Assembly: GCF_037201915.1 (NCBI RefSeq)
Contig: NZ_CP147505.1
Coordinates: 1,116,001 to 1,180,000, forward strand
Length of the DNA stretch: 64,000 nt
DNA from: Haloplanus sp. CK5-1
GTDB taxonomy: Archaea > Halobacteriota > Halobacteria > Halobacteriales > Haloferacaceae
Direction of reading: 5' to 3'
Shown: positions 1-64,000 of the stretch, piece by piece
Layout of the letters: every line of letters starts with the position of its first letter
Position numbering within the stretch: the stretch's first letter is position 1
Program-made: the position numbers and the translations under genes
The notes under the pieces: generated by a model
Database searches by the model: none
Seen by the model: only the letters and a program-made list of their open reading frames with translations
Told to the model about the DNA's origin: nothing

Positions 1-152
1 GAGCGTATTAAAAACGGACGGCCGTTTCTCAACGGCGATACCGTCCGACGTCCGACGCAGTCCCGTTCCGGCCTCACCGGGTGCCGAGTCGTACGCGTCG
101 CTCCGTGCTGCCGAGCGTCAGGTCTATACTCGCTCCGGCGCTGGGTGGGTGC

Positions 153-1547
153 ATGCGACACGATACCACGTTCGTGGACGACCTCGGTCTCTCGGCCGAG
201 CAAGTCTCGGTCACCGGCGCCGACCGGGAGCAGCGATCTCACGACTGGGGCACCGACCGCGCGGACGGCGTCCGTCCGGATGTGGTGATCTGGCCCGAGT
301 CGACCGACGACGTGGCGACGGTCTTGCGCGCGGCGACCGAACGGGGCGTGCCCGTCACGCCCTACGCGGCCGGCACCAGTCTGGAGGGCAACGCCGTCCC
401 CATCGACGGCGGTATCAGCCTCGACATGACCCGGATGGACGCCGTCCTGGACGTTCGTCCCGACGACCTGCAGGTGGACGTCCAGCCCGGAATCCTCGGC
501 GACGACGTGAACGAGGCGGTGGCCACCCACGGACTCTTCCTCCCCTCGATGCCGGCCTCGGGGAAGATTTCGACCATCGGCGGGATGCTCGCCAACGACG
601 CCAGCGGCATGAAGACGGTCAAATACGGCGAAGTGAGCGACTGGGTGCTCGAACTGGAGGTCGTCCTCCCGACGGGTGAGGTCATCACGACCGGGAGCAA
701 GGCCGTCAAGACGTCGAGTGGCTACGACCTCGGCGACCTGATCGTCGGTAGCGAGGGCACCCTCGGGGTAATCACTCGTGCGACGCTCCAGTTGGCCGGC
801 AGACCGCGGCAGATCCGCGGCGGGCGTGCCCACTTCGAGACGCTCGACGACGCGTCGGAGGCGGTGTTCGACGCCGTCCGCTCCGGCGTCGACGTGGCGA
901 AGATCGAACTCATCGACCGGTTGAGCGCCGCCGTGTCGAACGCCCACCTCGACACCGACCTCCCGGACGTGCCGATGGTGTTCGTCGAGTTCCACGCCGA
1001 TCACGGGATCGACGAGGAGATCGAGTTCTGTCGCTCCGTGTTCGAGGCCCACGGAGTCACGCGGTTCGACGTTGCCGAGAACGACCGCGGCATGGCCGAC
1101 CTCTGGGCGGCACGGCGCGAACTGGCCGACGCGCTGGAACCGTACGACGACGACCTGTCGCCGCTCACGCCCGGCGACGTGACCGTCCCGATCAGCGAGT
1201 ATCCGGGGCTCATCCGCTACGTGAAAGAGCTGGCCGACGAGGAGGGGTTTCTCGTCCCCTGTTTCGGTCACGCCGGCGACGGCAACCTCCACTACTCGGT
1301 GCTGGTCGACCCCGACGACCCCGACGACGTGGCTCACGGCGAGGCGGTGTCGCGCCGGATCGTCGAGTACGCCATCGACCTCGGCGGGACGTCGACCGGG
1401 GAGCACGGCATCGGCCTCGGCAAGCAGGACTACCTCGCGGCGGAACACGGCGACGCGGCCGTCGACGCCATGCGATCGATCAAGCGCGCGCTCGACCCGG
1501 CGGGGATCATGAACCCCGGGAAGGTGTTCGACGGGCCGGAACCCTGA
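153..1547 (+). CDS. FAD-binding oxidoreductase, GlcD/D-lactate dehydrogenase type
   Basis: A 464-residue flavoprotein that should oxidise a D-2-hydroxy acid such as glycolate, D-lactate or 2-hydroxyglutarate and pass electrons to a quinone or other acceptor. The N-terminal half is an FAD_binding_4 (PCMH) fold with the flavin loop PYAAGTSLEGNAVP near residues 69-82 and the conserved GGMLANDASG and GSEGTLG turns. The C-terminal half has the FAD-oxidase_C signatures HAGDGNLH (near 370) and GGTSTGEHGIG (near 418). The reading frame is open upstream to position 81, but those extra residues are basic and unlike the family, so the ATG at 153 was chosen. The true substrate cannot be told from sequence. 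No iron-sulfur partner (GlcF) lies next to it. Confidence 0.9.
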   Translation: MRHDTTFVDDLGLSAEQVSVTGADREQRSHDWGTDRADGVRPDVVIWPESTDDVATVLRAATERGVPVTPYAAGTSLEGNAVPIDGGISLDMTRMDAVLDVRPDDLQVDVQPGILGDDVNEAVATHGLFLPSMPASGKISTIGGMLANDASGMKTVKYGEVSDWVLELEVVLPTGEVITTGSKAVKTSSGYDLGDLIVGSEGTLGVITRATLQLAGRPRQIRGGRAHFETLDDASEAVFDAVRSGVDVAKIELIDRLSAAVSNAHLDTDLPDVPMVFVEFHADHGIDEEIEFCRSVFEAHGVTRFDVAENDRGMADLWAARRELADALEPYDDDLSPLTPGDVTVPISEYPGLIRYVKELADEEGFLVPCFGHAGDGNLHYSVLVDPDDPDDVAHGEAVSRRIVEYAIDLGGTSTGEHGIGLGKQDYLAAEHGDAAVDAMRSIKRALDPAGIMNPGKVFDGPEP

Positions 1548-1556
1548 CCGTCGGAC

Positions 1557-1970
1557 TCACCCCGTGTTCGTATAGAGGTAACCGGTGACGATGGCCAGCA
1601 TCGCTTCGGCGACTTTGGAGATGACCGCCATCGGATTCAAGCTACCTCCCTGGTAGAACGCGTCGACGCCGAACCCCTGGAAGGCGAACAGGGCGACGAC
1701 CGTCGCGAGGGCATAGAGTGCGGCGACGAGGTACAGTTCCCGACGCCAGTAGCGGGTCAGGTAGATCGCGATCCCACCCAGAAAACCCAAACCGTTGAGG
1801 GCAAAGAGGATGGCCAGCGTCTGACTGAACCCGATCACCTGGGGGGACAGAAACAGGTGGATCACGCCCGTCACTGCCGCCAACACGACCGCCAGATAAC
1901 CGATCGGGTTCTGGGGGGGGCTCACTAACGATCCGCCACTGGCAGTCGCACTGGATTCCGCTCGTCCCAT
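1557..1970 (-). CDS. Small four-helix membrane protein (DUF7475-like)
   Basis: A 137-residue protein with four hydrophobic segments that should be transmembrane helices (roughly residues 20-40, 48-68, 78-98 and 112-132) and short polar loops. It resembles small haloarchaeal membrane proteins grouped as DUF7475, whose function is unknown. A TATA-like stretch (minus-strand TATTTTATC, plus positions 1995-2003) lies about 27 bases upstream of the ATG at 1970, which fits a leaderless start there and argues against the ATG at 1991. It converges tail to tail with the preceding dehydrogenase, nine bases apart. A run of eight C on the coding strand (1913-1920) falls in the N-terminal Pro segment. Confidence 0.75.
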   Translation of the reverse strand: MGRAESSATASGGSLVSPPQNPIGYLAVVLAAVTGVIHLFLSPQVIGFSQTLAILFALNGLGFLGGIAIYLTRYWRRELYLVAALYALATVVALFAFQGFGVDAFYQGGSLNPMAVISKVAEAMLAIVTGYLYTNTG

Positions 1971-2046
1971 ACCCCAGTATGTCAGATGCATAGATAAAAT
2001 ACTGACTGGTACGATCGTCGAATTGGGGACGGGGCGGCGACGGCCT

Positions 2047-2619
2047 TCAACTCCCGAGATCCGGGAGGTCGTAAAACACCGCGTCGAAGTCCCGTTCGGT
2101 CATCTCCGACTCCAGTTCCTCGATGCGCTTTCTCGAGCGCTCGAACTGAGCCTTGAGCCGGAGGTACTCCTCGTTCCCCTCGAGCTCGCCTGAGCTCTTG
2201 TGTGATTCGAGTGCGGCGAGTTTCGACGCCGACGCGAAGAGGTCGGAGAGGCGCTGGTCGTACTCGTCGCGTTCGAGGAGCCCCTCGACGAGTCGACGGA
2301 TATCCTCCCGGAAGACGGGCTTGACGACGTAGTCGTCGAACCCCATCTCGAGGACGTCGAAGTCGGGTTCGACCGCCGTCACCATCGCCACCCTGACCGA
2401 CAGGCCACGGTCCCGGAGGGTTTGGAGTACCTCGTCGCCGGAGACGCCCGGCATGAGGCGGTCGAGCAACACCACGTCCACGTCCTCGTCGACCCGATCC
2501 AGTGCGTCCTCGCCGGTCGTCGCGACGCGGACGTCGTACTCGTCGGAGAGCCACTCCGCGAACAGTTCGGCCAGTTCGGTTTCGTCCTCTACGACGAGGA
2601 TGCTGGGTGACGAGGTCAT
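2047..2619 (-). CDS. Response regulator with HalX domain
   Basis: A 190-residue two-component receiver protein. Residues 6-118 form a REC domain with the acidic pair ED at 11-12, the phospho-acceptor Asp at 53 in the context LLDRLMPG, and the conserved Lys in VVKPVF. The C-terminal third is a predicted coiled coil (LRLKAQFERSRKRIEELESE) typical of the HalX domain found only in haloarchaea. There is no DNA-binding domain, so the output is likely protein contact. No histidine kinase is adjacent, so its partner must be elsewhere. The ATG at 2619 gives MTSSPSILVVEDE; an in-frame ATG at 2637 is also possible given the TATA-like CCTTTTAGG near 2652-2660. Confidence 0.88.
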   Translation of the reverse strand: MTSSPSILVVEDETELAELFAEWLSDEYDVRVATTGEDALDRVDEDVDVVLLDRLMPGVSGDEVLQTLRDRGLSVRVAMVTAVEPDFDVLEMGFDDYVVKPVFREDIRRLVEGLLERDEYDQRLSDLFASASKLAALESHKSSGELEGNEEYLRLKAQFERSRKRIEELESEMTERDFDAVFYDLPDLGS

Positions 2620-2693
2620 GAGAGGCGCGCCGGCCATCCGTCCTTACGACGGCACCCTAAAAGGTATTTCTGCCGAGCGAGGGTCTCGCTCGG

Positions 2694-2867
2694 TCAGGCG
2701 TCGTTCGACGGCGTCCGCCGTTCGATCGTGAGCGTCCCACAGGCCGGACAGAGACAGTGGTCGGTCTCGTATCGCGACTCACACTCCGAGCAGACGTATT
2801 CGCACCCCTGCTCCGGTCCCAGATCGAGCATTCCGTCGTAGCTGTACGGTGCAGTCACCGTTTCCAC
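2694..2867 (-). CDS. Small zinc-ribbon protein
   Basis: A short acidic protein with two CxxC knuckles, EYVCSECESRY and CLCPACGT, separated by nine residues, which should hold one zinc ion. No catalytic domain is present. Start assignment is uncertain: GTG at 2867 was taken, but GTG at 2858 or ATG at 2831 (leaving 45 residues) are equally reasonable, and the frame is open to a TTG at 2945. A TATA-like TTTTTGATA sits near 2942-2948 on the minus strand, which would put transcription start near 2915. Function unknown; similar haloarchaeal zinc ribbons are thought to contact nucleic acid or protein. Confidence 0.6.
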   Translation of the reverse strand: METVTAPYSYDGMLDLGPEQGCEYVCSECESRYETDHCLCPACGTLTIERRTPSNDA

Positions 2868-3031
2868 GCCCCACTGCTGTGATGGCCGCGTACTCCCCGG
2901 TGCATGTTGCGATCCGTACCCATACGTACGGCTCCATACTATCAAAAACTACCGATCGTCGTAGCGCGCGGCCGCGAGACTGCTCCCGCCGCTACGTAGG
3001 GCTTACTTGTCTCCACTCCCACGCTCGATGC

Positions 3032-3253
3032 ATGACGAACCGCGTCGTCCAAGGCCGAATGGTGACCGCCGAACGACTGGCCGAACTGATCGAGGGTGAA
3101 CCGCCCATGGAGGCCGACGACATCGAGGACGCCGACCGTCAATGTCCCGACTGCGACGGCGACGTCCTCGCCGTGGCCTACATGCCTACGGTCACCGAAC
3201 TGGTCACGGGGTACAAGTGCCAGGACTGCGACTGGGCCGACGACGACCGATAA
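3032..3253 (+). CDS. DUF5795-like zinc-ribbon protein
   Basis: A 73-residue protein that begins MTNRVVQGRMVTAERLAELI, an arrangement shared with a conserved haloarchaeal family (DUF5795, unknown function). It carries two CxxC motifs, QCPDCDG and KCQDCDW, that should bind one zinc ion. The ATG at 3032 was chosen over the open frame extending to 2849, because the conserved family begins here and the extra residues are rich in Arg and Pro. It lies just ahead of the tRNA-Trp promoter, 40 bases upstream of the tRNA 5' end, and diverges from the zinc-ribbon gene on the minus strand. Such small zinc ribbons are abundant in haloarchaea, and no role can be inferred from context. Confidence 0.85.
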   Translation: MTNRVVQGRMVTAERLAELIEGEPPMEADDIEDADRQCPDCDGDVLAVAYMPTVTELVTGYKCQDCDWADDDR

Positions 3254-3263
3254 CCGAAATCCC

Positions 3264-3269
3264 TTTATC
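3264..3269 (+). promoter_or_regulatory. TATA-like box of tRNA-Trp
   Basis: TTTATC at 3264-3269 is centred about 27 bases upstream of the first base of the mature tRNA (3294), the usual archaeal spacing for TBP binding. It lies just beyond the stop of the upstream zinc-ribbon gene. Confidence 0.6.
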
Positions 3270-3293
3270 GCCCTTCGGGTAAGTGGGTGTCGA

Positions 3294-3469
3294 GGGGTCG
3301 TGGCCAAGCCCGGCATGGCGACTGACTCCAGAGGCTCCGCCCGGTGACGACACTCCAGCTGATATACCGAGCGCGCGACTGATCATCGCTGCGCGACGAC
3401 GACCCTCTGGAGTACCGAGGCGCGACCGGAGATATCAGTCGATCGGGGGTTCAAATCCCTCCGACCCCA
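3294..3469 (+). tRNA. trpT: tRNA-Trp (CCA) with 102-base intron
   Basis: The acceptor arms GGGGTCG (3294-3300) and CGACCCC (3462-3468) pair perfectly, followed by discriminator A at 3469. The anticodon stem arms are ACTGA (3321-3325) and TCAGT (3435-3439), and the loop CTCCAGA contains the anticodon CCA at 3328-3330, so it decodes UGG. The canonical intron after position 37 runs 3332-3433. Inside it are box-C-like GTGACGA (3344-3350), box-D-like CTGA (3359-3362) and TCTGGAGT (3406-3413), which is complementary to the anticodon loop of this same tRNA. In Haloferax the equivalent intron acts as a C/D guide for 2'-O-methylation of its own pre-tRNA, and this intron has the parts to do the same. 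The T arm is GGGGGTTCAAATCCCTC. CCA is not encoded. Confidence 0.95.
3332..3433 (+). ncRNA. tRNA-Trp intron carrying a box C/D guide
   Basis: This 102-base insertion lies between anticodon-loop positions 37 and 38 and should be removed by the archaeal splicing endonuclease at a bulge-helix-bulge. GTGACGA resembles box C, CTGA occurs twice (3359-3362 and 3379-3382), and TCTGGAGT at 3406-3413 is antisense to the anticodon loop. The self-modification role is known for the homologous haloarchaeal intron and is inferred here from these motifs. Confidence 0.7.
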
Positions 3470-3539
3470 TTCCCATCTTAAAGTAACTACAGGCTCTGAG
3501 CCGCCGATCTGTGATTACTGCGGCGGCTACATCCCTCGG

Positions 3540-3851
3540 TTACCTTACAAGTGCTCTGCACTCGACGACGGGTGGTGTCAGCGTCGACCGGCGCTTGGCT
3601 TCCTCGACGGCCCGCTCGTGGCGCTGCTCGACCTGCTCCATCTCTTCGGGGTTGTTGTGGAAGTAGGCCAGCGCCTCGTACACGTCTGCGACGTCGAGGC
3701 CGTGACGGTCCGCAACCGTCTCCGGGCGAAGCCCCCGCTCCTCGATGCGCTCGTGGACGTACCGGACGGTTATCCGACTCCCTTCGATGTGGGGTTCTCC
3801 GTGGACCGCCGACTCGTCGCTCGACACGATCCGGTATGTCTGCGTCGCCAT
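3540..3851 (-). CDS. DUF433 antitoxin-like protein (orphan)
   Basis: A 103-residue protein with the DUF433 fold: an N-terminal beta segment reading PHIEGSRITVRYVHERIEER followed by a winged-helix-like region (TVADRHGLDVADVYEALAYF). In haloarchaea DUF433 genes normally precede a DUF5615 PIN-like toxin gene in the same operon. Here the gene ends 70 bases from the tRNA-Trp 3' end with no partner, and its last residues (ECRALVR) differ from the usual acidic tail, suggesting the junction has been rearranged. It may still act as a DNA- or protein-binding regulator. Its promoter should lie in the A+T-richer stretch around 3870-3890. Confidence 0.7.
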   Translation of the reverse strand: MATQTYRIVSSDESAVHGEPHIEGSRITVRYVHERIEERGLRPETVADRHGLDVADVYEALAYFHNNPEEMEQVEQRHERAVEEAKRRSTLTPPVVECRALVR

Positions 3852-4014
3852 TCTACCTCCACCTGCGACGCCGATACTGAAATAGATTCGCCGGCTATCC
3901 GAGCCCCGCCCACCAACCGGGCCGCACCCACTCCCCTCGGGAGGATCAGTCGTCCCCTCCCTTGTGGATCGACTTCGTGTCGATGATGTCGGGGGAGAGG
4001 GGAGACGTCGGCAC

Positions 4015-4227
4015 TCACTGATTGTTCATTCTCGTGCGTGACTCGGTGTTACACTGCCGGCAACGAGCAACACGATACGGTTCGCGCGAAAACTGCGCGT
4101 TCTCGACCTGATCCGACTCGGTCACTAAGTCGATCGACACAGAGTGAAGTGTCTCCGTTCCGCACGACTCACACGGTTCTCGTCGGTCGGATCCGGCGGG
4201 ATCGGGTTTTGTTTGTGGGGAGCTCAT
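4015..4227 (-). CDS. Zinc beta-ribbon protein (DUF7835-like)
   Basis: A 70-residue protein beginning MSSPQTKPD, with CESCGTET and CRQCNTES knuckles at either end of a beta-rich core (HSVSIDLVTESD, FSREPYRVARC), consistent with a single zinc beta-ribbon. Similar short haloarchaeal proteins are annotated as DUF7835 putative zinc ribbons, without known function. The ATG at 4227 was preferred to the one at 4239 because the family begins close to the zinc site. It sits in the strip beside tRNA-Trp that otherwise contains fragments, so it may belong to a decayed mobile segment, yet its own frame is intact. Confidence 0.72.
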   Translation of the reverse strand: MSSPQTKPDPAGSDRREPCESCGTETLHSVSIDLVTESDQVENAQFSREPYRVARCRQCNTESRTRMNNQ

Positions 4228-4686
4228 GACACGTTTCACAGGGGGGTCGTATTACCGTCGAACTGCCTCACTGTCGGGGTGTCCTGCCGTCACGACGTCG
4301 TCGGGGGTCGTTTCGGTCCTCGTCGCCCGTACGCGCCAGTTCACGGTCACCGGCGAACTTTCCCGTTCCAACGTGGTTGGACATCCATTCCGACGGTTGG
4401 ATGCCCGTCCACTTCCGTCCCGTTGATTTTCACGCACATGCTCTGTTCCGATATCGTGAGTGAACGGGCACCCCGGTAGCACGCTCCCTTCGTCATTCGA
4501 CCGCTGAGCGGGGGGAGCGGGCAGCGATACTCCCTGACGAATCTGGCGAACTATCTGACTAGCGGGACCCACCAGTACGGACGGTAAATCGAGCACGGTC
4601 ATATTCAGACACTCGATTGGTGTCCGAACAGTGGGTCTAACACGCCCGCCACAATCGTCTAGGGCGGCTACGAGAACGCCGTTCCG
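4228..4686. other. No recognisable gene
   Basis: About 460 bases with lower G+C than the flanks. Open frames exist on both strands, but none shows haloarchaeal codon bias, a domain or a convincing start. It may be eroded coding DNA belonging to the remnant that follows. No tRNA, terminator or clear repeat was seen. Confidence 0.5.
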
Positions 4687-5186
4687 ATGCTCGTAGAGTT
4701 CGATCGGAGTGCAAACACCACGGAGGAAATCTCGACCCGGATGAACAAGCGCTTCCCGGGACTGGCGTGGTCGGAGTCGTGTAGCGAAATCGTGTACGAG
4801 CGGGGAGCCACCCCGCAATCCACGTCACAGGCCAGTACGGTCTTGTACGTGTTGGACGTCGCCACGGGCACGGTGACCCAGCGCGTCTCGAACGCGCGCA
4901 GTGCCACGTGGAGAGCTACCGGGGTTGCCTTCGTCCAGAACGACGACATCTGGTTGTACTACGCCGGTGGATCGACACGACAACTCACCACGGCCTCCGG
5001 TCCGGGTTACCACCCGGTGCTATTCGACCAACAGAGCGGCGAGTCGCTCGCGTACAACCACAACACGGGCACGGCGAGCAATCCGAACGCGAGCTACGGC
5101 CGATCGGGCGAGTCGACAAGCCGGGCCCGTACGATCGCAAACCACTTTCGACTGACAAGAACGCCTCCATCTTCGATATCGCGTGA
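4687..5186 (+). pseudogene. Beta-propeller (TolB/PD40-like) remnant
   Basis: Residues translated from 4687 onward show WD/PD40-type blades: GLAWSESCSEIVYERG, TVLYVLDVATGTVTQRVS and DIWLYYAGGSTRQLT, the last matching the usual DIWxxxxxGxxxRQLT blade ending. After about residue 120 the frame turns into Ser/Arg-rich nonsense, whereas the adjacent +3 frame gives a plausible ending (VDKPGPYDRKPLSTDKNASI) to a stop at 5184-5186, implying a frameshift near 5090-5110. The 5' end is also missing, since the blade pattern starts at once without a signal peptide. It looks like the C-terminal part of a secreted or periplasmic-type propeller protein now out of use. The parent family cannot be named. Confidence 0.55.
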
Positions 5187-5431
5187 GTGGTCCGCGTCGT
5201 CCCGAACTCACCTCCGGCACATCGGAGGTGTTTTCCGCGGGTACCGGATAGGAGAGAGTGGCGGCACGGTCGACCGGCCCCTTTCAGCCCGCGTGGTCTC
5301 CACGCGTGGTCCCGCTGGTCGTCCTACCCCGTCTCTCTACTACCGCGAGCGACTGCGCCGACGGTTTCCGTCCTCTCGGACTACGGGGTGTGCCGGGAGT
5401 TCCCTACGACTCCGTGGTGTCCCTCACGAGC

Positions 5432-5515
5432 TATAGTAGCCTTTGTAAGTCATCACATACCTGATCGCATGACAGCGTTCGATCAGGTGTGCGGACAGTT
5501 ACAAACGCTACTATA
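5432..5515. mobile_element. 84-bp palindromic MITE-like element
   Basis: The outer 36 bases on each side are imperfect inverted repeats (29 of 36 matching): TATAGTAGCCTTTGTAAG on the left against the complement of TTACAAACGCTACTATA on the right, with ACCTGATCG meeting CGATCAGGT near the centre and a 12-base loop. There is no coding capacity. Such a compact palindrome fits a miniature inverted-repeat element or two abutted insertion-sequence ends left after deletion of a transposase. No clear target-site duplication was found in the immediate flanks, so the mechanism remains open. Confidence 0.6.
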
Positions 5516-5519
5516 CTGT

Positions 5520-5545
5520 GGTATCAAATACCAAACATTGATACC
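5520..5545. promoter_or_regulatory. Perfect inverted repeat, candidate operator
   Basis: GGTATCAA (5520-5527) and TTGATACC (5538-5545) are exact reverse complements separated by ten bases, 28 bases upstream of the HTH_10 regulator start at 5573. The first half also forms a second small palindrome, GGTATCAAATACC. Centre-to-centre spacing of 18 bases suits a dimeric helix-turn-helix protein. Autoregulation by the downstream gene is an inference. Confidence 0.5.
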
Positions 5546-5572
5546 CGACAGCCGAGTATCACACGATCGACC

Positions 5573-6292
5573 ATGTCCGGGACGACCGCCGCCGAGAACC
5601 GAGACGCCGTGTTCGAAGTGGAGTTCGTCGTCCGGGATCCGTCGTACCCGTTCGTCGGTGCGTCCGCAGAGGAGGGGTGTGCGTTCGAACTCGCTCGGAT
5701 GCTCCCCCGTCGTGACGACCGGTACGCGGAGTTCTTCGACGTCACGGGCGTCGATGCGGACCGGATCGTGACTCGCGGCCGGGACCACGACTCAGTCGAC
5801 GTCACCTTGCTCACGGCGTACGAATCGGGTGGGCTCTTCGAGTTTCTCGTTACGGACGACTGTCCGGCCGTCGAACTCGCTCGACTCGGGGCGCTCCCGC
5901 GCGAGGTCCAAGGTGTCGAGGGTGAGGGCCGCATCGTGGCCGAGATTCCCGCCCGCTACGACCCGCCGACGGTCGTCGAGGCGTTCCTCGAAGACACTCC
6001 CGCCGCCGAACTCACCACCAAACGGGAGAAAGAGCGCGTCGAACCGCTCTTTCCGCCGGCGGCATTTCGGCATGTCCTCCGGAACCACCTCACCGACCGA
6101 CAGCGCGAGGTCGCTCGGGCCGCCTTCGAAGCGGGCTACTACGACTGGCCGCGTTCCTGTACGGGGGAGGACGTCGCCGCCGAGCTCGGCATCTCGTCGG
6201 CGACGTTCTCCGAGCACATCCACGCCGCCGAGCGGACGCTCCTCACCGTCCTGTTCTGCGATTCCCGGACGGACCGACCCGGCGATCGGTGA
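5573..6292 (+). CDS. Bacterio-opsin activator-like HTH_10 transcription regulator
   Basis: A 239-residue cytoplasmic protein. The first 160 residues form a beta-rich sensor region that often accompanies this family (VFEVEFVVRDPSYPFV at the start). The C-terminal part (about 175-230) is an HTH_10 domain: LTDRQREVARAAFEAGYYDW followed by TGEDVAAELGISSATFSEHI, the typical Bat-type motif. Such proteins activate or repress haloarchaeal genes in response to unknown ligands. The ATG at 5573 was chosen because upstream codons run through the operator-like repeat at 5520-5545. No obvious target operon follows on the same strand. Confidence 0.88.
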   Translation: MSGTTAAENRDAVFEVEFVVRDPSYPFVGASAEEGCAFELARMLPRRDDRYAEFFDVTGVDADRIVTRGRDHDSVDVTLLTAYESGGLFEFLVTDDCPAVELARLGALPREVQGVEGEGRIVAEIPARYDPPTVVEAFLEDTPAAELTTKREKERVEPLFPPAAFRHVLRNHLTDRQREVARAAFEAGYYDWPRSCTGEDVAAELGISSATFSEHIHAAERTLLTVLFCDSRTDRPGDR

Positions 6293-6312
6293 CGACTCTC
6301 GTCCGGCCGGCG

Positions 6313-6636
6313 TTACGTCCCGTCGTCCTCGGGTGACGAGACGACCGTTCGACCGTCGCCGTAGACGAACACGTCACACCCGTTGAACTCGAACCCGACG
6401 CGGACGTTCGACAAGTGGGTCGTCCGATGGGCTGCCGGTTCGATCAGTCGATCCAGCGCATCCGGATCGATCGTATCGCACAACGGACCAAGCTCGTCCG
6501 GGTTCGTTCCGGTCACCGCGGCGACCGCCACGACCACGCTGTAGGAGGGACGGTCGTCGTCGCCGCGCACGTGGGTGATCGTGTCCGCGTCGGTCTCCGG
6601 GGTACCGCCCGGGTGGAAATCACGGTGGTATGACAT
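6313..6636 (-). CDS. HalOD1 output domain protein
   Basis: A 107-residue protein with the HalOD1 layout: a helix after SYSVVVAVAAVTGTNPDELG, the LCDTIDPDALDRLI segment and a beta hairpin ending VGFEFNGCDVFVYGDGRTV. HalOD1 domains occur only in haloarchaea, either alone or fused to response-regulator receivers, and are proposed to be signalling outputs. Nothing else is attached here. It converges with the HTH_10 regulator, separated by 20 bases. Ligand and partner are unknown. Confidence 0.85.
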   Translation of the reverse strand: MSYHRDFHPGGTPETDADTITHVRGDDDRPSYSVVVAVAAVTGTNPDELGPLCDTIDPDALDRLIEPAAHRTTHLSNVRVGFEFNGCDVFVYGDGRTVVSSPEDDGT

Positions 6637-6732
6637 GTCAATACGTACCGTGACTTTGGAGGGTCATAGTTCGGGTCCCTACAGTTCGAGGGTCGCCCCA
6701 CCGCTTTTGTCCCCACCCGCCGACGGCGACGT

Positions 6733-6975
6733 ATGGACACACCCGACGTGGCCGGCACGGACCCGCCGTCCGACCGGGCCGACGTCTCGGGACCGTTCTT
6801 CGACTGGTACCATCACGCCGTCGCCCTCGCCTACAGCGTCAGCGCCGCCGTCTCCGCGGGGTCGATGCCGCTCGACCGGCTTGCCCTCTACTTCTTGGCC
6901 TCTCTCGTCGGTGCCTACCTCGTGGTGGCCGTCCTCACCGTCCTCTGGCGTCGACTGCTCCCGCGTCTCCTCTAG
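6733..6975 (+). CDS. Small membrane protein
   Basis: An 80-residue protein with an acidic, Pro-rich N-terminus and two hydrophobic segments (about residues 28-45 and 49-70), ending in the basic tail WRRLLPRLL that should face the cytoplasm. No family was recognised. TTTTGT about 28 bases before the ATG may be the TATA element. It lies alone between the HalOD1 gene and the aminotransferase promoter. Confidence 0.6.
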   Translation: MDTPDVAGTDPPSDRADVSGPFFDWYHHAVALAYSVSAAVSAGSMPLDRLALYFLASLVGAYLVVAVLTVLWRRLLPRLL

Positions 6976-7031
6976 TCGACTCGGTGACGTGTGCCACGGT
7001 CACATGCCACGATCGTCGAAACCGACTTCGA

Positions 7032-7041
7032 CAATATATTG
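7032..7041. promoter_or_regulatory. CAATATATTG palindrome upstream of aminotransferase
   Basis: A perfect ten-base palindrome, 15 bases upstream of the TATA-like element at 7057-7064. Its place just ahead of the BRE/TATA region suits an activator or repressor site. The binding protein is unknown. Confidence 0.35.
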
Positions 7042-7056
7042 CCACGAACACCTACG

Positions 7057-7064
7057 TTTTTAAT
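7057..7064 (+). promoter_or_regulatory. TATA-like box of aminotransferase
   Basis: TTTTTAAT is centred 27 bases upstream of the ATG at 7087. With that spacing the transcript would start at or within a few bases of the start codon, the usual leaderless arrangement in haloarchaea. Confidence 0.6.
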
Positions 7065-7086
7065 CCGCTCGCCCCTCCGTACACTC

Positions 7087-8250
7087 ATGAGAAGCCCACC
7101 CGAAACGAGCGAACTCGATACCCCCTCACGCATCCTGATGGGTCCCGGCCCGAGCATGATCCACCCGCGCGTCCTCCGGGCGATGTCCACGCAGGCGCTC
7201 GGGTACATGGATCCCTCCTTCTTGGAGATCATGGACGACATCCAGGAACTGCTCCGCTACACGTTCCAGACCGACAACGAGTGGACGCTCGCGACGAGCG
7301 GCACCGGTACCGCGGCGATGGAGACGGCCATCGGGAACATCGTCGAACCCGGCGACACGATGCTGGTGCCGACGAACGGCTACTTCGGTGATCGGATGGG
7401 GAAACTCGCCAGGCGCGCCGGTGGCGACGTGGTGACCGTCGACGCCCCGTGGGGCGAACCCCTCCAGCCCGCGGACGTGGCCGACGCCTTCGACGAACAC
7501 CAACCCGACGTGTTCGGCTTCATCCACGCCGAGACGAGCACGGGCGTCCGCCAGCCGGACGTGCCCGAACTCACCGACATCGCCCACGACCACGACGCAC
7601 TCGTCCTCGCGGACTGTGTCACCTCGCTGTCGGGCGTCGAACTCCACATCGACGACTGGGGCATCGACGCCGCCTACGGCAGCCCCCAGAAGTGCCTCTC
7701 CTGTTCGCCCGGCGCGACGCCGCTCACCATCGGCGAGCGGGCACGCGAGAAAATCGAGAACCGCGAGGAAGACACCGGCTCCTGGTATCTCGACCTCGAC
7801 CTCGTCATGGAGTACTGGGGCGACGAGCGCAACTACCATCACACCGCCCCCACCAGCCTGTTTTATGGCCTGCGCGAGGGACTCCGCCTCGTCGCGGAGG
7901 AAGGACTCGAGAACCGCTGGGAGCGCCACCTCGACGTCGCCGGCGAACTCCGGGAGGGGCTCCAGGCCCTCGGCCTCGAACCCGCCGCCGACGAGGAGTA
8001 CTGGCTCCCCAGCCTGAACTCCATCGAGGTGCCCGACGGCGTCGACGACACCGCGGTCATCGAGTTCCTGATGAACGAGTACGACATCGAAATCGCGAGC
8101 GGCCTCGGCGCGCTGGAGGGTGACATCTGGCGGATCGGCTGCATGGGCTACTCCGCCCGGCGGCAGAACGTCGCCTGCCTCCTGTCGGCCATGGAGGACG
8201 CTCTCGAAGCGCAGAACTTCGACGTCGACGAACAGACGATCGAGGCCTGA
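7087..8250 (+). CDS. Class V aminotransferase (serine/alanine-glyoxylate type)
   Basis: A 387-residue PLP enzyme of the serine-pyruvate/alanine-glyoxylate aminotransferase family. Visible features are the opening MGPGPSMIHPRVLRAM, the cofactor-contact segment TSGTGTAAMETAI, LADCVTSLSGVEL with the Asp that holds the pyridine nitrogen, and the Schiff-base Lys in GSPQKCLSCSPG. It should move an amino group between Ser or Ala and glyoxylate or pyruvate. The frame is open to 6991, but the TATA-like box at 7057 and the family start both point to the ATG at 7087. It is monocistronic and ends four bases from the convergent GTP cyclohydrolase gene. Confidence 0.92.
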   Translation: MRSPPETSELDTPSRILMGPGPSMIHPRVLRAMSTQALGYMDPSFLEIMDDIQELLRYTFQTDNEWTLATSGTGTAAMETAIGNIVEPGDTMLVPTNGYFGDRMGKLARRAGGDVVTVDAPWGEPLQPADVADAFDEHQPDVFGFIHAETSTGVRQPDVPELTDIAHDHDALVLADCVTSLSGVELHIDDWGIDAAYGSPQKCLSCSPGATPLTIGERAREKIENREEDTGSWYLDLDLVMEYWGDERNYHHTAPTSLFYGLREGLRLVAEEGLENRWERHLDVAGELREGLQALGLEPAADEEYWLPSLNSIEVPDGVDDTAVIEFLMNEYDIEIASGLGALEGDIWRIGCMGYSARRQNVACLLSAMEDALEAQNFDVDEQTIEA

Positions 8251-8254
8251 CGAC

Positions 8255-9031
8255 TCACTCCGACTCGACTTCCGTCGTATCGCTCAACTCCACGGCCGTC
8301 CCGCGGTGACGACACTCTTCGAGCGCGTGTTTCGCCGCCATGCCCGCGTCGTGGGCGTCCGTCCCCCGTCCGACCCCGACCTTGAGGTCGACGCCGACGG
8401 CCTCCTCGACGTGGTCGATGGCGTCCCGGTAGGCCGCGGCGTCCATCTCGGGCGTGGCGGCGATGATGTTGTCGCCGCCGACGAAAAAGGAGAGGCCGCC
8501 GTGTTCCTCGCGGAGGTAGCGCATCAGCGTCGCGTACCCCTGTTCGATCTGGATGAACGAGTCGAACTCGTTGAGACGGTCGGTGTACTTCTCCGTCGCG
8601 TCGTTCACGTCGAAGTGGGCGATGGAGAGGCGTTCCTCGTCGGGGTGTTCGAGCGGCGTTCCGGCCAGCACCTCGCGCCGGTCGCCGTCCTGTGCGCTCC
8701 CGGCACCTTGGAGGCGTTCGGTCGCCCGTTCCAACGCGACCGCGGGGTTCGGATCGACGCCGAGGCCGAGACTGACGGTGACGGGGTAGCGGTTACCCGT
8801 CGACTCCTGGAGGAGTCGGTGGTCGTCGACGTCTAACCCGTTCGTCACCGCGACCATGTTGTCGAAGCGGGTGAAGAAGGCGTACCCGCCGCGGTGCCCG
8901 ACGAACTGGGCGATGTCGGCGAACAGGCGGGACTGGAGCGTCTGGAGGTCCATCTCGCGCCGCGGTTCCGGCGTCACCGTCCACGGTCCGTAGTTGTCGA
9001 TCTGCACGAGCGTCAGCTGCGTGTTCGTCAC
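8255..9031 (-). CDS. gch3: GTP cyclohydrolase III
   Basis: A 258-residue enzyme that converts GTP to 2-amino-5-formylamino-6-ribosylaminopyrimidinone phosphate, the archaeal first step to riboflavin and F420. The protein contains two related halves, each beginning like a GGDEF-type fold: TLVQIDNYGPWTVTPEPRRE, then DNMVAV in the first half and VGGDNIIAATPEM in the second. The GTG at 9031 (VTNTQLTLVQ) matches the usual haloarchaeal start better than the ATG at 9058. Its divergent neighbour is a HAD phosphatase, possibly relevant because a phosphatase step in the same pathway is often poorly assigned, though this is only positional. Confidence 0.92.
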   Translation of the reverse strand: MTNTQLTLVQIDNYGPWTVTPEPRREMDLQTLQSRLFADIAQFVGHRGGYAFFTRFDNMVAVTNGLDVDDHRLLQESTGNRYPVTVSLGLGVDPNPAVALERATERLQGAGSAQDGDRREVLAGTPLEHPDEERLSIAHFDVNDATEKYTDRLNEFDSFIQIEQGYATLMRYLREEHGGLSFFVGGDNIIAATPEMDAAAYRDAIDHVEEAVGVDLKVGVGRGTDAHDAGMAAKHALEECRHRGTAVELSDTTEVESE

Positions 9032-9124
9032 GGTGCCGTATTTGGGGACGGGACCCACATTGCTCTTTGGTTCCCGGCCGAGCGAGCGCGGGGTTCATGC
9101 CCCGCCCCACCGTATTCCTGTCCA

Positions 9125-9901
9125 ATGACCTACCGCGGAGTCGTACTCGACGTGGACGGCACAGTCGTGCGCGGTGACGATCCGATCCCCGGCGCGGCCG
9201 ACGGACTCGATCGACTGACGACGGCCGGCCTCCGTCGGCTGTTCGTCTCGAACAACCCGACCAAGCGACCGCCGGCCTACGCCGACCGCCTCGGCCGGGC
9301 CGGGTTCGACGTCTCGCCCGAAGAGATCGTCACCGCCGGCACGATCACCACGACCTACCTCGCCGACAACCACGACGACGACGACCTCTTCGTCGTCGGC
9401 GAACCGGCCCTCGTCGACCAGTTGACCGACGCCGGCCTGACCGTCGTCGACGCCGAGGACCGCGCGGATGCCGTCGTCGTCTCCATCGATCGCTCGTTCG
9501 ACTACGACCGGCTCTCCTCGGCACTCCGGGCGTGCCGGGACGGCGTCACTATCGTCGGCACCGACCCCGACATGGTGATCCCCGCCGCCGAGGGCGACGT
9601 CCCGGGATCGGGTGCGATCATCAACGCCGTCGCGGGCGTCGTCGGCCGCGACCCGGACGTGGTCCTCGGCAAGCCCTCCGACCCCGCGCTCCGGACGATC
9701 CGCGATCGCCTCGGCGTCCCGCCCGCCGACTGCTTGGTCGTGGGCGACCGTCTCGACACCGACATCGCCCTCGGCGAGCGGTCCGGCATGACGACCGTCC
9801 TCGTCCGCACGGGCGTCACCGACGACCGTGACCTCGCCCGGGGTGACGTGACGCCCGACTACGTGCTGGACTCGCTGGCCGACGTCGGGACGGTCCTCTA
9901 G
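9125..9901 (+). CDS. HAD superfamily IIA phosphatase (NagD-like)
   Basis: A 258-residue phosphohydrolase. Motif I is VVLDVDGTVVRG with the nucleophile Asp9 and acid Asp11. FVSNNPTKRP is motif II, where Asn follows Ser. A C2a cap domain occupies the middle, and LGKPSDPAL plus VVGDRLDTDIALGERSGM supply motif III Lys and the acidic motif IV. Substrates of this family include small sugar and nucleoside phosphates, and none can be named here. The stop codon TAG lies in a CTAG that also provides the stop of the convergent gene, so the two coding regions overlap by four bases. Confidence 0.9.
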   Translation: MTYRGVVLDVDGTVVRGDDPIPGAADGLDRLTTAGLRRLFVSNNPTKRPPAYADRLGRAGFDVSPEEIVTAGTITTTYLADNHDDDDLFVVGEPALVDQLTDAGLTVVDAEDRADAVVVSIDRSFDYDRLSSALRACRDGVTIVGTDPDMVIPAAEGDVPGSGAIINAVAGVVGRDPDVVLGKPSDPALRTIRDRLGVPPADCLVVGDRLDTDIALGERSGMTTVLVRTGVTDDRDLARGDVTPDYVLDSLADVGTVL

Positions 9902-10551
9902 CCCCGCAACAGGTTCGTCACTTCGTCGGCCACGTCCGGTTCGATCGCGACGACGTAGCGTTTCCCCGGCGTGAGCGTCGTCTCGGGACGGGCGATGCGC
10001 TCCCCGTCGTCGTCGGAGATGACCAGCGTCCCGGCGGGGAACCGCACCGACCGCAACGCCTTCCCCGCCGCGGACGCCTCCTCCTCGACCCGGACCTCCA
10101 TGATGTCGAGCGTTCCCGTCACGTCCGCGAGCGTTCGCACGTCGCTCCCCTCGATTTCGTTCGCCGCCACGCGCGCGCTGGCACCCTCGGGGAAGACCGC
10201 CTCGTCGACGAACCGTTCGTACCGCTCCTGATCGCGGGCGGCGATGCGAGCGACCGTCCGAACCGCCGGGTTCATCTCCTCGGCCTCCATGCAGATCGCG
10301 AGGTTCAGCCCCGGCAACCCGGTCAATCCGGCGACCACGTCACTCCCCTCCACGTCGGCCTGCCGGAGGATGTCCGGGTCGGAGGCGTCGCCGTGGATGA
10401 TCGTCACCACGTACTCGTCGGCCATCGCGTCACACCGGTCGCCGTCCGGTTCGACGACTGTGATGTCGTGTCCTCGGGTGTCGAGGAGGGCCGCTGTCTC
10501 GAAGCCGACACGTCCACCGCCAGCGATGATGATGTCGAGCGTCGTGGGTTG
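9898..10551 (-). CDS. TrkA-N/TrkA-C regulatory protein without a normal start codon
   Basis: Conserved sequence covers 217 codons. An NAD-binding Rossmann segment begins LDIIIAGGGRVGFETAALL, continues with ITVVEPDGDRC and IIHGDASDPDILRQADV, and is followed by a TrkA_C domain (VRVEEEASAAGKALRSVRFP). Such proteins gate potassium or amino-acid transporters by binding NAD(H) or ATP. The first ATG in frame (10425) would remove the glycine loop, and between it and the upstream TGA (10552-10554) there is no ATG, GTG or TTG. The frame is the same as that of the upstream permease, so the two proteins are separated only by that TGA. Possibilities are stop readthrough, a rare start (such as CTG at the junction plus a shift), a recent nonsense mutation in a fused gene, or a sequencing error. 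Confidence 0.7.
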   Translation of the reverse strand, partial: QPTTLDIIIAGGGRVGFETAALLDTRGHDITVVEPDGDRCDAMADEYVVTIIHGDASDPDILRQADVEGSDVVAGLTGLPGLNLAICMEAEEMNPAVRTVARIAARDQERYERFVDEAVFPEGASARVAANEIEGSDVRTLADVTGTLDIMEVRVEEEASAAGKALRSVRFPAGTLVISDDDGERIARPETTLTPGKRYVVAIEPDVADEVTNLLRG

Positions 10552-12018
10552 TCAGTCGTTCGCCTGTGGTGTTCGTCCGTCGGTCGTTCCCTGCGAGTCG
10601 TCCCGGGAGCCGAGGCGGGTGTAGACGGCGTACGCTGTCACTCCGAGCAGGATCCAGCCCCCGCTGAGGACGAGTGCCAGCACGTCCGTTCGGAGCAGGT
10701 ACTCCACCAGTATACCCGTCAGAACCAGATTGAGGACGATGCCGAGGACCGGCGGGAGCGGGTAGAACGGCATCTCGTACGGTCGGTTCATGTCGGGGCG
10801 CTCCCGCCGAAGTTTGATCACCGAGCCGTTGACGACGATGAACGAGAGGAGGAAGAACAGACTGGACATGTTGCCGGCGCTCTGTGTCGGGAGGGCGACG
10901 GAGCCAAGCATCACCACCCCGCTCGCGAGGATGGCGATCAAGGGCGTCCCGTAGCGGTGGTGCAGTTGTCCGAACGAGGGAAGGAGTTGCTCCTCCCGGC
11001 CCATCGAAAACGCCACCCGCGAGGAGGCGATGACGACGGCGTTCAGCGCCGTCAGCGTCGAGAAGACGGCGCCGAAGACGATTATCGCGCCGCCGTTCTG
11101 GATGATCGGCAACCCCGTCGGCATGAACGCTGTCGCCGCCTGCGCGATGCCGGCTTCCCCGGCGGCCGCGAGGCCGTCGGCACCGAGCGTCCCCACCGCC
11201 ACGCCTACCACCGCGAGGTAGACGAGCACCGTCACCGCGAGGCTCGCGAAGATGGCCTTCGGGATGTTCTCGCGGGGGTTCTTCACTTCCTCCGTCACCG
11301 TCGTGATGAGGTCGTACCCCTCGAAAGCGATGAAGGTCAACCCCATCGCGGGGAGGATACTGAGGGGACCGGCACCGTCCGCGAACAGCGGCTGAAACTC
11401 GGCGGTAGCGAACATCGGCGACGTCGCGCCGAAGGCCACGAAGACGACGAGAATGCCCACCTTGACCAGCGTGAAGATGGTCTCGACGCTCCCGCTGGCG
11501 GCCGTCGAGACGGCGTTCAGTGCGACCAGGGAGAGGACGGCGACGAACGCCAGTCCGATGGCTGCAGGGACGGCCGCGTCCACGACCGGGAGTGCGACCG
11601 CACCCACCTGCCCCGGGGCCGGCGTCAGGTCGTAGACGTGGAGGAGTTCGAGGAAGTTCGGCGCGAAGCCGAGGGCGTACAGCCCGCCCGCGATCATGTA
11701 CGCGAACCACAGCATCCACCCCATCACGAACGAGGGCAGGTCGGCGAACACCTCCCTGACGAAGGCGTACCCGCCGCCGCTTTTCGGAATCGACGCCGCG
11801 AGTTCGGCGTAGGAGAGGCCGGTGAAGGCGGTCACGACGCCGTTGAGCACGAACACGAGGATGGCCGCTGGTCCGGCGATTTCGGCCGCCAGCCCCGTCA
11901 GCACGAAGATGCCCGCGCCGATCATCGCCCCCATGCCGATCATCGTCGCGTCGAGGAGGCCGAGGTCGGCCTCGGGTGCGCGGTCGCCGTGTCCGCTCAC
12001 ACGGTCCCCCGCGCCCAC
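10552..12018 (-). CDS. APC family amino-acid permease
   Basis: A 488-residue integral membrane transporter of the APC superfamily with about 12 hydrophobic helices. The first is preceded by LLDATMIGMGAMIGAGIFVL, the family's substrate-contact loop, and SYAELAASIPKSGGGYAF is the conserved segment after helix 2. It should carry amino acids or polyamines by cation symport or exchange. GTG at 12000 is an alternative start. The C-terminal tail after the last helix is hydrophilic and ends PQAND, followed by TGA and then in-frame TrkA-type sequence, so the natural product in related strains may be a permease with a regulatory domain attached or tightly coupled. Confidence 0.9.
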   Translation of the reverse strand: MGAGDRVSGHGDRAPEADLGLLDATMIGMGAMIGAGIFVLTGLAAEIAGPAAILVFVLNGVVTAFTGLSYAELAASIPKSGGGYAFVREVFADLPSFVMGWMLWFAYMIAGGLYALGFAPNFLELLHVYDLTPAPGQVGAVALPVVDAAVPAAIGLAFVAVLSLVALNAVSTAASGSVETIFTLVKVGILVVFVAFGATSPMFATAEFQPLFADGAGPLSILPAMGLTFIAFEGYDLITTVTEEVKNPRENIPKAIFASLAVTVLVYLAVVGVAVGTLGADGLAAAGEAGIAQAATAFMPTGLPIIQNGGAIIVFGAVFSTLTALNAVVIASSRVAFSMGREEQLLPSFGQLHHRYGTPLIAILASGVVMLGSVALPTQSAGNMSSLFFLLSFIVVNGSVIKLRRERPDMNRPYEMPFYPLPPVLGIVLNLVLTGILVEYLLRTDVLALVLSGGWILLGVTAYAVYTRLGSRDDSQGTTDGRTPQAND

Positions 12019-12200
12019 GACAACTCATCCACTCCGGCGTCCATCCACCCGCGGCCGTCGCCGCTCGTGAGTCTCCGGACCATTCCCGCTACCGGCACCG
12101 ACGCCTGTAGATCACAAGAAAGCCCGGTGTTCTTTCCACCGAGCGACAACCGGTGTAACGGATCGCCGTCCCCACGTCGCGTGCCAGTGTCTGACACAAC

Positions 12201-12210
12201 TTTATCTATA
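12201..12210 (+). promoter_or_regulatory. TATA-like box of the 46-residue gene
   Basis: TTTATCTATA is centred about 27 bases before the ATG at 12232, the spacing expected for a leaderless haloarchaeal transcript. Confidence 0.55.
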
Positions 12211-12231
12211 TGTGTACCGTTACCACGATAC

Positions 12232-12372
12232 ATGTCCTCGAGTGACAGCCCGTACGTCTTTCGCGACGAGGTAGCGCGCACCGACGCCGACCGGGACCCG
12301 CCGACTACGGACGGACGGGAGGTCGTCATCGTCGACGGCCGTGCGATGAGTTACCGCTGGTACCGCCGCTGA
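12232..12372 (+). CDS. 46-residue hypothetical protein
   Basis: A small protein starting MSSSDSPYVFRDEVARTDAD and ending VDGRAMSYRWYRR, with an acidic body and a basic aromatic tail. A good TATA-like box at the right distance and haloarchaeal codon use support expression. No domain was recognised, and it is too short to place in a family by eye. It stands alone between the permease and the OsmC gene. The much longer open frame running from 10393 into it is an antisense shadow of the permease. Confidence 0.5.
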   Translation: MSSSDSPYVFRDEVARTDADRDPPTTDGREVVIVDGRAMSYRWYRR

Positions 12373-12394
12373 CGACGCGACGTTCGTGGGCTGC

Positions 12395-12793
12395 TCAGAA
12401 CGCGTCGCCGTGGACGTCGACCTCGGCCTGCAGGTCCTCCCGGAGCGCCGTGTGGACGTGACAGATGTCCTCGGCCCGGGCGACGATTTCGTCGAACGTC
12501 TCTTCGTCCAGGTCGGCCGCCACGTGGACCGCAAAGCGGATCGATTCGAGGTCGTCGTCCTCGTCCAGGTCGGCGTCGGCGTCGATCCGAACTTTCCCGA
12601 GGTCGTCGTGGCCGCGCTGTTGGCCGCCGACGCGGAACGCCGGCAGGAAGCAGGACGCGTACGTCGCAACGAGCGCCGCGTTCGGGTTCGGTCCCGTCTC
12701 GTCGGTGGCGTCGACGGTGAACTCGAACTCGCCGACTTGGTTGACGCAGGCGAACCCCTCGTCGCTGACCGTGGTGGTTTCGATATCGCTCAT
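12395..12793 (-). CDS. OsmC/Ohr family protein
   Basis: A 132-residue protein with the two redox cysteines of the OsmC family, Cys48 in LVATYASCFLPAF and Cys111 in EDICHVHTAL, and the beta-rich N-terminal half. Members reduce organic hydroperoxides with a dithiol donor, so a role in peroxide stress is likely. The ATG at 12793 gives MSDIETTTVSDEG; the one at 12805 adds four unconserved residues. Downstream on the opposite strand is the 46-residue gene. Confidence 0.87.
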   Translation of the reverse strand: MSDIETTTVSDEGFACVNQVGEFEFTVDATDETGPNPNAALVATYASCFLPAFRVGGQQRGHDDLGKVRIDADADLDEDDDLESIRFAVHVAADLDEETFDEIVARAEDICHVHTALREDLQAEVDVHGDAF

Positions 12794-12867
12794 CCCACGG
12801 CCCACGTCGCCCCGCGGCGTCTAAACACTATCCCTGCAGCGGACGGCGCGGTCGCGCCGACGCCGCG

Positions 12868-13602
12868 CTACTCGTCGGCGTACGACCGGTCGAAGCCGAC
12901 GGTCTCGTCGCCGTCGAGGACGTGCACCTCGGCGTCGGAGCCAGTCGCCGCGACCTCGCGTTCCAACTGCTCGATGTCGATCTCGATCGGCGGGAAGGTG
13001 TCGTAGTGCATCGGGAGGACGTGATCGACGTCGAGCCAATCGACCGCGATGGCGGCCTGCGCCGGCCCCATGGTGAAGTGGTCGCCGACGGGGAGGGCTG
13101 CGACGTCCGGTTCGAGGAACGGGGCGATCACGTCCCGCATCTCGCTCATCAGCCCCGTGTCGCCGGCGTGGTAGAAGGCGAAGGCGTCCTCGTCCGTCTC
13201 CTGGGTCGGGACCGTGTCGCCGATCACGTAGCCCGTCGGCGGGCCGCCGCTGTACTCGTAGTCCGTGTTGATGCCGTTCGTGTGGTCCGCGCGATGCATC
13301 GTCACGTACGCGTCGCCACACTCGACGGTGCCGCCCATGTTCATGCCGATGGTGTCGTCCGCCCCGTGTTCGTCCGCGGCCCACGCCGTCAGTTCGGGCG
13401 TGCCGACGACGGTGGCGTCGGTGAAGGCCCCGAGGTCGCCGACGTGGTCGGCGTGGCCGTGAGTCAACAGGACGTAGTCGGGCGTCTCGACGTCGGCGGG
13501 ATCGAGCGACGTGTGTGGGTTGCCGAAGAAGGGGTCGATCAGGAGCGACGTGTCTCCGACCGCGACGTGCCACGTGGAGTGGCCGTGCCAGGTGAGTTCC
13601 AT
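12868..13602 (-). CDS. Metal-dependent hydrolase, UPF0173/metallo-beta-lactamase fold
   Basis: A 244-residue enzyme beginning [13 protein letters not shown], the hallmark of the UPF0173 family. The metal site is visible as THGHADH (residues 47-53), a His in [10 protein letters not shown], Asp in YHAGDTGLM and His in LPMHYDTFP. It should be a dinuclear zinc or manganese hydrolase of unknown substrate. The frame is open to 13713, but those codons encode an Arg-rich stretch absent from the family, so the ATG at 13602 was chosen. It is divergent from the alpha/beta hydrolase, with a 150-base gap that should contain both promoters. Confidence 0.9.
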
Positions 13603-13756
13603 GGTTCGACCGTATCTTTCCCGGAAGCGCACGTCAATCTTGTCCCGAGGCCGTACCCGGAACCGGCGACGTCGGGCGGCGTGGGCGAGCCGACCGGTTC
13701 GGCGGTCGGACACACCCCGACCGAACTCCTATTCTGCTGGCGACCGAGTGCCGACT

Positions 13757-14584
13757 ATGGACCACGACAGTTGGTCGGCACAACAGGCGGAGACGACCGT
13801 CGGCGTCGACGGCCACGACCTCTCGCTAGCGTACCGCGACGCCGGGGAGGGTGATCCCGTCCTCTTCCTCCACGGGATCCCGACGTGGTCGTACCTCTGG
13901 CGCCGGATCACGCCGCCGCTCGAGTCCGACTACCGGACGATCGTCCCGGATCTCGTCGGCTACGGAAACAGCGACCGGCGCGACACCTTCGACCGATCGA
14001 TCCGGGCACAGGAGGCGGCCGTCGCCGACCTCGTCGACCAGTTGGGGGTCGAGACGTGCCACGTCGTCGGCCACGACATCGGCGGGGGCGTCGCCCTCCG
14101 GTACGCCGCCCACACGGACCGAGTCGACAAACTCGCACTCTCGAACGCGACGGCGTACGACTCGTGGCCGGTCGAGTCCATCACTTCGCTCGGCCTCCCG
14201 CGCACGCTGGAGATGGCCCCCGATGCGTTCCGCGACCGACTCGACCGCTCGTTCGTCGACGGCCTCGAACGCGACGACCCGGTCCCCGAGTGGCTCGCCG
14301 GGATGCCGGAGCCCTGGCTCCGCGACGACGGCAGACGGGCGTTCGCCCGCGCCGCCGTGGCGACGAACACCAACCACACGACCGAGATCGACTACGGTGC
14401 GATCGACGCCGACCTCCTGTGTCTGTGGGGTGTGGCGGACGACCAACAGCCGGTCGAAGACGGCCGCCGGCTCGTCGGGGATATCGGCGGCGACCTCGTC
14501 GGACTCGACGACGCCGGCCACTGGGTAACCGAGGACCGCCCGAGCGCGTACCGCGAGCACCTCCGGGCGTTCCTCGACGGGTGA
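13757..14584 (+). CDS. Alpha/beta hydrolase of dehalogenase/epoxide-hydrolase type
   Basis: A 275-residue hydrolase with oxyanion motif FLHGIPTWSYLWR, close to the HGNPTSSYLWR of haloalkane dehalogenases. The nucleophile elbow VVGHDIGGG places Asp107 where esterases have Ser, and the catalytic His is in DDAGHW near residue 259. Asp nucleophiles are used by haloalkane dehalogenases, fluoroacetate dehalogenases and epoxide hydrolases, so one of these chemistries is likely, but the halide-binding Trp next to the nucleophile is absent (Ile instead). The ATG at 13757 follows the TATA-like TCCTATTC region. Confidence 0.85.
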   Translation: MDHDSWSAQQAETTVGVDGHDLSLAYRDAGEGDPVLFLHGIPTWSYLWRRITPPLESDYRTIVPDLVGYGNSDRRDTFDRSIRAQEAAVADLVDQLGVETCHVVGHDIGGGVALRYAAHTDRVDKLALSNATAYDSWPVESITSLGLPRTLEMAPDAFRDRLDRSFVDGLERDDPVPEWLAGMPEPWLRDDGRRAFARAAVATNTNHTTEIDYGAIDADLLCLWGVADDQQPVEDGRRLVGDIGGDLVGLDDAGHWVTEDRPSAYREHLRAFLDG

Positions 14585-14645
14585 CTCGGCTGGCGTCGCC
14601 GATCGAACGAGGAAGGCTTATCTCACGCGCAGCCAACTCGCGCCC

Positions 14646-15377
14646 ATGCGACGTGTCAGATTCCGCGACCCCGCAGGGATGGTTCGTACCGGCGAGTGGC
14701 ACGGCGACGCCGTGAGTTTCGCCGACACCACCTACGACCTCGACGAGGTCGACCTCCTCCCGCCCTCGGAGCCGTCGAAGATCGTCTGCATCGGCCTGAA
14801 CTACGCCGACCACGCCGAGGAGACGGGGATGGACATCCCCGAGCGGCCGATGCTGTTCCTGAAGACGCCCAACACCGTCGCCGCCCACGGCGACACGATC
14901 ACCCTCCCCGAGGGCAAAGAGCAGGTCGACTGGGAGGCCGAACTCGGCGTCGTGATCGGCGAGCAGTGCCGGAACGTCGACGCCGCGGACGCCGAGTCGG
15001 TGATCGACGGCTACACCGTCGTCTGTGACCTCTCCAACCGCGACGACCAGCGGGAGGAGCAAAACTGGGTGCGGGGCAAGGCCTTCGACGGCGCCGCGCC
15101 CATGGGACCGGTCGTGGCCGACCCCGACCACCTCCCCGACGACGCCGACGTGGAACTCCGCGTCGACGGCGAGACGAAACAGTCCTCGGACATCACGCAA
15201 CTCATCTTCTCCGTGCCCGAACTGATCGAGGAGATATCGAGTTACATGACGCTCGAACCCGGCGACGTGATCTCGACGGGGACACCCTCTGGCGTCGGCG
15301 GCCTCGAAGACGGCGACGAGGTCGAAGTCGACGTCGAGGGCGTCGAGACGCTCCGCTTCTCCGTCCGGCGCGACTGA
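14646..15377 (+). CDS. Fumarylacetoacetate hydrolase family protein
   Basis: A 243-residue FAH-fold enzyme. The segments KIVCIGLNYADHAEETG, MLFLKTPNTV, DWEAELGVVIGE (metal-binding acidic pair) and VISTGTPSGVG match the family in order. Members hydrolyse or decarboxylate 2-oxo and acylpyruvate compounds in aromatic catabolism, or act as oxaloacetate decarboxylases. The substrate cannot be assigned. It follows the alpha/beta hydrolase by 60 bases on the same strand with its own TATA-like GGCTTATC near 14612, so they may be separately transcribed. Confidence 0.9.
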   Translation: MRRVRFRDPAGMVRTGEWHGDAVSFADTTYDLDEVDLLPPSEPSKIVCIGLNYADHAEETGMDIPERPMLFLKTPNTVAAHGDTITLPEGKEQVDWEAELGVVIGEQCRNVDAADAESVIDGYTVVCDLSNRDDQREEQNWVRGKAFDGAAPMGPVVADPDHLPDDADVELRVDGETKQSSDITQLIFSVPELIEEISSYMTLEPGDVISTGTPSGVGGLEDGDEVEVDVEGVETLRFSVRRD

Positions 15378-15411
15378 TCGCCCCCTCGTCCCGAGAGGAC
15401 AACGCATAAAT

Positions 15412-15425
15412 TTAGGCCCGCCTAA
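15412..15425. promoter_or_regulatory. DtxR/Idr-like iron box TTAGGC-CC-GCCTAA
   Basis: A perfect 6-2-6 inverted repeat at 15412-15425 that overlaps the 3' end of the TATA-like ATAAATTTA and stops ten bases before the ATG of the next gene. TTAGGC/GCCTAA half sites are those of DtxR-family metal-dependent repressors, including the haloarchaeal Idr/SirR proteins. Occupancy here would block transcription start, so repression by iron- or manganese-loaded regulator is the natural inference. Confidence 0.55.
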
Positions 15426-15435
15426 TTCGGCCTCG

Positions 15436-15996
15436 ATGGACCTGAGTCGGCGGGACGCACTGGCGGCGCTGGCGGCGACCGGTGCCGTGGCCGGGGGGAG
15501 TGTGCTCCTCGCGAACGACGACGCCGAGGACGACCCCACCGACGACGTCCCTGAAGACGTGGTCGGCGACGACACCGTCGCGACCCTCGCGGCCGTCGGA
15601 GCAGCCGTCTACCCCGAGGCGACGACGGGGATCGAGTCGTTCGTCGAGACGTACGTCTCCGGGCGGTTGTCCGACGACCCCGCCCACCGCCGGGGCGTCG
15701 TCGAGGCGACGGCCGAACTCGACGCGACGGCCCGCGACTGGTTCGACGCCCCCGTGACCGACCTGGATCGCTCGACCCGGGACCGACTGCTCCGGGAACT
15801 GGGTGTCGACGTCGCCGATCCGAACCCCGACGGTAACCTCTCCGACCGCGTTCGATTCTACGTCGTCAACGAACTGCTCTATGCCTTCTACGCCTCGCCG
15901 ACGGGTGGTCGTCTCGTCGGCGTCGAGAACCCCGTCGGCTACCCCGGCGGCACCGAGAGTTACCGGCGCGCCCGCATGGAGGGTGAGGATGGCTGA
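15436..15996 (+). CDS. Tat-exported gluconate 2-dehydrogenase subunit 3 family protein
   Basis: A 186-residue protein starting MDLSRRDALAALAATGAVAG, a twin-Arg signal with a hydrophobic core, so it should leave the cell folded. The body matches the small subunit (subunit 3) of membrane-bound gluconate/sorbitol dehydrogenases (AVYPEATTGIESFVETYVSG; VNELLYAFYASPTGGRLVG; NPVGYPGG). This subunit escorts the large flavoprotein, whose gene overlaps the last eight bases and has no signal of its own. The DtxR-like box just upstream suggests metal control. The cytochrome c subunit of bacterial versions is absent, as expected in haloarchaea, which use blue copper carriers. Confidence 0.85.
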   Translation: MDLSRRDALAALAATGAVAGGSVLLANDDAEDDPTDDVPEDVVGDDTVATLAAVGAAVYPEATTGIESFVETYVSGRLSDDPAHRRGVVEATAELDATARDWFDAPVTDLDRSTRDRLLRELGVDVADPNPDGNLSDRVRFYVVNELLYAFYASPTGGRLVGVENPVGYPGGTESYRRARMEGEDG

Positions 15997-17602
15997 GCGC
16001 GACCGCGCGCCGTCGTCTCGGGTGGACGTCTGTGTCGTCGGCGCGGGCCCTGCGGGGGCCATCGTCGCCGCCCGACTCGCCGAGGCGGGCCACGACGTGG
16101 TCGTCCTCGACGCCGGCCCGCGGTTCGACCTCGAGGACCGCGAGCGACAACTCGACGCTCACCTCCGTCCCGGCGTGGAGAGCGCGGGTAACCGATCAGC
16201 GGCCGGTGATGGCCTCTGGGGGATGGGTGGCGACCGCGACGCCTACACCTCCAGCGGCGACCGACACTACCCGCTGAACGCCGCCCGCGTGAAGGGTCTC
16301 GGCGGGTCGACGCTCCACTGGCAGGCGATGGTGATGCGCCTCCACGAACGCGACTTCGAGATGGACTCGCGCCACGGCGTCGGCGTCGACTGGCCAATCG
16401 ACTACGCCGACCTCCGCCCGTACTACACCGAGGCCGAACGCGAACTCGGCGTCGCCGGCGCCGACGACAACCCTTTCGCCCCGCCCCGCGAGGAACCGTT
16501 CCCCCTCCCCGCCTTCCCACCCTCCCACAGCGACTCCATCTTCGCCGAGGCCTGCGAGCGTCTGGGCCTCCCGACCCACTCGGTGCCGAACGCGCGCAAC
16601 TCCGAACCGAACGACGGTGCGTCGGCCTGCGTCGGCTACGGCACCTGCAAGCCCGTCTGTCCCTCCGGTGCGAAGTACACCGCCGAACGCCACGTCGCTC
16701 GCGCCGAGGCGGCCGGTGCGCGCGTGATCGACCGCGCGCCCGTCCAGCGACTCGCCCACGACGCGGACGCCGTCGACGCCGCCGTCTACGCCACCCCCGA
16801 CGGCGCGGAACACCGCCAGGAGGCCCGCGCCGTCGTCCTCGCGTGTGGTGGCGTCGAGAACGTCCGCCTCCTCCTTCTGTCGGCCTCCGACGCCTACCCC
16901 GACGGCCTCGCCAACTCCTCGGGGCTCGTCGGCCGCTACTTCATGGACCACTGCTTCGCCGGCGTCGGCGGCCGGATCGACCGCCCGACCCGCCAGAACC
17001 ACGTCGGCTTCAACACGACCGAGTGCCACGCGCTCTACGACGCGGAGGACCCCCTCCCGGGGGTGAAACTCGAGTTCCTCAACTACGCCGGTCCCTCGCC
17101 GGTCATCGACGCACTCCACGCCGACGAGTGGGGCGACGACCTCCTCGACTCCCTGCGGGACTCGTACGGCACCCACCTCGCGGTCGGCGGCCTCGTCGAA
17201 CAGTTCCCCCACGCGGACAACCGGATCACGCTCGACCGGTCGACGACCGACGACCACGGCAACCCCGTGCCGGACGTGGAGTGGTCGGTCGGCACGGAGA
17301 CCCGCCGGGCGATCGAACGGGCAAACGAGGTCCAGCGGGCGATCCTCGAGGAACTCGACGCCGACATCGACTGGGTCGTCGGCCCCGACGAGACCGGTCC
17401 GGCTTTCCACCACATGGGGACGACGCGCATGGGGACCGACCCCGAGTCGAGCGTCGTCGCCTCCGACTGCCGGGCCCACGACCTCGACAACCTCTGGATC
17501 GCGGGTAGTAGCGTCTTCCCCACCGCCGGCGGGATGAACCCGACGCTCACCATCGCGGCGCTCTCCTGTCGGCTGGCCGACCGCCTCGATCGGTGGCTCT
17601 GA
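15989..17602 (+). CDS. GMC family dehydrogenase, large subunit
   Basis: A 537-residue flavoprotein. The ADP-binding loop is VDVCVVGAGPAGAIVAARLA, the GMC signature GGSTLHWQAMVMR follows, a Cys-bearing segment CVGYGTCKPVCPSGAKYT resembles gluconate and fructose dehydrogenase large subunits, and the C-terminal GMC domain shows HHMGTTRMG and AGGMNPTLTIAAL. It should oxidise a sugar or polyol outside the cell, carried through the Tat pore with its subunit 3 partner. The start ATG at 15989 lies within the upstream gene. The open frame from 15803 includes only a shadow. Electron acceptor is likely a membrane quinone or halocyanin. Confidence 0.9.
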   Translation: MAERDRAPSSRVDVCVVGAGPAGAIVAARLAEAGHDVVVLDAGPRFDLEDRERQLDAHLRPGVESAGNRSAAGDGLWGMGGDRDAYTSSGDRHYPLNAARVKGLGGSTLHWQAMVMRLHERDFEMDSRHGVGVDWPIDYADLRPYYTEAERELGVAGADDNPFAPPREEPFPLPAFPPSHSDSIFAEACERLGLPTHSVPNARNSEPNDGASACVGYGTCKPVCPSGAKYTAERHVARAEAAGARVIDRAPVQRLAHDADAVDAAVYATPDGAEHRQEARAVVLACGGVENVRLLLLSASDAYPDGLANSSGLVGRYFMDHCFAGVGGRIDRPTRQNHVGFNTTECHALYDAEDPLPGVKLEFLNYAGPSPVIDALHADEWGDDLLDSLRDSYGTHLAVGGLVEQFPHADNRITLDRSTTDDHGNPVPDVEWSVGTETRRAIERANEVQRAILEELDADIDWVVGPDETGPAFHHMGTTRMGTDPESSVVASDCRAHDLDNLWIAGSSVFPTAGGMNPTLTIAALSCRLADRLDRWL

Positions 17603-17646
17603 CTTCGGAAAGTTTCAATAGAGTTGCACGTGTTGCCAGTAGCCGT

Positions 17647-17697
17647 ATGCCGACAGCTACCACGGCGCACGCGACTGCGGGGGAGACCGATGCCTGA
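17647..17697 (+). CDS. Possible 16-residue leader ORF
   Basis: ATG at 17647 opens a 16-codon frame (MPTATTAHATAGETDA) whose stop lies seven bases beyond the start of the tail-tube gene. A TATA-like TTTCAATA (17613-17620) sits about 30 bases upstream, so a leaderless transcript would begin near this ATG, and the downstream gene would be read by coupling helped by GGGGGAG at 17680-17686. It could equally be chance. Confidence 0.3.
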   Translation: MPTATTAHATAGETDA

Positions 17698-18157
17698 CCG
17701 ACACGGCCCCTTCCGGACGGCACGGTTCGTCTTGGAGATCGACGGCGTCGCGAAGGCGGGATTCAGCCGCTGTCGCCTCCCCACCGCCTCGACGAAGGTG
17801 GTCGAGTACCGCGAGGGCAACGACACGGAGCCGACAGCCCGAAAACTGGCTGGTCTGAACGAGTACGGCCCACTTCGCCTGCAGTACGGTGCCACGGTCG
17901 ATACCCAGACCATCTACGACTGGCGACGACTGGTCGAGGACGGCAAGGTCGACGAGGCCCGGCGGTCGGTCGCCGTCGTCCTCCTCGACGAGGAGGGCTC
18001 GCCGGCGACACGGTGGGGGTTCGAGCGAGCGTGGCCCGCCCGCTACGAGGCCCCCACCCTCGACGCGACCCGCTCAGAGGTGGCGATCGAGACGCTCGAC
18101 GTCGTCTGCGAGGGGTTCGAACGTCTGGCCGGCGGATCGACCGACGACGCGGAATGA
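17690..18157 (+). CDS. Phage tail tube-like protein (T4 gp19 family), first copy
   Basis: A 155-residue protein that fits the gp19 inner-tube family from end to end: ARFVLEIDGVAKAGFSRCRL, KVVEYREGND, RKLAGLNEYGPLRLQYG, TIYDWRRLVEDGKVDEARRS, VVLLDEEGS, WGFERAWPARYEAPTLDA and EVAIETLDVVCEGFERL. In phages and contractile injection systems this protein stacks as hexamers to make the tube. No sheath, baseplate, spike, LysM or terminase gene lies in this window, so it may be a relic, a distant part of a particle locus, or a domesticated protein. The next gene is a diverged paralogue, overlapping by ATGA. Confidence 0.85.
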   Translation: MPDRHGPFRTARFVLEIDGVAKAGFSRCRLPTASTKVVEYREGNDTEPTARKLAGLNEYGPLRLQYGATVDTQTIYDWRRLVEDGKVDEARRSVAVVLLDEEGSPATRWGFERAWPARYEAPTLDATRSEVAIETLDVVCEGFERLAGGSTDDAE

Positions 18158-18675
18158 GCGCCCCCGGTCGGGACCCCTACGGCCGCCACCGGTTCGCCGT
18201 CGACATCGGCGACGACGGCCCGCCGATGGGGTTCACGGCAGTCCGGGGCCTGTCGGTGCGCGTCCAAGCGCGGGCCGGCGACGAGTCGTCCGAGGGGGAC
18301 CGGAACGGAATCGACGGCGGGGACTGGTGGGACTGGGGCGACCGCATCCGAGACGCCCTCGACGCCGTCCCGCCGGCACCCCGTCGCCGGACCGCCTCGC
18401 CCCACCTCACGCTCCGGCGCGGGGTGACCGACGACCGACGGCTGTGGGACTGGCTCCGCGACTGGGTGTCGGGGACGGTCGACCCGCGGACCGTCCAAGT
18501 CTTCCTGCTCGACGAGGCGGGCGACCGGCGGCGTGGCTGGCGCTGTCGCGACGCCACGCCGGTCCGATGGCGCGGACCGGAACTCGTCGCCGACAGGCCG
18601 GGCGTCGCCACCGAGACGTTGGAACTTGCTCACGACGGTGTCGAAGCCATCGACGATCCCATTGACCACGCTTAA
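18154..18675 (+). CDS. Phage tail tube-like protein, second copy with insert
   Basis: A 173-residue diverged paralogue of the gene before it. Matching segments are HRFAVDIGDDGPPMGFTAVR, LTLRRGVTDDRRLWDWLRDW, VQVFLLDEAGDRRRGW and RWRGPELVADRPGVATETLE. Between the first and second is an extra acidic Trp-rich loop (NGIDGGDWWDWGDRIRDALD) in place of the EYREG region. Contractile systems often have two tube proteins, one for the shaft and one adapter, and this pair has that look. ATGA overlap with the first copy indicates coupled translation and a fixed ratio. Both frames are intact, which argues for present use. Confidence 0.8.
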   Translation: MSAPGRDPYGRHRFAVDIGDDGPPMGFTAVRGLSVRVQARAGDESSEGDRNGIDGGDWWDWGDRIRDALDAVPPAPRRRTASPHLTLRRGVTDDRRLWDWLRDWVSGTVDPRTVQVFLLDEAGDRRRGWRCRDATPVRWRGPELVADRPGVATETLELAHDGVEAIDDPIDHA

Positions 18676-18700
18676 GCGTCGCCGTCCGTATCTTCCCACC

Positions 18701-19783
18701 ATGCAACCACGGGACCTCTCCGCGCTCTCACCGTACGTCCCCGGACGCGGGGCCGAGGAGGTGGCCCGCGAACTCGGGATGGATCCGGCGGATCTCACGA
18801 AACTCTCCTCGAACGAGAACCCACACGGACCGGGGCCGGCGGCGGTCGAGGCCATCCGGGAGACCGCCCCCCGGGTCGGCGTCTACCCCAAGGCCTCGCA
18901 TACCGATCTGGCGGAGAAACTCGCCGACCACTGGGACTGCACTCCCGGACAGGTGTGGGTGACCCCCGGTGCCGACGGCGCACTCGACTACCTCTCGCGG
19001 GCCTTCCTTGACCCCGGCGACCGCGTACTCGTCCCCGATCCCGGCTTCTCGTACTACCGGATGAGCGCCCGCTACCACCACGGCGAGGTGGCCACCTACG
19101 ACCTGCGGAAGGCCGACGACTTCGCCCAGACGCCCGACACCGTTCTCGACGCCTACGACGGCGAACGGATCGTCTACCTCACCACCCCCCACAACCCGAC
19201 CGGTTCCGAGTTCGACCCCGACGATATCGAGGCCCTCTCGGAACGGGTCGAGGACCACACCCTCGTCGTCGTCGACGAGGCGTACGCCGAGTACACCGAC
19301 ACCCCCTCGGCTATCGGCCTCCTCGACGACCACGACGACGTCGCGGTCACGCGGACGTTCTCGAAGGCCTACGGGCTGGCCGGCCTCCGTGTCGGCTACG
19401 CCGTCGTCCCCGAGGCGTGGGCCGGCGCCTACGCCCGCGTCAACACACCCTTCGCCGCCAGCGAGGTCGGCTGCCGGGCCGCACTGGCCGCCCTCGACGA
19501 CGACGACCACCTCGAAACGACCGTCGAGACGGCGCGGTGGGCGCGGGCCCACCTCCGCGACGAACTCGACGCGCCCACCTGGGAGAGCGGCGGCAACTTC
19601 GTCCTCGCGGAGGTGGGCGACGCCGCGGCCGTCGCCGAGGCCACACAGCGCCGGGGGGTCATCGTCCGGGACTGCAGTAGTTTCGGCCTGCCGGCCTGCA
19701 TCCGGGTGTCCTGTGGCACCCGCGAGGGGACCAGACGGGCCGTCGAAGTCGTCAACGACGCCCTCGCGGAGGTGCAGGCGTGA
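18701..19783 (+). CDS. hisC: Histidinol-phosphate aminotransferase
   Basis: A 360-residue class I/II PLP aminotransferase of histidine synthesis, converting imidazole acetol phosphate to histidinol phosphate with glutamate. Diagnostic features are LTKLSSNENPHGPGP near the start, VYPKASHTDLAEKLA, PDPGFSYYRM, TTPHNPTGS, VVVDEAYAEY and the Schiff-base Lys222 in TRTFSKAYGLAGLRVGY. The ATG at 18701 is 25 bases after the tail-tube gene. The frame extending to 18533 is not conserved. Its stop overlaps the GTG of the next gene (GTGA). Confidence 0.93.
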   Translation: MQPRDLSALSPYVPGRGAEEVARELGMDPADLTKLSSNENPHGPGPAAVEAIRETAPRVGVYPKASHTDLAEKLADHWDCTPGQVWVTPGADGALDYLSRAFLDPGDRVLVPDPGFSYYRMSARYHHGEVATYDLRKADDFAQTPDTVLDAYDGERIVYLTTPHNPTGSEFDPDDIEALSERVEDHTLVVVDEAYAEYTDTPSAIGLLDDHDDVAVTRTFSKAYGLAGLRVGYAVVPEAWAGAYARVNTPFAASEVGCRAALAALDDDDHLETTVETARWARAHLRDELDAPTWESGGNFVLAEVGDAAAVAEATQRRGVIVRDCSSFGLPACIRVSCGTREGTRRAVEVVNDALAEVQA

Positions 19784-20301
19784 CCGACGCCGAGGACGTC
19801 GCCGAGCGCGTCGCCGTCACCGGGACGCCGGGTACCGGGAAGACGACCGCCACGACCCTGATCGACGGTCCCGTCGTCCACCTCAACGACCTGATCCACG
19901 AGGAGGGGCTGTGGGCCGACCGCGACGACGACCGCGACTCGCTGGTGGCCGACCTCGACGCGGTCCGGGAGGCGCTTGGCGACTGGTCGGGCGTCGTCGA
20001 GTCCCACCTCGCACACCACCTCGACGCCGACCGCGTGGCCGTCCTCCGGTGTCGGCCGGACGTCCTGGAGGAGCGCCTGCGCGACCGGGGCGAGAGCGAG
20101 GCGTCGGCGGCCGAGAACGCCGAGAGCGAGGCGCTGGACGTGGTCCTCTCGGAGACCGTCGACCGCCACGGGATCGAGAACGTCTACGAGGTCGACGCGA
20201 CCGACCGGACGCCCGCGGAGGTGGCCGACGAAATCGAGGCCGTGATCGCCGGCGACCGCGCCCCGAGCGCCGGCGACGTCGACTTCATTGACTACCTATG
20301 A
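19780..20301 (+). CDS. Adenylate kinase family protein (Fap7-like NMP kinase)
   Basis: A 173-residue P-loop nucleotide kinase. GTPGTGKTT (15-23) is the Walker A motif, HLNDLIHEEGLW and VVESHLAHHL follow, and VAVLRCRPDVLEERLRDRG contains the lid-region Arg residues. The archaeal members resemble eukaryotic Fap7/hCINAP, which have ATPase or adenylate-kinase activity and help mature the small ribosomal subunit. The start is GTG at 19780, overlapping the hisC stop, and its own stop overlaps the next ATG, so three genes are translationally linked. Confidence 0.88.
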   Translation: MTDAEDVAERVAVTGTPGTGKTTATTLIDGPVVHLNDLIHEEGLWADRDDDRDSLVADLDAVREALGDWSGVVESHLAHHLDADRVAVLRCRPDVLEERLRDRGESEASAAENAESEALDVVLSETVDRHGIENVYEVDATDRTPAEVADEIEAVIAGDRAPSAGDVDFIDYL

Positions 20302-20900
20302 CCCTCGACCGCCTCCGGCCCGTCGCCGAACTCCTCCTCGATCCGATGGTCGCCGCCGCCGACCGGGTCGGCCTCACCCCCAACGGCGTCAGCGTCGTCG
20401 CCTTCGGATTCGCCGTCGCGGCCGCCGCCGGATTCTACGTCGCCACGCCCCTCGGCTACGCGCTGGGGGCGGTCTGTGTCTTCGCCAACGGGTGGCTCGA
20501 CCTGCTGGACGGCGCGCTCGCCCGCACCCAGGACGTCGAGTCGCGGGCCGGCGACCTGCTGGACCACGTGCTGGACCGGTACGCGGACGTCGTCCTCGTG
20601 ATCGGGTTGGCGGCCGGCGTCGCACGGTACGACCTCGGTCTCCTCGCGGTCACCGGCGTCCTGATGACGTCCTACCTCGGCACGCAGATCCAGGCCGTCG
20701 GCCTCGGGCGCGAGTACGGCGGCCTCGTCGGGCGCGCGGACCGGCTGGCGCTGGTCGGACTCACGGGCCTCGTCGCCGCCGTCGTCGCCGAGCCACTCGG
20801 CCCGCTGTCGGTCGTCGGCTGGCTGCTCGTCTTCTTCACCGTCGTTGGTCACCTGACCGCGCTCCAACGGTTCTGGGGCGCGTGGGGTGACCTCGCCTGA
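20298..20900 (+). CDS. CDP-alcohol phosphatidyltransferase
   Basis: A 200-residue membrane enzyme that joins a CDP-activated archaeal lipid to an alcohol phosphate or inositol-type headgroup. The catalytic motif is complete: D71-G72-x2-A75-R76-x8-G85-x3-D89-x3-D93 within LLDGALARTQDVESRAGDLL. Five or six hydrophobic helices surround it. Which headgroup is added (glycerol phosphate, serine or inositol phosphate) cannot be decided. It is coupled to the kinase gene by a four-base overlap. Confidence 0.9.
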   Translation: MTLDRLRPVAELLLDPMVAAADRVGLTPNGVSVVAFGFAVAAAAGFYVATPLGYALGAVCVFANGWLDLLDGALARTQDVESRAGDLLDHVLDRYADVVLVIGLAAGVARYDLGLLAVTGVLMTSYLGTQIQAVGLGREYGGLVGRADRLALVGLTGLVAAVVAEPLGPLSVVGWLLVFFTVVGHLTALQRFWGAWGDLA

Positions 20901-20945
20901 GCGCACGGCGCACCTTTTATCCCCGGCGGCGCGCTACGGAGGGGT

Positions 20946-21473
20946 ATGCCCCAGTGTGAAATGTGCGGTGCCGAGAGTTCGTCGCTCACGACGACGAAGG
21001 TCGAAGGGGCCGAACTACAGCTCTGTGACGACTGTACGGAGTTCGGTACCGAGGTGCGCACCGAATCGTCCTCGTCGTCGTCGACGAAGTACTCCACCTC
21101 GTCCTCGTCTTCGTCCTCATCGGGTGGATCGAGTTCGACCAGTGGTGGTGGCGGTGGCGGCGGGAAGACCCGCCGCCGCGACATGTTCGACGACATGGAC
21201 GAACTCGCCGCCGACTACGACGACCGCATCCGGTCGGCCCGCGAGGAGCGCGGTCTGAGCCAGGAGGAACTCGCCGCCGAACTCAACGAGAAGGCGAGTC
21301 TTATCCGCAAACTCGAACGCGGCGACATGCTGCCGAGCGACGACGTCCAGTCGGAACTCGAGGCCGAACTCGACATCGCCCTTTCGGAGGGTGGCGGCGA
21401 CGCCGACGCCGACTGGTCCGGCGACTCCTCGACGACGACGACGCTCGGCGACGTCGTCAAGCGCAAGGACTAG
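20946..21473 (+). CDS. Archaeal multiprotein bridging factor 1
   Basis: A 175-residue protein. A zinc ribbon with Cys4, Cys7, Cys27 and Cys30 opens it (MPQCEMCGAE; LCDDCTEFG), a long Ser/Gly-rich linker follows (residues 40-75), then an XRE-type helix-turn-helix at about 95-150 (IRSAREERGLSQEELAAELN; SLIRKLERGDMLPSDDV). This is the architecture of aMBF1, which in archaea binds the 30S ribosomal subunit and was first described as a bridge to TBP. CTTTTATCC at 20911-20919 is a likely TATA box about 30 bases upstream. Confidence 0.93.
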   Translation: MPQCEMCGAESSSLTTTKVEGAELQLCDDCTEFGTEVRTESSSSSSTKYSTSSSSSSSSGGSSSTSGGGGGGGKTRRRDMFDDMDELAADYDDRIRSAREERGLSQEELAAELNEKASLIRKLERGDMLPSDDVQSELEAELDIALSEGGGDADADWSGDSSTTTTLGDVVKRKD

Positions 21474-21506
21474 GACTTTACTCGTTCGCCCCCGAACGCC
21501 CCGCCC

Positions 21507-22625
21507 ATGTCCCGTGACGTGGCGGAGTCGTTCACCCTCGGAGCGGCACAGATAGAGCCGGTCTACCACGACGCCGAGGCGACCCTCGACAAGACCTGTC
21601 GGTGGATCGAACGTGCCGGCGACCGCGGCGTCGACGTGTTGGTCTTCCCGGAGACGTACTTCCCCGGCTACCCCTACTGGCGGCGGAGCACCTCCATCGC
21701 CCGGTGGAGCGACCTGATGGTCGACCTGTCGAAAAACAGCCTCCACGTCGACGACGACGCCGTCGAGACCGTCGGCGAGGCCGTCGCCGACGCCGACCTC
21801 CACCTCGTGCTCGGCACGAACGAGGTGGACGACCGACGGGGGAGCGAGACGCTCTATAACTCGCTGTTCTTTTTCGACCGCTCGGGGTCGCTGGTGCGTC
21901 GCCACCGGAAACTCATGCCCACCCACGACGAGCGGGCCATCTGGGGACGGGGCGACCCCGCCAGCCTCGACGTCCACGACACCGACGTGGGCCGACTCGG
22001 CGGGCTGATCTGCTACGAGAACCACATGACGCTGTCGAAGGCGGCGCTCTGTGCGCGGGGCGAGGAGATTCACGCCGCCGTCTGGCCCGGTTTCTGGGAG
22101 CAGAACGGACATCCCGGCGACAAGTCCCGCGCCGAGGACGCCGAGGCCCGGGACACCTGCGACATCTACCCCGCCGTCCGCGAGTACGCCTTCGAGACAC
22201 AGTCGTTCGTCGTCTCGTGTTCCGCCTACATGAGCGAAGGCGTCCCCGAGGGGTTCGCCGAGGACGAACTCGGGTTCGGCGTCGGGAACGGCGGGAGTAT
22301 GCTCGTCAATCCCGCGGGTGTCGTGAAGGCCGGCCCCGCCGTCGGCGAGGAGGCCCTGCTGACCGCGGAGTTCGACCGCGACGAGCGCCGTGCCACGAAG
22401 GCCTACTTCGACGCGATGGGCCACTACACCCGCTGGGATGCCGTGAATCTGGAGGTGAGCGACGACCGCCTCGACCCAGTCCACCGCCACGACCACCCCG
22501 GTCGTGGCCGCGACGACGCGCCGACCCTCTCGCCCGCCGACGCCGCGGCCCTCGCCGAGGAGTTCGACGTGCCCGTCGAGGCGGTCGAAGCCGTCGCCGA
22601 CGCCCTCGTGGGTACACGAGGATAA
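21507..22625 (+). CDS. Nitrilase
   Basis: A 372-residue carbon-nitrogen hydrolase with the catalytic triad in good context: Glu49 in [13 protein letters not shown], Lys135 in [13 protein letters not shown] and Cys169 in [13 protein letters not shown]. The extended forms PGYPYW and [12 protein letters not shown] match true nitrilases, which turn nitriles into acids and ammonia, rather than amidases or beta-ureidopropionases. A C-terminal extension of about 60 residues (from DPVHRHDHP) is typical of the filament-forming class. Genuine nitrilases are uncommon in archaea, so acquisition by transfer is possible, though base composition is like the neighbours. Confidence 0.88.
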
Positions 22626-22660
22626 CCACGTTTTTTGCCCGTTCGCGTCCCCGTCCCCGT

Positions 22661-23305
22661 ATGTTCGTACTCGTCAACCTGAAGGCGTACCCCTGTGACC
22701 CGGTCGCGGTCGCGGAGGCCGCCAGCGACGTCGCCGCGGAGAGCGGCGTCCGGATCGCCGTCGCCCCCCAGACCGCCCACCTCGACCGCGTCGCCGCCAC
22801 GGGCGTCGAGACGTGGGCCCAACACGTCGCCCCCGTCGCCCACGGCAGTCACACCGGCCACACGCTCGCCGAGGCCGTGACCGACGCGGGCGCGACCGGA
22901 ACGCTACTCAACCACTCGGAGCGTCGTCTGAAACTCGCCGACGTTGACGACGCCCTCGACGCCGCCGAGCGCGCCGGTCTGGAGACGGTCGTCTGTGCGA
23001 ACGATCCCGAACAGGTCGCGGCCGCGGCCGCCCTCGACCCGGACGCCGTCGCGGTCGAACCGCCCGAACTCATCGGCGGCGACGTCTCCGTGGCCACAGC
23101 CGACCCGGGGATCGTCGAGGGGGCCGTCGCCGCCGCCGACGCGGTCGATCCGGACGTGGCGGTCTACTGCGGGGCCGGCGTCTCCACCGGCGACGACGTG
23201 GCCGCCGCGGCCGACCTCGGCGCCGAGGGCGTCCTCCTCGCGAGTGGCGTCGCCAAGGCAGACGATCCGCGGGCGGCGCTCGAATCCCTAGTCTCGGGCG
23301 TCTAG
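22661..23305 (+). CDS. tpiA: Triosephosphate isomerase
   Basis: A 214-residue archaeal-type TIM barrel that interconverts dihydroxyacetone phosphate and glyceraldehyde 3-phosphate. LVNLKAYP carries the substrate Lys, [10 protein letters not shown] contains catalytic His85, AVEPPELIG contains the general base Glu133, and [11 protein letters not shown] and [11 protein letters not shown] form the phosphate site. It is shorter than bacterial enzymes, as usual for archaea. The start ATG at 22661 follows CGTTTTTTGCC. Its TAG stop lies inside a CTAG shared with the convergent ATPase gene. Confidence 0.95.
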
Positions 23306-25347
23306 AGGAATTCGGCGTCGGTCAGGTCGTCGGATCGGGGATCGCTCCCGTCGTCGGCCGCCATCTGCCGGCGCGTCGCGTCGTCGGCCGACGCCGGCGG
23401 ATCGTCGCTCCCCTCGATCACGACCGCGTCCTCGTCGACGAAGCCGTCGTCGCCGATCCTGCCGCCGTCGCCGCTGTCGCCGCCGTCGACGACTTCCACT
23501 TCGTCTTGCTCGTCCGCAACCTGCGGGTCCGTCTCCTCGGCGGCGAGGGTTTCCTCGTCGACGAACGAACGTTCCACGTCCCGGACGGTTTCGTCGAGGG
23601 CGTCGCCGTCGAGGTGGCCGTCGAACGCCGCCGCGACACGGTCCCGGAGCGCGTACCGGTAGCGGCCCTCGTCGACGTGTTCGACGAATCCGTCGGTCCG
23701 GAGCGGGCGGTTGCGGCCGTACGCCATTGGCTGATCCGGCGTCCCGCCGGCGGCGACGTGGGCGTCGACCGGGTCCGCCGTCCGCTCCCGGCGGTAGTGG
23801 GCGAGCATCCGCCGCGAGATGTCGGGCAGGGCCTCGATGGTCGACCGCAGATCCGCGACGACCGCCTCGCGGGTCCCGTGGGTCGTGGCAGCCGTCGTCC
23901 GGTCGGGGCCGTCGGCTCCCGCACGCTCCGACGCTCCCGATTCGGCGTCGAACGTCACGTCGGCCTGTCCGCCGACGGGGGCGTTCGAGTCGCCCGCGTC
24001 GGCGTCGTCCCCGCTTCCCGGAGTCGTGGGATCGGTGGTCCCCCCGTCGGCGGGGTCGACCTCCGAAACGGAGGCCGAGGGCGGCCAGTCGCCCGGTTCG
24101 ATCGCCGGTCGATCCGGTTCGTCGGCGCCGGAGTCGCCGTCGTCGCTCCCCTCGTCCCGGGTCGTGTCGGCCGGTTCGTCCGGCGCAGCGTCGCCCGGCT
24201 CGTACGCGTCGAGTTCGATCTGATCGGCCGCCATCGCCGACGCGCGCGCACGGTTCCGCCCGTCGCCGCCGCGGTAGGGCGCCTCCGCCTTCTGTAGCAT
24301 CGCCTGCGCGAACTGGTCGGCCATCCGCGAGAGGTCGCGGGCCTCCGCCAACTCCGCTTCGAGTTCCTCGATCCGGGCCTCCTTCCGGTCGAGTTCCTGG
24401 CGCAGATCCGCGAGTTCGCTCTCGCGGCGCTCCTGTTCGTCGCTGATCTCCCGGAGGTCGGAGACCAGGTCGTCGCTCACGGACTTGAGTTCCGGCCGCT
24501 CGAAGTCGTCGAGGCCGGGCGTCGCGCCGGCGTCGAAGGTTCGCTTGCGGTGGAACTGCACCCGACGCACCGACTCGCTCCAGTCGGTCATCAGGAACGC
24601 CTCCCCGTCACCCAGATCCTCGACGGCGTTGGCGTGTTCGGCGTCGATGATCCGGCTCACGACGTTCGTGTCGTTGTTCCACGTGAGCCGGTGCCACACG
24701 AGCCAGTCACACTGCGTGATGAAGTCCTTCTTCACGTCGGCCGGCCGCTGGGAGATGCCGACGATGCCCAGCCCGTGTTTCCGCCCCCGCTTGCCGATCT
24801 TGATGAGCATCTTCCCCGTCTCGTCGAGGCCGCCACCCTCGGGGATGTACTCGTGGACCTCCTCGACGAGCATCAGGAACGGCTTCTTCAGTTTCTTCTC
24901 CTTGGCGAACAGGTGTTTGGCGACCGACAGCAGGAGTTCCTTCGCCACCTCGTCGTCGAGGTAGCCCGAGACGTCGAGGATGATCGGGACGTTGCTCTCC
25001 AGGGCCAGCGACGCGATCTTCTCCGCGTGTTCCGGGCTGACCTGGATGTCACACTCGTCGTCCGCGCCGGCGTGGAGGAGTTCGAACTCCTCTTTCAGCC
25101 CGTAGTACTCGCCGTCCGTGTCGACCACGAGGACGGGAAAGTTGTTCGCCAGCAGGTTCTCGACCAGAACCGACGCGGTGTTGGACTTCCCCGACCCCGA
25201 CTTCCCCGTGACGAACCCGCGGCCCGTGAGCAGTTCCACGACCGGGAGCGAGACCGGCGTCCCCGGATCGGCGTCGGTGTCGCCCCCCGGACCCTCGCTC
25301 ACGTCCGCGACGGTGATCGTTTCGGTGTCCGTATCCGTGTCCGTCAT
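23302..25347 (-). CDS. HerA-like ATP-binding protein (DUF87)
   Basis: A 681-residue ATPase. The Walker A motif [12 protein letters not shown] lies near residue 48 after a beta-barrel-like beginning, Walker B is [12 protein letters not shown], and [13 protein letters not shown] plus WHRLTWNND complete a HerA/FtsK-type core of about 300 residues. A coiled coil (residues 295-345), a long acidic Asp/Pro/Thr-rich linker and a short basic winged region ([17 protein letters not shown]) follow. HerA pumps DNA with NurA in end resection, but no NurA or Mre11-Rad50 lies nearby and the N-terminal HAS barrel is short, so this is a HerA-like protein of unknown partner. Confidence 0.85.
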
Positions 25348-25401
25348 CGCCCTGTGAGAGGCTCCCCTCGCCCATAGTTCCGCGTCAGACGCGCGTCGGC
25401 T

Positions 25402-26673
25402 CTATCGGCCGAAGTCGGTCAGCGACGACTGGCCGTCGCCGGTCTCGCCCTCGGTTGCCCGCTCCCGTGTCTCGGTCCCGTCACCCCCCGCCGCCTCGCC
25501 GTCCCACCCGTCGAGACGCGCCTGGTCGGCCGCGCCGAACTGGAGGTTCGACACCCGGACGCCGAGTTTGCGGACGGCGTCGCCCGCGAACTCCTCGAGG
25601 AGGTCGAGTGCCACCTCCTCGACGAGGTCCGGGTCCGCAACCGGCCCCGACAGCGACCGCTCGCGCGTGTTCACGTCGTACGGCGGCGTCACGACCTTGA
25701 TGCCGATGGTGCGGTACAGCGCTCCCTTTCCCGCCGCGCGGTCGGCCACGTCCGCCGCCAGCCCCGAGACGGTCTCGCGCTGTCTCCCCGCCTCCGCCGT
25801 CGCTTCGGGGAACGCCGACTCCCGGGAGAGGCTCTTGGGTCGTCCCGTCGGCGTCACCTCCCGGTCGTCGTCGCCCCGCGCCCGGTCGTAGAACGTCCGA
25901 CCTCGTTGCCCGAACCGATCGCGGAGGCGTCGCGGGTCCGCGTCGGCCAACTCGCCCGCCGTCTCGATCCCCATCTCCCCCAACTCGCGGGCCGTCACCG
26001 GGCCGACCCCGTGGACCTCCTCGACGGGGAGTGGACCGAAGAAGTCGCGCACCTCGCCGGGTTCCACGACGACCAGTCCGTCGGGCTTGTCGTGGTCGCT
26101 CGCCACCTTCGCGGCACTCATCGTGGGGGCGACGCCGACGCTCGCCGGAACTCCCACTTCGCGGGTGATCCGCTCTTTGATGTGACGGGCGTACCCCTCG
26201 GCCAGCGTGCGCCCGTCGACGACGGTCCACGCCGTCCGGTCGGTCACGTCGAGGTACGCCTCGTCGATGCTCACCTCGCGGAGCCTGTCGGCACACTCCC
26301 GGAGGATCGACTTGATCCGCTCGGCCACCTCGCGGTAGTAGTCCAGGTCGACCGGGCGGTAGTGGCCCGCCTCGTCGACATCGAGGGCCGGGCCGTCGCG
26401 GGCCACCTCCTTCCGGGGCAACGCCTCCAGGGCCTGCGAGATCGGCTGGGCGCTCTCGACGCCGTACGCGCGGGCCTCGTAACTCGCGGTGGCGACCGCC
26501 CCGTGTGGCTCCCCGGACTCGTACCCCATCCCGACGACGACGGGGTCGCCCCGCAGGTCGGAATCGCGCAACCGCTCACAGGAGGCGTAGAAGCAGTCCA
26601 TGTCGACGTGACAGACGATTCGGTCGGACGGGGGGCCACGCACACTCCGGGTTCCAAGCGTCCCGTCGTTCAT
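25402..26673 (-). CDS. dinB: DNA polymerase IV (Y family)
   Basis: A 423-residue translesion polymerase. The palm motif IVCHVDMDCFYASCERL, YEARAYGVESAQPI, the second acidic site VSIDEAYLDVTD, and thumb helix-hairpin-helix VEEVHGVGPVTARELGEM are all present, followed by the little-finger domain. The C-terminus reads GQSSLTDFGR, a PCNA-interacting (PIP) box. It extends primers across damaged bases with low fidelity. The ATG at 26673 was chosen because the open frame to 26748 lacks conserved residues. Transcription is probably monocistronic. Confidence 0.93.
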   Translation of the reverse strand: MNDGTLGTRSVRGPPSDRIVCHVDMDCFYASCERLRDSDLRGDPVVVGMGYESGEPHGAVATASYEARAYGVESAQPISQALEALPRKEVARDGPALDVDEAGHYRPVDLDYYREVAERIKSILRECADRLREVSIDEAYLDVTDRTAWTVVDGRTLAEGYARHIKERITREVGVPASVGVAPTMSAAKVASDHDKPDGLVVVEPGEVRDFFGPLPVEEVHGVGPVTARELGEMGIETAGELADADPRRLRDRFGQRGRTFYDRARGDDDREVTPTGRPKSLSRESAFPEATAEAGRQRETVSGLAADVADRAAGKGALYRTIGIKVVTPPYDVNTRERSLSGPVADPDLVEEVALDLLEEFAGDAVRKLGVRVSNLQFGAADQARLDGWDGEAAGGDGTETRERATEGETGDGQSSLTDFGR

Positions 26674-26793
26674 CGCTGTTCGTTCACCTACTGACGTCGG
26701 ATGGCCTCGAATCTGTCGGCGTAGCGGTGATCCTCGACTGTCGTTCACCGAACTCGGTGGAGTCGTCGAACCATCTTCTACCTCTCACACCCG

Positions 26794-26802
26794 TAATTAT
26801 AA
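26794..26802 (+). promoter_or_regulatory. TATA-like box of the eight-cysteine gene
   Basis: TAATTATAA stands in an unusually A+T-rich patch and is centred 29 bases before the ATG at 26827, suiting a leaderless start. Confidence 0.6.
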
Positions 26803-26826
26803 CTCAGTGTCTTTTGAATCTCACCC

Positions 26827-26973
26827 ATGGGGAAGTGCTACGTAAACAGCGGACGGTGTGAGGGTGCACAGTATTCGGGCAACTGCAACAAGTGCGACAT
26901 CATCGTTTGCAGGGCTTGTATGGCGACGAAATCGACCTGTCCCAACTGCGGAAATTCGTACCAGTGGGGATGA
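26827..26973 (+). CDS. 48-residue eight-cysteine zinc protein
   Basis: A tiny protein starting MGKCYVNSGRCEGAQYSGNC and ending CPNCGNSYQWG. Cysteines stand at 4, 11, 20, 23, 28, 31, 38 and 41, enough to bind two zinc ions in a cross-brace like a RING or FYVE knuckle (NKCDIIVCRAC then STCPNCG). The strong TATA-like element at 26794 and the ordered Cys spacing argue that it is real. G+C is lower than in flanking genes. The family is unknown to me. It lies alone between dinB and an Lrp regulator. Confidence 0.75.
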   Translation: MGKCYVNSGRCEGAQYSGNCNKCDIIVCRACMATKSTCPNCGNSYQWG

Positions 26974-27065
26974 ACGTCCCGTCCGGCCGGCCGACGGCAG
27001 CAATCCACTCGATCCACGAGACTGACCTGTAACCGACACGATATCGGTCACATCGGGTGTTCCAC

Positions 27066-27494
27066 TTACTTCAGTCGTTCCTGCAGGAAAGAGGGGTGTG
27101 CGGCGGTCACGCCGTCGATGTCGAGGACGTCGTCGTTGATTACGTCGCCCAGCGCGTCGCCGTCCGGGGCGCGGACCTCCGCCATCAGCATGTGATCGCC
27201 CGAGGAGGTGTACAGCGCCTCGACGGCGTCCATCCCTTTGAGAGCCCGAGTCACCTCGACGTAGCGTTCGCTCTCGACTTCGATCCCGACCATCGCGATC
27301 GACTGCCCCGAGAGCTTCTTCGGATCCACTTCGGCCGAGTAGCCGACGATAACCCCGTCGCTTTCCATCTGTTGGATGTACTTTCGCACCGTCGGCTTGG
27401 AGACCCCGGCCCGGTCTGCGATCTCCCCGTAGGACGCTTGTGCGTCCTCTTCGAGGACGGAGAGGATCCGACGTTCCGTAGCGGTCGTTCCCAT
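27066..27494 (-). CDS. Lrp/AsnC family transcriptional regulator
   Basis: A 142-residue regulator with an N-terminal winged helix (ERRILSVLEEDAQASYGEIA; RAGVSKPTVRKYIQQMESDG) and a C-terminal RAM ligand domain (IAMVGIEVESERYVEVTRAL; YTSSGDHMLMAEVRAPDG). Such proteins sense amino acids and form dimers to octamers on DNA. It lies immediately downstream of the two oxidoreductase genes on the same strand, an arrangement seen around haloarchaeal por genes, so control of that operon is plausible. TATA-like ATATTTTTT lies near 27516-27524 upstream of its own start. Confidence 0.9.
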   Translation of the reverse strand: MGTTATERRILSVLEEDAQASYGEIADRAGVSKPTVRKYIQQMESDGVIVGYSAEVDPKKLSGQSIAMVGIEVESERYVEVTRALKGMDAVEALYTSSGDHMLMAEVRAPDGDALGDVINDDVLDIDGVTAAHPSFLQERLK

Positions 27495-27576
27495 ACTACT
27501 TCGTTTCGGTCCACGGAAAAAATATGTTGCGAAGGAGAAAACAGAGCTTCGCGGGCCCTCAGCGGGACGCGTCGGC

Positions 27577-28515
27577 CTATTTGTGTCGGTCGAGGAACAT
27601 ATCGTGGGTGCGCTCCCACTCGTAGTCGTCGTCGAAGTACCGCTCTGCCAGCGGCTCCTCGGGCATCTCGCCGATGGCCTGTTTCTCCTCTTGGTAGGAC
27701 GGACGCTCGGAGTCGACGTAGAACCGACCGGTCAGCACCTCACCCTCGTACAGCGACCGTTCGGCCTCGGTGGCCATCCGTTCCGCGTCGCCCTTGTCCG
27801 TCGGGTCGAAGTCGTAGTCGTCGTTGTCGTTGACGTCGATGTAGGGGACGTACTGCCGGGCGTCCTTGTTCCACGTCGGACACTGGGTGAGGAAGTCGAC
27901 GTGGGCGAAGCCGTCGTGTTGCATCGCCTCGGTGAGGATCTCCTTGGCCTGGTTGGGGTTGACCGCCGCCGTCCGCGCGACGTAGGAGGCCCCAGAGGTG
28001 AGCGCCAGCGACAGCGGCCGGATGGGGTCCTTGGCGCTCCCGTGGGGCTGGGTCTTCGACTTGTGACCCTTCGGCGACGTGGGCGAGGTCTGTCCCTTCG
28101 TCAGGCCGAAGATCTCGTTGTTGAAGACGATGTAGGTCATGTCGTGGTTCTCGCGGGCGGTGTGCATGAAGTGGTTCCCGCCGATGCCGTAGCCGTCGCC
28201 GTCGCCGCCGGCCGCGATGACCTCGAGGTCGGGGTTGGCGAGTTTGGCCGCCCGCGCGATGGGGAGCGACCGCCCGTGGATCGAGTGGTAGCCGTAGCTC
28301 TCGAAGTAGCTGTTCAGTTTGCCCGAACAGCCGATGCCGGTCACGAGCAACACCTCGTCGGGGTTGCGACCGATCTCGGGCATGGACTGTTTCAGCGCCT
28401 TCAGGACGCCGAAGTCGCCACACCCCGGACACCACGTCGCCTGTGGTTCGAGGGTGGGTGTGAACTCTTCCCGATCGATCTCGCGGTCTTCGCCGATCGC
28501 TGTGAATGCACTCAT
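27577..28515 (-). CDS. porB: 2-oxoacid:ferredoxin oxidoreductase, beta subunit
   Basis: A 312-residue thiamine diphosphate subunit. ATWCPGCGDFGVLKAL contributes cysteines, VTGIGCSGKLNSYF a third, and IAAGGDGDGYGIGGNHF with VFNNEIFGLTKGQTS binds the cofactor and its magnesium. It oxidatively decarboxylates a 2-oxoacid to the acyl-CoA, reducing ferredoxin; haloarchaea use this in place of pyruvate and 2-oxoglutarate dehydrogenase complexes. Subunit lengths (312 and 628) match the haloarchaeal pyruvate enzyme better than the 2-oxoglutarate one, so por is favoured, without certainty. Confidence 0.85.
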   Translation of the reverse strand: MSAFTAIGEDREIDREEFTPTLEPQATWCPGCGDFGVLKALKQSMPEIGRNPDEVLLVTGIGCSGKLNSYFESYGYHSIHGRSLPIARAAKLANPDLEVIAAGGDGDGYGIGGNHFMHTARENHDMTYIVFNNEIFGLTKGQTSPTSPKGHKSKTQPHGSAKDPIRPLSLALTSGASYVARTAAVNPNQAKEILTEAMQHDGFAHVDFLTQCPTWNKDARQYVPYIDVNDNDDYDFDPTDKGDAERMATEAERSLYEGEVLTGRFYVDSERPSYQEEKQAIGEMPEEPLAERYFDDDYEWERTHDMFLDRHK

Positions 28516-28518
28516 GGG

Positions 28519-30405
28519 TTAGTCACCTGCCGCTGGGACGTACGTCGTCTGCTGGTCGGGGACGTCCTCCCCGTCGATGCTCGCTTCGAACCCCGCGACT
28601 ATCTCCGCGGGTTCGAACGGTTCGCCGTTGTACTTCAGGAGGCTCGACAGTTTGCCGCCGAACCGACCCAGTTCCTTCTGTGTGAGGCCGCGGAACTGCC
28701 CCGAGGCGTTCATCTCGACGACCACCGCCTCGTCGACGCTCTCGAGGAACTCGGTCATCTCCGCCTCGGGGTAGGGCATCATGTCGCTCACGCCGATACC
28801 CTTGACCGAGTGCCCCGCGTCGTTGAGTCGTTCGACCGCTTCCCTGACGGTTCCCTGCTGGCTCCCGAAGGTGACAAGGCCGTACTCGGCCTCGTCGGGA
28901 CCCATGTACGTCTGGGTGGACTGTCCGTCGAGGAACTCCCGGATCCCGTCCAGTTTCGACATCCGGCGTTCCATCTGTGTGACGCGGTTCGTGGGGTCCT
29001 CGTCGATGTGGCCGGCCTGATTGTGTTCGTTACCGGTCACGAGGAAGTGCCCGCCCTTCTGGCCGGGGATCGACCGCGGGCTGACGCCGTCCTCGGCGTC
29101 GTAGCGGTAGCGGTGGAACTTCCCACCGGGGCCGTGTGGGGCCTCCTCCAGTTCCTCTTCGGTGGTCACCGCGCCCAGGTCGGCGTTGGGCTCGCGGTCG
29201 AAGTGACTCGCGGGCACGTTCATCAGCTCGCCCCCGAGTTTCTGGTCGTAGAGCAGGACGACGGGGATGTTGTAGCCGTAGGCGAGTTGGAAGGCGAGGC
29301 GTGACTGCTCGTAGGCCTCGGCGACCGTCCCCGGCGCCAAGACGACACGGTTCGAGTCCCCTTGACTCGTGTAGAGGACGTGTTCGAGGTCGGCCTGTTC
29401 GGGCTTGGTCGGCAGGCCCGTCGACGGGCCGGCGCGCATCGCCTCGACTAGCACCACGGGCGTCTCGGACATCTCCGCCAGTCCGAGGGGCTCGGACATG
29501 AGCGCGAACCCGCCTCCAGAGGATCCGGACATCGCCTTCACGCCCGCGTGGGAGGCTCCGAGTGCGAGCGCCGCCGCCGCGATCTCGTCCTCGACCTGCT
29601 CGGAGATGCCGCCGAGTTCCGGCAGCGCCTGTGACATGATGGTGAACACTTCGGTCCACGGCGTCATCGGGTAGCCCGCGATGAACCGACAGCCCTCGTC
29701 GATGGCGCCGTAGGCGATCGTATCGCTCCCCGAGAGCAACACCTGCTCCTCGTCGTGACTTCCCTCCGGGACCCGGAGGTCGTGGGTGAACTCGAACTCC
29801 TCTTTCACCATGTCGTGGGTGTAGTGGAGGATCTCGACGTTGGGTTCGAGGATCTCCTCGGGCATCGCCTCGGCCATCAACTCCTCGAAGTACTGGAGGT
29901 CGATTCCGAGGAGGGCCGCCGTCGCGCCGACCCCTGCGGTGTTTCGCATGACTTCCCGGCCGTGATCCCGAGCGATCTCCCGGAGGTTGAGCGGGTAGAC
30001 GTGCCAGTCGTTCTCCTCGACGCGCTCCTCGAAGTTCGGGATCTCGTCCACGTCCAGTAGTCCCGTGTCGTACACGATGACCCCGCCCTCGTTGAGTTCG
30101 TCGAGGTTCTCCGCCAGCGGCTTCACCTCTTCGTTGCCGTAGTAGGCGTCCTCCTGTGGGTTCCGCGCGAAGGAGTCGCCGAGCGCGAGCAGGCAGTTGA
30201 ACCCGTCCCCTCGCGAGCGTACGGGCTCCGAGTCGGCGCGCACCTCTGTGTACGTGTGCCCGCCGCGGATCCGGGACGGATAGTGTCGATGCGTAAAGAC
30301 GTGCAGCCCCGCTCGCATCAGGGCCTTGGCGAAGTTCTGACTGGTCGAAGCGATCCCGTCGCCCGACCCTCCAGCGATCCGCCACATGAGTTCGTGGTCA
30401 GTCAT
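28519..30405 (-). CDS. porA: 2-oxoacid:ferredoxin oxidoreductase, alpha subunit (gamma-alpha fusion)
   Basis: A 628-residue subunit in which the gamma domain (residues 1-190, IAGGSGDGIASTSQNFAKAL and YPSRIRGGHTYTEVR) is fused to the alpha domain (from about 215, FIAGYPMTPWTEVF, AMSGSSGGGFALMSE, EAMRAGPSTGLPTKPEQADL). It pairs with the beta subunit three bases downstream to form the ferredoxin-reducing enzyme. No separate delta ferredoxin gene is present, which is normal in haloarchaea. Upstream lies a 25-base inverted repeat ahead of the promoter. Substrate is probably pyruvate, from size and the adjacent Lrp gene. Confidence 0.87.
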   Translation of the reverse strand: MTDHELMWRIAGGSGDGIASTSQNFAKALMRAGLHVFTHRHYPSRIRGGHTYTEVRADSEPVRSRGDGFNCLLALGDSFARNPQEDAYYGNEEVKPLAENLDELNEGGVIVYDTGLLDVDEIPNFEERVEENDWHVYPLNLREIARDHGREVMRNTAGVGATAALLGIDLQYFEELMAEAMPEEILEPNVEILHYTHDMVKEEFEFTHDLRVPEGSHDEEQVLLSGSDTIAYGAIDEGCRFIAGYPMTPWTEVFTIMSQALPELGGISEQVEDEIAAAALALGASHAGVKAMSGSSGGGFALMSEPLGLAEMSETPVVLVEAMRAGPSTGLPTKPEQADLEHVLYTSQGDSNRVVLAPGTVAEAYEQSRLAFQLAYGYNIPVVLLYDQKLGGELMNVPASHFDREPNADLGAVTTEEELEEAPHGPGGKFHRYRYDAEDGVSPRSIPGQKGGHFLVTGNEHNQAGHIDEDPTNRVTQMERRMSKLDGIREFLDGQSTQTYMGPDEAEYGLVTFGSQQGTVREAVERLNDAGHSVKGIGVSDMMPYPEAEMTEFLESVDEAVVVEMNASGQFRGLTQKELGRFGGKLSSLLKYNGEPFEPAEIVAGFEASIDGEDVPDQQTTYVPAAGD

Positions 30406-30474
30406 ATGTATTTCACGGCCCTCCGAGGGCCACTGTCGGAAGGGTAGTCTACGATGCGACTAAAGCCTTTGCTA

Positions 30475-30499
30475 TACATTACCACGCAAAAATAATGTA
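30475..30499. promoter_or_regulatory. Inverted repeat TACATTA-N11-TAATGTA upstream of porA
   Basis: The half sites at 30475-30481 and 30493-30499 are perfect complements in a strongly A+T-rich patch, just upstream of the likely TATA element (minus-strand GGCTTTAGT around 30458-30466). Such spacing suits a dimer on one face of the helix. The Lrp-type protein encoded downstream of the operon is an obvious candidate ligand, by inference only. Confidence 0.5.
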
Positions 30500-30568
30500 C
30501 AATCCCCCGACTCGGTCGGTCGATCCGTGCCGTTGGACCGCCGGCTCACTTCGGTCCCTTGGACCCGG

Positions 30569-30946
30569 TCACGTCGAGACGACGTCCGCCCGCAGCGACG
30601 CCACCGTGCCGAGCAGTTCCTCGCGACCGTCGGCCGTCACGCCGAACGCGCGGCGGCTCGCGTCGAGGTGCTCGGCGACACGTCGACGTTCTCGCCCGTG
30701 GCGTCGTACTCGACCGGGCCGTCGGCGACGTGGCTCCCGAATCTCGCTTGGTGGTCGTGGAGGGCATCGGTGGCGACCCCCGCGAAGTACGGTTCGAGTC
30801 GCTCGTCCGCCAGCGCGGTCGTAGAACCCGTCGACGACTGCCTCGATCCCCGCTTGGCCGCCGACTCCGTCGTACGGCGTCTCTCCGGGTTCCGCGTGGG
30901 GGCACCGTTTCGATGCGGGTGACCCCACCGATCGGTCCTCCGACAC
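30569..30946 (-). pseudogene. Group I truncated hemoglobin with two frameshifts
   Basis: Three pieces in alternating frames together give a truncated globin. From 30946 the first frame reads ETPYDGVGGQAGIEAVVDGF-YDRA. The second, from about 30812, reads LADERLEPYFAGVATDALHD then HVADGPVEYDATGENVDV. From about 30690 the first frame resumes with VAEHLDASRRAFGVTADG and a stop at 30569. The Tyr at B10 (GFYDR), PYF turn and final helix are as expected for this heme protein, but each junction needs a one- or two-base indel, so no single frame makes it. The gene is inactive unless the indels are sequencing errors. It lies five bases from aroC on the same strand. Confidence 0.8.
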
Positions 30947-30950
30947 CCGG

Positions 30951-32114
30951 CTACGAGTCGACGTTGTCCGGGCTCCGGGGGTGGTAGTCGGTGTCGTACT
31001 CGCCCGACCGGCCGTCGACCCGGTCGGGATTGATCCGGCCGCCCAGGAGCATGAAGTCGAGGACGGTACAGTAGAGCATCGCCTCGACGACGGGCACCGC
31101 CCGCGGCGGCAACACGGGATCGTGCCGACCGACGACTTGGATCTCCTCTTCTTGGCCCGTCTCCCAGTCCACGGTCCGCTGGGACTTCGGTATCGACACC
31201 GGGGGATGCCACGTCACCTCGCCGTAGATCGGCTGGCCGGTGGTGATCCCGCCTTGGATCCCGCCGTGGTCGTTTCCGACCGGCGTCGGGTCGCCCGACT
31301 CGTCGAACTCCCAGTCCTCGTTGTACTCGCTCCCGGTCGTCGTCCGGGCGTCGCGGCCGATGCCGTACTCGAAGTCGTTGACCGCCGGGATCGAGTACAT
31401 CGCCTTCGCGAGTCGAGCGGGGACGCCGTCGAACCGCGGCGCGCCGAGTCCCCGCGGGACGCCCCGACACTCGAAGTAGATGGCCCCGCCGATGGAGTCG
31501 CCGGCCGTCTGGTAGTCGTCCGCCACCTCGCGCATCTCCTCGGCCGTCTCCGGGTGGGCACACCGTACCTCGTTTTCCTCGCTGTGTTCCAGCATCTCCT
31601 CGAACGTCACCGGCGGGGCCTCGACGTCACCGATCTGACTGACGTGGGCCTTGATCCGCACCTCGTGGTCCGAGGCCTCCAGTACCCGCTTGGCGACGGC
31701 GCCGGCGGCGACCCAGTTCACCGTCTCGCGGGCCGACGACCGCCCGCCCCCGCCCCAGTTGCGCGTGCCGAACTTCGCGGAGTAGGTGAAGTCGCCGTGG
31801 CTCGGCCGCGGTGCGGTGACGAACGGTTCGTACTTGCCCGACTGGGCGTCCTTGTTCTCGATGACCATCCCCAGCGGCGTCCCGGTGGTGTAGCCGTCCT
31901 GGAGGCCGCTCTGGATGCGCACCTCGTCGGGTTCGCCGCGACTGGTCGTGATCATCGACTGGCCGGGCTTGCGCCGGTCCAGGTCGCGCTGGATGTCCGC
32001 CTCCGAGAGTTCCACCCCGGCGGGACAGCCCGAGACGACGACCCCCATCGCGTCGCCGTGGCTCTCGCCGTAGGTCGTCAGTTGGAACAGACGACCGAAT
32101 CGGTTACCGTTCAT
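30951..32114 (-). CDS. aroC: Chorismate synthase
   Basis: A 387-residue enzyme that eliminates phosphate from 5-enolpyruvylshikimate 3-phosphate to give chorismate, using reduced FMN. Signatures are [51 protein letters not shown] and [17 protein letters not shown]. The start ATG at 32114 is within the end of aroA (11-base overlap); the longer frame from 32141 does not fit the family. The aroA-aroC pair forms an operon for the last two common steps to chorismate. Confidence 0.95.
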
Positions 32115-33399
32115 ACTCCTCCACTTCGGCTCCGAGGTCATAAAGCACGTCGAAGAACCCCGGGAAGGAGACGTCGACGTGGTCGGCGCCCTCGACGGTC
32201 GTCGTCCCCTCGGCGACCAGACCAGCGATCGACAGTGCCATCACGATCCGATGGTCGTCGTGTCCGGCGACGGTCGCCCCTCGAAGAGACGAGTCGCCAC
32301 CGTGGATCGTCAGCGTGTCCCGCTCTTCGGTCACTTCGGCCCCCAGTGTCTCCAGTTCCGTCGCCATCGCGCTCACGCGGTCGGTCTCCTTGTAGCGGAC
32401 GTGTTCGCAGTTGTCGAGTCGCGTCTCGCCGTCGGCGACCGCTCCCAGGACCGCGAGGGTCGGCAACAGGTCGGGCGTATCCCCGACGTCGACCGCGACC
32501 CCCGACAGGGCGCTCCGCCGGACCGTTATCTCGCCCGCCTCCCGGTCCCACGACACGTCCGCGCCCATCCGATCCAGCACGTCGACGATGGCGCTGTCGC
32601 CCTGTGCGCTCGGCCGGGCTCCCTCGACGACAACCTCGCCGCCGTCCCCGGCGGCCACCGCCCCCGCCGCCAGTAGGTACGACATCGACGAGAAGTCGCC
32701 GGGCACCGGGTACGGCTCCGCCCGGTCGTAGCGTTGCCCGCCCGGAACGCGATAGCCCGAATCCGTCTCGGTCGCCTCGATCCCGAAGTCGTCGAGGACC
32801 TCGATCGTGATGTCGACGTAGGGTGCCGACTTCAGCGCCGTCTCCAGGGTCACGTCGATCCCCTCGTCGGTCACGGCACCCGCCATCAGTAGCGCGGTGA
32901 CGTACTGCGAGGAGACGTCACCCGGGATCGACACCGTCCCGCCGTCGACGCCGCCACCGACCACGAGGGGTGCCTGCCCGTTGTCGCGTGTGCTCTCCGC
33001 GCGCCCGTCGAGTCCCCCGACCGCGTCGAGTAGCGGTCCCTGTGGGCGCGACCGGAGTGACGCGTCGCCGGTCAACACCGTCAGCCCGTCTCCGAGCGCC
33101 GCGCACGCGGTTACGATGCGCATCGTCGTGCCGCTGTTTGCACAGTCGATCACGTCGTCCGGAACGTCGGGACGGCCGTCGAACCCCTCGACCCGAAGCC
33201 GGCGGCCGTCCCGTTCGACGGTTCCCCCGAACGCCTCGACCGCTCGCATCGTCGCGCGCGTATCCGCGCTCACCAGTGGGTCGGCGACGACCGCGCCGTC
33301 GCTGTAGCCCGCTGCGAGGATCGCCCGGTGTGTGTAGCTCTTCGACGGGGGTGCCCGTGCCCGACCGCCGACCTGCGATCGGTCGATGTCCACGTCCAT
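32104..33399 (-). CDS. aroA: 3-phosphoshikimate 1-carboxyvinyltransferase (EPSP synthase)
   Basis: A 431-residue two-domain enzyme transferring enolpyruvate from PEP to shikimate 3-phosphate. It shows [19 protein letters not shown] at the start (shikimate-binding Lys, Ser, Arg), [32 protein letters not shown] and, near the end, [20 protein letters not shown] and [14 protein letters not shown]. The ATG at 33399 begins [12 protein letters not shown], whereas the open frame to 33540 overlaps the lipoprotein stub and is not conserved. It shares an operon with aroC. Confidence 0.95.
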
Positions 33400-33424
33400 A
33401 GGGGACGGTCGGACGGCCGCCGTA

Positions 33425-33550
33425 TCAGCGTACCGACCGGCCTCCGGCGGTGGCGCCGTCACCACCGTCGCCCCCACCGGTACAGCCGGCAAGCGCGCCG
33501 ACGCCGACCGTTTGCAGTACTTTCCGTCCCGAAAGCCCATTCTCCGCCAT
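33425..33550 (-). pseudogene. Lipoprotein N-terminal stub
   Basis: The 41-residue frame begins [20 protein letters not shown] and continues [17 protein letters not shown] before a stop at 33425. This is a signal peptide with lipobox LAGC followed by the Gly/Asp-rich spacer that begins haloarchaeal substrate-binding lipoproteins; the usual twin Arg is reduced to GRK. The mature domain is missing, so only the leader of a solute-binding protein survives, probably after a deletion that joined it to the aroA promoter region. Its own promoter region upstream is still rich in A+T (33600-33660). Confidence 0.55.
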
Positions 33551-33563
33551 CGTCAGCCGGCAT

Positions 33564-33582
33564 TTCAGACCACACGTCTGAA
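33564..33582. promoter_or_regulatory. Inverted repeat TTCAGAC-CACAC-GTCTGAA
   Basis: A perfect seven-base inverted repeat with a five-base loop, 14 bases upstream of the lipoprotein stub start. It could be an operator of the lost transporter gene or a small hairpin. No matching copy was noticed elsewhere in the window. Confidence 0.35.
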
Positions 33583-33869
33583 TTCATCCATTCCTTCCGC
33601 TTTTTGCGGTTAAAGGTACACGATCTGCCCTCCATCCGTCTAATAAAATTATACACGTTCGCGGAATACCGATTTCGTTCAATGGTGTGTGATTGCTGTC
33701 GAGCGACGACGTGGAAACGGCCGGGGGAGTCGGGGATCACCGGTCGTCCCGCCGGACACCCGCCCGACCACACCCACGGATCGACGGCAGGGACGGCTCG
33801 GTGCCGGGACGGAGTCGGGGTCGACGGAAGCGTCGACGCCGGGGTCGGACTCGGCACGGTCCCTCGCCA
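33583..33869. other. No recognisable gene
   Basis: An A+T-rich patch (33600-33670, including TAATAAAATTATAC) followed by ordinary G+C-rich sequence. It probably holds the former promoter of the lipoprotein stub and the promoter of the decayed transporter. Short frames here lack any domain. Confidence 0.45.
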
Positions 33870-34898
33870 ATGACGCTTCGAACCCTCCTCGACCGCGGAC
33901 AAAACGTCGCACTCGTCGTCGTCGCGGCGGCGATGGGACTCTGGCTTCCGCGGGTCGCCATCGTCGAGGCGCTCACGCTCCCCATCGTCGCCTTCCTCGT
34001 GTACATCTCCCTCGAGGACGTCGACCCTCGCTCGCCTCTGGGGTCCCGATTCGCGCCGTCGCGGTCGGACTCGCCGTCTCGTACGTGGTGCTCCCGGTGG
34101 CTGCGTTCGCCCTCGCCCCCACCCTGCCGGCGACGGAGCACCGGGTCGGGCTGTTCGTCGTCAGCGCCGTTCCGATCACGGCGGGTAGTTCGATCGTGTG
34201 GACGAGACTCTCGGACGGCGACGCCGAACTCGCCGCCCTCGTCGCGGTCGTGTCGATCGTCCTCTCGCCGATCATCGCGCCGCCGGTGCTGTCGGCGCTG
34301 GTCGGGTCCACCGTGGCGTTGTCCCCCGTCTCGGTGGTTTCGAGCCTCCTGCTCATCGTCGGAGGGGGTGTGGCCCTGCGGGTGGTGTCCCGGACGGCGC
34401 TCTCTCGGCGTCCCAACTCGATCTCGGTGCGCGTGCCTCTATCGCCGTCCTCGTGTACGCGAGCGTCGCCGGCGTCGACACCGGACGGGCGACGACGGGG
34501 CTGCCACGCCTGGCGCTGACGACGGCGGGGCTCCTCTTGGTCGGCCTCGTCGCGAGCGCCGGGTTCTGCCGACTCTGTGGGTTCACCGACGGCGTTCGAT
34601 CCGCGGTGTTCTTCTCCGGAGTCTGAAGAATCTCGGCGTCAGCCTCCTCGTCGTGGATGTCCTCGGCATGCCCGCTGCGACGGTCGTCGTCGTGGTCTAC
34701 TACGTCCTCCAGCAGGTCGTCGGGGCGCTGGCCGCGGACCTGCTGTTTCCGTGGCCAGGGGACGAGCCGTCCGAGGCCCCGCGTGATACTGCCGACCGTC
34801 GCTGTGATCGACTTACTGCCGCCGGTCCGACGACCGCAGTCGGGCGCTGGACGCGGGTTGTGGACGGACCTCATCTTCTAAATGGCTCCGTGGAGTAG
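33870..34898 (+). pseudogene. BASS-family (bile acid:sodium symporter-like) transporter with three frameshifts
   Basis: Four consecutive segments in different frames rebuild one membrane protein. The first, from ATG 33870, reads MTLRTLLDRGQNVALVVVAA to FLVYISLEDVDP. The second, from about 34030, reads RAVAVGLAVSYVVLPVAAFA to PITAGSSIVWTRLSDGDAEL and beyond. The third, about 34420-34626, contains ASIAVLVYASVAGVDTG and LLLVGLVASAGFCRLC. The last contains NLGVSLLVVDVLGMPAATVV and YYVLQQVVGALAADLLFPWP. The order of helices and the YYVxQQxVGAxxADLxF ending are those of BASS transporters. At least three indels break it, so it should not make a working protein. The exact end is uncertain. Confidence 0.75.
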
Positions 34899-34905
34899 GA
34901 CCCCT

Positions 34906-35955
34906 ATGTTCGACAAGTCGACGTGGATCAAGCTCCCGCGAAACGTCGTCGTGGGTCACGGCGTCCTCGACGACCTCGGCGACGTGATCGGTGACCTCGC
35001 CGTCCTCGGTCGGCCGTTGGTCGTCACCAGTCCGACGCCGAACCGACTCGTCGGCGACCGCGTCCGCGCTCAACTCGGCGACGACCCCGCGACGGTCGCC
35101 GTCGAGACGGCCGGATTCGGCGCGGTCGAGCGTGTCGTCGAGACGGCCGAGGCCGAGGAGGTCACCTACCTCGTCGGTCTCGGTGGTGGCAAACCCATCG
35201 ACATCGCGAAGATGGCCGCCGACCGACTCGGTCTCGGGTTCGTCTCCGTCCCCACCGCCGCCAGCCACGACGGCATCGTCAGCGGCCGGTCGTCGATCCC
35301 CGAGGGCGATACCCGCCACAGCGTCGCCGCCGACCCGCCCCTCGCCGTCGTCGCCGACACCGAGGTACTCGCGGCCGCCCCTTGGGAACTGACGACAGCC
35401 GGCTGTGCCGACATCGTCTCCAACTACACCGCCGTCGCCGACTGGAAACTCGCACACCGCCTCCAGAACGTCCACTACTCCGAGTACGCGGGTGCACTCT
35501 CCCGGATGACCGCCGAACTCCTCGTCGAGAGTGCCGACTCGATCAAACAGGGGTTGGAGGAGTCGGCCTGGGTGGTAGTGAAAGCCCTGGTCTCCTCGGG
35601 CGTCGCCATGTCCATCGCGGGGTCGTCACGCCCCGCGAGCGGGGCCGAACACCTCTTCTCTCATCGCCTCGACCGCATCGCCCCCGACCGCGCGTTCCAC
35701 GGCCACCAGGTCGGTGTCGGGTCGATCCTCGTCGCCTACCTTCACGAGGGTGAGGAGGGGACGTGGCGGAACATCCGCGACGCTCTGGCTACCATCGGCG
35801 CGCCGACGACCGCCGACGACCTCGGCTTCGACGACGAGACGGTGATCGAGGCCCTGACGACCGCTCACCGCATCCGCGACCGGTACACCATCCTCGGGAG
35901 CGGGATCAGCGACGCCGCCGCCCGCGAAGCCGCCGTCACGACCGGCGTCATATAA
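34906..35955 (+). CDS. egsA: sn-glycerol-1-phosphate dehydrogenase
   Basis: A 349-residue NAD(P)-linked enzyme that reduces dihydroxyacetone phosphate to sn-glycerol 1-phosphate, the backbone of archaeal ether lipids. YLVGLGGGKPIDIAKMAA is the dinucleotide loop, VPTAASHDGIVSGRSSI and the segments GAEHLFSHRLD and FHGHQVGVGS hold the metal ligands Asp and His. The ATG at 34906 (MFDKSTWIKLP) matches the haloarchaeal start. Related by pathway to tpiA elsewhere in the window, since both act on dihydroxyacetone phosphate. Confidence 0.95.
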   Translation: MFDKSTWIKLPRNVVVGHGVLDDLGDVIGDLAVLGRPLVVTSPTPNRLVGDRVRAQLGDDPATVAVETAGFGAVERVVETAEAEEVTYLVGLGGGKPIDIAKMAADRLGLGFVSVPTAASHDGIVSGRSSIPEGDTRHSVAADPPLAVVADTEVLAAAPWELTTAGCADIVSNYTAVADWKLAHRLQNVHYSEYAGALSRMTAELLVESADSIKQGLEESAWVVVKALVSSGVAMSIAGSSRPASGAEHLFSHRLDRIAPDRAFHGHQVGVGSILVAYLHEGEEGTWRNIRDALATIGAPTTADDLGFDDETVIEALTTAHRIRDRYTILGSGISDAAAREAAVTTGVI

Positions 35956-35992
35956 CGGAAGAGGCAAGCCGATCCGGTCCCGACCGCTCGGT

Positions 35993-36613
35993 ATGGCAAC
36001 GGCCAGCGCCAGCGGCCCGATCAAGGATCACCCTGCCGTCGTCACCGCCCTCCTCTCGGTCGTGGGCTACACGCTCGTCGTGGGAACCTTTCTCGGCGTC
36101 GTCCCCGCGTCGGTCTTCCCCGACCTCTCGCTGTGGCAGGTGAACCGCCTCTCTGACGCCATCGCGGTCGTCAACACCGTCGCGACCCTCACCCTGGTCG
36201 CGGGGTGGCGGTGGATCCGACGCGACGAGGTGAAACGACACGCCGCAGCCATGTCCTCAGCTTTCGGCCTCATCCTCCTCTTTCTCGTCCTCTACCTGAC
36301 GAAGATCGGTGGCGGCGGCACAAAGGAGTTCGTCGGGCCACAACTCGCCTACTACGCCTACCTCGCGATGCTCGCGATCCACATCGTCCTCTCGGTCGTC
36401 TCGGTCCCGGTCGTCCTCTACGCCCTCGTTCTGGGACTGACCCACACGCCGGCCGAGCTCCGGGAGACCGCCCACGCCCGCGTCGGCAAGGTTGCCGCGG
36501 CCTCGTGGATACTCTCGCTGTCGCTCGGCGTCGTCACCTACCTCCTCCTCAACCACGTCTACGCGTGGGAGTTCGTCGAGGCGGCGGTCGTCTCGGTCCC
36601 GGTCGGCGCGTGA
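35993..36613 (+). CDS. DUF420 membrane protein
   Basis: A 206-residue protein with five or six transmembrane helices and the DUF420 pattern of scattered His and Tyr (VKRHAAAMSSAFGLILLFLV; GPQLAYYAYLAMLAIHIVLS; LLLNHVYAWEF). The family is often encoded near heme-copper oxidases and is suspected to help assemble them or bind heme, but no oxidase gene lies here. TAACGGAAG separates it from egsA by only 37 bases, so the two may be cotranscribed. Confidence 0.85.
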   Translation: MATASASGPIKDHPAVVTALLSVVGYTLVVGTFLGVVPASVFPDLSLWQVNRLSDAIAVVNTVATLTLVAGWRWIRRDEVKRHAAAMSSAFGLILLFLVLYLTKIGGGGTKEFVGPQLAYYAYLAMLAIHIVLSVVSVPVVLYALVLGLTHTPAELRETAHARVGKVAAASWILSLSLGVVTYLLLNHVYAWEFVEAAVVSVPVGA

Positions 36614-36637
36614 GGAACGTGCGGTCGGTGTGTCGCC

Positions 36638-37075
36638 CTACGTCACTTCCTCGCGCACGACGACGACGGGGACGTGAGTTCGGCGAATCACCCGCTCGGT
36701 GACGCTGCCGACCAAGTAGCGATCCAGCCCGTCCCGGCCGTGGGTCCCCATCGCGATCAGGTCGATCCCGCCCTCGTCGACGTAGTCGAGGATGGCGGTC
36801 TCGGGAACCCCCTCGATCACGTCGCCGGTCGACGCGACGCCGCGCTCGGCCGATCGCTCCTCGACGGCCGCGACCGCTCGCTCGCCCTCGTCTTGGAGTG
36901 CCTCGCGGACCGAGTCCCGGTCGAGCGCCGGTGCGCTGTGCCCGATCGGGTCGGTCTCGACGACGTAGAGGGCGTGGACCGTCGCGTCGAAGCGGTCGGC
37001 GATCGACAGCGCGTGGTCGAGAGCCGCCAGTGCGGCGTCGCTCCCGTCGGTCGGAACCAGGATGTCGTCGTACAT
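36638..37075 (-). CDS. Universal stress protein
   Basis: A 145-residue UspA-fold protein starting MYDDILVPTDGSDAALAALD, with the ATP-binding signature GTHGRDGLDRYLVGSVTERV and ending VPVVVVREEV. The G-2x-G-9x-G-(S/T) motif is intact, so it should bind ATP. Role unknown, generally stress or transporter regulation. The open frame continues upstream on the minus strand to 38212, but that part is the antisense of the glycosyltransferase and is not translated. Confidence 0.93.
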   Translation of the reverse strand: MYDDILVPTDGSDAALAALDHALSIADRFDATVHALYVVETDPIGHSAPALDRDSVREALQDEGERAVAAVEERSAERGVASTGDVIEGVPETAILDYVDEGGIDLIAMGTHGRDGLDRYLVGSVTERVIRRTHVPVVVVREEVT

Positions 37076-37210
37076 GGGCGTCGGTACGGCCGCCGGTCCC
37101 CTCAATCCGTGGACCGTTCCCGTCGACCGGGAACCGACTCCGATCCCGACCGCGCTCCGTCGGTCCGACCGACGGGATGATTTTTGTGCCCGCTCGTTCT
37201 GGTCGGACGT

Positions 37211-38278
37211 GTGCGCGTCGCCTTCGTGACGATGACGACGGCCCACCACGTCGACGACTGGTACGGCCGTCGCGTGCGCTCGGTCGCCGAACGACTGGCC
37301 GACCGCGGTCACGACGTCGTCTGTTGCTGTGCGCAGTGGTGGGACGGCGACCACCCGTCCTTCGAGTCCGAGGGAGTCACCTACCGTCGGGTGACCGACG
37401 AGCGGACGCCGCGGGCGTTCGTCGCGAAACTCCCCTTCGTCCTCAACGGCGTCCGTCCGGAGGTGATCCACGTCGCCACCAACCCACCGCTCGCGGTGCC
37501 GGCGGCGCGGGCCGCCGCCCGCTTCCGCCGGACACCTGTCGTCGCGGAGTGGTGGGACTCCCCCGACCGGGCCGACGACGAGGAGGTGTGGGAGCGGAGT
37601 TGGGCCGTCCGCTCCCCGAACGCCGTGGTGGTACCCTCCCGGACCGTCGAGACGACGGTCCGCGAGTACGGGGCCACCCCCGACGACGTCTCGGTGATCC
37701 CGGACGGCATCGACATGGCGGCCATCCGGGACGCGCCGGTCGACACTAGGGCGGATCTGGTGTACGCCCGCCCGCTCGACGCCCACGCAAACGTCGAGGA
37801 GTTCCTCCTCGCGCTCGCGGAACTCCGCGACCGGGACTGGCGCGCCGCGATCATCGGTGACGGCCCCGCGCGCTCGGACGCCGAACGGACCGCGAGTGAC
37901 CTCCGCATCGACGACCGGGTCGAGTTCCTCGGAGCTCTCCCGCCCGCCGAACAGGTGCCGATCCTCAAGGGCGCACACGTGTTCGCCCAGACGGCCACGT
38001 GGGAGCCGTTCGCGACCGGACTCCTCCGGGGACTCGCCTGTGGCTGTGTGGGTCTCGTCGAGTACCAGTCCGCGTCGGCCGCCCACGAACTCGTCGAGGG
38101 CGACCCCCGCGGGTCGTTGGTGACCGGGCCGGTCGAACTCGCCGACGAAATCGTCGCCGCCGCCGACCTGGCGCGGTGGTCGATCGACGAGGAGTACGAC
38201 GACTACGACCACGAGGCCGTCCTCTCACAGTACGTCGACCGTTACGAACGCGCCATCGAGGACTACGGCTTCTTCTGA
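37211..38278 (+). CDS. Glycosyltransferase family 4
   Basis: A 355-residue GT-B transferase. The acceptor domain has the early glycine-rich turn replaced by VRVAFVTMTTAHHVDDWYG, then HVATNPPLAVPAA and VVPSRTVETTVREYG lead to VIPDGIDMAAI. The donor domain contains AAIIGDGPARSDAE, VEFLGALPPAEQVPILKGA and EPFATGLLRGLACGCVGLVE, the E-x7-E-like site. It should transfer a sugar from a nucleotide or lipid carrier, probably in surface glycan or glycolipid synthesis. GTG at 37211 fits the family start better than the ATG at 37184. Confidence 0.85.
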   Translation: MRVAFVTMTTAHHVDDWYGRRVRSVAERLADRGHDVVCCCAQWWDGDHPSFESEGVTYRRVTDERTPRAFVAKLPFVLNGVRPEVIHVATNPPLAVPAARAAARFRRTPVVAEWWDSPDRADDEEVWERSWAVRSPNAVVVPSRTVETTVREYGATPDDVSVIPDGIDMAAIRDAPVDTRADLVYARPLDAHANVEEFLLALAELRDRDWRAAIIGDGPARSDAERTASDLRIDDRVEFLGALPPAEQVPILKGAHVFAQTATWEPFATGLLRGLACGCVGLVEYQSASAAHELVEGDPRGSLVTGPVELADEIVAAADLARWSIDEEYDDYDHEAVLSQYVDRYERAIEDYGFF

Positions 38279-38328
38279 CTGTCCCCCGTTCCGGAACGCT
38301 TTTGACTCCGATACGTCCACGGACGCAC

Positions 38329-38592
38329 ATGAGCGACGACGTGGCGGCCGAACTCCGCGAACAGTTCCGGACGGCCTTCGAAGGCGCCGACTTCCCCGTG
38401 ACCGACCAGATGGACCTCGTCCCCGCGCTCCCCGACGGTCCAGGGACTCGGTTCGAGGCCGGTGACATCTCCTTCTCGGCGATGGAACTCGCAGCGAACC
38501 TCGACGGCCACCAGGAGTTCCCGTACGAGTCGGTCGACGAACTCGTCGACGACGTGATGGCGGCGCTGAAAGCGGAGGGGTTACTGGAGTAA
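38329..38592 (+). CDS. MTH865-like small protein
   Basis: An 87-residue acidic protein (MSDDVAAELREQFRTAFEGA; ALPDGPGTRFEAGDISFSAM; DELVDDVMAALKAEGLLE) of the MTH865 family. The structure of the Methanothermobacter member is EF-hand-like and its function is unknown. It has its own TATA-like GCTTTTGAC about 25 bases upstream, after the glycosyltransferase. The open frame from 37999 is a shadow. Confidence 0.85.
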   Translation: MSDDVAAELREQFRTAFEGADFPVTDQMDLVPALPDGPGTRFEAGDISFSAMELAANLDGHQEFPYESVDELVDDVMAALKAEGLLE

Positions 38593-38689
38593 GGTCACGC
38601 CCGACCGGACCTTCCGACGAAGCACGGGACGGCCGAACCACCCGCCGCCGTTCGCGGCTCCCGAACGACGACTCAGGACGAACCCACAG

Positions 38690-39985
38690 ATGGTCGACGA
38701 CCGACCCGAGGCGGATACGGCGTTTCTCTACGAACTCGCTCGCGAGTCGGATACGACGGAACTCGTCGCGTATCTCCGGCGGGGATCGAGTCCGGTTGTC
38801 AGGCGCCGCGCCGCGGAGATGCTGGGCGATTTCGCCGCGGAGACGACGCGAACCGACGGCGAGACCGAGGAAGTCATCCGCGCCCTCATCCAAGCGGTTC
38901 GGGAGGACGAGGACCGAAGCGTCCGTGCGCGGGCCATCGACGCTTTGTACCGACACGGCCCGGACACGCTCGAACGGCTCGTCCGCGAGATGGGCGAGTT
39001 CGACGCCGAGGCCGATTCTGGGACGGCGGAACGGGCGATGTCGCGACTCCTCAAGGAGTGGCTCGACGCCGACTACCCGGAGTTTCGGATGGTCGCGGCG
39101 ACCGCCCTCGGACGAATGGGTGGGAAGCGGTCGCTGTCCGCGCTCGTATCGGCGACCACCGATCGCTCGCCGCGGGTGCGTGCCCGCGCCGTCCAGTCCT
39201 GCGGCCGGATCGGTGACGAACGGTGTATCGGACCGCTCCGACACCGCCTCGACGACGACAGGCGTCGCGTCCGCGAGGAGGCGGTGAAGGCTTTGGGTGC
39301 CATCGGCGGCGAGGCTGCGTTGCGGTCGCTCGCGCCCGTCGTCACGGCGGACGAGGAGTCGCTCCGCCGGGCCGCCATCGAGGAACTCGGCCAGTTCGGG
39401 AGCCTCGAGCCAGTCGATTTGTTGGTTCGGGCGCTGGTCGACGACACCGCGCCGGTACAGCGGGCGGCGCTCCTGTCGCTCGTCCAGTTGTTCGTCGACG
39501 CCCCGGCCGACCGGAGACAGGAGGTCCGTGAGGCCGTCGCCGACCGACTCTCGGACGCCGACACGCTGACCGTGATCCCCCACGTGATCGACATGCTCGA
39601 CGAGAGCCGGCGGACGGCGGTGCGACGCAACGCCGCGTGGCTTCTGGGGCGGGTGGCAGACGCCGACGACCCGGACGAGGATCGACGCGAGACGGTGTAC
39701 GACTGCCTGATCGACGCGCTCGGCGATCCGGACGACCGGACGGCCCGGCTCTCGGCCGACAGCCTGGCCGAACTCGAAAGCGAGAAGCTCGAACGACGGC
39801 TCCAGCTCCTCGTCCACGACGAGGGCGTCCCGTCGGACGTGGCCGAGCGTGCGGAGGCGGTGCTCGATGTGGTCGGGGGGAGCCTCTCGGGAGAGGTCGT
39901 GACCAACGCCGTCGATTACACGTACGTCCGCGACCCGTCGGATTACACGGCCAGTCACGACCGCGACGACGACCGAGAGCCGTGA
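38690..39985 (+). CDS. HEAT-repeat (PBS lyase-type) protein
   Basis: A 431-residue all-helical protein made of successive HEAT repeats of about 30 residues, for example SSPVVRRRAAEMLGDFAAET, RSVRARAIDALYRHG, SPRVRARAVQSCGRIGDERC, RRRVREEAVKALGAIGGEAA, EESLRRAAIEELGQFGSLEP and RRTAVRRNAAWLLGRVADAD. No catalytic domain is attached. Such solenoids are scaffolds, and in haloarchaea some occur near gas vesicle, motility or signalling genes, but none of those is close. It converges with the zinc-finger protein that follows. Confidence 0.9.
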   Translation: MVDDRPEADTAFLYELARESDTTELVAYLRRGSSPVVRRRAAEMLGDFAAETTRTDGETEEVIRALIQAVREDEDRSVRARAIDALYRHGPDTLERLVREMGEFDAEADSGTAERAMSRLLKEWLDADYPEFRMVAATALGRMGGKRSLSALVSATTDRSPRVRARAVQSCGRIGDERCIGPLRHRLDDDRRRVREEAVKALGAIGGEAALRSLAPVVTADEESLRRAAIEELGQFGSLEPVDLLVRALVDDTAPVQRAALLSLVQLFVDAPADRRQEVREAVADRLSDADTLTVIPHVIDMLDESRRTAVRRNAAWLLGRVADADDPDEDRRETVYDCLIDALGDPDDRTARLSADSLAELESEKLERRLQLLVHDEGVPSDVAERAEAVLDVVGGSLSGEVVTNAVDYTYVRDPSDYTASHDRDDDREP

Positions 39986-40013
39986 GTCCCTCGCCACGCA
40001 CCACGGGGAGGGC

Positions 40014-40853
40014 TCAGCCGAGTTCGGACCGTGGCCCGGCGACGAACTGCCGGTCGTCGACCGCGATCGAGAGGTCGAACGCCTGCCCGAGGACGTTGAT
40101 CGTCGACTGCGACTGTGCTCGTGGGTCGACGTGATAGTGCGCAAGGGCGTCGGCCCGTGTCAATCGCGTATCGAGTACGTGGAGAAACTTGAACACCGTT
40201 TGCAGGTCGAACTTCTCGACGAGTTCAGGGAGAATGTCGAACTCGGTAGCGATCTTCCCGCCGACGTCTTCGTACTCGCCGACGACCCGCGAAATCGTCT
40301 CGCCGACCTCGGAGAGACCGAGTCGGCTGTCGAGGCGGACGACCTCCAGTGACGCCGCCGAGAGATCGAGATCCGAGACGTCGCCGAGCGGGTCCGGTTT
40401 GGTCGTGAGGATGATCGTCCGTGTCGGCCACTCTTGGAGCGTGTCGTCGATCAACCGGATCCGTTCGGCGGGGGCCATCGTCACGAACAGTACGATCTCC
40501 CCGGGGGAGAGAAAGTGGACCCGGGCGTTTTCGAGACCGGTGCTCCCACGCGCGGCGCGGACCAGTACGCCACCGGTTCGGTCGATATCGTCCGCGACGT
40601 GGACGCCCGACTCCACGGACGACTCGACGTGTTCGAACAGGTGTCGCTCGAAGCGCTCGATCCCGGCGTCGCCGTCGTGGTGTTGACCGCTCCGTTCACA
40701 GTGCGGGCAACTCCACCGGATCCGGAAATCCTGTTTGGTCACTCGCTCACGGTAGTGGCTGAGGATGTGGGTGCCGGCGGCGTCGGCGATTGCGTCTCGT
40801 CTCGTCGACCAGACGGTGAAGGGACACTGCCGGCACTGGAACCGGTAGACCAT
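40014..40853 (-). CDS. Zinc-finger protein with DUF7504/KaiC-like domain
   Basis: A 279-residue two-part protein. The first 75 residues hold two CxxC...HxxxH fingers (FQCRQCPFTVW with THILSHYRE; SCPHCERSGQ with FERHLFEHVE). The rest looks like a degenerate RecA/KaiC fold often found alone in haloarchaea (VHFLSPGEIVLFVTMAPAER; VGETISRVVGEY; LQTVFKFLHVLDTRLTRADA; ALAHYHVDPRAQSQSTINVL). Walker A and B residues are not evident, so it probably does not hydrolyse ATP. DNA or RNA binding through the fingers is likely, with an unknown output. Confidence 0.7.
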   Translation of the reverse strand: MVYRFQCRQCPFTVWSTRRDAIADAAGTHILSHYRERVTKQDFRIRWSCPHCERSGQHHDGDAGIERFERHLFEHVESSVESGVHVADDIDRTGGVLVRAARGSTGLENARVHFLSPGEIVLFVTMAPAERIRLIDDTLQEWPTRTIILTTKPDPLGDVSDLDLSAASLEVVRLDSRLGLSEVGETISRVVGEYEDVGGKIATEFDILPELVEKFDLQTVFKFLHVLDTRLTRADALAHYHVDPRAQSQSTINVLGQAFDLSIAVDDRQFVAGPRSELG

Positions 40854-40958
40854 CTACGTACCCACCGGTTCATGCCAGTATCATATCAGTTCTTGTTCGT
40901 CGGCGCCAACGGTACCGGGTGGGGGAAGGGGTTTGGGTGCGCCCGAACAACGTCCGGT

Positions 40959-42797
40959 ATGTTCGACATCGAACGCTACCTCAACGTTCGCAGCGCCCAC
41001 GGTGCGTCCGTCGGTCCGGACGGCGACCGCATCGCCTTCCTGATGGACACGACGGGCGTCCCGCAGGTGTGGACACTCGACGACCCCGGCGGCTGGCCCG
41101 AACAGCGCACCTTCTTCGACGACCGTGTCACCTTCGCCTCGTGGTCGCCCGAGCGCCCCGAACTGATCGTCGGCCGTGACCGCGGCGGCGACGAACGCGA
41201 GACGCTCTACCGCCTCGACGCGGCCGACGGCACGATCACGGATCTGACCCGACACCCCGAAGCGAAACACTGGTTCGGCGGGTGGGACCCCGACGGCGAC
41301 CGCTTCGCCTTCGTCTCGAACCGCCGCGACGAGGCCGTCTTCGACGTGTACGTCCAGGACCGCGACGCCGTCGGCGACGACGCAGTCCGCGTCCACGAGG
41401 GCGAGGGATGGCTCTCTGTCGGCGGGTGGAGCCCCGACGGTGACCGACTGCTCGTCACCGAGTCCCACTCCAGTTTCGACCAGGACGTGTTCGCCCTCGA
41501 CGTCGAAACCGGCCACCGCCGCCACCTCACGCCCCACGAGGGCGACGTGCGCCACCTGAGCGCCGAGTGGGGGCCCGACGGCGAGAACGTCTACCTCGTC
41601 ACCGACCGCGACGGCGACACCCTCTCGCTCTCGCGGATCGACCTCGCCACCGGCGACCTGTCGGCGGTCGAGGCGGACGACCCCGGTTCCGAGGACCCCC
41701 TCGCCGCCGCCGACTGGAACGTCGACGGCGTCGCACTCGATCAAGATTCCCGGCGCCTGGCCTACTCCCGCAACGTCGACGGCTACACCGACTTCCGGGT
41801 CGCCGAACTCGTCGCACCCGGGCGAATCGACCACTTCCCGTCGCCCGACCTCCCCCCGTCGGTCGCCGGCGGCGTGAGTTTCGCCCCCGACGGCGACCGC
41901 CTCGCCTTGACGGTCACCCGAAGCGACGACACCGCCAACGTCTACGTCGTCGAGACGACGACCGGCGAGGTGACCCGCTGGACCCGCGCCTCGACGGCTG
42001 GCATCCCCCGTGACTCCTTCGTCGCGCCCGAACTCGTCCGCTACCCCTCCTTCGACGGTCTCGACGTGCCCGCCTTCTTCTCGCTTCCCGCGACCGACAC
42101 CGGACACGGCGAGACGCCCGTGGTCGTCGACGTCCACGGTGGCCCCGAGTCACAGCGCCGGCCCTCCTTCCGTCGGGTGAAGCAGTACCTCCTCTCGCGG
42201 GGCTACGCGGTGTTCGAACCCAACGTCCGGGGGTCGACCGGCTACGGGAAGGCCTACACCCACCTCGACGACGTCGCAAAGCGGATGGACGCTGTCGCCG
42301 ACCTGAAGGCCGGTGCCGACTGGCTTCGCGACCACCCCGCCGTCGACCCCGACCGCATCGCGGTGATGGGCGCCTCCTACGGTGGGTTCATGACGCTCGC
42401 CGCCCTGACCGAGTACCCCGACGTCTGGGCGGCCGGCGTCGACATCGTCGGTATCGCGAACTTCGTCACCTTCCTCGAGAACACGGGCGACTGGCGGCGA
42501 GAGCTCCGTGAGGCCGAGTACGGGTCGCTCGACGAGGATCGCGAACTGCTCGAATCCATCAGCCCGATCCACGACGTCCCCGACGTCGAGGCACCGCTGT
42601 TCGTCCTCCACGGCGAGAACGACCCGCGCGTGCCCGTGAGCGAGGCCCGACGGATCGTCGCGGAGGCCCGCGAGGCCGGCGTCCCCGTCCGCGAACTCGT
42701 CTTCGAGGACGAGGGTCACGGCTTCACGAAACTCGAAAACAGGATCGACGCCTACTCCGCAATCGCCGACTTCCTCGACGACCACCTCGGGGACTGA
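40959..42797 (+). CDS. S9 family peptidase (acylaminoacyl/prolyl oligopeptidase type)
   Basis: A 612-residue cytoplasmic serine peptidase. The N-terminal two thirds is a beta-propeller with repeated blades (GVPQVWTLDDPGG; DRFAFVSNRRDEAVFDVYV; DRLLVTESHSSFDQDVF). The C-terminal alpha/beta hydrolase has oxyanion HGGPESQRR, nucleophile Ser473 in MGASYGGFMT, Asp555 in HGENDPRVP and His587 in EDEGHGF. It should clip short peptides from their N-terminus or after Pro. The ATG at 40959 is the family start; the frame extending to 40434 is the antisense of the preceding gene. Confidence 0.92.
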   Translation: MFDIERYLNVRSAHGASVGPDGDRIAFLMDTTGVPQVWTLDDPGGWPEQRTFFDDRVTFASWSPERPELIVGRDRGGDERETLYRLDAADGTITDLTRHPEAKHWFGGWDPDGDRFAFVSNRRDEAVFDVYVQDRDAVGDDAVRVHEGEGWLSVGGWSPDGDRLLVTESHSSFDQDVFALDVETGHRRHLTPHEGDVRHLSAEWGPDGENVYLVTDRDGDTLSLSRIDLATGDLSAVEADDPGSEDPLAAADWNVDGVALDQDSRRLAYSRNVDGYTDFRVAELVAPGRIDHFPSPDLPPSVAGGVSFAPDGDRLALTVTRSDDTANVYVVETTTGEVTRWTRASTAGIPRDSFVAPELVRYPSFDGLDVPAFFSLPATDTGHGETPVVVDVHGGPESQRRPSFRRVKQYLLSRGYAVFEPNVRGSTGYGKAYTHLDDVAKRMDAVADLKAGADWLRDHPAVDPDRIAVMGASYGGFMTLAALTEYPDVWAAGVDIVGIANFVTFLENTGDWRRELREAEYGSLDEDRELLESISPIHDVPDVEAPLFVLHGENDPRVPVSEARRIVAEAREAGVPVRELVFEDEGHGFTKLENRIDAYSAIADFLDDHLGD

Positions 42798-42803
42798 TCC
42801 GGG

Positions 42804-43076
42804 TCAGGCCGCGTGGTCGTCGGGGTTGGCGGCGCGGTCGGCGACGGTGTCGTCTTCGCTGGGGTCGCGGCGTGGGTCGGCGGCGGCGGCGAGTTCGCCG
42901 GAGTGCATGGAGTCGTCGTCCGCTTCCTCGTCTTCGCTCTCCGCGTCCTCGGCATCCGCGTCGGCTTCCGATTCGGGCGCCTCCGTCGCTTCCGGTTCCG
43001 GTTCGGGCTCCGTCTCGGCGGTGTCCGCACTCGACCCCCCGCCGAACAGCGACAGCAGTTTGCCGAGCAGGCTCAT
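42804..43076 (-). CDS. Acidic protein with N-terminal amphipathic anchor
   Basis: A 90-residue protein starting MSLLGKLLSLFGGGSSADTA, a short hydrophobic helix that could lie on the membrane, followed by a tail made almost wholly of Glu, Asp, Ala and Ser, for example ESEADADAEDAESEDEEADD. Similar proteins are found across haloarchaea without known role. Its ATG overlaps the stop of the membrane-protein gene just upstream (ATGA), so the two are made together. Its C-terminal end converges with the S9 peptidase gene, seven bases away. Confidence 0.65.
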   Translation of the reverse strand: MSLLGKLLSLFGGGSSADTAETEPEPEPEATEAPESEADADAEDAESEDEEADDDSMHSGELAAAADPRRDPSEDDTVADRAANPDDHAA

Positions 43077-43285
43077 GCGGACGCACCCCCCAGTCCGGTC
43101 GTGGTCACCGCGGGTGGCCGCGACGGCGACGCCGACGGCGTGGCGGTCCCCGGCCCCGCCCGTACCATCCTGTCGCGGGCCCGACGGACCGAACCCGTCA
43201 CGACGGCGAGAATTGTCAACACGATGCTCGTCACGGCAGCGACCGTCCGGCTTCCGAGGTCTGCCGTCGGTTTGCGTCGGTACAT
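43073..43285 (-). CDS. Small single-helix membrane protein
   Basis: A 70-residue protein reading MYRRKPTADLGSRTVAAVTS and IVLTILAVVTGSVRRARDR, one transmembrane helix flanked by basic residues, then a Pro/Ser/Thr-rich tail. It overlaps the following acidic protein gene by four bases. A TATA-like TTTTATGAT lies about 27 bases upstream of the ATG at 43285, supporting this start over 43300 and giving a leaderless transcript. No family was recognised. Confidence 0.55.
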   Translation of the reverse strand: MYRRKPTADLGSRTVAAVTSIVLTILAVVTGSVRRARDRMVRAGPGTATPSASPSRPPAVTTTGLGGASA

Positions 43286-43307
43286 GTCTGTCGTTAACAT
43301 CCCGCTC

Positions 43308-43320
43308 TATCATAAAAGTA
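43308..43320. promoter_or_regulatory. A+T-rich core shared by divergent promoters
   Basis: TATCATAAAAGTA reads as TATA-like elements on both strands. On the minus strand it lies about 27 bases before the ATG at 43285; on the plus strand transcription would start near 43340, ahead of the mutase gene at 43377. Confidence 0.45.
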
Positions 43321-43334
43321 GCCGCCGGATCGAC

Positions 43335-43349
43335 GACTCCGTTAGAGTC
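43335..43349. promoter_or_regulatory. Inverted repeat GACTC-CGTTA-GAGTC
   Basis: A perfect five-base inverted repeat that falls at the predicted transcription start of the mutase/meaB operon, where a bound protein would block initiation. The ligand is unknown and the repeat is short enough to be chance. Confidence 0.3.
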
Positions 43350-43376
43350 AAACGGCCGTATGATGAACGATCACAC

Positions 43377-43793
43377 ATGAGTGCAGGGCAGGAACAGCGG
43401 ACGATCCGGTGTCTCGTCGCCAAGGTCGGTCTCGACGGACACGACCGCGGGGCACACGTCATCGCGCGCGCCTTCCGTGACGCCGGGTTCGAGGTGATCT
43501 ACTCGGGGTTACACCGCGCGCCGGAGGAGATCGTCCAGGCGGCCGTCCAGGAGGACGTGGACGTCCTCGGCATCTCGATCCTCTCGGGGGCGCACAACAC
43601 GCTGATCCCGAAGGTGATCGAGGGGTTGAAAGAGTACGGCGCGTTCGAGGACACGCTGGTCATCGTCGGCGGGATCGTCCCCGACGACGACCGCCGCGAA
43701 CTGAAGGCGGCCGGTGTCGCCGAGGTGTTCGGTCCCGGAACGCCGATGAGCGAGACCATCGAGTTCGTCCGCGAACACGTCCCCGACCGATGA
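43377..43793 (+). CDS. mcmA2: Methylmalonyl-CoA mutase cobalamin-binding subunit
   Basis: A 138-residue B12-binding subunit. RCLVAKVGLDGHDRGAHVIA holds the DxHxxG motif (Asp20, His22, Gly25) that coordinates cobalt, GISILSGAHNTLIP is the SxL-type loop and VGGIVPDDDRRELKAAGVAE the GG motif. With a separate large subunit it converts methylmalonyl-CoA to succinyl-CoA. The large subunit gene is not in this window. The following chaperone gene overlaps by four bases, so the protein and its GTPase are made together. Confidence 0.93.
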   Translation: MSAGQEQRTIRCLVAKVGLDGHDRGAHVIARAFRDAGFEVIYSGLHRAPEEIVQAAVQEDVDVLGISILSGAHNTLIPKVIEGLKEYGAFEDTLVIVGGIVPDDDRRELKAAGVAEVFGPGTPMSETIEFVREHVPDR

Positions 43794-44839
43794 GCGAGAC
43801 CGACGCTGCAGATCTAGTCACGGGCGTCCTCGACGGCGACCACCGGGCGCTCGCCCGCACGATCACGAAAATCGAGAACCGCGAGCCGGGTCACCGCGAC
43901 CTCGTTTCGGCGCTGCACGCCCACACCGGCGACGCGGAGGTGATCGGCGTCACCGGCAGTCCGGGCGCGGGCAAGTCCACGCTGGTCGACAAACTCGCCA
44001 GCCGCTACCGTGATCGCGGGCTCACCGTCGGCGTGATCGCGGTCGATCCCTCGTCGCCCTACTCCGGTGGGGCGGTGCTCGGCGACCGCATCCGCATGGC
44101 CTCGAACGTCGGCGACATGGACGTGTTCTTTCGATCGATGAGTGCCCGCGGCCAACTGGGTGGCCTGTCGACGGCTACCGGCGACGCGATCACGGCGCTC
44201 GACGCCTTCGGCAAGGACCGCATCGTCGTCGAGACGGTCGGTGCCGGACAGAACGAGGTGGACGTGGTTCGCACCGCCGACACGGTCGTCGTCCTCGTCC
44301 AACCCGGCAGCGGCGACGACGTCCAGATGCTCAAGGCCGGCATCCTGGAGATCGGCGACCTGTTCGTCGTCAACAAGGCCGACATGGACGGGGCACGGAC
44401 GACCGTCTCGGACCTCCAGGAGATGCTTCACATGCGCGACGGGACGACGGCGGTCGACGCCGGCCACCACGGTGCGGGCACGGCTGTCGGCGATGACCCG
44501 GCGGCCGACGACGAGGCCGACGCCTGGGATCCCCGGATCGTCGAGACGGTCGCCACCGAGGGGACCGGCGTCGACGACCTGATCGACGCTATCGACGACC
44601 ACTACGACCACCTCCGGATGAGCGGCGAACTCGACCGACGGGAGCGAACCCGGTACGCCGAGGAGATCCGCCGGCTGCTCCGATCGGACGCCGTCGACCT
44701 CCTGGAGGACGAGCTCGATCGGTACGGCGGGATCGACGCCCTCGTCGACGAGGTACAGGCCCGAGAGACCGACCCCTACACCGTCGCCGACCGGGTGCTC
44801 GACCCACTGGCCGACTGCGTGGAGCGCCGTCGGGACTGA
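43790..44839 (+). CDS. meaB: Methylmalonyl-CoA mutase-associated GTPase MeaB
   Basis: A 349-residue G3E-class GTPase that guards and reloads adenosylcobalamin on the mutase. GSPGAGKST (56-64) is the P-loop, VIAVDPSSPYSGGAVLGDR the metal/switch region, ETVGAGQNEVDV the Walker B-like GxGQ segment and VVNKADMDGA the guanine-binding NKxD. The C-terminal dimer arm is present. An acidic insert (VGDDPAADDEADAWDPRI) before the effector region is a haloarchaeal feature. It overlaps the mutase subunit gene (ATGA). Confidence 0.94.
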   Translation: MSETDAADLVTGVLDGDHRALARTITKIENREPGHRDLVSALHAHTGDAEVIGVTGSPGAGKSTLVDKLASRYRDRGLTVGVIAVDPSSPYSGGAVLGDRIRMASNVGDMDVFFRSMSARGQLGGLSTATGDAITALDAFGKDRIVVETVGAGQNEVDVVRTADTVVVLVQPGSGDDVQMLKAGILEIGDLFVVNKADMDGARTTVSDLQEMLHMRDGTTAVDAGHHGAGTAVGDDPAADDEADAWDPRIVETVATEGTGVDDLIDAIDDHYDHLRMSGELDRRERTRYAEEIRRLLRSDAVDLLEDELDRYGGIDALVDEVQARETDPYTVADRVLDPLADCVERRRD

Positions 44840-44896
44840 GCGTGACCGTCGCGCCGGCGGCCGACAGTATAAGACGCCCGCGACCAATCGCTAGCC

Positions 44897-45823
44897 ATGC
44901 GACTTCGACGCCTCGCCGCCATCGCGGGTCTCGGCACCGCCGCGGCCGTCGCCGGCGGCCGACTCCTGCGCGACGCCGCGGGCGAACTCGAACCCGCACT
45001 CGACACCCCCGAACGGACGTACCGCTGGCGCGACCTCGACGTCGCCTACGCCGAGGCTGGCTATCCGGACGACCCCGACCTCGTCTGTCTCCACGGCATC
45101 AACGCCGCCGGCTCCGCCGGCGAGTTCCGCGAAGTCGTCGCTGCCCTCGCGGAGACCCACCACGTGATCGTCCCCGACCTCCCGGGATTCGGTCGGTCGG
45201 ATCGCCCCGACCTCCGCTACTCGGCGACGCTCTACGAGGACTTCGTCGCCGACTTCCTCGGTGCGTTCGACGACCCCGCCGTCGTCGCCTCGTCGCTCTC
45301 GGCCGCGTACGTCGCCCGCGCAGTCGACGAGTTCGGGGTCGACGTCTCGGCGCTCCTCCTCGTCTGCCCGACGACCGTCGCGGGCCCCGACCCGCCGAAG
45401 GTGTGGCTTCGCGAACTCCTGCGCTCGCCCGCCGTCGGGACCGCGCTCTTCGACCTCCTCGTCTCGAGGCCGTCGATCCGCTACTTCAACGCCGACCACG
45501 CCTACGCCGACCCCGCGGCCGTCTCCGAGGAGTGGACCGACTACCAGTGGCGCACCACCCACCAACCCAACGCGCGCTACGCCGTCACCTCCTTCGTCGC
45601 CGGGTACTGTAATTCGACGCTGGACCTCGGACCGACGCTCCGCGGAATCGACGCGCCCACCACGGTCGTCTGGGGGCGCGACGCCACCCTCCCACCGCTC
45701 GCCCGTGGTCGGGAGTTGGCCGACGAGGCCGACGCTCGACTCGTCGTCTTCGACCACGCGAAACTCCTGCCCCACGTCGAGTATCCCGACGCCTTCGTCG
45801 AGGCGGTTCGGGACGCTATCTGA
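44897..45823 (+). CDS. Membrane-anchored alpha/beta hydrolase
   Basis: A 308-residue hydrolase with a hydrophobic N-terminus after basic residues (MRLRRLAAIAGLGTAAAVAG), either a signal anchor or a Tat-independent signal. VCLHGINAAGSAGEFREVVA is the oxyanion loop, IVPDLPGFGRSDRPDLRYS follows, and the elbow is VVASSLSAAYVA with Ser where the nucleophile belongs but Ala in place of the last Gly of GxSxG. The catalytic Asp may be in WGRDATLPP and the final His in LLPHVEYPDAF. Substrate unknown. Its stop overlaps the convergent DUF35 gene by eight bases. Confidence 0.82.
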   Translation: MRLRRLAAIAGLGTAAAVAGGRLLRDAAGELEPALDTPERTYRWRDLDVAYAEAGYPDDPDLVCLHGINAAGSAGEFREVVAALAETHHVIVPDLPGFGRSDRPDLRYSATLYEDFVADFLGAFDDPAVVASSLSAAYVARAVDEFGVDVSALLLVCPTTVAGPDPPKVWLRELLRSPAVGTALFDLLVSRPSIRYFNADHAYADPAAVSEEWTDYQWRTTHQPNARYAVTSFVAGYCNSTLDLGPTLRGIDAPTTVVWGRDATLPPLARGRELADEADARLVVFDHAKLLPHVEYPDAFVEAVRDAI

Positions 45824-46190
45824 GCCGCAGGACGACCATGTCCTCGCCGGTCGTCTCGTTGGTCCCCTTGCCCACCTCGACGGGCGCGCCGACGGTCACG
45901 TCCTCCGGATCGGTCCCCCTGACGACGCCGGTCAGTCGCACTGGGCCGAACTCGGCGATGGCCGTCACGTACGGCTGTTCGTCCGCGAAACTCGGGCCGG
46001 CGACGTGACAGACGGTGAACGTCTCGATCGTCCCCGACTCCGGGAGTGGGGTCCGGTCGAGTTCCGGCGTCGCACACTCGGGGCACACTCGCCGCGGCGG
46101 GAGCGAGCCGTGTCCGTCGGGGCACTCCAGGTAGTACCCCTCGCCCTCGCCGATGGCGTCGAGCCACTCGTCGTAGCCGGCGTCGGTCAT
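45816..46190 (-). CDS. DUF35 zinc-ribbon OB-fold protein (thiolase partner)
   Basis: A 124-residue protein with a zinc ribbon (CPDGHG then RRVCPECATPEL, ligands likely Cys23, Cys36, Cys39 and another) and an OB fold (GTIETFTVCHVAGPSFADEQ; VTAIAEFGPVRLTGVVRG). In archaea this family bridges acetoacetyl-CoA thiolase and HMG-CoA synthase and helps channel the intermediate. The adjacent thiolase overlaps by ATGA, which fits a complex of these two. The HMG-CoA synthase itself is not here. Confidence 0.88.
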   Translation of the reverse strand: MTDAGYDEWLDAIGEGEGYYLECPDGHGSLPPRRVCPECATPELDRTPLPESGTIETFTVCHVAGPSFADEQPYVTAIAEFGPVRLTGVVRGTDPEDVTVGAPVEVGKGTNETTGEDMVVLRLR

Positions 46191-47353
46191 CGGTCCACCT
46201 CCAGCACGTGGACGGCCGCGGACGCGACGGTCCCGCCCGCGTTGTGCGTGACGCCCACCGTGGCGTCCTCGACGTACTCGCTGTTGGGGTGGTCACCACG
46301 GAGCAGTCGCGTCATCTCGGCGATCTGACTTCCGCCGGTCGCCCCGACCGGATGGCCCTTCGCCTTCAGGCCACCCGAGAGGTTCACCGGACGCTCGCCG
46401 GTCGCCGTCGTCTCGCCGCGCCGCGCGGCACCGATCCCCTCACCCGGTTCGTAGAAGCCCAGTCCTTCGATCGCCAGCACTTCGGCGATGGTGAAACAGT
46501 CGTGGACCTCGACCAGGTCGACCGCGTCGGCCGAGATTCCGGCGTCCTCGTACGCCTCGGCGGCCGCCCGCTCCGTCGCGGGCGTGACCGCGAGGTGGTG
46601 CCGGTTCTGGAGCGCGAGACTGTCACCGCCCTGTCCACTTCCCGTCACCGACACCGGCGCGTCGAGGTCGTTGGCGTCGGCGTAGTCCTCGCTCACGAGC
46701 ACCACGGCGCTCGCCCCGTCGGTCACCGGGCAGGCGTCGAAGAGGCCAAGCGGTTCGGAGACCATCGGCGCGTCGAGCGCCTCCTCGACGGTGATCTCCC
46801 GGTGGAACTGGGCGTACTCGTTGGGCATGGCGTTGTCGTGGTTCTTCACCGCGATGTGTGCGAGGTCCTCACGCCCGCCGCCGAACCGGTCGAAGTACGC
46901 CCGCGCCATCAGCGCGTACGCCCCGGGGAACGTGACGCCCGCCCTGATCTCGTACAGGTCGTCGGCGGCCGTCGAGAGCCCCTCGGTAACCTCCGCCGTC
47001 GAGAGGTTGGTCATCCGTTCACAGCCACCCGCGAGCACCACGTCGTTCTCGCCGGAGCGGATCGACCGAACGGCCTCCCTGACCGCGACGCCCGCCGAGG
47101 CACACGCCTCCTCGTAGCGGGTCGCCGAACACCGACTCCCGATCATCTCGGCCATGAGCGGGGCTTGGTGGCCCTGTCGTTCGGCCAGCGATCCCATGAA
47201 GTTCCCGTAGTTGATCTCCTCGACGTCTTCGACCGGCACCGAGGAGTCGGTCCGGGCGGCGAGTGCGGCCTCGGCGAACATGTCGCGGCCGGTTCGCTCC
47301 GGATGTCGCCCGAACTCGGTCAGTCCCACGCCGGCGACTCGTACCCCTGTCAT
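46187..47353 (-). CDS. Thiolase family acetyl-CoA acyltransferase
   Basis: A 388-residue archaeal-type thiolase. The nucleophile Cys84 is in RYEEACASAGVAVREAV, the segments VEVHDCFTIAEVLAIEGLGF and LSGGLKAKGHPVGATG contain the other catalytic residues His near 340 and Cys. It condenses or splits acetyl units on CoA, feeding the mevalonate pathway or beta-oxidation. The DUF35 gene downstream overlaps and probably encodes its partner. Start MTGVRVAGVGLTEFGRHP is typical. Confidence 0.9.
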   Translation of the reverse strand: MTGVRVAGVGLTEFGRHPERTGRDMFAEAALAARTDSSVPVEDVEEINYGNFMGSLAERQGHQAPLMAEMIGSRCSATRYEEACASAGVAVREAVRSIRSGENDVVLAGGCERMTNLSTAEVTEGLSTAADDLYEIRAGVTFPGAYALMARAYFDRFGGGREDLAHIAVKNHDNAMPNEYAQFHREITVEEALDAPMVSEPLGLFDACPVTDGASAVVLVSEDYADANDLDAPVSVTGSGQGGDSLALQNRHHLAVTPATERAAAEAYEDAGISADAVDLVEVHDCFTIAEVLAIEGLGFYEPGEGIGAARRGETTATGERPVNLSGGLKAKGHPVGATGGSQIAEMTRLLRGDHPNSEYVEDATVGVTHNAGGTVASAAVHVLEVDR

Positions 47354-47532
47354 GAAATCCCATACGTGTGCGAACTACTAAAGACCTGCCGGATTCGACG
47401 CCTCTCGTGCCGTTTCGCGGGCGTTTCGGCTTCGACAACTGTCAGTCGACCACTCGACGTTCGACGTGCGGTCTCCCTGCCGTCGGCTGCCCCGACCGAA
47501 ACCGTTAGCCACGCCGGGACGCAGGTGGCCAC

Positions 47533-48849
47533 ATGACCGACTGGATCGGTGGGACGTTCACGAGCGACGTGGGATGGGAACACTTGGAGCGACTCGTCGA
47601 TATCGGCGACCGAATGGCGGGAGGAGCGGGCGAGCGCGAGGGGTTGACCGCGACGCGGGACGCCCTCGACAAACTCGGCGCCCGGAACGCCCACGTCGAC
47701 GAGTTCGACGTTCAGGGATGGGTCCGCTCGTCGAGCGGCGTCGACACCCCCGACGAGTCCGTCGACACCACCGCTCTCCCGCGGAGTCCCGCCGGGACCG
47801 CGACCGGCCGCCTCGTCGACTGCGGCGACGGCCTCCCCGACGACTTCGATGCCGACCTCGACGGCGCGGTCGTCGTCGTCTCCTCGACCGTTCCCGATCA
47901 CTACGACCGGTTCATCCACCGGCGCGAGAAGTACTACCGCGCCGTCGAGGCGGGCGCGTCGGCCTTCGTCTTCCGGAACCACACTCCCGGCTGTCTCGCG
48001 CCCACTGGCAGCGTTGGCACCGACGACTCGCCGCTCGGCCCCGTCCCCGCCGTCGGCGTCAGCAAGGAGGCCGGCACCCGCCTGTGTCGACGGCACGCGG
48101 GCGACGAGGTGACCGTCCGCGTCGACTGCGCGACCCCCGAGGCGACCAGCGGCGTCGTCCGTGCCGACATCGGCCCCGACACCGATCGGGCGGTGTACCT
48201 GACGAGCCACGTCGACGCTCACGACGTCGCGGAGGGTGCCGTCGACAACGCCGCCGGAACAGCGACGGTCCTCGAAGTCGTCCGTGCGCTCCGTGCCCGC
48301 GACGCCCCGCTCGACCGCCGGGTCCGGGTCGTCTGCTTCGGTGCCGAGGAGGTCGGCCTCCGCGGCTCGAAACGCGAGGCCGACCTGGTCGACCCCGACG
48401 CGGTACAGGCCGTCGTCAACTGCGACGGCGTCTGTCGCGGTCGGACGCTCCAGTGTTACACCAACGGATTCGACGCCCTCGAAGTGGCCGTCAACGACGT
48501 CGCCGACCGGTTCGACCACCCCATCTCCGTCCGCCCGACGCCACACCCCCACAGCGACCACTGGCCGTTCGTCGCGCGGGGGATCCCCGGACTGCTGGTG
48601 TCGAGCGAAGGCGACGAGCGAGGACGCGGCTGGGGACACACCCGAGCCGACACGCTCGACAAACTGGAGCGCCGGACGCTCCGCGAGGGAGCCATCCTCC
48701 TGGCACCGCTCGTCGCCGCCCTCGCCGACGCCGATCGGATCGACCGCCGGTCCCCCGACGCCGTCGCCGCCGACCTCGAACGCGCGGATCTGGCCGAGGG
48801 GATGCGGGCCACCGGCGCCTGGCCGTTCGGGAGCGGTGGGTCTTTTTAG
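47533..48849 (+). CDS. M28 family aminopeptidase
   Basis: A 438-residue zinc peptidase with an inserted PA domain (residues 95-200, GAVVVVSSTVPDHYDRFIHR). Metal ligands can be seen in TSHVDAHDVAEGAVDNAAGT (His, Asp), VCFGAEEVGLRGS (catalytic and ligand Glu) and PHPHSDHWPF (His). It removes N-terminal residues from peptides. No signal peptide is evident, so it acts in the cytoplasm. It has a TATA-like ACCGTTAG upstream and is divergent from the thiolase operon. Confidence 0.9.
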   Translation: MTDWIGGTFTSDVGWEHLERLVDIGDRMAGGAGEREGLTATRDALDKLGARNAHVDEFDVQGWVRSSSGVDTPDESVDTTALPRSPAGTATGRLVDCGDGLPDDFDADLDGAVVVVSSTVPDHYDRFIHRREKYYRAVEAGASAFVFRNHTPGCLAPTGSVGTDDSPLGPVPAVGVSKEAGTRLCRRHAGDEVTVRVDCATPEATSGVVRADIGPDTDRAVYLTSHVDAHDVAEGAVDNAAGTATVLEVVRALRARDAPLDRRVRVVCFGAEEVGLRGSKREADLVDPDAVQAVVNCDGVCRGRTLQCYTNGFDALEVAVNDVADRFDHPISVRPTPHPHSDHWPFVARGIPGLLVSSEGDERGRGWGHTRADTLDKLERRTLREGAILLAPLVAALADADRIDRRSPDAVAADLERADLAEGMRATGAWPFGSGGSF

Positions 48850-48954
48850 ATCCGTGGGGCAACGTCCGCGCATGCAGCGGACGCGACGCCACGCCGACGG
48901 GGGGACGGGGAGCCGACGACGCCCGCCGGTCGGAGCCTCCGGGGAGGCGCGCCC

Positions 48955-49650
48955 GTGAACGTCGGCGTCCGGGGTGACGACACCGACGTGCGGGGTGTGC
49001 TCGACGCCGTCGACGCCGCCGTCGCCCCCGAGGACGACGACGCACTCGACGCCGTCCTCGCCGTCGGCGAGGCGGGCCTCCGATCCATCGCCACCGATCC
49101 GCCCGAAGTGCCCGTCCTCCCCGTGATCGACGGCGGGGGGCGGCACGTCGTCGATCGGTCGGCGCTCTGTGACTCCCTCGCCGCCGTCGATGCCGGCGAG
49201 GGCCACATCGACACCCATCCCGTCCTCCGTGTCCGACGGGACGGAACTATCGTCGGCAGACTCCTCCGCGACGTGGTACTCGTGACCGCGACCCCCGCGA
49301 GCATCTCCGAGTACGCCGTTGCCGGCGACGGGACGGCGACGTCGGTCCGGGCCGACGGCATCGTCGTCGCCACGCCGATCGGGAGCGACGGCTACGCCGC
49401 GGCGGCCGGTGGCCCGGTGCTCGACGCGACGACCGGCGTCGTCGTCGTCCCCGTCGCGCCGTTCTCGACGGGTGCCGACACCACCGTCGTCGACCCCGAC
49501 ACCGGCCTTGCGCTCTCGGTGGTGCGCGACGGGGAGATCGCCCTCTTCCTCGACGGGGTTCGGCACGGCTCCGTCGGCGTCGGGGCCGACCTCCGGATCG
49601 AACGCGTCGACTCCGTCGCGCTCGTGTCGACTCGAACGGAAAACTTCTAA
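48955..49650 (+). CDS. Divergent NAD kinase-like protein
   Basis: A 231-residue protein related to ATP-NAD kinases, with DGIVVATPIGSDGYAAAAGG in place of the usual DGLIxxTPTGSTAYxxSAGG and ASISEYAVAGD at the NExxxxR position. The nucleotide-binding GGDGT loop is replaced by VLAVGEAGLRSIA, lacking the catalytic Asp, so phosphorylation activity is doubtful. It may bind NAD(P) as a regulator or have another donor. The GTG at 48955 is taken as start; the preceding 100 bases contain no better one. It may be coupled to the M28 gene upstream and the membrane protein downstream. Confidence 0.75.
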   Translation: MNVGVRGDDTDVRGVLDAVDAAVAPEDDDALDAVLAVGEAGLRSIATDPPEVPVLPVIDGGGRHVVDRSALCDSLAAVDAGEGHIDTHPVLRVRRDGTIVGRLLRDVVLVTATPASISEYAVAGDGTATSVRADGIVVATPIGSDGYAAAAGGPVLDATTGVVVVPVAPFSTGADTTVVDPDTGLALSVVRDGEIALFLDGVRHGSVGVGADLRIERVDSVALVSTRTENF

Positions 49651-49674
49651 TGAGTCACCTACCCAGTTCAACGC

Positions 49675-50115
49675 ATGCAACCGCTACAGTTCGCCGTCCC
49701 GATCGGCGCCCTCGATGCGCTCGAGCCGTACATCGCGCACGCGGTGCTGGCGCTGGTGGTGGTGAACATGCTCACCCGCATCCGTGCCCATTCCGTCCAC
49801 GAGCGACAGGTCGAGGACGGTGCCGAGGAACTGAGCCGGTACACGCCGCACTCGCTCTCGACCCTCGCGCTGGTCTTCGTCTCGTTCGTGTTCCTGATCG
49901 TCGAACCCCACGGTGGGATGGTCATGTCGGTCATCGCCGTCGGCCTCCTGCTGACGGACTTCTTCGAGTTCGAATCCCGGCAGGTCGAGGCCCGTAACGA
50001 CATGACGTTCGAGCGGCCCAAAGGCGCCGTCGCGGCGTCGCTGCTCGCCCTGCTGTACGCCGGCTACCAGAGCTTGTTCGTCTTCGTCGAACCGCTCTGG
50101 AACGCCATCATCTGA
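49675..50115 (+). CDS. Membrane protein of the bc-complex neighbourhood (DUF7313-like)
   Basis: A 146-residue protein with four hydrophobic helices (LEPYIAHAVLALVVVNML; LSTLALVFVSFVFLIVEP; GMVMSVIAVGLLLTDFFEF; GAVAASLLALLYAGYQSLFV) separated by acidic loops. Homologous short membrane proteins accompany cytochrome bc clusters in haloarchaea and are named DUF7313. The cluster on the opposite strand starts 130 bases further. TTCTAATGA at the end of the NAD kinase-like gene places its own start only 25 bases downstream. Confidence 0.75.
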   Translation: MQPLQFAVPIGALDALEPYIAHAVLALVVVNMLTRIRAHSVHERQVEDGAEELSRYTPHSLSTLALVFVSFVFLIVEPHGGMVMSVIAVGLLLTDFFEFESRQVEARNDMTFERPKGAVAASLLALLYAGYQSLFVFVEPLWNAII

Positions 50116-50248
50116 TCGGCGGCGCCCTCTCCGTCGTTTCCGGCCGACGCGTCACGCGGCACGGTGACGGCGTCCTGTTTCGGGGTCCGACGGACGACAC
50201 TCGCTTTCTCACTCGGTACCGCGTTCCCGAACGACCTCCGGCTGGTCG

Positions 50249-50530
50249 CTACGCGTTGCGTCGGTTCTCGATCGCGTCGCCAGCCTCGCGGATCGCCGGG
50301 AGGACGACCCAGAACGCCAGCGGACCGAGGATCGCGAACCAGAACAGCACGTCCATCAGCCCGATTGCGAGGAGGTTGAACAGGTCGGCGTTCGCCGGAC
50401 TCGGGGAAGCCGGACTGATGAGCTGTTTCGTGCTCTCGAACCCCGGCGTCCGGTACCACCCCGCGAGCACGATCCAGCCGAGCCCAGCACCGGTGAAGAT
50501 GCCGAGCCCCTTGATGAATTCGTCAGCCAT
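50249..50530 (-). CDS. Small bc-cluster membrane protein (DUF7314-like)
   Basis: A 93-residue protein, MADEFIKGLGIFTGAGLGWI at the start, with two transmembrane helices (FTGAGLGWIVLAGWY and LLAIGLMDVLFWFAILGPLA). It overlaps the end of the gene upstream by eight bases and is the last gene of the minus-strand cytochrome bc operon. Proteins like it are conserved with haloarchaeal bc complexes, suggesting a small supernumerary subunit. The ATG at 50530 was chosen; the frame to 50614 is a shadow of the overlapping gene. Confidence 0.75.
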   Translation of the reverse strand: MADEFIKGLGIFTGAGLGWIVLAGWYRTPGFESTKQLISPASPSPANADLFNLLAIGLMDVLFWFAILGPLAFWVVLPAIREAGDAIENRRNA

Positions 50531-50906
50531 TGTCGGATGATTCGTCGGCGTCCTCTTGAGGGTTTCCCATTCCGCGGGCTCGAAACCGGGTTCCCAACAC
50601 GTAGACGCCCGCACCGAAGGAGATGGCGACGAGACCGGCGACCGCGAGCGCGGCGCTCAGCACCGTCTCCGGCGGCGTGACGCCGAGCGTCCCGAGCACA
50701 CCGAGCACGGCACGGCGCAGGAGACTGAGTCGGATCGTCGCGGCGTCGAGCAACACGAAGCCGACGACGACCCCGAGGATAGCGATCAGCGTCGAAAAGA
50801 CGGTGACGGTCTTGTACACGCGCATCGGGACGACGACGTCCCGCCCGCGTCCTCGGTCTCGCCCGCCGTCACGGTCGTCCGCGTCGTCGTCGGAAGGGGA
50901 CGCCAT
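50523..50906 (-). CDS. bc-cluster membrane protein (DUF7315-like)
   Basis: A 127-residue protein with an acidic N-terminus (MASPSDDDADDRDGGRDRGR) and two long helices (VTVFSTLIAILGVVVGFVLL; VLSAALAVAGLVAISFGAGV), then a basic-acidic tail. It lies six bases after the second cytochrome b gene and overlaps the next gene, so it is cotranscribed. Probably a small subunit or assembly factor of the bc complex, from position only. Confidence 0.75.
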   Translation of the reverse strand: MASPSDDDADDRDGGRDRGRGRDVVVPMRVYKTVTVFSTLIAILGVVVGFVLLDAATIRLSLLRRAVLGVLGTLGVTPPETVLSAALAVAGLVAISFGAGVYVLGTRFRARGMGNPQEDADESSDNG

Positions 50907-50912
50907 CCGGCG

Positions 50913-51692
50913 TTACTTCGGCGGTCGAAGCCGGTAGTACCGACGGTTGAGGTCGTACATGTACCCTTCGCGCATCGTCTTCAGCACCGCGTAGGTGACC
51001 GTCGTCGCCACGATGGGCAGGAGGAACGTCAGATCGAAGAGCAGGTGGATGTTCATCGGCATCAGGTTCTTGACCGCGAGCAGGCTGATGGTGAACGCGA
51101 ACACGACGCCGCCGACGCCCACGGCCGACCAGAACGGCTGTTCGACCGGACGCCGGGCCGACCCCTTGTTCAGGAAGGGCACCATGGCGATGACGCCCAC
51201 GACGACGACGTTCGCGAGCACGCCGTAGGTCCGGTCGGCAGTGATCTTCTGCCCACCGATGATGGCGAGTTCCGGGTTCAGCGGGCCGAGTTTCAGCAGG
51301 CCGAACGACCAGTAGAGATACCAGTCGGGCAGGATGATCGCCGGCGTGGAACTCGGGTTGGCGGGCGAACCGATGTGTGGCGGCATCGTCGCCGACAGGA
51401 GGAAGATCATCCCCGTGAAGAAGGCGGCGATGGAGAGGTTGCGGACCGTCTCGTGGGGCCAGGTTGGGAAGGCGAGTACGTCGCGTTCGACGTAGTCGGA
51501 CTCCGTTCGGAGGTCCTGGTCCTCGCGGCGGGCGCGCTCGAAGTACTCGTAGGTGAGTCGCGAGAGCCCCGTGGTTCGTTCCTTGCGCTCTCGCCAACTC
51601 GGCGTCTCGTCGTCCGGCGCGACGATGCCGGGTCCGCCGCTTCCGTCGGTGCGAGCCTCGGTGCCGTCGGTGTCGGTATCGGTATCGCTCAT
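50913..51692 (-). CDS. petD: Cytochrome b C-terminal subunit (subunit IV type)
   Basis: A 259-residue membrane protein corresponding to the C-terminal part of cytochrome b. An acidic extension of about 80 residues is followed by VRNLSIAAFFTGMIFLLSAT, then the quinol-site motif in LPDWYLYWSFGLLKLG, the PDWY version common in b6f and menaquinol-type complexes, then three helices. Together with the preceding gene it makes the split cytochrome b of the bc complex that carries electrons from menaquinol to halocyanin. The ATG at 51692 is right after the stop of that gene. Confidence 0.9.
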   Translation of the reverse strand: MSDTDTDTDGTEARTDGSGGPGIVAPDDETPSWRERKERTTGLSRLTYEYFERARREDQDLRTESDYVERDVLAFPTWPHETVRNLSIAAFFTGMIFLLSATMPPHIGSPANPSSTPAIILPDWYLYWSFGLLKLGPLNPELAIIGGQKITADRTYGVLANVVVVGVIAMVPFLNKGSARRPVEQPFWSAVGVGGVVFAFTISLLAVKNLMPMNIHLLFDLTFLLPIVATTVTYAVLKTMREGYMYDLNRRYYRLRPPK

Positions 51693-51694
51693 TG

Positions 51695-52489
51695 TTAGTG
51701 GGGTTCCGCGATGCCCTGCACCCAGACGATGCCGATGTGAATCGCGATCAGCGCCGTCACGACGAACGGGAGCAGGAACACGTGTATGATGTACATCCGC
51801 TGGAGCGTCGCCTGATTGAGAGTGAAGCCGCCGAACAGGAGTTGGGCGACCCACTCACCCGCCAGCGGTATCGACAGCGACATCTCGACGCCGATCTGTC
51901 CGGCCCAGAACGCCAACTGGTCCCACGGGAGCAGGTAGCCCGTGTACCCGAAGACCATCGTCAGGCTGATCAGGACGATGCCCAGCAGCCAGTTCAGTTC
52001 GCGCGGTTCCTTGTACGCGCCGGTGAAGTAGACGCGGAGCATGTGGAGGAACACGGCCGCGACCATCACCTGTGCGGACCACCGGTGAATCGACCGCAGC
52101 ATGAATCCGAACTGGAGGTCCGTCATGATGAACGTGATCGAGTTGTACGCCGTGCTCGGGTCGCCGGTCTGTGCCGGCGCGTAGTAAAAGCCCAGTAGTG
52201 CCCCGCTGACCGCCGCGACGACGTACGCCAGCGTCGAGAACGACCCCAGCGCGTACAGCGGGTACCAGTACCAGAACTTGTTGTCGAGGTCGTACTGTTC
52301 CGTGTGGCTCTTGGGCATCTGGAGGTTGACCTTGTAGTACAGGTTCTCGAGCAACTCCAGGTAGTCGACGATCCGGAGCCGCTTGTCCATCCAGATGAGC
52401 GCCACCAAGAAGGTGGACTCGACGGGAGTCAGATCCTTCCGCTTCATCCACCCTTCGTGGTCCATGTCGTCTTTCTCTTTGAGGCTCAT
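51695..52489 (-). CDS. petB: Cytochrome b N-terminal subunit (b6 type)
   Basis: A 264-residue integral membrane protein with four helices and two pairs of heme ligands, seen as SIHRWSAQVMVAAVFLHMLR (His spaced by 13) and IIHVFLLPFVVTALIAIHIG (His spaced by 15). GYLLPWDQLAFW and LPFGGF-like LLFGGFTLNQATLQR match the b6-type core. A cytoplasmic N-terminal segment of about 75 residues (MSLKEKDDMDHEGWMKRKDL) is a haloarchaeal feature. It forms the di-heme core of the complex, with petD three bases downstream. Confidence 0.92.
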   Translation of the reverse strand: MSLKEKDDMDHEGWMKRKDLTPVESTFLVALIWMDKRLRIVDYLELLENLYYKVNLQMPKSHTEQYDLDNKFWYWYPLYALGSFSTLAYVVAAVSGALLGFYYAPAQTGDPSTAYNSITFIMTDLQFGFMLRSIHRWSAQVMVAAVFLHMLRVYFTGAYKEPRELNWLLGIVLISLTMVFGYTGYLLPWDQLAFWAGQIGVEMSLSIPLAGEWVAQLLFGGFTLNQATLQRMYIIHVFLLPFVVTALIAIHIGIVWVQGIAEPH

Positions 52490-52492
52490 TGG

Positions 52493-52879
52493 TTATCGCT
52501 TGTAGTAGGGGTACACTGCGCGTTTCACCGTGTCCCACGCGCCGTCCCCGATGGTTTCCCCGTCGACGTCGTCCTCGCGGATGTAGAGGTCCTCCCACTT
52601 CCGGCGTCGCTTCTTGACGATGACGACGTCGGGGAGGAACTCCTTGCGGTACAGCGCGAGGATGAACGCGAGGTCGACGAAGATCACGGCCAAGATAGCG
52701 CCCAAGAACATGTTGCCCGTCTCGCTGAGGCCCCATCCGCTCACGAGGCCGTAGGCGAACATGAACACGAACACCACCTCGATGACGGTTAGGAGGACGA
52801 TCGCGATGGCCGCTGCGGTGCTCTCGCGGGCCGGTTCGTAGCGGTGAATATCGCCGTAGGTGCTCCCACTCGATGACAT
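52493..52879 (-). CDS. bc-cluster membrane protein (DUF7318-like)
   Basis: A 128-residue protein with two helices (STAAAIAIVLLTVIEVVFVF; NMFLGAILAVIFVDLAFILA) and a basic, Trp-bearing C-terminal part (KKRRRKWEDLYIREDDVDGE). Such proteins are conserved immediately before cytochrome b in haloarchaeal bc clusters and are thought to be complex subunits. It sits two bases from the halocyanin gene stop and three from petB. The ATG at 52879 gives MSSSGSTYGDIHRYE. Confidence 0.78.
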   Translation of the reverse strand: MSSSGSTYGDIHRYEPARESTAAAIAIVLLTVIEVVFVFMFAYGLVSGWGLSETGNMFLGAILAVIFVDLAFILALYRKEFLPDVVIVKKRRRKWEDLYIREDDVDGETIGDGAWDTVKRAVYPYYKR

Positions 52880-52881
52880 GA

Positions 52882-53517
52882 TCACTCACCTCGTCCGGTT
52901 CCGGTGTGCGGTGACTCGCCGTATTTCAGGACGTAGAAACTGAACACGAGCGAGACGATGATACCGAGGATGGTCGCCGCGCCGACCCAGTGGGCCTGGA
53001 TCGGCACACCGAGGCTGTGGAGGTCAACTTCGCCGCCGCCCTCGCCGCCGCCCCCCCCGCCTCCGCCGCCGGAGTCGGGCATGTCGCCGACGACGACGAC
53101 GCCTTTCATCCCCAAGCCGCGGTGGGGCTGACAGAAGTACTTGGCGACGGTCGCCTCCTCGAAGGTGTGCTCGAACGTGAACCCGGCTTCGGCGGTGGTC
53201 TCGCTCTCGAAGTCGCCACCCTCCTCGGCGACGACGTTGTGCTGGCCACCCTCGCCGTTCCACTCCCAGACGACGGTCGTCCCCGGATCGACCTGGACGG
53301 CCGCGGGGTCGAACCCGAAGTTCCCGCCGTTGGCTTGGGACCCGACGGTGACTGTCACCTCGTCCTGTCCGGTCGCGTCGGCGACCTCACTGTAGTTGCC
53401 CACGTCGCTCATCCAGCCGTCGAACGACGCCTGCGCTGCGGCTGGCGTCGCCGTCGCGGCGGCCGTTCCGGCGGCGGCGGATCCACCGGCCACTCTCAGG
53501 AAGTCCCGCCTCTTCAT
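52882..53517 (-). CDS. Tat-exported halocyanin with C-terminal anchor
   Basis: A 211-residue blue copper protein. MKRRDFLRVAGGSAAAGTAA is a Tat signal. The cupredoxin domain has ligands His93 (EGGQHNVVAEEG), Cys129 and His132 (KYFCQPHRGLG) and Met137, the type 1 copper set. A Gly-rich linker, including a run of eight G on the coding strand at 53051-53058, leads to a transmembrane helix (WVGAATILGIIVSLVFSFYV), so it should be tethered on the outer face. Within the bc operon it probably takes electrons from the complex. No Rieske protein is encoded in this cluster. Confidence 0.92.
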   Translation of the reverse strand: MKRRDFLRVAGGSAAAGTAAATATPAAAQASFDGWMSDVGNYSEVADATGQDEVTVTVGSQANGGNFGFDPAAVQVDPGTTVVWEWNGEGGQHNVVAEEGGDFESETTAEAGFTFEHTFEEATVAKYFCQPHRGLGMKGVVVVGDMPDSGGGGGGGGGEGGGEVDLHSLGVPIQAHWVGAATILGIIVSLVFSFYVLKYGESPHTGTGRGE

Positions 53518-53571
53518 ACGGTCGAACGTCAGGATGGAACGCGCTTAAACCCACCGACTCAACCGTGGAAA

Positions 53572-54438
53572 TCAGTCGTGATCGGACGACGTGCGGTCCG
53601 TGGGGGCCGTCTCCGCCGACCCCTCCTCCAGTGGAGGTAGAAAGTCCGGACGGTCGTCCTCGTCGACGCCGACCGCCCGCAGTCGGTCGCGGAACTCCTC
53701 GGCGCGGAACCGATCCGAGAGGCGTGCGTTCGCGACGACGGCGAACAGGAAGACGCCGATGCCGACGAACACCAGGCTCACCACCGGCGGCACGAGGTTG
53801 ACGACGCCACGCGGCGTCGGGACGGCGTCGGTGAACAGCCACGCCGCGAGCAGTCCGAGCCCGGTCAGGATCTGTGCGAACGCGACGAACTGGAGCAGGT
53901 TGTTGCCCAACTGTCCGGTCCCCTCGGGAACGTCGTCCGGGTCGGGGAGCGACACGTCGTCGGGGGCCTCGGGCACGTCGTAGGAGTCCATCGAACACAG
54001 CGCGACCGTCGGCTTCACGTCCCGCAACACCGTCCCCCGTCCCTCGACGCTTCCGTCCGGGGCGACGATGGCGTACCCCTCGTCGGAGTAGGCGACCAGT
54101 CGCTCCTCGCCCTCGGTCTCGAAGCGTTCGACGACGGCGAACACCTCCCGGGTCGCGATGCGACCCTTGAGGTCCTGATCGACGCGGTCCAGCAGTTCCG
54201 GGCCGACGACCCACGTCTCGGGGTCGAACGCCGCCTCCCACTCGTCGACGCTCATCTCGGCCATGTCGTCCGGACCGAAGTCGTCGAAGTCGTACTTCTC
54301 CTCGACCTCTCGGCGGAGGGTCTCCACGTCGTCCGAGGCCACCTTCCCGCCTTCGCCGGCGCTGTCGCTCTCCCCCTCGGCACTCGACCGCGGGGCGTCG
54401 TCGGTCTCGTCGGTCGACGACGGTGACGAATCGGCCAT
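53572..54438 (-). CDS. bc-cluster protein with C-terminal helices (DUF7319-like)
   Basis: A 288-residue protein, first gene of the minus-strand cluster. The N-terminal 170 residues are acidic and soluble (VATDDVETLRREVEEKYDFD-type helix followed by VSVDEWEAAFDPETWVVGPE-type sequence and a beta-rich domain). Two helices follow (LLQFVAFAQILTGLGLLAAW; PPVVSLVFVGIGVFLFAVVA). It is conserved near haloarchaeal bc complexes and is likely a peripheral or assembly factor. The ATG at 54438 gives MADSSPSSTDETDD. It ends 54 bases before the halocyanin gene. Confidence 0.72.
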   Translation of the reverse strand: MADSSPSSTDETDDAPRSSAEGESDSAGEGGKVASDDVETLRREVEEKYDFDDFGPDDMAEMSVDEWEAAFDPETWVVGPELLDRVDQDLKGRIATREVFAVVERFETEGEERLVAYSDEGYAIVAPDGSVEGRGTVLRDVKPTVALCSMDSYDVPEAPDDVSLPDPDDVPEGTGQLGNNLLQFVAFAQILTGLGLLAAWLFTDAVPTPRGVVNLVPPVVSLVFVGIGVFLFAVVANARLSDRFRAEEFRDRLRAVGVDEDDRPDFLPPLEEGSAETAPTDRTSSDHD

Positions 54439-54527
54439 CGGCCGGGGTTGGGCCCACAGTGGCATACGCTTTCCGACCTCACCCCAGAGTCGGGTCCGTT
54501 TTAACCTCGCCGTCCCAACGTCAGGCG

Positions 54528-55004
54528 ATGGTAAGTGAGGCGACGACGGCGACCCTCGCCGGACTCTCCGTGACCGCGAGTTTCCCCTTCTACCTCTACG
54601 GCGCGTGGATCGTCATCGACACCGAGACGGTGACGTGGGAGGTCCTGCTCCGACACCTGAAGTACATCGTCGTCGGCCTCGCCCTGACGACGGTTCCCGT
54701 CGCCGGGTGGATGGTCCCCCGACTCCCCGATCAGTTCGGCGGCCTCGCCGTCCTGCACGCGGTGCTCGGACTGCAGGCGTACGCGATGCTCGCGTTCGCG
54801 CTCACCGGCATCGTCCGCATCTTCCAAGCCAAGTACGAGGCCAACCTCTACCGCGACCCGGACCGCGACGTCGACCTGAACGACCTCCACGAGAACATGG
54901 GCGCGTGGCGGGGACGGCTCCGGATCGGCGTCTTCGGCTACGTCGTCTTCTGGCTCGGTGCCTACCTCATCGGTGTCGCTCGGTACGTCCAGTTACACCT
55001 CTGA
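54528..55004 (+). CDS. Membrane protein of the bc-complex neighbourhood (DUF7321-like)
   Basis: A 158-residue protein with four helices (LAGLSVTASFPFYLYGAWIV; LLRHLKYIVVGLALTTVPVA; LAVLHAVLGLQAYAMLAFAL; RIGVFGYVVFWLGAYLIGVA). Conserved His and Arg residues lie at the helix ends (RHLKYI; LHAVLGLQAYAM). Homologues stand divergently next to the bc operon in haloarchaea. Promoters of both strands should lie in the 89 bases before 54528, where CGTTTTAACC is TATA-like. Confidence 0.75.
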   Translation: MVSEATTATLAGLSVTASFPFYLYGAWIVIDTETVTWEVLLRHLKYIVVGLALTTVPVAGWMVPRLPDQFGGLAVLHAVLGLQAYAMLAFALTGIVRIFQAKYEANLYRDPDRDVDLNDLHENMGAWRGRLRIGVFGYVVFWLGAYLIGVARYVQLHL

Positions 55005-55025
55005 CCGGACCGATCGCTCCCGACG

Positions 55026-55712
55026 CTACCCCCACGCCTCGCCGCTCGCGAGGTCAACCTCGGCGTCGAGTTTCGACGACGGACAGACGTCTCCGAGGAC
55101 GCAGTCCCCACAGTCCGGGTTGCGGGCGTCGCAGGTCGCTCGGCCGTGGCTGATGAGCAGGTGTGTGAGTTGTTGCCAGTCAGACTCCGGAACGACCTCC
55201 ATCAGGTCCGTCTCGATGGCTTCGGGGCGCTCCTCGGTCGTGATCCCGAGTCGGCGGGCGAGTCGCTGGACGTGCGTGTCGACGACGATGCCCTCGACCA
55301 CGTCGTGGCCGTGTTGGAGGACGACGTTCGCCGTCTTGCGGCCGACCCCCTTGAGGTCGGTGAGGTCCGCCATCGTGTCGGGCACCTCGCCGTCGTGGTC
55401 CTCGATCAGCGCCTCGCCGATCGACTTCAGATACCCCGCCTTGTTGTTGTGGAACGTGATCCCGTAGATGTCCTCGGCCAACTCGGACTCGTCGGCCGCA
55501 GCGTAGTCGGCCGCCGAGGTGTATCTCTCGAACAGATCGGCGGTGACCTCGTTGACCCGTTCGTCGGTGCACTGCGCCGAGAGGACGACTGCGACGAGCA
55601 GTTCCAGCCGCGTCGCGTAGTTCAGCGAGATGGTCGCGTCGGGGTACTCCTCGTAGAGTCGTTCCAGCACTTCCTCGACCTGCCGCTCCCGTGGTTCCAG
55701 TGGCGTGCCCAT
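55026..55712 (-). CDS. nth: Endonuclease III
   Basis: A 228-residue bifunctional DNA glycosylase/AP lyase for oxidised pyrimidines. LVAVVLSAQCTDERVNEV, the helix-hairpin-helix DLKGVGRKTANVVLQHG with catalytic Lys, and VVDTHVQRLARRLG with catalytic Asp are intact. The four-cysteine iron-sulfur cluster is present in CDARNPDCGDCVLGDVC. The ATG at 55712 starts MGTPLEPRERQ; a long open frame upstream on this strand is the antisense of the lipoprotein gene. It acts in base excision repair. Confidence 0.95.
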   Translation of the reverse strand: MGTPLEPRERQVEEVLERLYEEYPDATISLNYATRLELLVAVVLSAQCTDERVNEVTADLFERYTSAADYAAADESELAEDIYGITFHNNKAGYLKSIGEALIEDHDGEVPDTMADLTDLKGVGRKTANVVLQHGHDVVEGIVVDTHVQRLARRLGITTEERPEAIETDLMEVVPESDWQQLTHLLISHGRATCDARNPDCGDCVLGDVCPSSKLDAEVDLASGEAWG

Positions 55713-55763
55713 ACGCCGGGGTCGGGTCGCCCCCCGTTGAGTCTGTCGGACACGGGGCCGTAC

Positions 55764-55771
55764 ATTATTTA
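55764..55771 (+). promoter_or_regulatory. TATA-like box of the lipoprotein gene
   Basis: ATTATTTA is centred 28 bases before the ATG at 55796 and just beyond the divergent nth start, giving a leaderless transcript. Confidence 0.55.
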
Positions 55772-55795
55772 CCCGCCGGTTCCGTTGACTCGGAC

Positions 55796-57025
55796 ATGGA
55801 GCTGTCACGCCGGGCACTGCTCGGCACCGGCGCGGGCGTCGCCCTCGGTGGCTGTCTCTCGACCGGGCGGTCGAACGTCGACTACCCCGGGACGGAAACG
55901 TCACCGACCGGGACCGCCCGAGCGCCGGACGGGGAACCCCTCGCCGACGATGTGGAGCCGTCGGCCACCGACGACGAGGTCGAACAGGCCGAGCCGTCGG
56001 TCCCCAACCGCCGACTCGCGGCCGAAGTGGAGCGCGTCTACGGGGAGATCGAGTGGTTCGGGACGGAGTACGACGCCGCCATCGACACCTACCAGCGCGT
56101 CCTCGGCAACGCGATGGCGACCGTCCAGCGGGTCCGCGACGGCTCGGAGTTCGACGCCAACAGCCTCGGACTGGTCCGCACGTCCACCGACCGCGCGGTC
56201 GAGACGGCCGACGCGGAACTCGGCGGTCACTTCGGTATTCCCGGCCAGATGCGCGACCAGATCGACGGCCACGTCTCGACGATCGAGCGGTTCGGCCGTC
56301 GGGGTGACCTCGACCGCGTCGACGAGGAACTCGACCGCCTCTACGAGTACCTCCGGGGGATCCGAAGCGGCCTGTTCGTTCGGCGGGTGCTCTCCGACCG
56401 CCAGATCGACTCCACGCTCTACCGCTCTCTCCACGACGACACCGCCGACGCGGACGACGACGAGGACGACGAAGACGACGACGAGGCCCCACCCGGACTG
56501 TTCGAGGTCCGTCACTCCTCGGGGTACGCCGGCTACGCGTACGCCGGGCCGCGGTACATCGACCGCGAACCGTTCGGCGCGGACCCCGACGCCGACACGA
56601 ACGAGGGGCGAGAACTGCTCGCCACCCAGCGGACGGCGTTCGAGGCGGTCGACGAGGCGACCCGGCGCACCGGGTTCGCCTACGCCGTGAGCTACGCCGT
56701 TCCCGACGCTTCGTCCCAGCCGACCGACCTCGAACCTCTGGACTACGAGCACACCTCGGTGTTCGTCCAGCGGTACGCCGACGTGTCGGCCGCCGGCGAG
56801 GCGGTCGACACGCTCCTCGACACGTCCGTCAGCCGGGAGGGGGCGTACTCTTTCGGCCGCGACCGCTGGCACCGAATCTACTACGCCGCCGACGGCGACG
56901 TGACCTACGCGTTCCTGATTCAGGCCGGCCGGTTCGTCCTCGTCGCCGCCCCCTCTGAGGTCGCCTGGGAAGAGCGCGTCGACTGGACCGAGCCGCTTGA
57001 CCGCCTGTGGCTCTGGCAACCCTGA
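55796..57025 (+). CDS. Tat lipoprotein of unknown function
   Basis: A 409-residue protein with a Tat lipoprotein leader, MELSRRALLGTGAGVALGGC, in which LGGC is the lipobox, so it should be anchored outside the cell by its first Cys. A helical domain follows (residues 80-190, RLAAEVERVYGEIEWFGTEY and DQIDGHVSTIERFGRRGDL), then a run of about 15 Asp/Glu (DADDDEDDEDDDE) and a C-terminal alpha/beta domain (FEVRHSSGYAGYAYAGPRYI; RTGFAYAVSYAVPDASSQPT). No family was recognised. The next membrane protein gene starts two bases after the stop. Confidence 0.8.
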   Translation: MELSRRALLGTGAGVALGGCLSTGRSNVDYPGTETSPTGTARAPDGEPLADDVEPSATDDEVEQAEPSVPNRRLAAEVERVYGEIEWFGTEYDAAIDTYQRVLGNAMATVQRVRDGSEFDANSLGLVRTSTDRAVETADAELGGHFGIPGQMRDQIDGHVSTIERFGRRGDLDRVDEELDRLYEYLRGIRSGLFVRRVLSDRQIDSTLYRSLHDDTADADDDEDDEDDDEAPPGLFEVRHSSGYAGYAYAGPRYIDREPFGADPDADTNEGRELLATQRTAFEAVDEATRRTGFAYAVSYAVPDASSQPTDLEPLDYEHTSVFVQRYADVSAAGEAVDTLLDTSVSREGAYSFGRDRWHRIYYAADGDVTYAFLIQAGRFVLVAAPSEVAWEERVDWTEPLDRLWLWQP

Positions 57026-57026
57026 C

Positions 57027-57515
57027 GTGTCGACGAGTACGCTCCCGTCGGCACGCCGGCAGATCGGCCTGATCGTCGCGACGTTCGCGATGGTCGGCGT
57101 CGCCCTCGGAGCCGTCGGATTCGTCACCGTCGACTGGGCACGGACGCAGTTCGTCACCGCCGCCACGGGGTCGAATCCCGCGACTTTCGGCCCCGTCTTC
57201 GTCGCGCTCTCGACGTTCCAGACCACGGTGACGCTGTTTTTCGCCGCTCCCGTCCTCGCCGCGGCGCTCGGTCTGCTCTCCGGGTCGCGCTTCGCCGTCC
57301 CGACGGTGGCTGCGGGCGTCGCCGCCGCCGGGGCGCTGATCGGCTTCTTCGTCATGACGGGGGTCGGACTCGTCGGCCTCTCCCTTCCCTCGGGGGCCGG
57401 CACGGGGCAGACGTACGCCCTCGGCGGGGCGGTCGGGCCACTCCTGCTCTCGGGGGTCGCCACCGCCGTGACCGGCGGGGTCGCCGGCGCGTTGGGGTCG
57501 CTGTTCGTCCGCTAA
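57027..57515 (+). CDS. Four-helix membrane protein
   Basis: A 162-residue hydrophobic protein (VSTSTLPSARRQIGLIVATF at the start) with four predicted helices and small-residue-rich loops (TVAAGVAAAGALIGFFVMTG; LLLSGVATAVTGGVAGALGS). The GTG at 57027 follows the lipoprotein stop by one base, indicating cotranscription and a likely functional link to that secreted protein. Family unknown. Confidence 0.65.
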   Translation: MSTSTLPSARRQIGLIVATFAMVGVALGAVGFVTVDWARTQFVTAATGSNPATFGPVFVALSTFQTTVTLFFAAPVLAAALGLLSGSRFAVPTVAAGVAAAGALIGFFVMTGVGLVGLSLPSGAGTGQTYALGGAVGPLLLSGVATAVTGGVAGALGSLFVR

Positions 57516-57553
57516 CCGGCACACATAACTGTCCGCTCCGCGGGGGGTTCGAT

Positions 57554-58423
57554 ATGCACGGCGAGGCCGCCGCACTCGGTGCGGGCACGGTCCTGAACGC
57601 CCTGGCGACGGGGGTCGGGTCGGCGTTCGCCATCGACGCGGAGACGACGGCGTCGGTCGACCTCGACGACTCCGGTACCGTCGACGGCGACGTCGACGGC
57701 GCGCCGGACGCCGACACCCGCCTGATCCGCCGGTGCGTGGAGCGGGTCGTCGAGCGGTTCGGCGACGGGCAGGGTGGATACGTCCGCACCGAGAGCGAGG
57801 TGCCGATGGCTGCGGGGTTGAAGAGTTCGAGCGCCGCCGCGAACGCGACGGTGCTCGCGACGCTCTCGGCGCTCTCGGTGCCTGTCGGCGACGACGACGA
57901 CGCGGTGGACCACGAGACGGCCTGTCGGATCGGCGTGGCGGCCGCCCGCGACGCGGGCGTCACCGTCACCGGCGCGTTCGACGACGCGAGCGCCAGCATG
58001 CTCGGCGGCGTCACCGTCACGGACAACGCCGAGGACGGGTTGTTGTCCCGCGAGGCGGTCGACTGGGACGCCCTCGTGTGGACGCCGCCGGCCCGCGCGT
58101 TCAGCGCCGACGCCGACGTGGAGCGGTGCGAACGGGTCGCGCCGATGGCACGCCTCGTCGCCGACCTCGCCCTCGACGGCCGGTACGCCGAGGCGATGAC
58201 GGTCAACGGACTGGCCTTCTCCGCAGCGCTCGGCTTCCCGACCGACCCGGCGGTCGAGGCGATGCCCCACGCCGCGGGCGTGTCGTTGTCGGGCACCGGC
58301 CCGAGCGTCGTCGCGGTCGGGGAGCGGGTGGACTTGGAGCGGGTGCGAAACAACTGGGAACGACGGGAGGGTGACACATGGATGACCACGACACGAACGG
58401 ACGGCGCACGGGTGATAGCATGA
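57554..58423 (+). CDS. aroK: Shikimate kinase, GHMP type
   Basis: A 289-residue archaeal shikimate kinase, unrelated to the bacterial P-loop enzyme. PMAAGLKSSSAAANATVLAT is the GHMP ATP-binding motif, TGAFDDASASMLGGVTVTDN the second conserved segment and SLSGTGPSVVAVG the third. The start MHGEAAALGAGTVLNALATG is typical. It phosphorylates shikimate ahead of AroA and AroC, which are encoded 25 kb away. The chorismate mutase gene overlaps by ATGA. Confidence 0.94.
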   Translation: MHGEAAALGAGTVLNALATGVGSAFAIDAETTASVDLDDSGTVDGDVDGAPDADTRLIRRCVERVVERFGDGQGGYVRTESEVPMAAGLKSSSAAANATVLATLSALSVPVGDDDDAVDHETACRIGVAAARDAGVTVTGAFDDASASMLGGVTVTDNAEDGLLSREAVDWDALVWTPPARAFSADADVERCERVAPMARLVADLALDGRYAEAMTVNGLAFSAALGFPTDPAVEAMPHAAGVSLSGTGPSVVAVGERVDLERVRNNWERREGDTWMTTTRTDGARVIA

Positions 58424-58707
58424 GCGATGCGACCGAGGAGATGTCCCTGGACGAACTCCGCGAGGAGATCGAGGAGATCGACCGCGAACTCGTCGAACTC
58501 ATCGCCCGACGGACGTACGTCGCGGGGACGGTCGCGCGCGTCAAGGAAGAGCGGGACCTCCCGACGACCGACGAGTCACAGGAGGCCCGCGTGATGGAGC
58601 GGGCGGGCGAGAACGCGGAGACCTTCGACGTCGACGCCAACCTCGTAAAGGCCATCTTCCGGTTGCTCATCGAGTTGAACAAGGTGGAGCAGCGGGAGAG
58701 CCGCTAA
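58420..58707 (+). CDS. aroQ: Chorismate mutase (AroQ class)
   Basis: A 95-residue all-helical enzyme that rearranges chorismate to prephenate. MSLDELREEIEEIDRELVEL starts helix 1, ARRTYVAGTVARVKEERDLP supplies Arg and Lys, and AIFRLLIELNKVEQRESR closes the fold. The ATG at 58420 overlaps the aroK stop; an ATG at 58378 in the same frame is less likely. The product feeds the prephenate dehydrogenase encoded further on. Confidence 0.92.
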   Translation: MSDATEEMSLDELREEIEEIDRELVELIARRTYVAGTVARVKEERDLPTTDESQEARVMERAGENAETFDVDANLVKAIFRLLIELNKVEQRESR

Positions 58708-58714
58708 CCGTCCG

Positions 58715-59398
58715 TCAGTACTCCCAGAGCCGGTCGATCCGCGCACGTATCTCCGGGTACGCCGCACGTAGCTCCGAGGCCCGCCGCTCGCCGTCGACGT
58801 TGACGACGTGGATCTCCCCCCGGTCGCCGTCGTCGTACGCGTCCTGGAAGTCGTACACGCCGCCGACGACCCGGACCTCGGCCGGCACGTCGTCGCTCCC
58901 GACGAGCGCCGCGACCTGCCGGTCGACGTTGCGCTCGACGAGTCGGTTGATCGACGCTGACCGGCCCAGATCGGCCGGGAGCGATTCGTACGCTGGATCG
59001 AGTCCCACGGCCAGCAGATCGAGACAGTGGGCCACGCCCGGCGCTGCCTCGACGCCGTCGGTCAGAGAGTCGTACGCCGCGGTCACCGCGCCACACCCGG
59101 TGTGGCCGACGACGAGGGCGACGTTCGTGTCCAGATAGGCGATCGGATAGTGGACGTCGCCGGAGACGACGTCTCCCGAGTCGGTCCGCTGGACGACGCG
59201 GTTGCCGATGTTGCTGCACGTGAAGATGCGGCCGGGTTCGTCGTTGCCCCACATCTCGTCTTGCAACACCCGCGAGTCCGAACAGGAGACGGAGACGGCG
59301 ACCGGTCGTTGGCCGCCCTGAACCCCGTCGAACCGCCCGCCGAACGCCGCCGCGTGGCCCGCGTTGCTCCGCAACAACCCGACGATCGCTGGATCCAT
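58715..59398 (-). CDS. Beta-class carbonic anhydrase
   Basis: A 227-residue zinc enzyme that hydrates carbon dioxide. The ligands are Cys39 (in VSCSDSRV, with the Asp41-Arg43 dyad), His99 and Cys102 (in VVGHTGCGAVTAAYD), and Asn/Gly in FTCSNIGNRV line the site. Length and layout are ordinary for the family. It converges with aroQ, seven bases apart, and has its own promoter upstream near 59420. Confidence 0.93.
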   Translation of the reverse strand: MDPAIVGLLRSNAGHAAAFGGRFDGVQGGQRPVAVSVSCSDSRVLQDEMWGNDEPGRIFTCSNIGNRVVQRTDSGDVVSGDVHYPIAYLDTNVALVVGHTGCGAVTAAYDSLTDGVEAAPGVAHCLDLLAVGLDPAYESLPADLGRSASINRLVERNVDRQVAALVGSDDVPAEVRVVGGVYDFQDAYDDGDRGEIHVVNVDGERRASELRAAYPEIRARIDRLWEY

Positions 59399-59470
59399 CC
59401 GGTCCCGACTACCGCTGCCTCGGGCATAGGTATTGTCGTGCCGGTCGGTCCGGCAGGGTCGTCCCCTCGC

Positions 59471-60265
59471 TCAGCCGAGGTACGTTTCCGCCAGTGCGTC
59501 CAGTGCCTCGTGGTGGCGGGTGGTGTGGGGTGCGGTGAGCGGCGAGATGCTGACGCGTCCCTCGACGACCGCTCGGCGGTCGGTGCCCTGCGGGTCGGGT
59601 AGGTCGTCGTCGCGCATCCGTGCCCAGACGTTGTCCGTGAGGCTGATCCGCTCGCCGTCACGCGCGGCGCGCATGTCGTACAGCGTCGACGGTTCGGTCA
59701 CCTCTAGGTCCGCGAGGTCGTCGCCCTCCTCGTGGATCGGCGCGTTGACGTTCAGATAGTCGGCCTGGTCGAACACGCCGGCACCGTGTGCGTGCTTCAC
59801 GAGGTAGGCCGTCGCGACCGTCGCGTTGCGGTAGTGGTGCGGGCTGTCCGCGGCGTGTTGCCACTCGCCGTCACCGCCGGGGACGTACAGCGAGGTTGCG
59901 ATGGCCGGCACGTCGAAGAAGGCGGCCTCGACGGCGGCGCTGACCGTTCCCGATCGACCGAGGACGTACGCACCGAGGTTGGCGCCGGTGTTACAGCCCG
60001 CGACCACGAGGTCCACGTCGGGACAGAGCACCTCGAGTCCGACGACGACGCAGTCGGCGGGCGTCCCGTGGATGGCGTAGCCGAGGCCGTGTTCCTCGAC
60101 GTCGACCTCGTGGGACATCGCGCGGCCGACGGCGCTCCGGTCGTCCCTCGGTGCGACGGCCGTCACCTCGGCGAACTCCGAGAGCGCGTCGTACAGCGCC
60201 CGGAAGCCGACGGCGTCGATCCCGTCGTCGTTCGTCAACAGCACGTGTGGCTCGTCCTCGTCCAT
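59471..60265 (-). CDS. surE: 5'/3'-nucleotidase SurE
   Basis: A 264-residue metal-dependent phosphatase for nucleoside monophosphates. VLLTNDDGIDAVGFRAL has the metal-binding Asp13-Asp14 pair, RDDRSAVGRAMSHEVDV the Ser, and VVAGCNTGANLGAYVLGRSG the third metal site. ADYLNVNAPIHEEGD follows the swapped C-terminal arm. It acts in nucleotide salvage or stationary-phase repair. It is single, with neighbouring genes on the same strand separated by more than 40 bases. Confidence 0.94.
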   Translation of the reverse strand: MDEDEPHVLLTNDDGIDAVGFRALYDALSEFAEVTAVAPRDDRSAVGRAMSHEVDVEEHGLGYAIHGTPADCVVVGLEVLCPDVDLVVAGCNTGANLGAYVLGRSGTVSAAVEAAFFDVPAIATSLYVPGGDGEWQHAADSPHHYRNATVATAYLVKHAHGAGVFDQADYLNVNAPIHEEGDDLADLEVTEPSTLYDMRAARDGERISLTDNVWARMRDDDLPDPQGTDRRAVVEGRVSISPLTAPHTTRHHEALDALAETYLG

Positions 60266-60311
60266 AGGTGCCGTGAGGACGCCGGCGAGAAAGGGGCACC
60301 GCTTGTGCCTT

Positions 60312-61709
60312 TCAGCCCAGCAGGTCGACGACCGCCTCGTCGTCGACGACGAGGTTGTACGCTCCCTCGTCGTCGTTCCAGAGTGCGAGCGCGTTCTCGA
60401 ACCGGAGGACGGCTCCGTAGTCGGCCGTCAGGAGGTCGCGATTCAGCCCGGACTCCCGAGTCGAGACGGCGTAACACTCCTCGCCCTCGCTCCCGTCACC
60501 GACCTTGAACAGGGGGTTACCGCCGTCCGCGAGGTTCCGGCTGAGTTTCACCGCCAACAGGTCGATCCGTTCGGTGACGTGGCGCTCCATGTCGGCCATG
60601 CGGGCGTGACGCGACGGGGTGGCCCGCACGCCGAGTCGTCGCTCGCCGTCCGTCCGCAGGTGGACGTAGGAGAACTTCACCGTCTCGTTGCGGAAGGTCC
60701 CGTCGCCCCCACCGGCCTCGTCGAGACGGCGCTGGACGGTCGGTGCCTCGACCGACGGACGCTCGTCGAACGACCAGCCCCGATCCGACGGCTCGAAGTC
60801 GGGCCACAGTCGGAGCGTCGGCGCGTAGACGGTCGCGTCGCGGCTCTCGACGACCGATCGCTCGACGTGTCTGAGCCCGGTGCTAGTTTCGAGGTCGGCG
60901 GGCGCGAGCGCCAGCAGCGTCCCGTCGTCGGCGAGGGCGTCGAGCGATCGCTCGACGGCGCTGACGGGGTCGTCGAGTTCGTTCAGGACGTTCGCACAGA
61001 GAACGAGGTCGAACGGCCCGGTGGCGTCGAGGTCGAACGTCTCGATGGGTTCGCGGTGGATCGTCGTCCGGACGTTCCGGCGGCCTCCGGAGAGGAGCGC
61101 CCCCAAGACGTCGGCGGCGGCGCTCGGCTCGACGGCGTGGTAGTCGACGACGGTGTCGTCGGGGAGGTAGTCGAGGAGACCCAGTGCCGGGCCGCCGACG
61201 CCCGCGCCGACGTCGAGAACGCGGAGGCGGCGGGGGAGCAGCGACCGTTCGACCAGGTCGTCGAGGGCGTACCCCACCGCGGCGTAGTAGTTCGGGAGGT
61301 GGTAGATCGCGTAGCCCAGCGCCACCTCGTCGTCGTACTCGACGGGGTTTTGCGCGTAGTAGTCGGCCTTCAGCCGCCGGATCGTCTCGCGGAGTCGGTC
61401 GCCGCTCTCGCCGCGGTGCCAGTTCGCGCCGTGGCGCTCGACCAGCAGATCCTCGAGCGCCTCGACGTAGCGGTCGGGGAGGCGCTCGGGACTCCACTCG
61501 GGGTCGGGGACTGGGTCGGTCGAGGCGGGGACGAAGGTCCCGTCGTCGCGTTCGAACAGCGCGAGGTCGTACGCCTCCTCCCGGAGGACGCGCCGGACGA
61601 CGGCCGGGTGGGGTCTCCCCTCGACGTAGTCGGCTATCTCGTCGGGGTCGATCGGGCGCACCTGGCGGAGGTACTTGGCGTTCGACCGGACGGCCTCGCG
61701 GTCGATCAT
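60312..61709 (-). CDS. SAM-dependent methyltransferase-like protein (Rsm22-like)
   Basis: A 465-residue protein. The central part has the class I fold, LRVLDVGAGVGGPALGLL near residue 163, VDYHAVEPSAAADVLGALL, DLVLCANVLNELDD and LLALAPADLETSTGLRHVE, as in the Rsm22 group. The cysteines that bind an iron-sulfur cluster in mitochondrial Rsm22 are absent. A C-terminal domain of about 130 residues (TVKFSYVHLRTDGERRLGVR; LLAVKLSRNLADGGNPLFKV) may be nucleic-acid binding. The start MIDREAVRSNAKYLRQ overlaps the tyrA stop (ATGA). Target unknown, perhaps rRNA. Confidence 0.8.
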   Translation of the reverse strand: MIDREAVRSNAKYLRQVRPIDPDEIADYVEGRPHPAVVRRVLREEAYDLALFERDDGTFVPASTDPVPDPEWSPERLPDRYVEALEDLLVERHGANWHRGESGDRLRETIRRLKADYYAQNPVEYDDEVALGYAIYHLPNYYAAVGYALDDLVERSLLPRRLRVLDVGAGVGGPALGLLDYLPDDTVVDYHAVEPSAAADVLGALLSGGRRNVRTTIHREPIETFDLDATGPFDLVLCANVLNELDDPVSAVERSLDALADDGTLLALAPADLETSTGLRHVERSVVESRDATVYAPTLRLWPDFEPSDRGWSFDERPSVEAPTVQRRLDEAGGGDGTFRNETVKFSYVHLRTDGERRLGVRATPSRHARMADMERHVTERIDLLAVKLSRNLADGGNPLFKVGDGSEGEECYAVSTRESGLNRDLLTADYGAVLRFENALALWNDDEGAYNLVVDDEAVVDLLG

Positions 61710-62437
61710 TCGCCGGCCTCGCGGTAGCAGTCGTCGAACGCCTCGCCCTCGGCGTCGGCGATCCGGCGAGCGGCCTCGGCGACGGCGTCGGCCCCCTCGA
61801 ACGTCTCCTGTATCTCGCGGTACACCCGCGGCGTCCCGCCCGTCACCGTCGTCACGAGGTCCTCCAGCGCGGCCGAAACGGGCGTCGCAAACTCCTCGCG
61901 GACGTTCCCGGCGGCGAGCGCGTACGCCAGGATGGCCGTGTGTGCGCCGGCTTGGACGGTCTTCATCGCCTCGTCGTGTTCCGCGGCGGTCGTCTCGAAC
62001 GTGTGGTTGCCCGCGGCCATCACGTCCATGAGGAGGGCGTCGGTCACCGGCCCCGGCGCGTCGCCGACGACGGCGACGTTGCCCGGCGCGTTCGACGCGG
62101 CGAACAGCGGGTGCATCGACACCCGTTCGCGGTCGGGGAGCGCCCCCCGCATCGCCTCCACCGGCGTGGTCATTACGCCCGTCACGTCGCACATCGCGCG
62201 CTCGGCGCGGGGGGCGTAGCGCTCGACGGCTTCGCCGACGACCGAGATGGGGACGGCCAGACAGACGGCGTCGAAGGTCTCCTCCGTGTCGGCGGGGACG
62301 GCCCGGACGCGGCCGTCGAGGCCGGCGGCCGCCCGCTCCGCCGTCGACGGATCGACGTCGGCGAGTGCGACGGGCCGGTCGACGGTCCGGGCGACCCACC
62401 GCCCCATCTCGCCCGCGCCGACCACCAGCAGATCCAT
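61706..62437 (-). CDS. tyrA: Prephenate dehydrogenase
   Basis: A 243-residue NAD-dependent enzyme of tyrosine synthesis. DLLVVGAGEMGRWVARTV is the dinucleotide fold, VCLAVPISVVGEAVERYAPR and CDVTGVMTTPVEAMRGALPD follow, and SMHPLFAASNAPGN contains the catalytic His of the prephenate site. The C-terminal helical domain ends with RIADAEGEAFDDCYREAGE. The ATG at 62437 (MDLLVVGAG) was chosen over 62464. It is coupled to the methyltransferase gene. Confidence 0.93.
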   Translation of the reverse strand: MDLLVVGAGEMGRWVARTVDRPVALADVDPSTAERAAAGLDGRVRAVPADTEETFDAVCLAVPISVVGEAVERYAPRAERAMCDVTGVMTTPVEAMRGALPDRERVSMHPLFAASNAPGNVAVVGDAPGPVTDALLMDVMAAGNHTFETTAAEHDEAMKTVQAGAHTAILAYALAAGNVREEFATPVSAALEDLVTTVTGGTPRVYREIQETFEGADAVAEAARRIADAEGEAFDDCYREAGE

Positions 62438-62494
62438 GCGCGTGGGTTCCCCCTCACCGCTCAAAAGGAGTTCGGTGCGGTGGTTCGGGGCGAC

Positions 62495-63664
62495 TCACAG
62501 GTCGAGGCCGAGCGCACGGTTGCTCACCAACAGCGTCAGTCCGACGCCCATCACGCCCACGAGGAGGCCGTAGGCGGGTCCCCAGCCGGCCACGTCCGAG
62601 ACGACGCCCACGACGACGCTCCCGGTCGCGCCGAGCACCATGTAGGCGGTGCGGACGAGGCCGAAGGCGGCCCCCCGCTCGTTCGCCTCGAACTTGTCGA
62701 AAAAGCGCGACTGGAGCGGTGCGCCCCACGTCATCGCGACGCCGACGACGACGACTGCGGGGAGGAGCGACATCCGTGGCCCCGCCACCAGAAGGCCGTA
62801 GCCGGCGACGCCGAGCGCCATCGACGCCGTCGCAGCCCCGTCGCGGCCGATCCGATCGGACACCAGTCCGATCGCGGGTTGAGCGAGGCCGTTCACCACG
62901 AAGTACGCCGAGAACAGGAGCCCGGCACTCGTCTCGGATAGCTCCCGGAAGTCCACGAGGAAGGCCGGAAGGAAGGAGGCCGTCGCCTGCCAGGTGAACG
63001 CTCCGAGGACGGCCACGGCGGTCGTGAAAGCGATCGGTGGGCGGGAGAGCACCCCGATCAGCGGTCGGATCGCCATCCGATCGCGCATCGACTCGCCGGG
63101 GCGTTCGGCCGGCGTCGGGTCGACCCGCCACGCGAACGCGACGAAGGCGGGGAGCGCGACGCCGGCACCGACGGCGATGGCTGCCCGCCAGTCGTAGCGG
63201 ACCGCCACCGCGGTGGCGACGATGGGGGCGACCAGGCCCGCGAGTGGCCCCCCCGCGACGTGGACGCCGATGGCGCGCCCGATGTCGTCGAACTCCTTCG
63301 TCAGGAGGGTCGTGGCGACGCTGTAGTGGAGGCCGGCCCCCGCCCCGAGTGCGACCGTCAGGACGGCGAAGGCGGCGAAGGTCGGGGCGAGCGACAGCGC
63401 GAGGCTGGCGACGGCCGTCACGCCCACCGCGGCGAGGATCACCCGATGCTCGCCGAAGCGGTCGCCGAGGATCCCCGAGGGGAACTGCGTCAGCGCGTAG
63501 GCGGCCCACATCCCCGAGAGCGCGAGGCCGACCGCCCCGGTCGACACGTCGAAGTGGGCGGTCACGTCCGGCACGACCGGACTGATGACCAGTCGCGCCA
63601 GCATCGTCGACGCGAACGCGAGCGTACAGAGTGTGAGGACCGTGTGCCGGTACCGCCAGTTCAC
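62495..63664 (-). CDS. MFS transporter
   Basis: A 389-residue transporter with 12 predicted helices in two halves. The loop after helix 2 reads GILGDRFGEHRVILAAVG, the GxLaDRxGrkrxl signature, and the parallel loop in the second half is IGLVSDRIGRDGAATASM. Substrate unknown; sugar, drug and nitrate exporters share this fold. It is convergent with nothing and lies 38 bases from the M24 peptidase gene on the same strand and 57 bases from tyrA. Confidence 0.9.
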   Translation of the reverse strand: MNWRYRHTVLTLCTLAFASTMLARLVISPVVPDVTAHFDVSTGAVGLALSGMWAAYALTQFPSGILGDRFGEHRVILAAVGVTAVASLALSLAPTFAAFAVLTVALGAGAGLHYSVATTLLTKEFDDIGRAIGVHVAGGPLAGLVAPIVATAVAVRYDWRAAIAVGAGVALPAFVAFAWRVDPTPAERPGESMRDRMAIRPLIGVLSRPPIAFTTAVAVLGAFTWQATASFLPAFLVDFRELSETSAGLLFSAYFVVNGLAQPAIGLVSDRIGRDGAATASMALGVAGYGLLVAGPRMSLLPAVVVVGVAMTWGAPLQSRFFDKFEANERGAAFGLVRTAYMVLGATGSVVVGVVSDVAGWGPAYGLLVGVMGVGLTLLVSNRALGLDL

Positions 63665-63703
63665 ACCGACAGTCGGTCGACTTCGAGCAAGTGCCTTGCG
63701 ATC

Positions 63704-64000
63704 CTATACGGTCAGTTCGACCGGGTACTCCGTCAGGTTCTCCGCCCCGTCCTCGGTGACGAGGACGAGGTCCTCGATGCGAATCCCGCCCACCTCGGGG
63801 TCGTACAGCCCCGGTTCGATCGTGATCACGTTGCCCGGTCGAAGTTCCTCGCCGTCGGGGGCGATGCGGGGCAACTCGTGGACGTCGAGGCCGACGCCGT
63901 GGCCCGTACTGTGGATGAACCCCGTTGCAGTCTCCGGATCGCTCCGGAGGGTCGGCAGGCCGGCGTCCTCGTAGACGTCGCAGGCGGCGTCGTGGACGGC
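63704..64000 (-). CDS. M24 family peptidase (Xaa-Pro type), C-terminal part
   Basis: Ninety-eight codons of the 3' end of a gene that continues beyond the window. TGFIHSTGHGVGLDVHELPR contains a metal-ligand His and the substrate His, VITIEPGLYDPEVGGIRIED contains the two metal-ligand Glu residues, and the protein ends GAENLTEYPVELTV. This is the pita-bread fold of Xaa-Pro dipeptidase/aminopeptidase P, dependent on manganese or cobalt. The N-terminal domain and the first ligands (two Asp) are outside the window. Confidence 0.9.
   Translation of the reverse strand, partial: AVHDAACDVYEDAGLPTLRSDPETATGFIHSTGHGVGLDVHELPRIAPDGEELRPGNVITIEPGLYDPEVGGIRIEDLVLVTEDGAENLTEYPVELTV

Follow-up and report, generated by a model that had tools for sequence, protein, structure and literature searches.

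An ACG codon at the place of the TrkA start in a permease-TrkA gene pair of Haloplanus sp. CK5-1

Coupled gene pairs and layout of the permease-TrkA locus

Termination-reinitiation pairs have been described for Haloferax volcanii (PMC6728339, PMC10666635). According to the accessible portion of PMC6728339, coupling was strict in 13 of the 14 gene pairs tested from Haloferax and E. coli. The available part of PMC10666635 reports that, in one Haloferax pair, a 13-base gap lowers reinitiation by 60%, and that 45.2% of the Haloferax pairs with a spacing of -8 to +10 code for heteromeric complex subunits. The locus of Haloplanus sp. CK5-1 described here resembles the Haloferax volcanii pairs in that its genes are co-directed neighbours, with gaps of 2–9 bases in the closest relatives. 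It differs from them in its downstream start, which is ACG here, a codon that goes unmentioned in the available part of PMC10666635.

The window, i.e., the whole stretch of 64,000 nucleotides that was analyzed, carries the following features on its minus strand:

10552..12018, minus strand: APC-family amino-acid permease gene (Pfam PF13520, E 5.5e-48; orthologues in the five closest species)
10546..10551, minus strand: intergenic gap CAACCC, 6 bases from TGA to ACG (alignment with relatives)
10543..10545, minus strand: ACG codon, in all likelihood at the place of the ancestral ATG start, with T-to-C at 10544 (ATG in all five closest species)
9898..10545, minus strand: intact TrkA_N + TrkA_C (RCK-type nucleotide-binding) gene, 215 codons from ACG (Pfam PF02254, PF02080; orthologues; coding-type divergence)
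10423..10425, minus strand: first in-frame ATG, too far downstream for a start (GGGRVG loop lost)

The permease frame (12018..10552) encodes 488 amino acids, starting with GTG at 12018 (a second in-frame GTG follows at 12000) and ending with the stop TGA at 10554–10552. The Pfam domain AA_permease_2 (PF13520; E 5.5e-48) extends over residues 19–435 and, thus, over most of its length. The TrkA frame (10551..9898) comprises 217 codons without a stop, followed by TAG at 9900–9898, and lies in the phase of the permease frame. Two sense codons stand between the permease TGA and the ACG. Pfam assigned TrkA_N (PF02254; E 7.3e-24) and TrkA_C (PF02080; E 6.6e-9) to this frame. Upstream of the ATG at 10425 it holds no ATG, GTG or TTG, and the GGGRVG glycine loop of TrkA_N is retained only with a start at or near the ACG at 10545–10543. 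The sequence-only reading was, thus, right about the coordinates, the frame shared across the TGA at 10552–10554 and the permease and TrkA-type identities. Its further statements, that the usual start codons are lacking between this TGA and the ATG at 10425 and that a start there would cut the nucleotide loop, were borne out.

We take the TrkA gene to encode a regulatory protein of the single TrkA_N/TrkA_C (RCK/KTN) kind that is encoded beside a transporter. It resembles such single regulators in joining TrkA_N to TrkA_C, in its intact nucleotide loop and in its adjoining membrane transporter gene. Unlike the RCK/KTN partners of a Trk/Ktr potassium channel subunit, it is paired with an APC amino-acid permease, whose gene immediately precedes TrkA in the same orientation at 35 of the 36 related loci (exception L003). 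At its other end, the TrkA gene meets a plus-strand ORF (8894–9901) tail-to-tail with a 4-base overlap (9898–9901); the product of this ORF presumably resembles a HAD-type phosphatase.

The TrkA start and the permease stop in relatives

Searches with the TrkA protein covered its own genome (8 matches), 147 genomes including its own (146 matched) and named genomes (11 loci), in which Halorientalis and two Halobacteriales MAGs supplied the close loci. From the 147-genome search, loci were taken for the best matches only. At a threshold of E 1e-20 or better, 37 loci including the window copy were kept, with L004–L008 of the own genome and the distant L043–L048 below the cut. The 36 other loci are partly non-independent: some of the named loci may duplicate species from the 147-genome set, and L002 and L003 are own-genome paralogues.

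TrkA starts with ATG in 35 of these 36 loci and with GTG in one (L042), either at the codon that matches the first ACG of the window or at most two codons upstream of it. In the five closest species (TrkA 80–88% identical), ATG stands exactly at the aligned codon and is followed by ACN or TCC and then by CTC-GAC. The window reads ACG-ACG-CTC-GAC, and the DNA downstream of the aligned ATG is nearly identical between the window and these species. Because of this match, the ancestral ATG of TrkA has almost certainly become the ACG at 10545–10543 through one base, T-to-C at 10544, in the sequence as given. From permease stop to TrkA start, the gap measures 5, 5, 4, 2 and 9 bases in the five closest species and 6 bases in the window; for more distant loci the computed gaps are overlong, as they run to the aligned codon with the true ATG one or two codons upstream. 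By alignment, the window spacing exceeds that of the nearest species G002, G005, G003 and G009 by at least one base. In these four, the ATG lies in another frame because one or more bases are missing. They are, thus, relatives of the kind that the sequence-only reading had named as its own refutation, with an ATG in the matching place and an indel at the junction.

The permease orthologues of the five closest species are 88–91% identical and lie directly upstream of TrkA. In some other relatives, the permease and TrkA genes overlap as TGATG or ATGA. The exact junction did not turn up in viral contigs that were scanned for it. Readthrough of the TGA, yielding a permease-TrkA fusion protein, would be in keeping with the common frame and the two sense codons between TGA and ACG. 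However, the permease lies in the TrkA frame in only 8 of the 35 other pairs, with TAA or TGA as its stop, where about one third would be expected by chance, and readthrough would not join the genes in most relatives. Moreover, TrkA has its own start in every relative, and none of the 36 related loci holds a fused gene. Readthrough can, thus, hardly be credited. As judged from these sequence comparisons, the locus is a two-gene operon of a permease and then its TrkA-type partner, and not a fusion, because all 36 loci have their own ATG or GTG start and the shared frame is no commoner than chance.

A new nonsense mutation as the origin of the permease TGA was rejected, since the nearest relatives carry a stop at the same place. 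Thus, two of the options raised from the sequence alone fell away: the fusion, for which a comparison with relatives had been proposed and found a separate TrkA gene each time, and the nonsense mutation, as the changed element is the TrkA start codon and not the permease stop. The other two, a rare start codon and a base error, stayed among the candidates.

Conservation of the TrkA frame and lost starts in the genome

The ATG at 10425 was rejected as the TrkA start, since its use would drop the nucleotide loop and 39 codons conserved in coding fashion. In comparison with G002, these 39 codons show 2, 0 and 9 substitutions at the three codon positions, and 37 of the 39 residues are identical. 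Against the five closest species, dN/dS was about 0.09–0.23 for this stretch and 0.18–0.22 for the whole TrkA frame. In three-taxon estimates, TrkA dN/dS was 0.22–0.38 on the own branch and 0.11–0.17 on the sister branches (bootstrap fractions for the higher own-branch value of 0.76–0.98), whereas permease dN/dS was 0.09–0.10 on the own branch and 0.07–0.14 on the sister branches. This suggests relaxed selection on the window TrkA. An increase of about two- to threefold in TrkA, and not in the permease, would fit either loss or weak use of the gene.

The genome contains a second permease-TrkA pair (G000:C1:1520459-1522569), which is ATG-started, with its TrkA 65% and its permease 84% identical to the window pair. 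This second pair also occurs in G006; among the matches listed, the nearest species G002, G003, G005 and G009 are without it at that identity. It would make a weak or lost TrkA start tolerable. A recent real loss of the start, after which TrkA would no longer be translated and its decay would be beginning, could, therefore, have been tolerated thanks to the second pair. The raised own-branch dN/dS of TrkA beside an unaffected permease speaks for such a loss, as does the second pair, absent at that level from the four nearest species. However, the frame is free of stops and frameshifts, its dN/dS is well under 1, the bootstrap fractions for the excess reach no more than the 0.76–0.98 given above, and the window TrkA breaks only one otherwise invariant column, while 13 of the 36 loci (window included) break one to four. 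Recent loss of the start is, on balance, rather unlikely.

To see how frequent lost starts are, 400 kb around the locus were compared with G002 (209 coding-type orthologue pairs) and with G005 (207 pairs). An automatic filter passed 2 of the 209 and 4 of the 207 pairs. After final sorting by eye, only TrkA stood out in this sample as a gene that had clearly lost its start against both species; the remaining passes came down to short stretches upstream of genes or to reads that were probably in the wrong frame. In reverse and sister comparisons, 4/209, 5/207, 2/241 and 7/241 pairs passed, none of them convincing by eye. Neither general use of ACG starts nor pervasive lost starts were seen in the 400 kb sample. 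Since TrkA was the only clear case among the 209 and 207 pairs, its start change looks like an isolated one, and not like a sign of common ACG use or of missing starts. At about G000:C1 1080669-1081175 (154668-155175 of the sample), a G002 ATG about 14 codons upstream is absent, and a usable internal ATG lies at that distance; a start shift is possible for this gene.

An isolated change may also be a base error of the assembly, with ATG as the true codon. A lone transition in an otherwise intact and conserved gene would agree with such an error, and the genus comparison comprised 12 genomes (the own and 11 other species), one per species. On the other side, the assembly consists of a single contig and is 99.78% complete, TrkA is the sole clear lost start among the 209 orthologue pairs, and the spacing also differs from that of relatives, none of which is decisive for one base. 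A base error is, thus, on the unlikely side, although a serious candidate. Overall, on the sequence as it stands, the locus is an ordinary two-gene operon with either an isolated ATG-to-ACG start change or a base error.

Possible weak initiation at the ACG codon

The 6-base distance in the window and the 2–9 bases in the five closest relatives lie in the short range of termination-reinitiation pairs. The gaps of the closest species fit this mechanism, which has been demonstrated in Haloferax at overlapping genes and at genes a short distance apart. Ribosomes ending the permease at its TGA would reinitiate at the ACG six bases downstream with lowered efficiency, and a low amount of the normal 215-residue TrkA protein would result. 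The second permease-TrkA pair would make this lowered dose tolerable. By analogy, the share of closely spaced Haloferax pairs that encode subunits of heteromeric complexes would fit a permease and its nucleotide-binding regulatory partner. On a haloarchaeal short-leader mRNA, however, activity from UUG was undetectable and that from GUG was weak, as stated in the accessible portion of PMC4574771. By extension, these results count against initiation at ACG, and a literature search found no report of ACG start codons in haloarchaea.

Taken together, low-level use of the ACG for the TrkA start falls just short of an even chance, and weak coupled initiation at this codon is the first choice, modestly preferred over recent loss and base error. 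The wider proposition, that ACG works as a haloarchaeal start when termination six bases upstream delivers the ribosome, with coupling relaxing the choice of start and setting the regulatory partner at a low dose, is doubtful.

Provided that the ACG is genuine and in use, the locus would offer a natural test of start-codon strictness in archaeal termination-reinitiation, and genes of this kind would be overlooked or cut short by gene finders. Should the start have been lost, or the base be wrong, the locus would serve as an annotation caution only: an automatic call at the ATG at 10425 would give a truncated TrkA without its nucleotide loop.

Further homologues are encoded in the same genome. 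At G000:C1:1519596-1522569 (L002, L003, L122), a third TrkA gene (44%) lies beside the second pair on the opposite strand. Two permease homologues with 33–35% identity (L123, G000:C1:1515117-1516430; L124, 977444-978709) are located in open frames of 884 and 761 codons, and these longer frames may include an extra C-terminal domain.

Follow-up and report, generated by a model that had tools for sequence, protein, structure and literature searches.

An orphan inner-tube and adaptor gene pair of contractile injection system descent in haloarchaea, with the adaptor's stacking hairpin lost

Haloarchaea of several genera carry, in genomes where we found no other part of a contractile injection system (CIS), a free-standing pair of genes homologous to the inner tube (Cis1) and the tube adaptor (Cis5) of such systems. 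The pair has a single origin, is under purifying selection, lies behind a short overlapping leader open reading frame (ORF), and encodes an adaptor from which the stacking hairpin has been lost. Taken singly, its parts are familiar in kind; it is their combination, free-standing and loop-less, that is new. We encountered it in a window of 64,000 nucleotides from Haloplanus sp. CK5-1 (contig NZ_CP147505.1, positions 1,116,001 to 1,180,000), where the relevant features, in positions of the window, are the following:

17606 to 17620, forward strand: putative BRE/TATA-like promoter element CGGAAAGTTTCAATA, located some 30 nt before the ATG of the leader, at a position conserved in 8 of 8 aligned congeners.
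17647 to 17697, forward strand: short leader ORF of 16 aa, MPTATTAHATAGETDA, the TGA of which overlaps the start of P1 (ATGCCTGA).
17690 to 18157, forward strand: P1, a Cis1-like inner tube protein of 155 aa (assigned by PF06841, NF053769, AlphaFold, PDB match and conservation).
18154 to 18675, forward strand: P2, a Cis5-like tube adaptor of 173 aa without the EGGxN hairpin (assigned by PF06841, NF053770, AlphaFold, PDB match and conservation).
18667 to 18700, forward strand: hisC's own promoter and 5' region, with a CACGCTTAAGCGTCG... block found ahead of hisC whether or not a genome carries the pair.

Both frames are intact and overlap by ATGA, as a preceding sequence-only reading of the window had reported, and profile searches recovered the tail-tube relation that it had recognized in both products. 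It had further described the two as aligning along their length with the tube family, which is true of P1, covering the whole of the Pfam profile PF06841 (E=1.2e-35), but not of P2, in which only the C-terminal two thirds align (profile positions 47-134, E=5.1e-23). In NCBIfam, P1 is CIS1-like (NF053769, E=1e-31; 110 bits, not reaching the equivalog cut-off of 220 bits) and P2 is CIS5-like (NF053770, E=2.2e-21; far below its cut-off of 260 bits), and they are therefore a diverged Cis1 and Cis5 pair rather than duplicates of a single tube gene. P1 also scores 118.9 bits against TIGR02241 (cut-off 62.4) and, with full-length matches to this model and PF06841 as well as a stacking hairpin signature, has the marks of a Cis1 inner tube; the NF053770 match, Foldseek matches to CIS tube and adaptor chains, and tree position identify P2 as a Cis5 homolog with the tube fold. 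AlphaFold models of moderate confidence (pLDDT 75-81, pTM 0.67-0.70) find their best PDB matches in CIS tube and baseplate-tube proteins, namely the Algoriphagus CIS tube 7adz for P1 and Algoriphagus 7aeb chain Y for P2. C-terminal tails of P1 vary widely across carriers: a charged, probably disordered tail of ~20-65 aa is present in congeners and Haloferax (L033-L038, L072-L079), only ~8 aa remain in the window's species, and there is no tail in Halorubrum P1 or in CIS Cis1.

Within the tube family of phages and contractile injection systems, to which both genes had first been assigned, the kinship is with the CIS side and not with the phage side. P1 shows 55-60% identity to haloarchaeal Cis1, and has no tblastn match in a phage collection of 50,697 records; its match to the phage family PHROG 4542 has E=2.5e-13. 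Similarly, P2 has no relative in a viral-contig collection, and with both collections devoid of matches a phage origin was rejected. Matches in a plasmid collection are to distant bacterial CIS-type genes.

The missing machinery is missing from the genome as a whole. The Haloplanus genome is a single contig of 3.24 Mb, 99.8% complete, and contains exactly two PF06841 matches, P1 and P2. A sheath (PF04984) is detected neither in this genome nor in any pair carrier examined; a search of this genome for a J-type baseplate protein (PF04865) gave no match; and gp25 (PF04965) and the Cis7-type CIS_tube protein (PF19266) are absent from 28 carriers (this genome and 27 others), where 4 of 4 CIS genomes used as positive controls matched both profiles. 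The tube terminator model (PF14065, Pvc16_N) found no match, and matched nowhere in the control genomes either. The lack of sheath and baseplate genes first noticed around the pair therefore extends genome-wide, and it separates the two explanations that had been offered for it: a split particle locus with its other parts elsewhere is contradicted by these absences, and tube proteins adopted for another task is the alternative that the evidence supports. Weak, distant sheath-like matches occur in two other genomes, G055 (C1:490649-491095, 8.5e-8) and G412 (C1:587115-587396 and 658926-659207, 6.4e-5 twice), neither of which has an orphan-type or CIS Cis5 match; these are possibly prophage sheaths.

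Gp19-type genes were found in 40 genomes among the relatives searched, 23 of which also encode a sheath and represent real CIS; 13 of the 17 sheath-less genomes carry a close-set pair. A lone tube-like gene outside the orphan-pair clade is present in the other four (G043, G103, G128 and G116; loci L044, L045, L046 and L048, respectively). A class-wide draw of 391 genomes contained 24 with an orphan-type P2 (at least 160 bits; the next score, 134 bits, comes from a genome with a CIS) and a further, divergent pair in G351. Among the carriers are Haloferax massiliensis, sulfurifontis, prahovense, gibbonsii, marisrubri and denitrificans, Halorubrum halodurans, cibi, aquaticum and rubrum, and Halobellus captivus; among 15 Haloferax species, 8 have the pair, 2 a full CIS and 5 neither. 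P1 and P2 always occur together, coupled, in carriers. In quick maximum-likelihood trees orphan P1 forms one clade (SH-aLRT 96, stem 0.14), as does orphan P2 (SH-aLRT 99) on a much longer stem (0.53), and both clades nest within one type of haloarchaeal CIS. On this phylogenetic evidence the pair derives from a haloarchaeal CIS and arose once. A single Cis5-like gene in Halorubrum aidingense and Halorubrum sp. JWXQ-INN 858 (L094:7959-8420 and L095:7977-8438; also L154 and L155), with neither a partner tube nor a sheath in the vicinity, retains a YREGS...hairpin-type loop and represents an orphan tube lineage distinct from the pair.

Within Haloplanus the pair is always located between GMC and hisC, and in 4 congeners without it GMC directly adjoins hisC, leaving a clean empty site. 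Conservation beside hisC is confined to this genus, however: two other genera keep an empty GMC-hisC junction while carrying the pair elsewhere, and its neighbors in other genera include a GH3 glycosidase, GatB/topoisomerase, a PLP-dependent (PALP) enzyme, a class II ribonucleotide reductase and ABC permeases. The stop codon of P2 (18673-18675) lies inside the TATA-like CTTAAG of the hisC promoter region. A functional link to GMC or hisC was rejected, because neighbors differ between genera and hisC has retained a promoter of its own. The within-genus median of NG86 dN/dS is 0.34 for P1 and 0.30 for P2, compared with 0.19 for hisC and 0.16 for GMC (crude pairwise estimates in a GC-rich genome); values of ~0.3 argue strongly against neutral decay, and all copies of P1 and P2 examined are open.

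P1 retains the stacking hairpin signature Y40 R41 E42 G43 ... P48 T49, R51, L53 (YREG..PT.R.L), modeled by AlphaFold as strands 33-42 and 49-59. At the corresponding site of P2 the model has a low-confidence stretch, with a linker at about residues 37-80. The Cis5 signature EGGxN...H.L, which is 92-100% conserved in 12 haloarchaeal CIS Cis5 of the nearest type, has been lost in 26 of 26 orphan P2, its place taken by a hypervariable linker of ~15-51 residues that is acidic and mostly Trp-bearing in Haloplanus, Arg/Pro-rich and without Trp in Haloferax, and 15 aa long in one congener. The acidic Trp-rich insert previously noticed in P2 is thus present, but is really a lineage-specific, hypervariable replacement of a conserved hairpin. 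To judge from alignments and predicted structures, the hairpin of P2 is gone and its fold is otherwise preserved. In a tail tube, a loop of this kind accounts for almost every contact between rings, and assembly no longer takes place once it is deleted (PMC10034513); loop mutants of Hcp1 fail at ring stacking (PMC4650826). Orphan P2 has also gained fixed residues: Trp104 is new, and Cys131 is present in 26 of 26 orphans as compared with 1 of 21 haloarchaeal and 0 of 18 bacterial Cis5. Cys28 of P1 is likewise invariant (27 of 27 orphans) but occurs in a minority of CIS tubes (3 of 17 haloarchaeal, 5 of 18 bacterial), and is therefore not specific to the pair. The G351 pair (L153:7134-8058), the most divergent and found beyond the family to which the window's genome belongs, has the same two cysteines, no Cis5 hairpin, and no sheath in its genome.

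Upstream of P1, the arrangement of the leader is conserved and the sequence of its peptide is not. A leader ORF with an ATG start, 16-49 codons, and a stop at -2, +8 or +11 nt from the P1 start is present in 32 of 34 orphan records, compared with 17 of 227 control genes. The remaining two records are one locus, where by eye the stop occurs at the same place and the start is only GTG/TTG. Several of the 34 records are near copies or duplicate genomes, so that fewer of them are independent (at least six genus-level contexts). The BRE/TATA-like element ~30 nt upstream of the leader start, a candidate promoter of the pair, suggests a leaderless transcript on which P1 would be translated by coupling. 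The leader ORF may exemplify a more general way in which leaderless haloarchaeal mRNAs have their second ORF translated.

We tentatively propose that the pair is a two-gene module captured from a haloarchaeal CIS that forms a small, self-limited, sheath-less particle, with P1 as a ring or short tube and P2 as a terminal ring. The inner tube and tube adaptor would have been captured once, then maintained and moved between genomes, with expression from their own promoter behind the translation-coupled leader ORF. P1, in which the ring-making and stacking signature is still present, would form a ring or short tube of presumably hexameric layers in the cytoplasm, where they are probably located (no signal peptide is apparent). 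P2 would then join an end and, with its hairpin lost, allow no extension. If P1 rings stack and a P2 ring cannot be extended, the product would be a short capped stack without sheath or baseplate, perhaps locked by the two invariant cysteines. P2 might also not form rings at all, and the wide variation of the P1 tails, the moderate confidence of the models and a Cys28 that is not peculiar to the pair weigh against the proposal too.

It may instead be that the tube role is gone, and that P1 and P2 assemble into a small hetero-oligomer that binds, or serves as a scaffold for, some ligand, enzyme or regulator and never stacks as rings. The lost loop of P2, its new invariant Cys131 and Trp104, and the variable, probably disordered P1 tails in Haloferax and Haloplanus would all be consistent with this. 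Nevertheless we think it rather unlikely, as the stacking-loop signature of P1 has been kept residue by residue, which is hard to explain if P1 never stacks, and no common neighbor gene indicates a pathway.

An archaeal type VI secretion system (T6SS) is known to kill Haloferax volcanii (PMC11566945), and it is tempting to speculate that the pair protects against such attack as a cytosolic tube/adaptor mimic that binds and blunts the incoming tube, spike or toxin parts of a neighbor. The 55-60% identity of P1 to haloarchaeal Cis1 and the patchy, self-contained nature of the pair point in this direction, as does the observation that pair and CIS never occur together in the 391 genomes (none of the 24-25 carriers is one of the 48 CIS genomes, where ~3 would be expected). 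However, the naive hypergeometric probability of this exclusion (P 0.034-0.039) ignores kinship and is therefore a lead only, P is 0.20 within Haloferax, and the immunity proteins known from that system pair with individual toxins and not with the tube (PMC11566945). We consider protection of this kind improbable, and it seems a long shot that a self-capped, free-standing ring particle from an archaeal T6SS-like CIS helps CIS-less haloarchaea survive the T6SS attack of their neighbors. PADLOC returned no match, and a known defense system was rejected as the identity of the pair.

Exclusion from CIS genomes would also be expected if a stacking-defective P2 poisoned the growing tubes of a contractile tail, whether of a virus or of a newly acquired CIS, since a ring that docks but is non-extendable resembles a dominant-negative subunit. 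This is very improbable given the lack of phage matches to P1, viral-contig matches to P2 and PADLOC matches; co-assembly with distant virus tubes is itself unlikely, and it is hard to see why blocking a CIS would benefit a cell. Finally, that the pair is a decaying leftover of a prophage or of a CIS cluster, as two genes left of a large machine might imply and as loss or frameshift in close relatives would have indicated, is scarcely credible, being contradicted by clean presence or absence with empty sites, intact frames in every carrier, dN/dS of ~0.3, a single clade spread over several genera and loci, housekeeping neighbors, and the lack of phage or viral-contig relatives or any other CIS gene or remnant.

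The closest known system is the haloarchaeal CIS, or archaeal T6SS, of Halogeometricum borinquense (Zachs et al. 2024, PMC11566945), P1 being a homolog of its Cis1 inner tube and P2 of its Cis5 class of adaptors. In contrast to that system, pair carriers lack sheath, gp25, CIS_tube and (in the window's genome) J-type genes, P2 lacks the adaptor hairpin, and the pair consists of two genes with their own leader ORF. The Cis1 and Cis5 layers of the Anabaena, Algoriphagus, PVC and AFP particles (PDB 7b5h, 7adz/7aeb, 6j0b/6j0n, 6rao) are similar in both fold and sequence. In Anabaena, Cis5 and Cis7 are the first layers joining tube to spike (PMC8894136). In these particles the adaptor has retained its hairpin and is placed between Cis7/spike and the tube, whereas the pair has neither spike nor Cis7-type partners. 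Phage tail tube proteins (T4 gp19, PHROG 4542) share the fold of P1, but the nearest relatives of the pair are CIS proteins. Orphan Hcp genes of bacterial type VI secretion are, like the pair, tube-fold genes at a distance from a main secretion cluster. Their products work for a T6SS that the same cell encodes, and pair carriers have no such system. We found no earlier description of the pair in the papers searched, a set that leaves out most subscription papers, and no passage on it in the accessible portion of a virus-infection transcriptome study of H. gibbonsii (PMC12542753). The survey of haloarchaeal CIS that we found used the sheath as its query and would therefore miss it.

The pair shows that selection can preserve a CIS inner tube in the absence of sheath and baseplate, the adaptor having lost its stacking loop in every lineage; surveys baited with the sheath overlook this family. 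Both the working of CIS tube proteins on their own and the relation of the pair to archaeal T6SS warfare are now testable in tractable Haloferax species.
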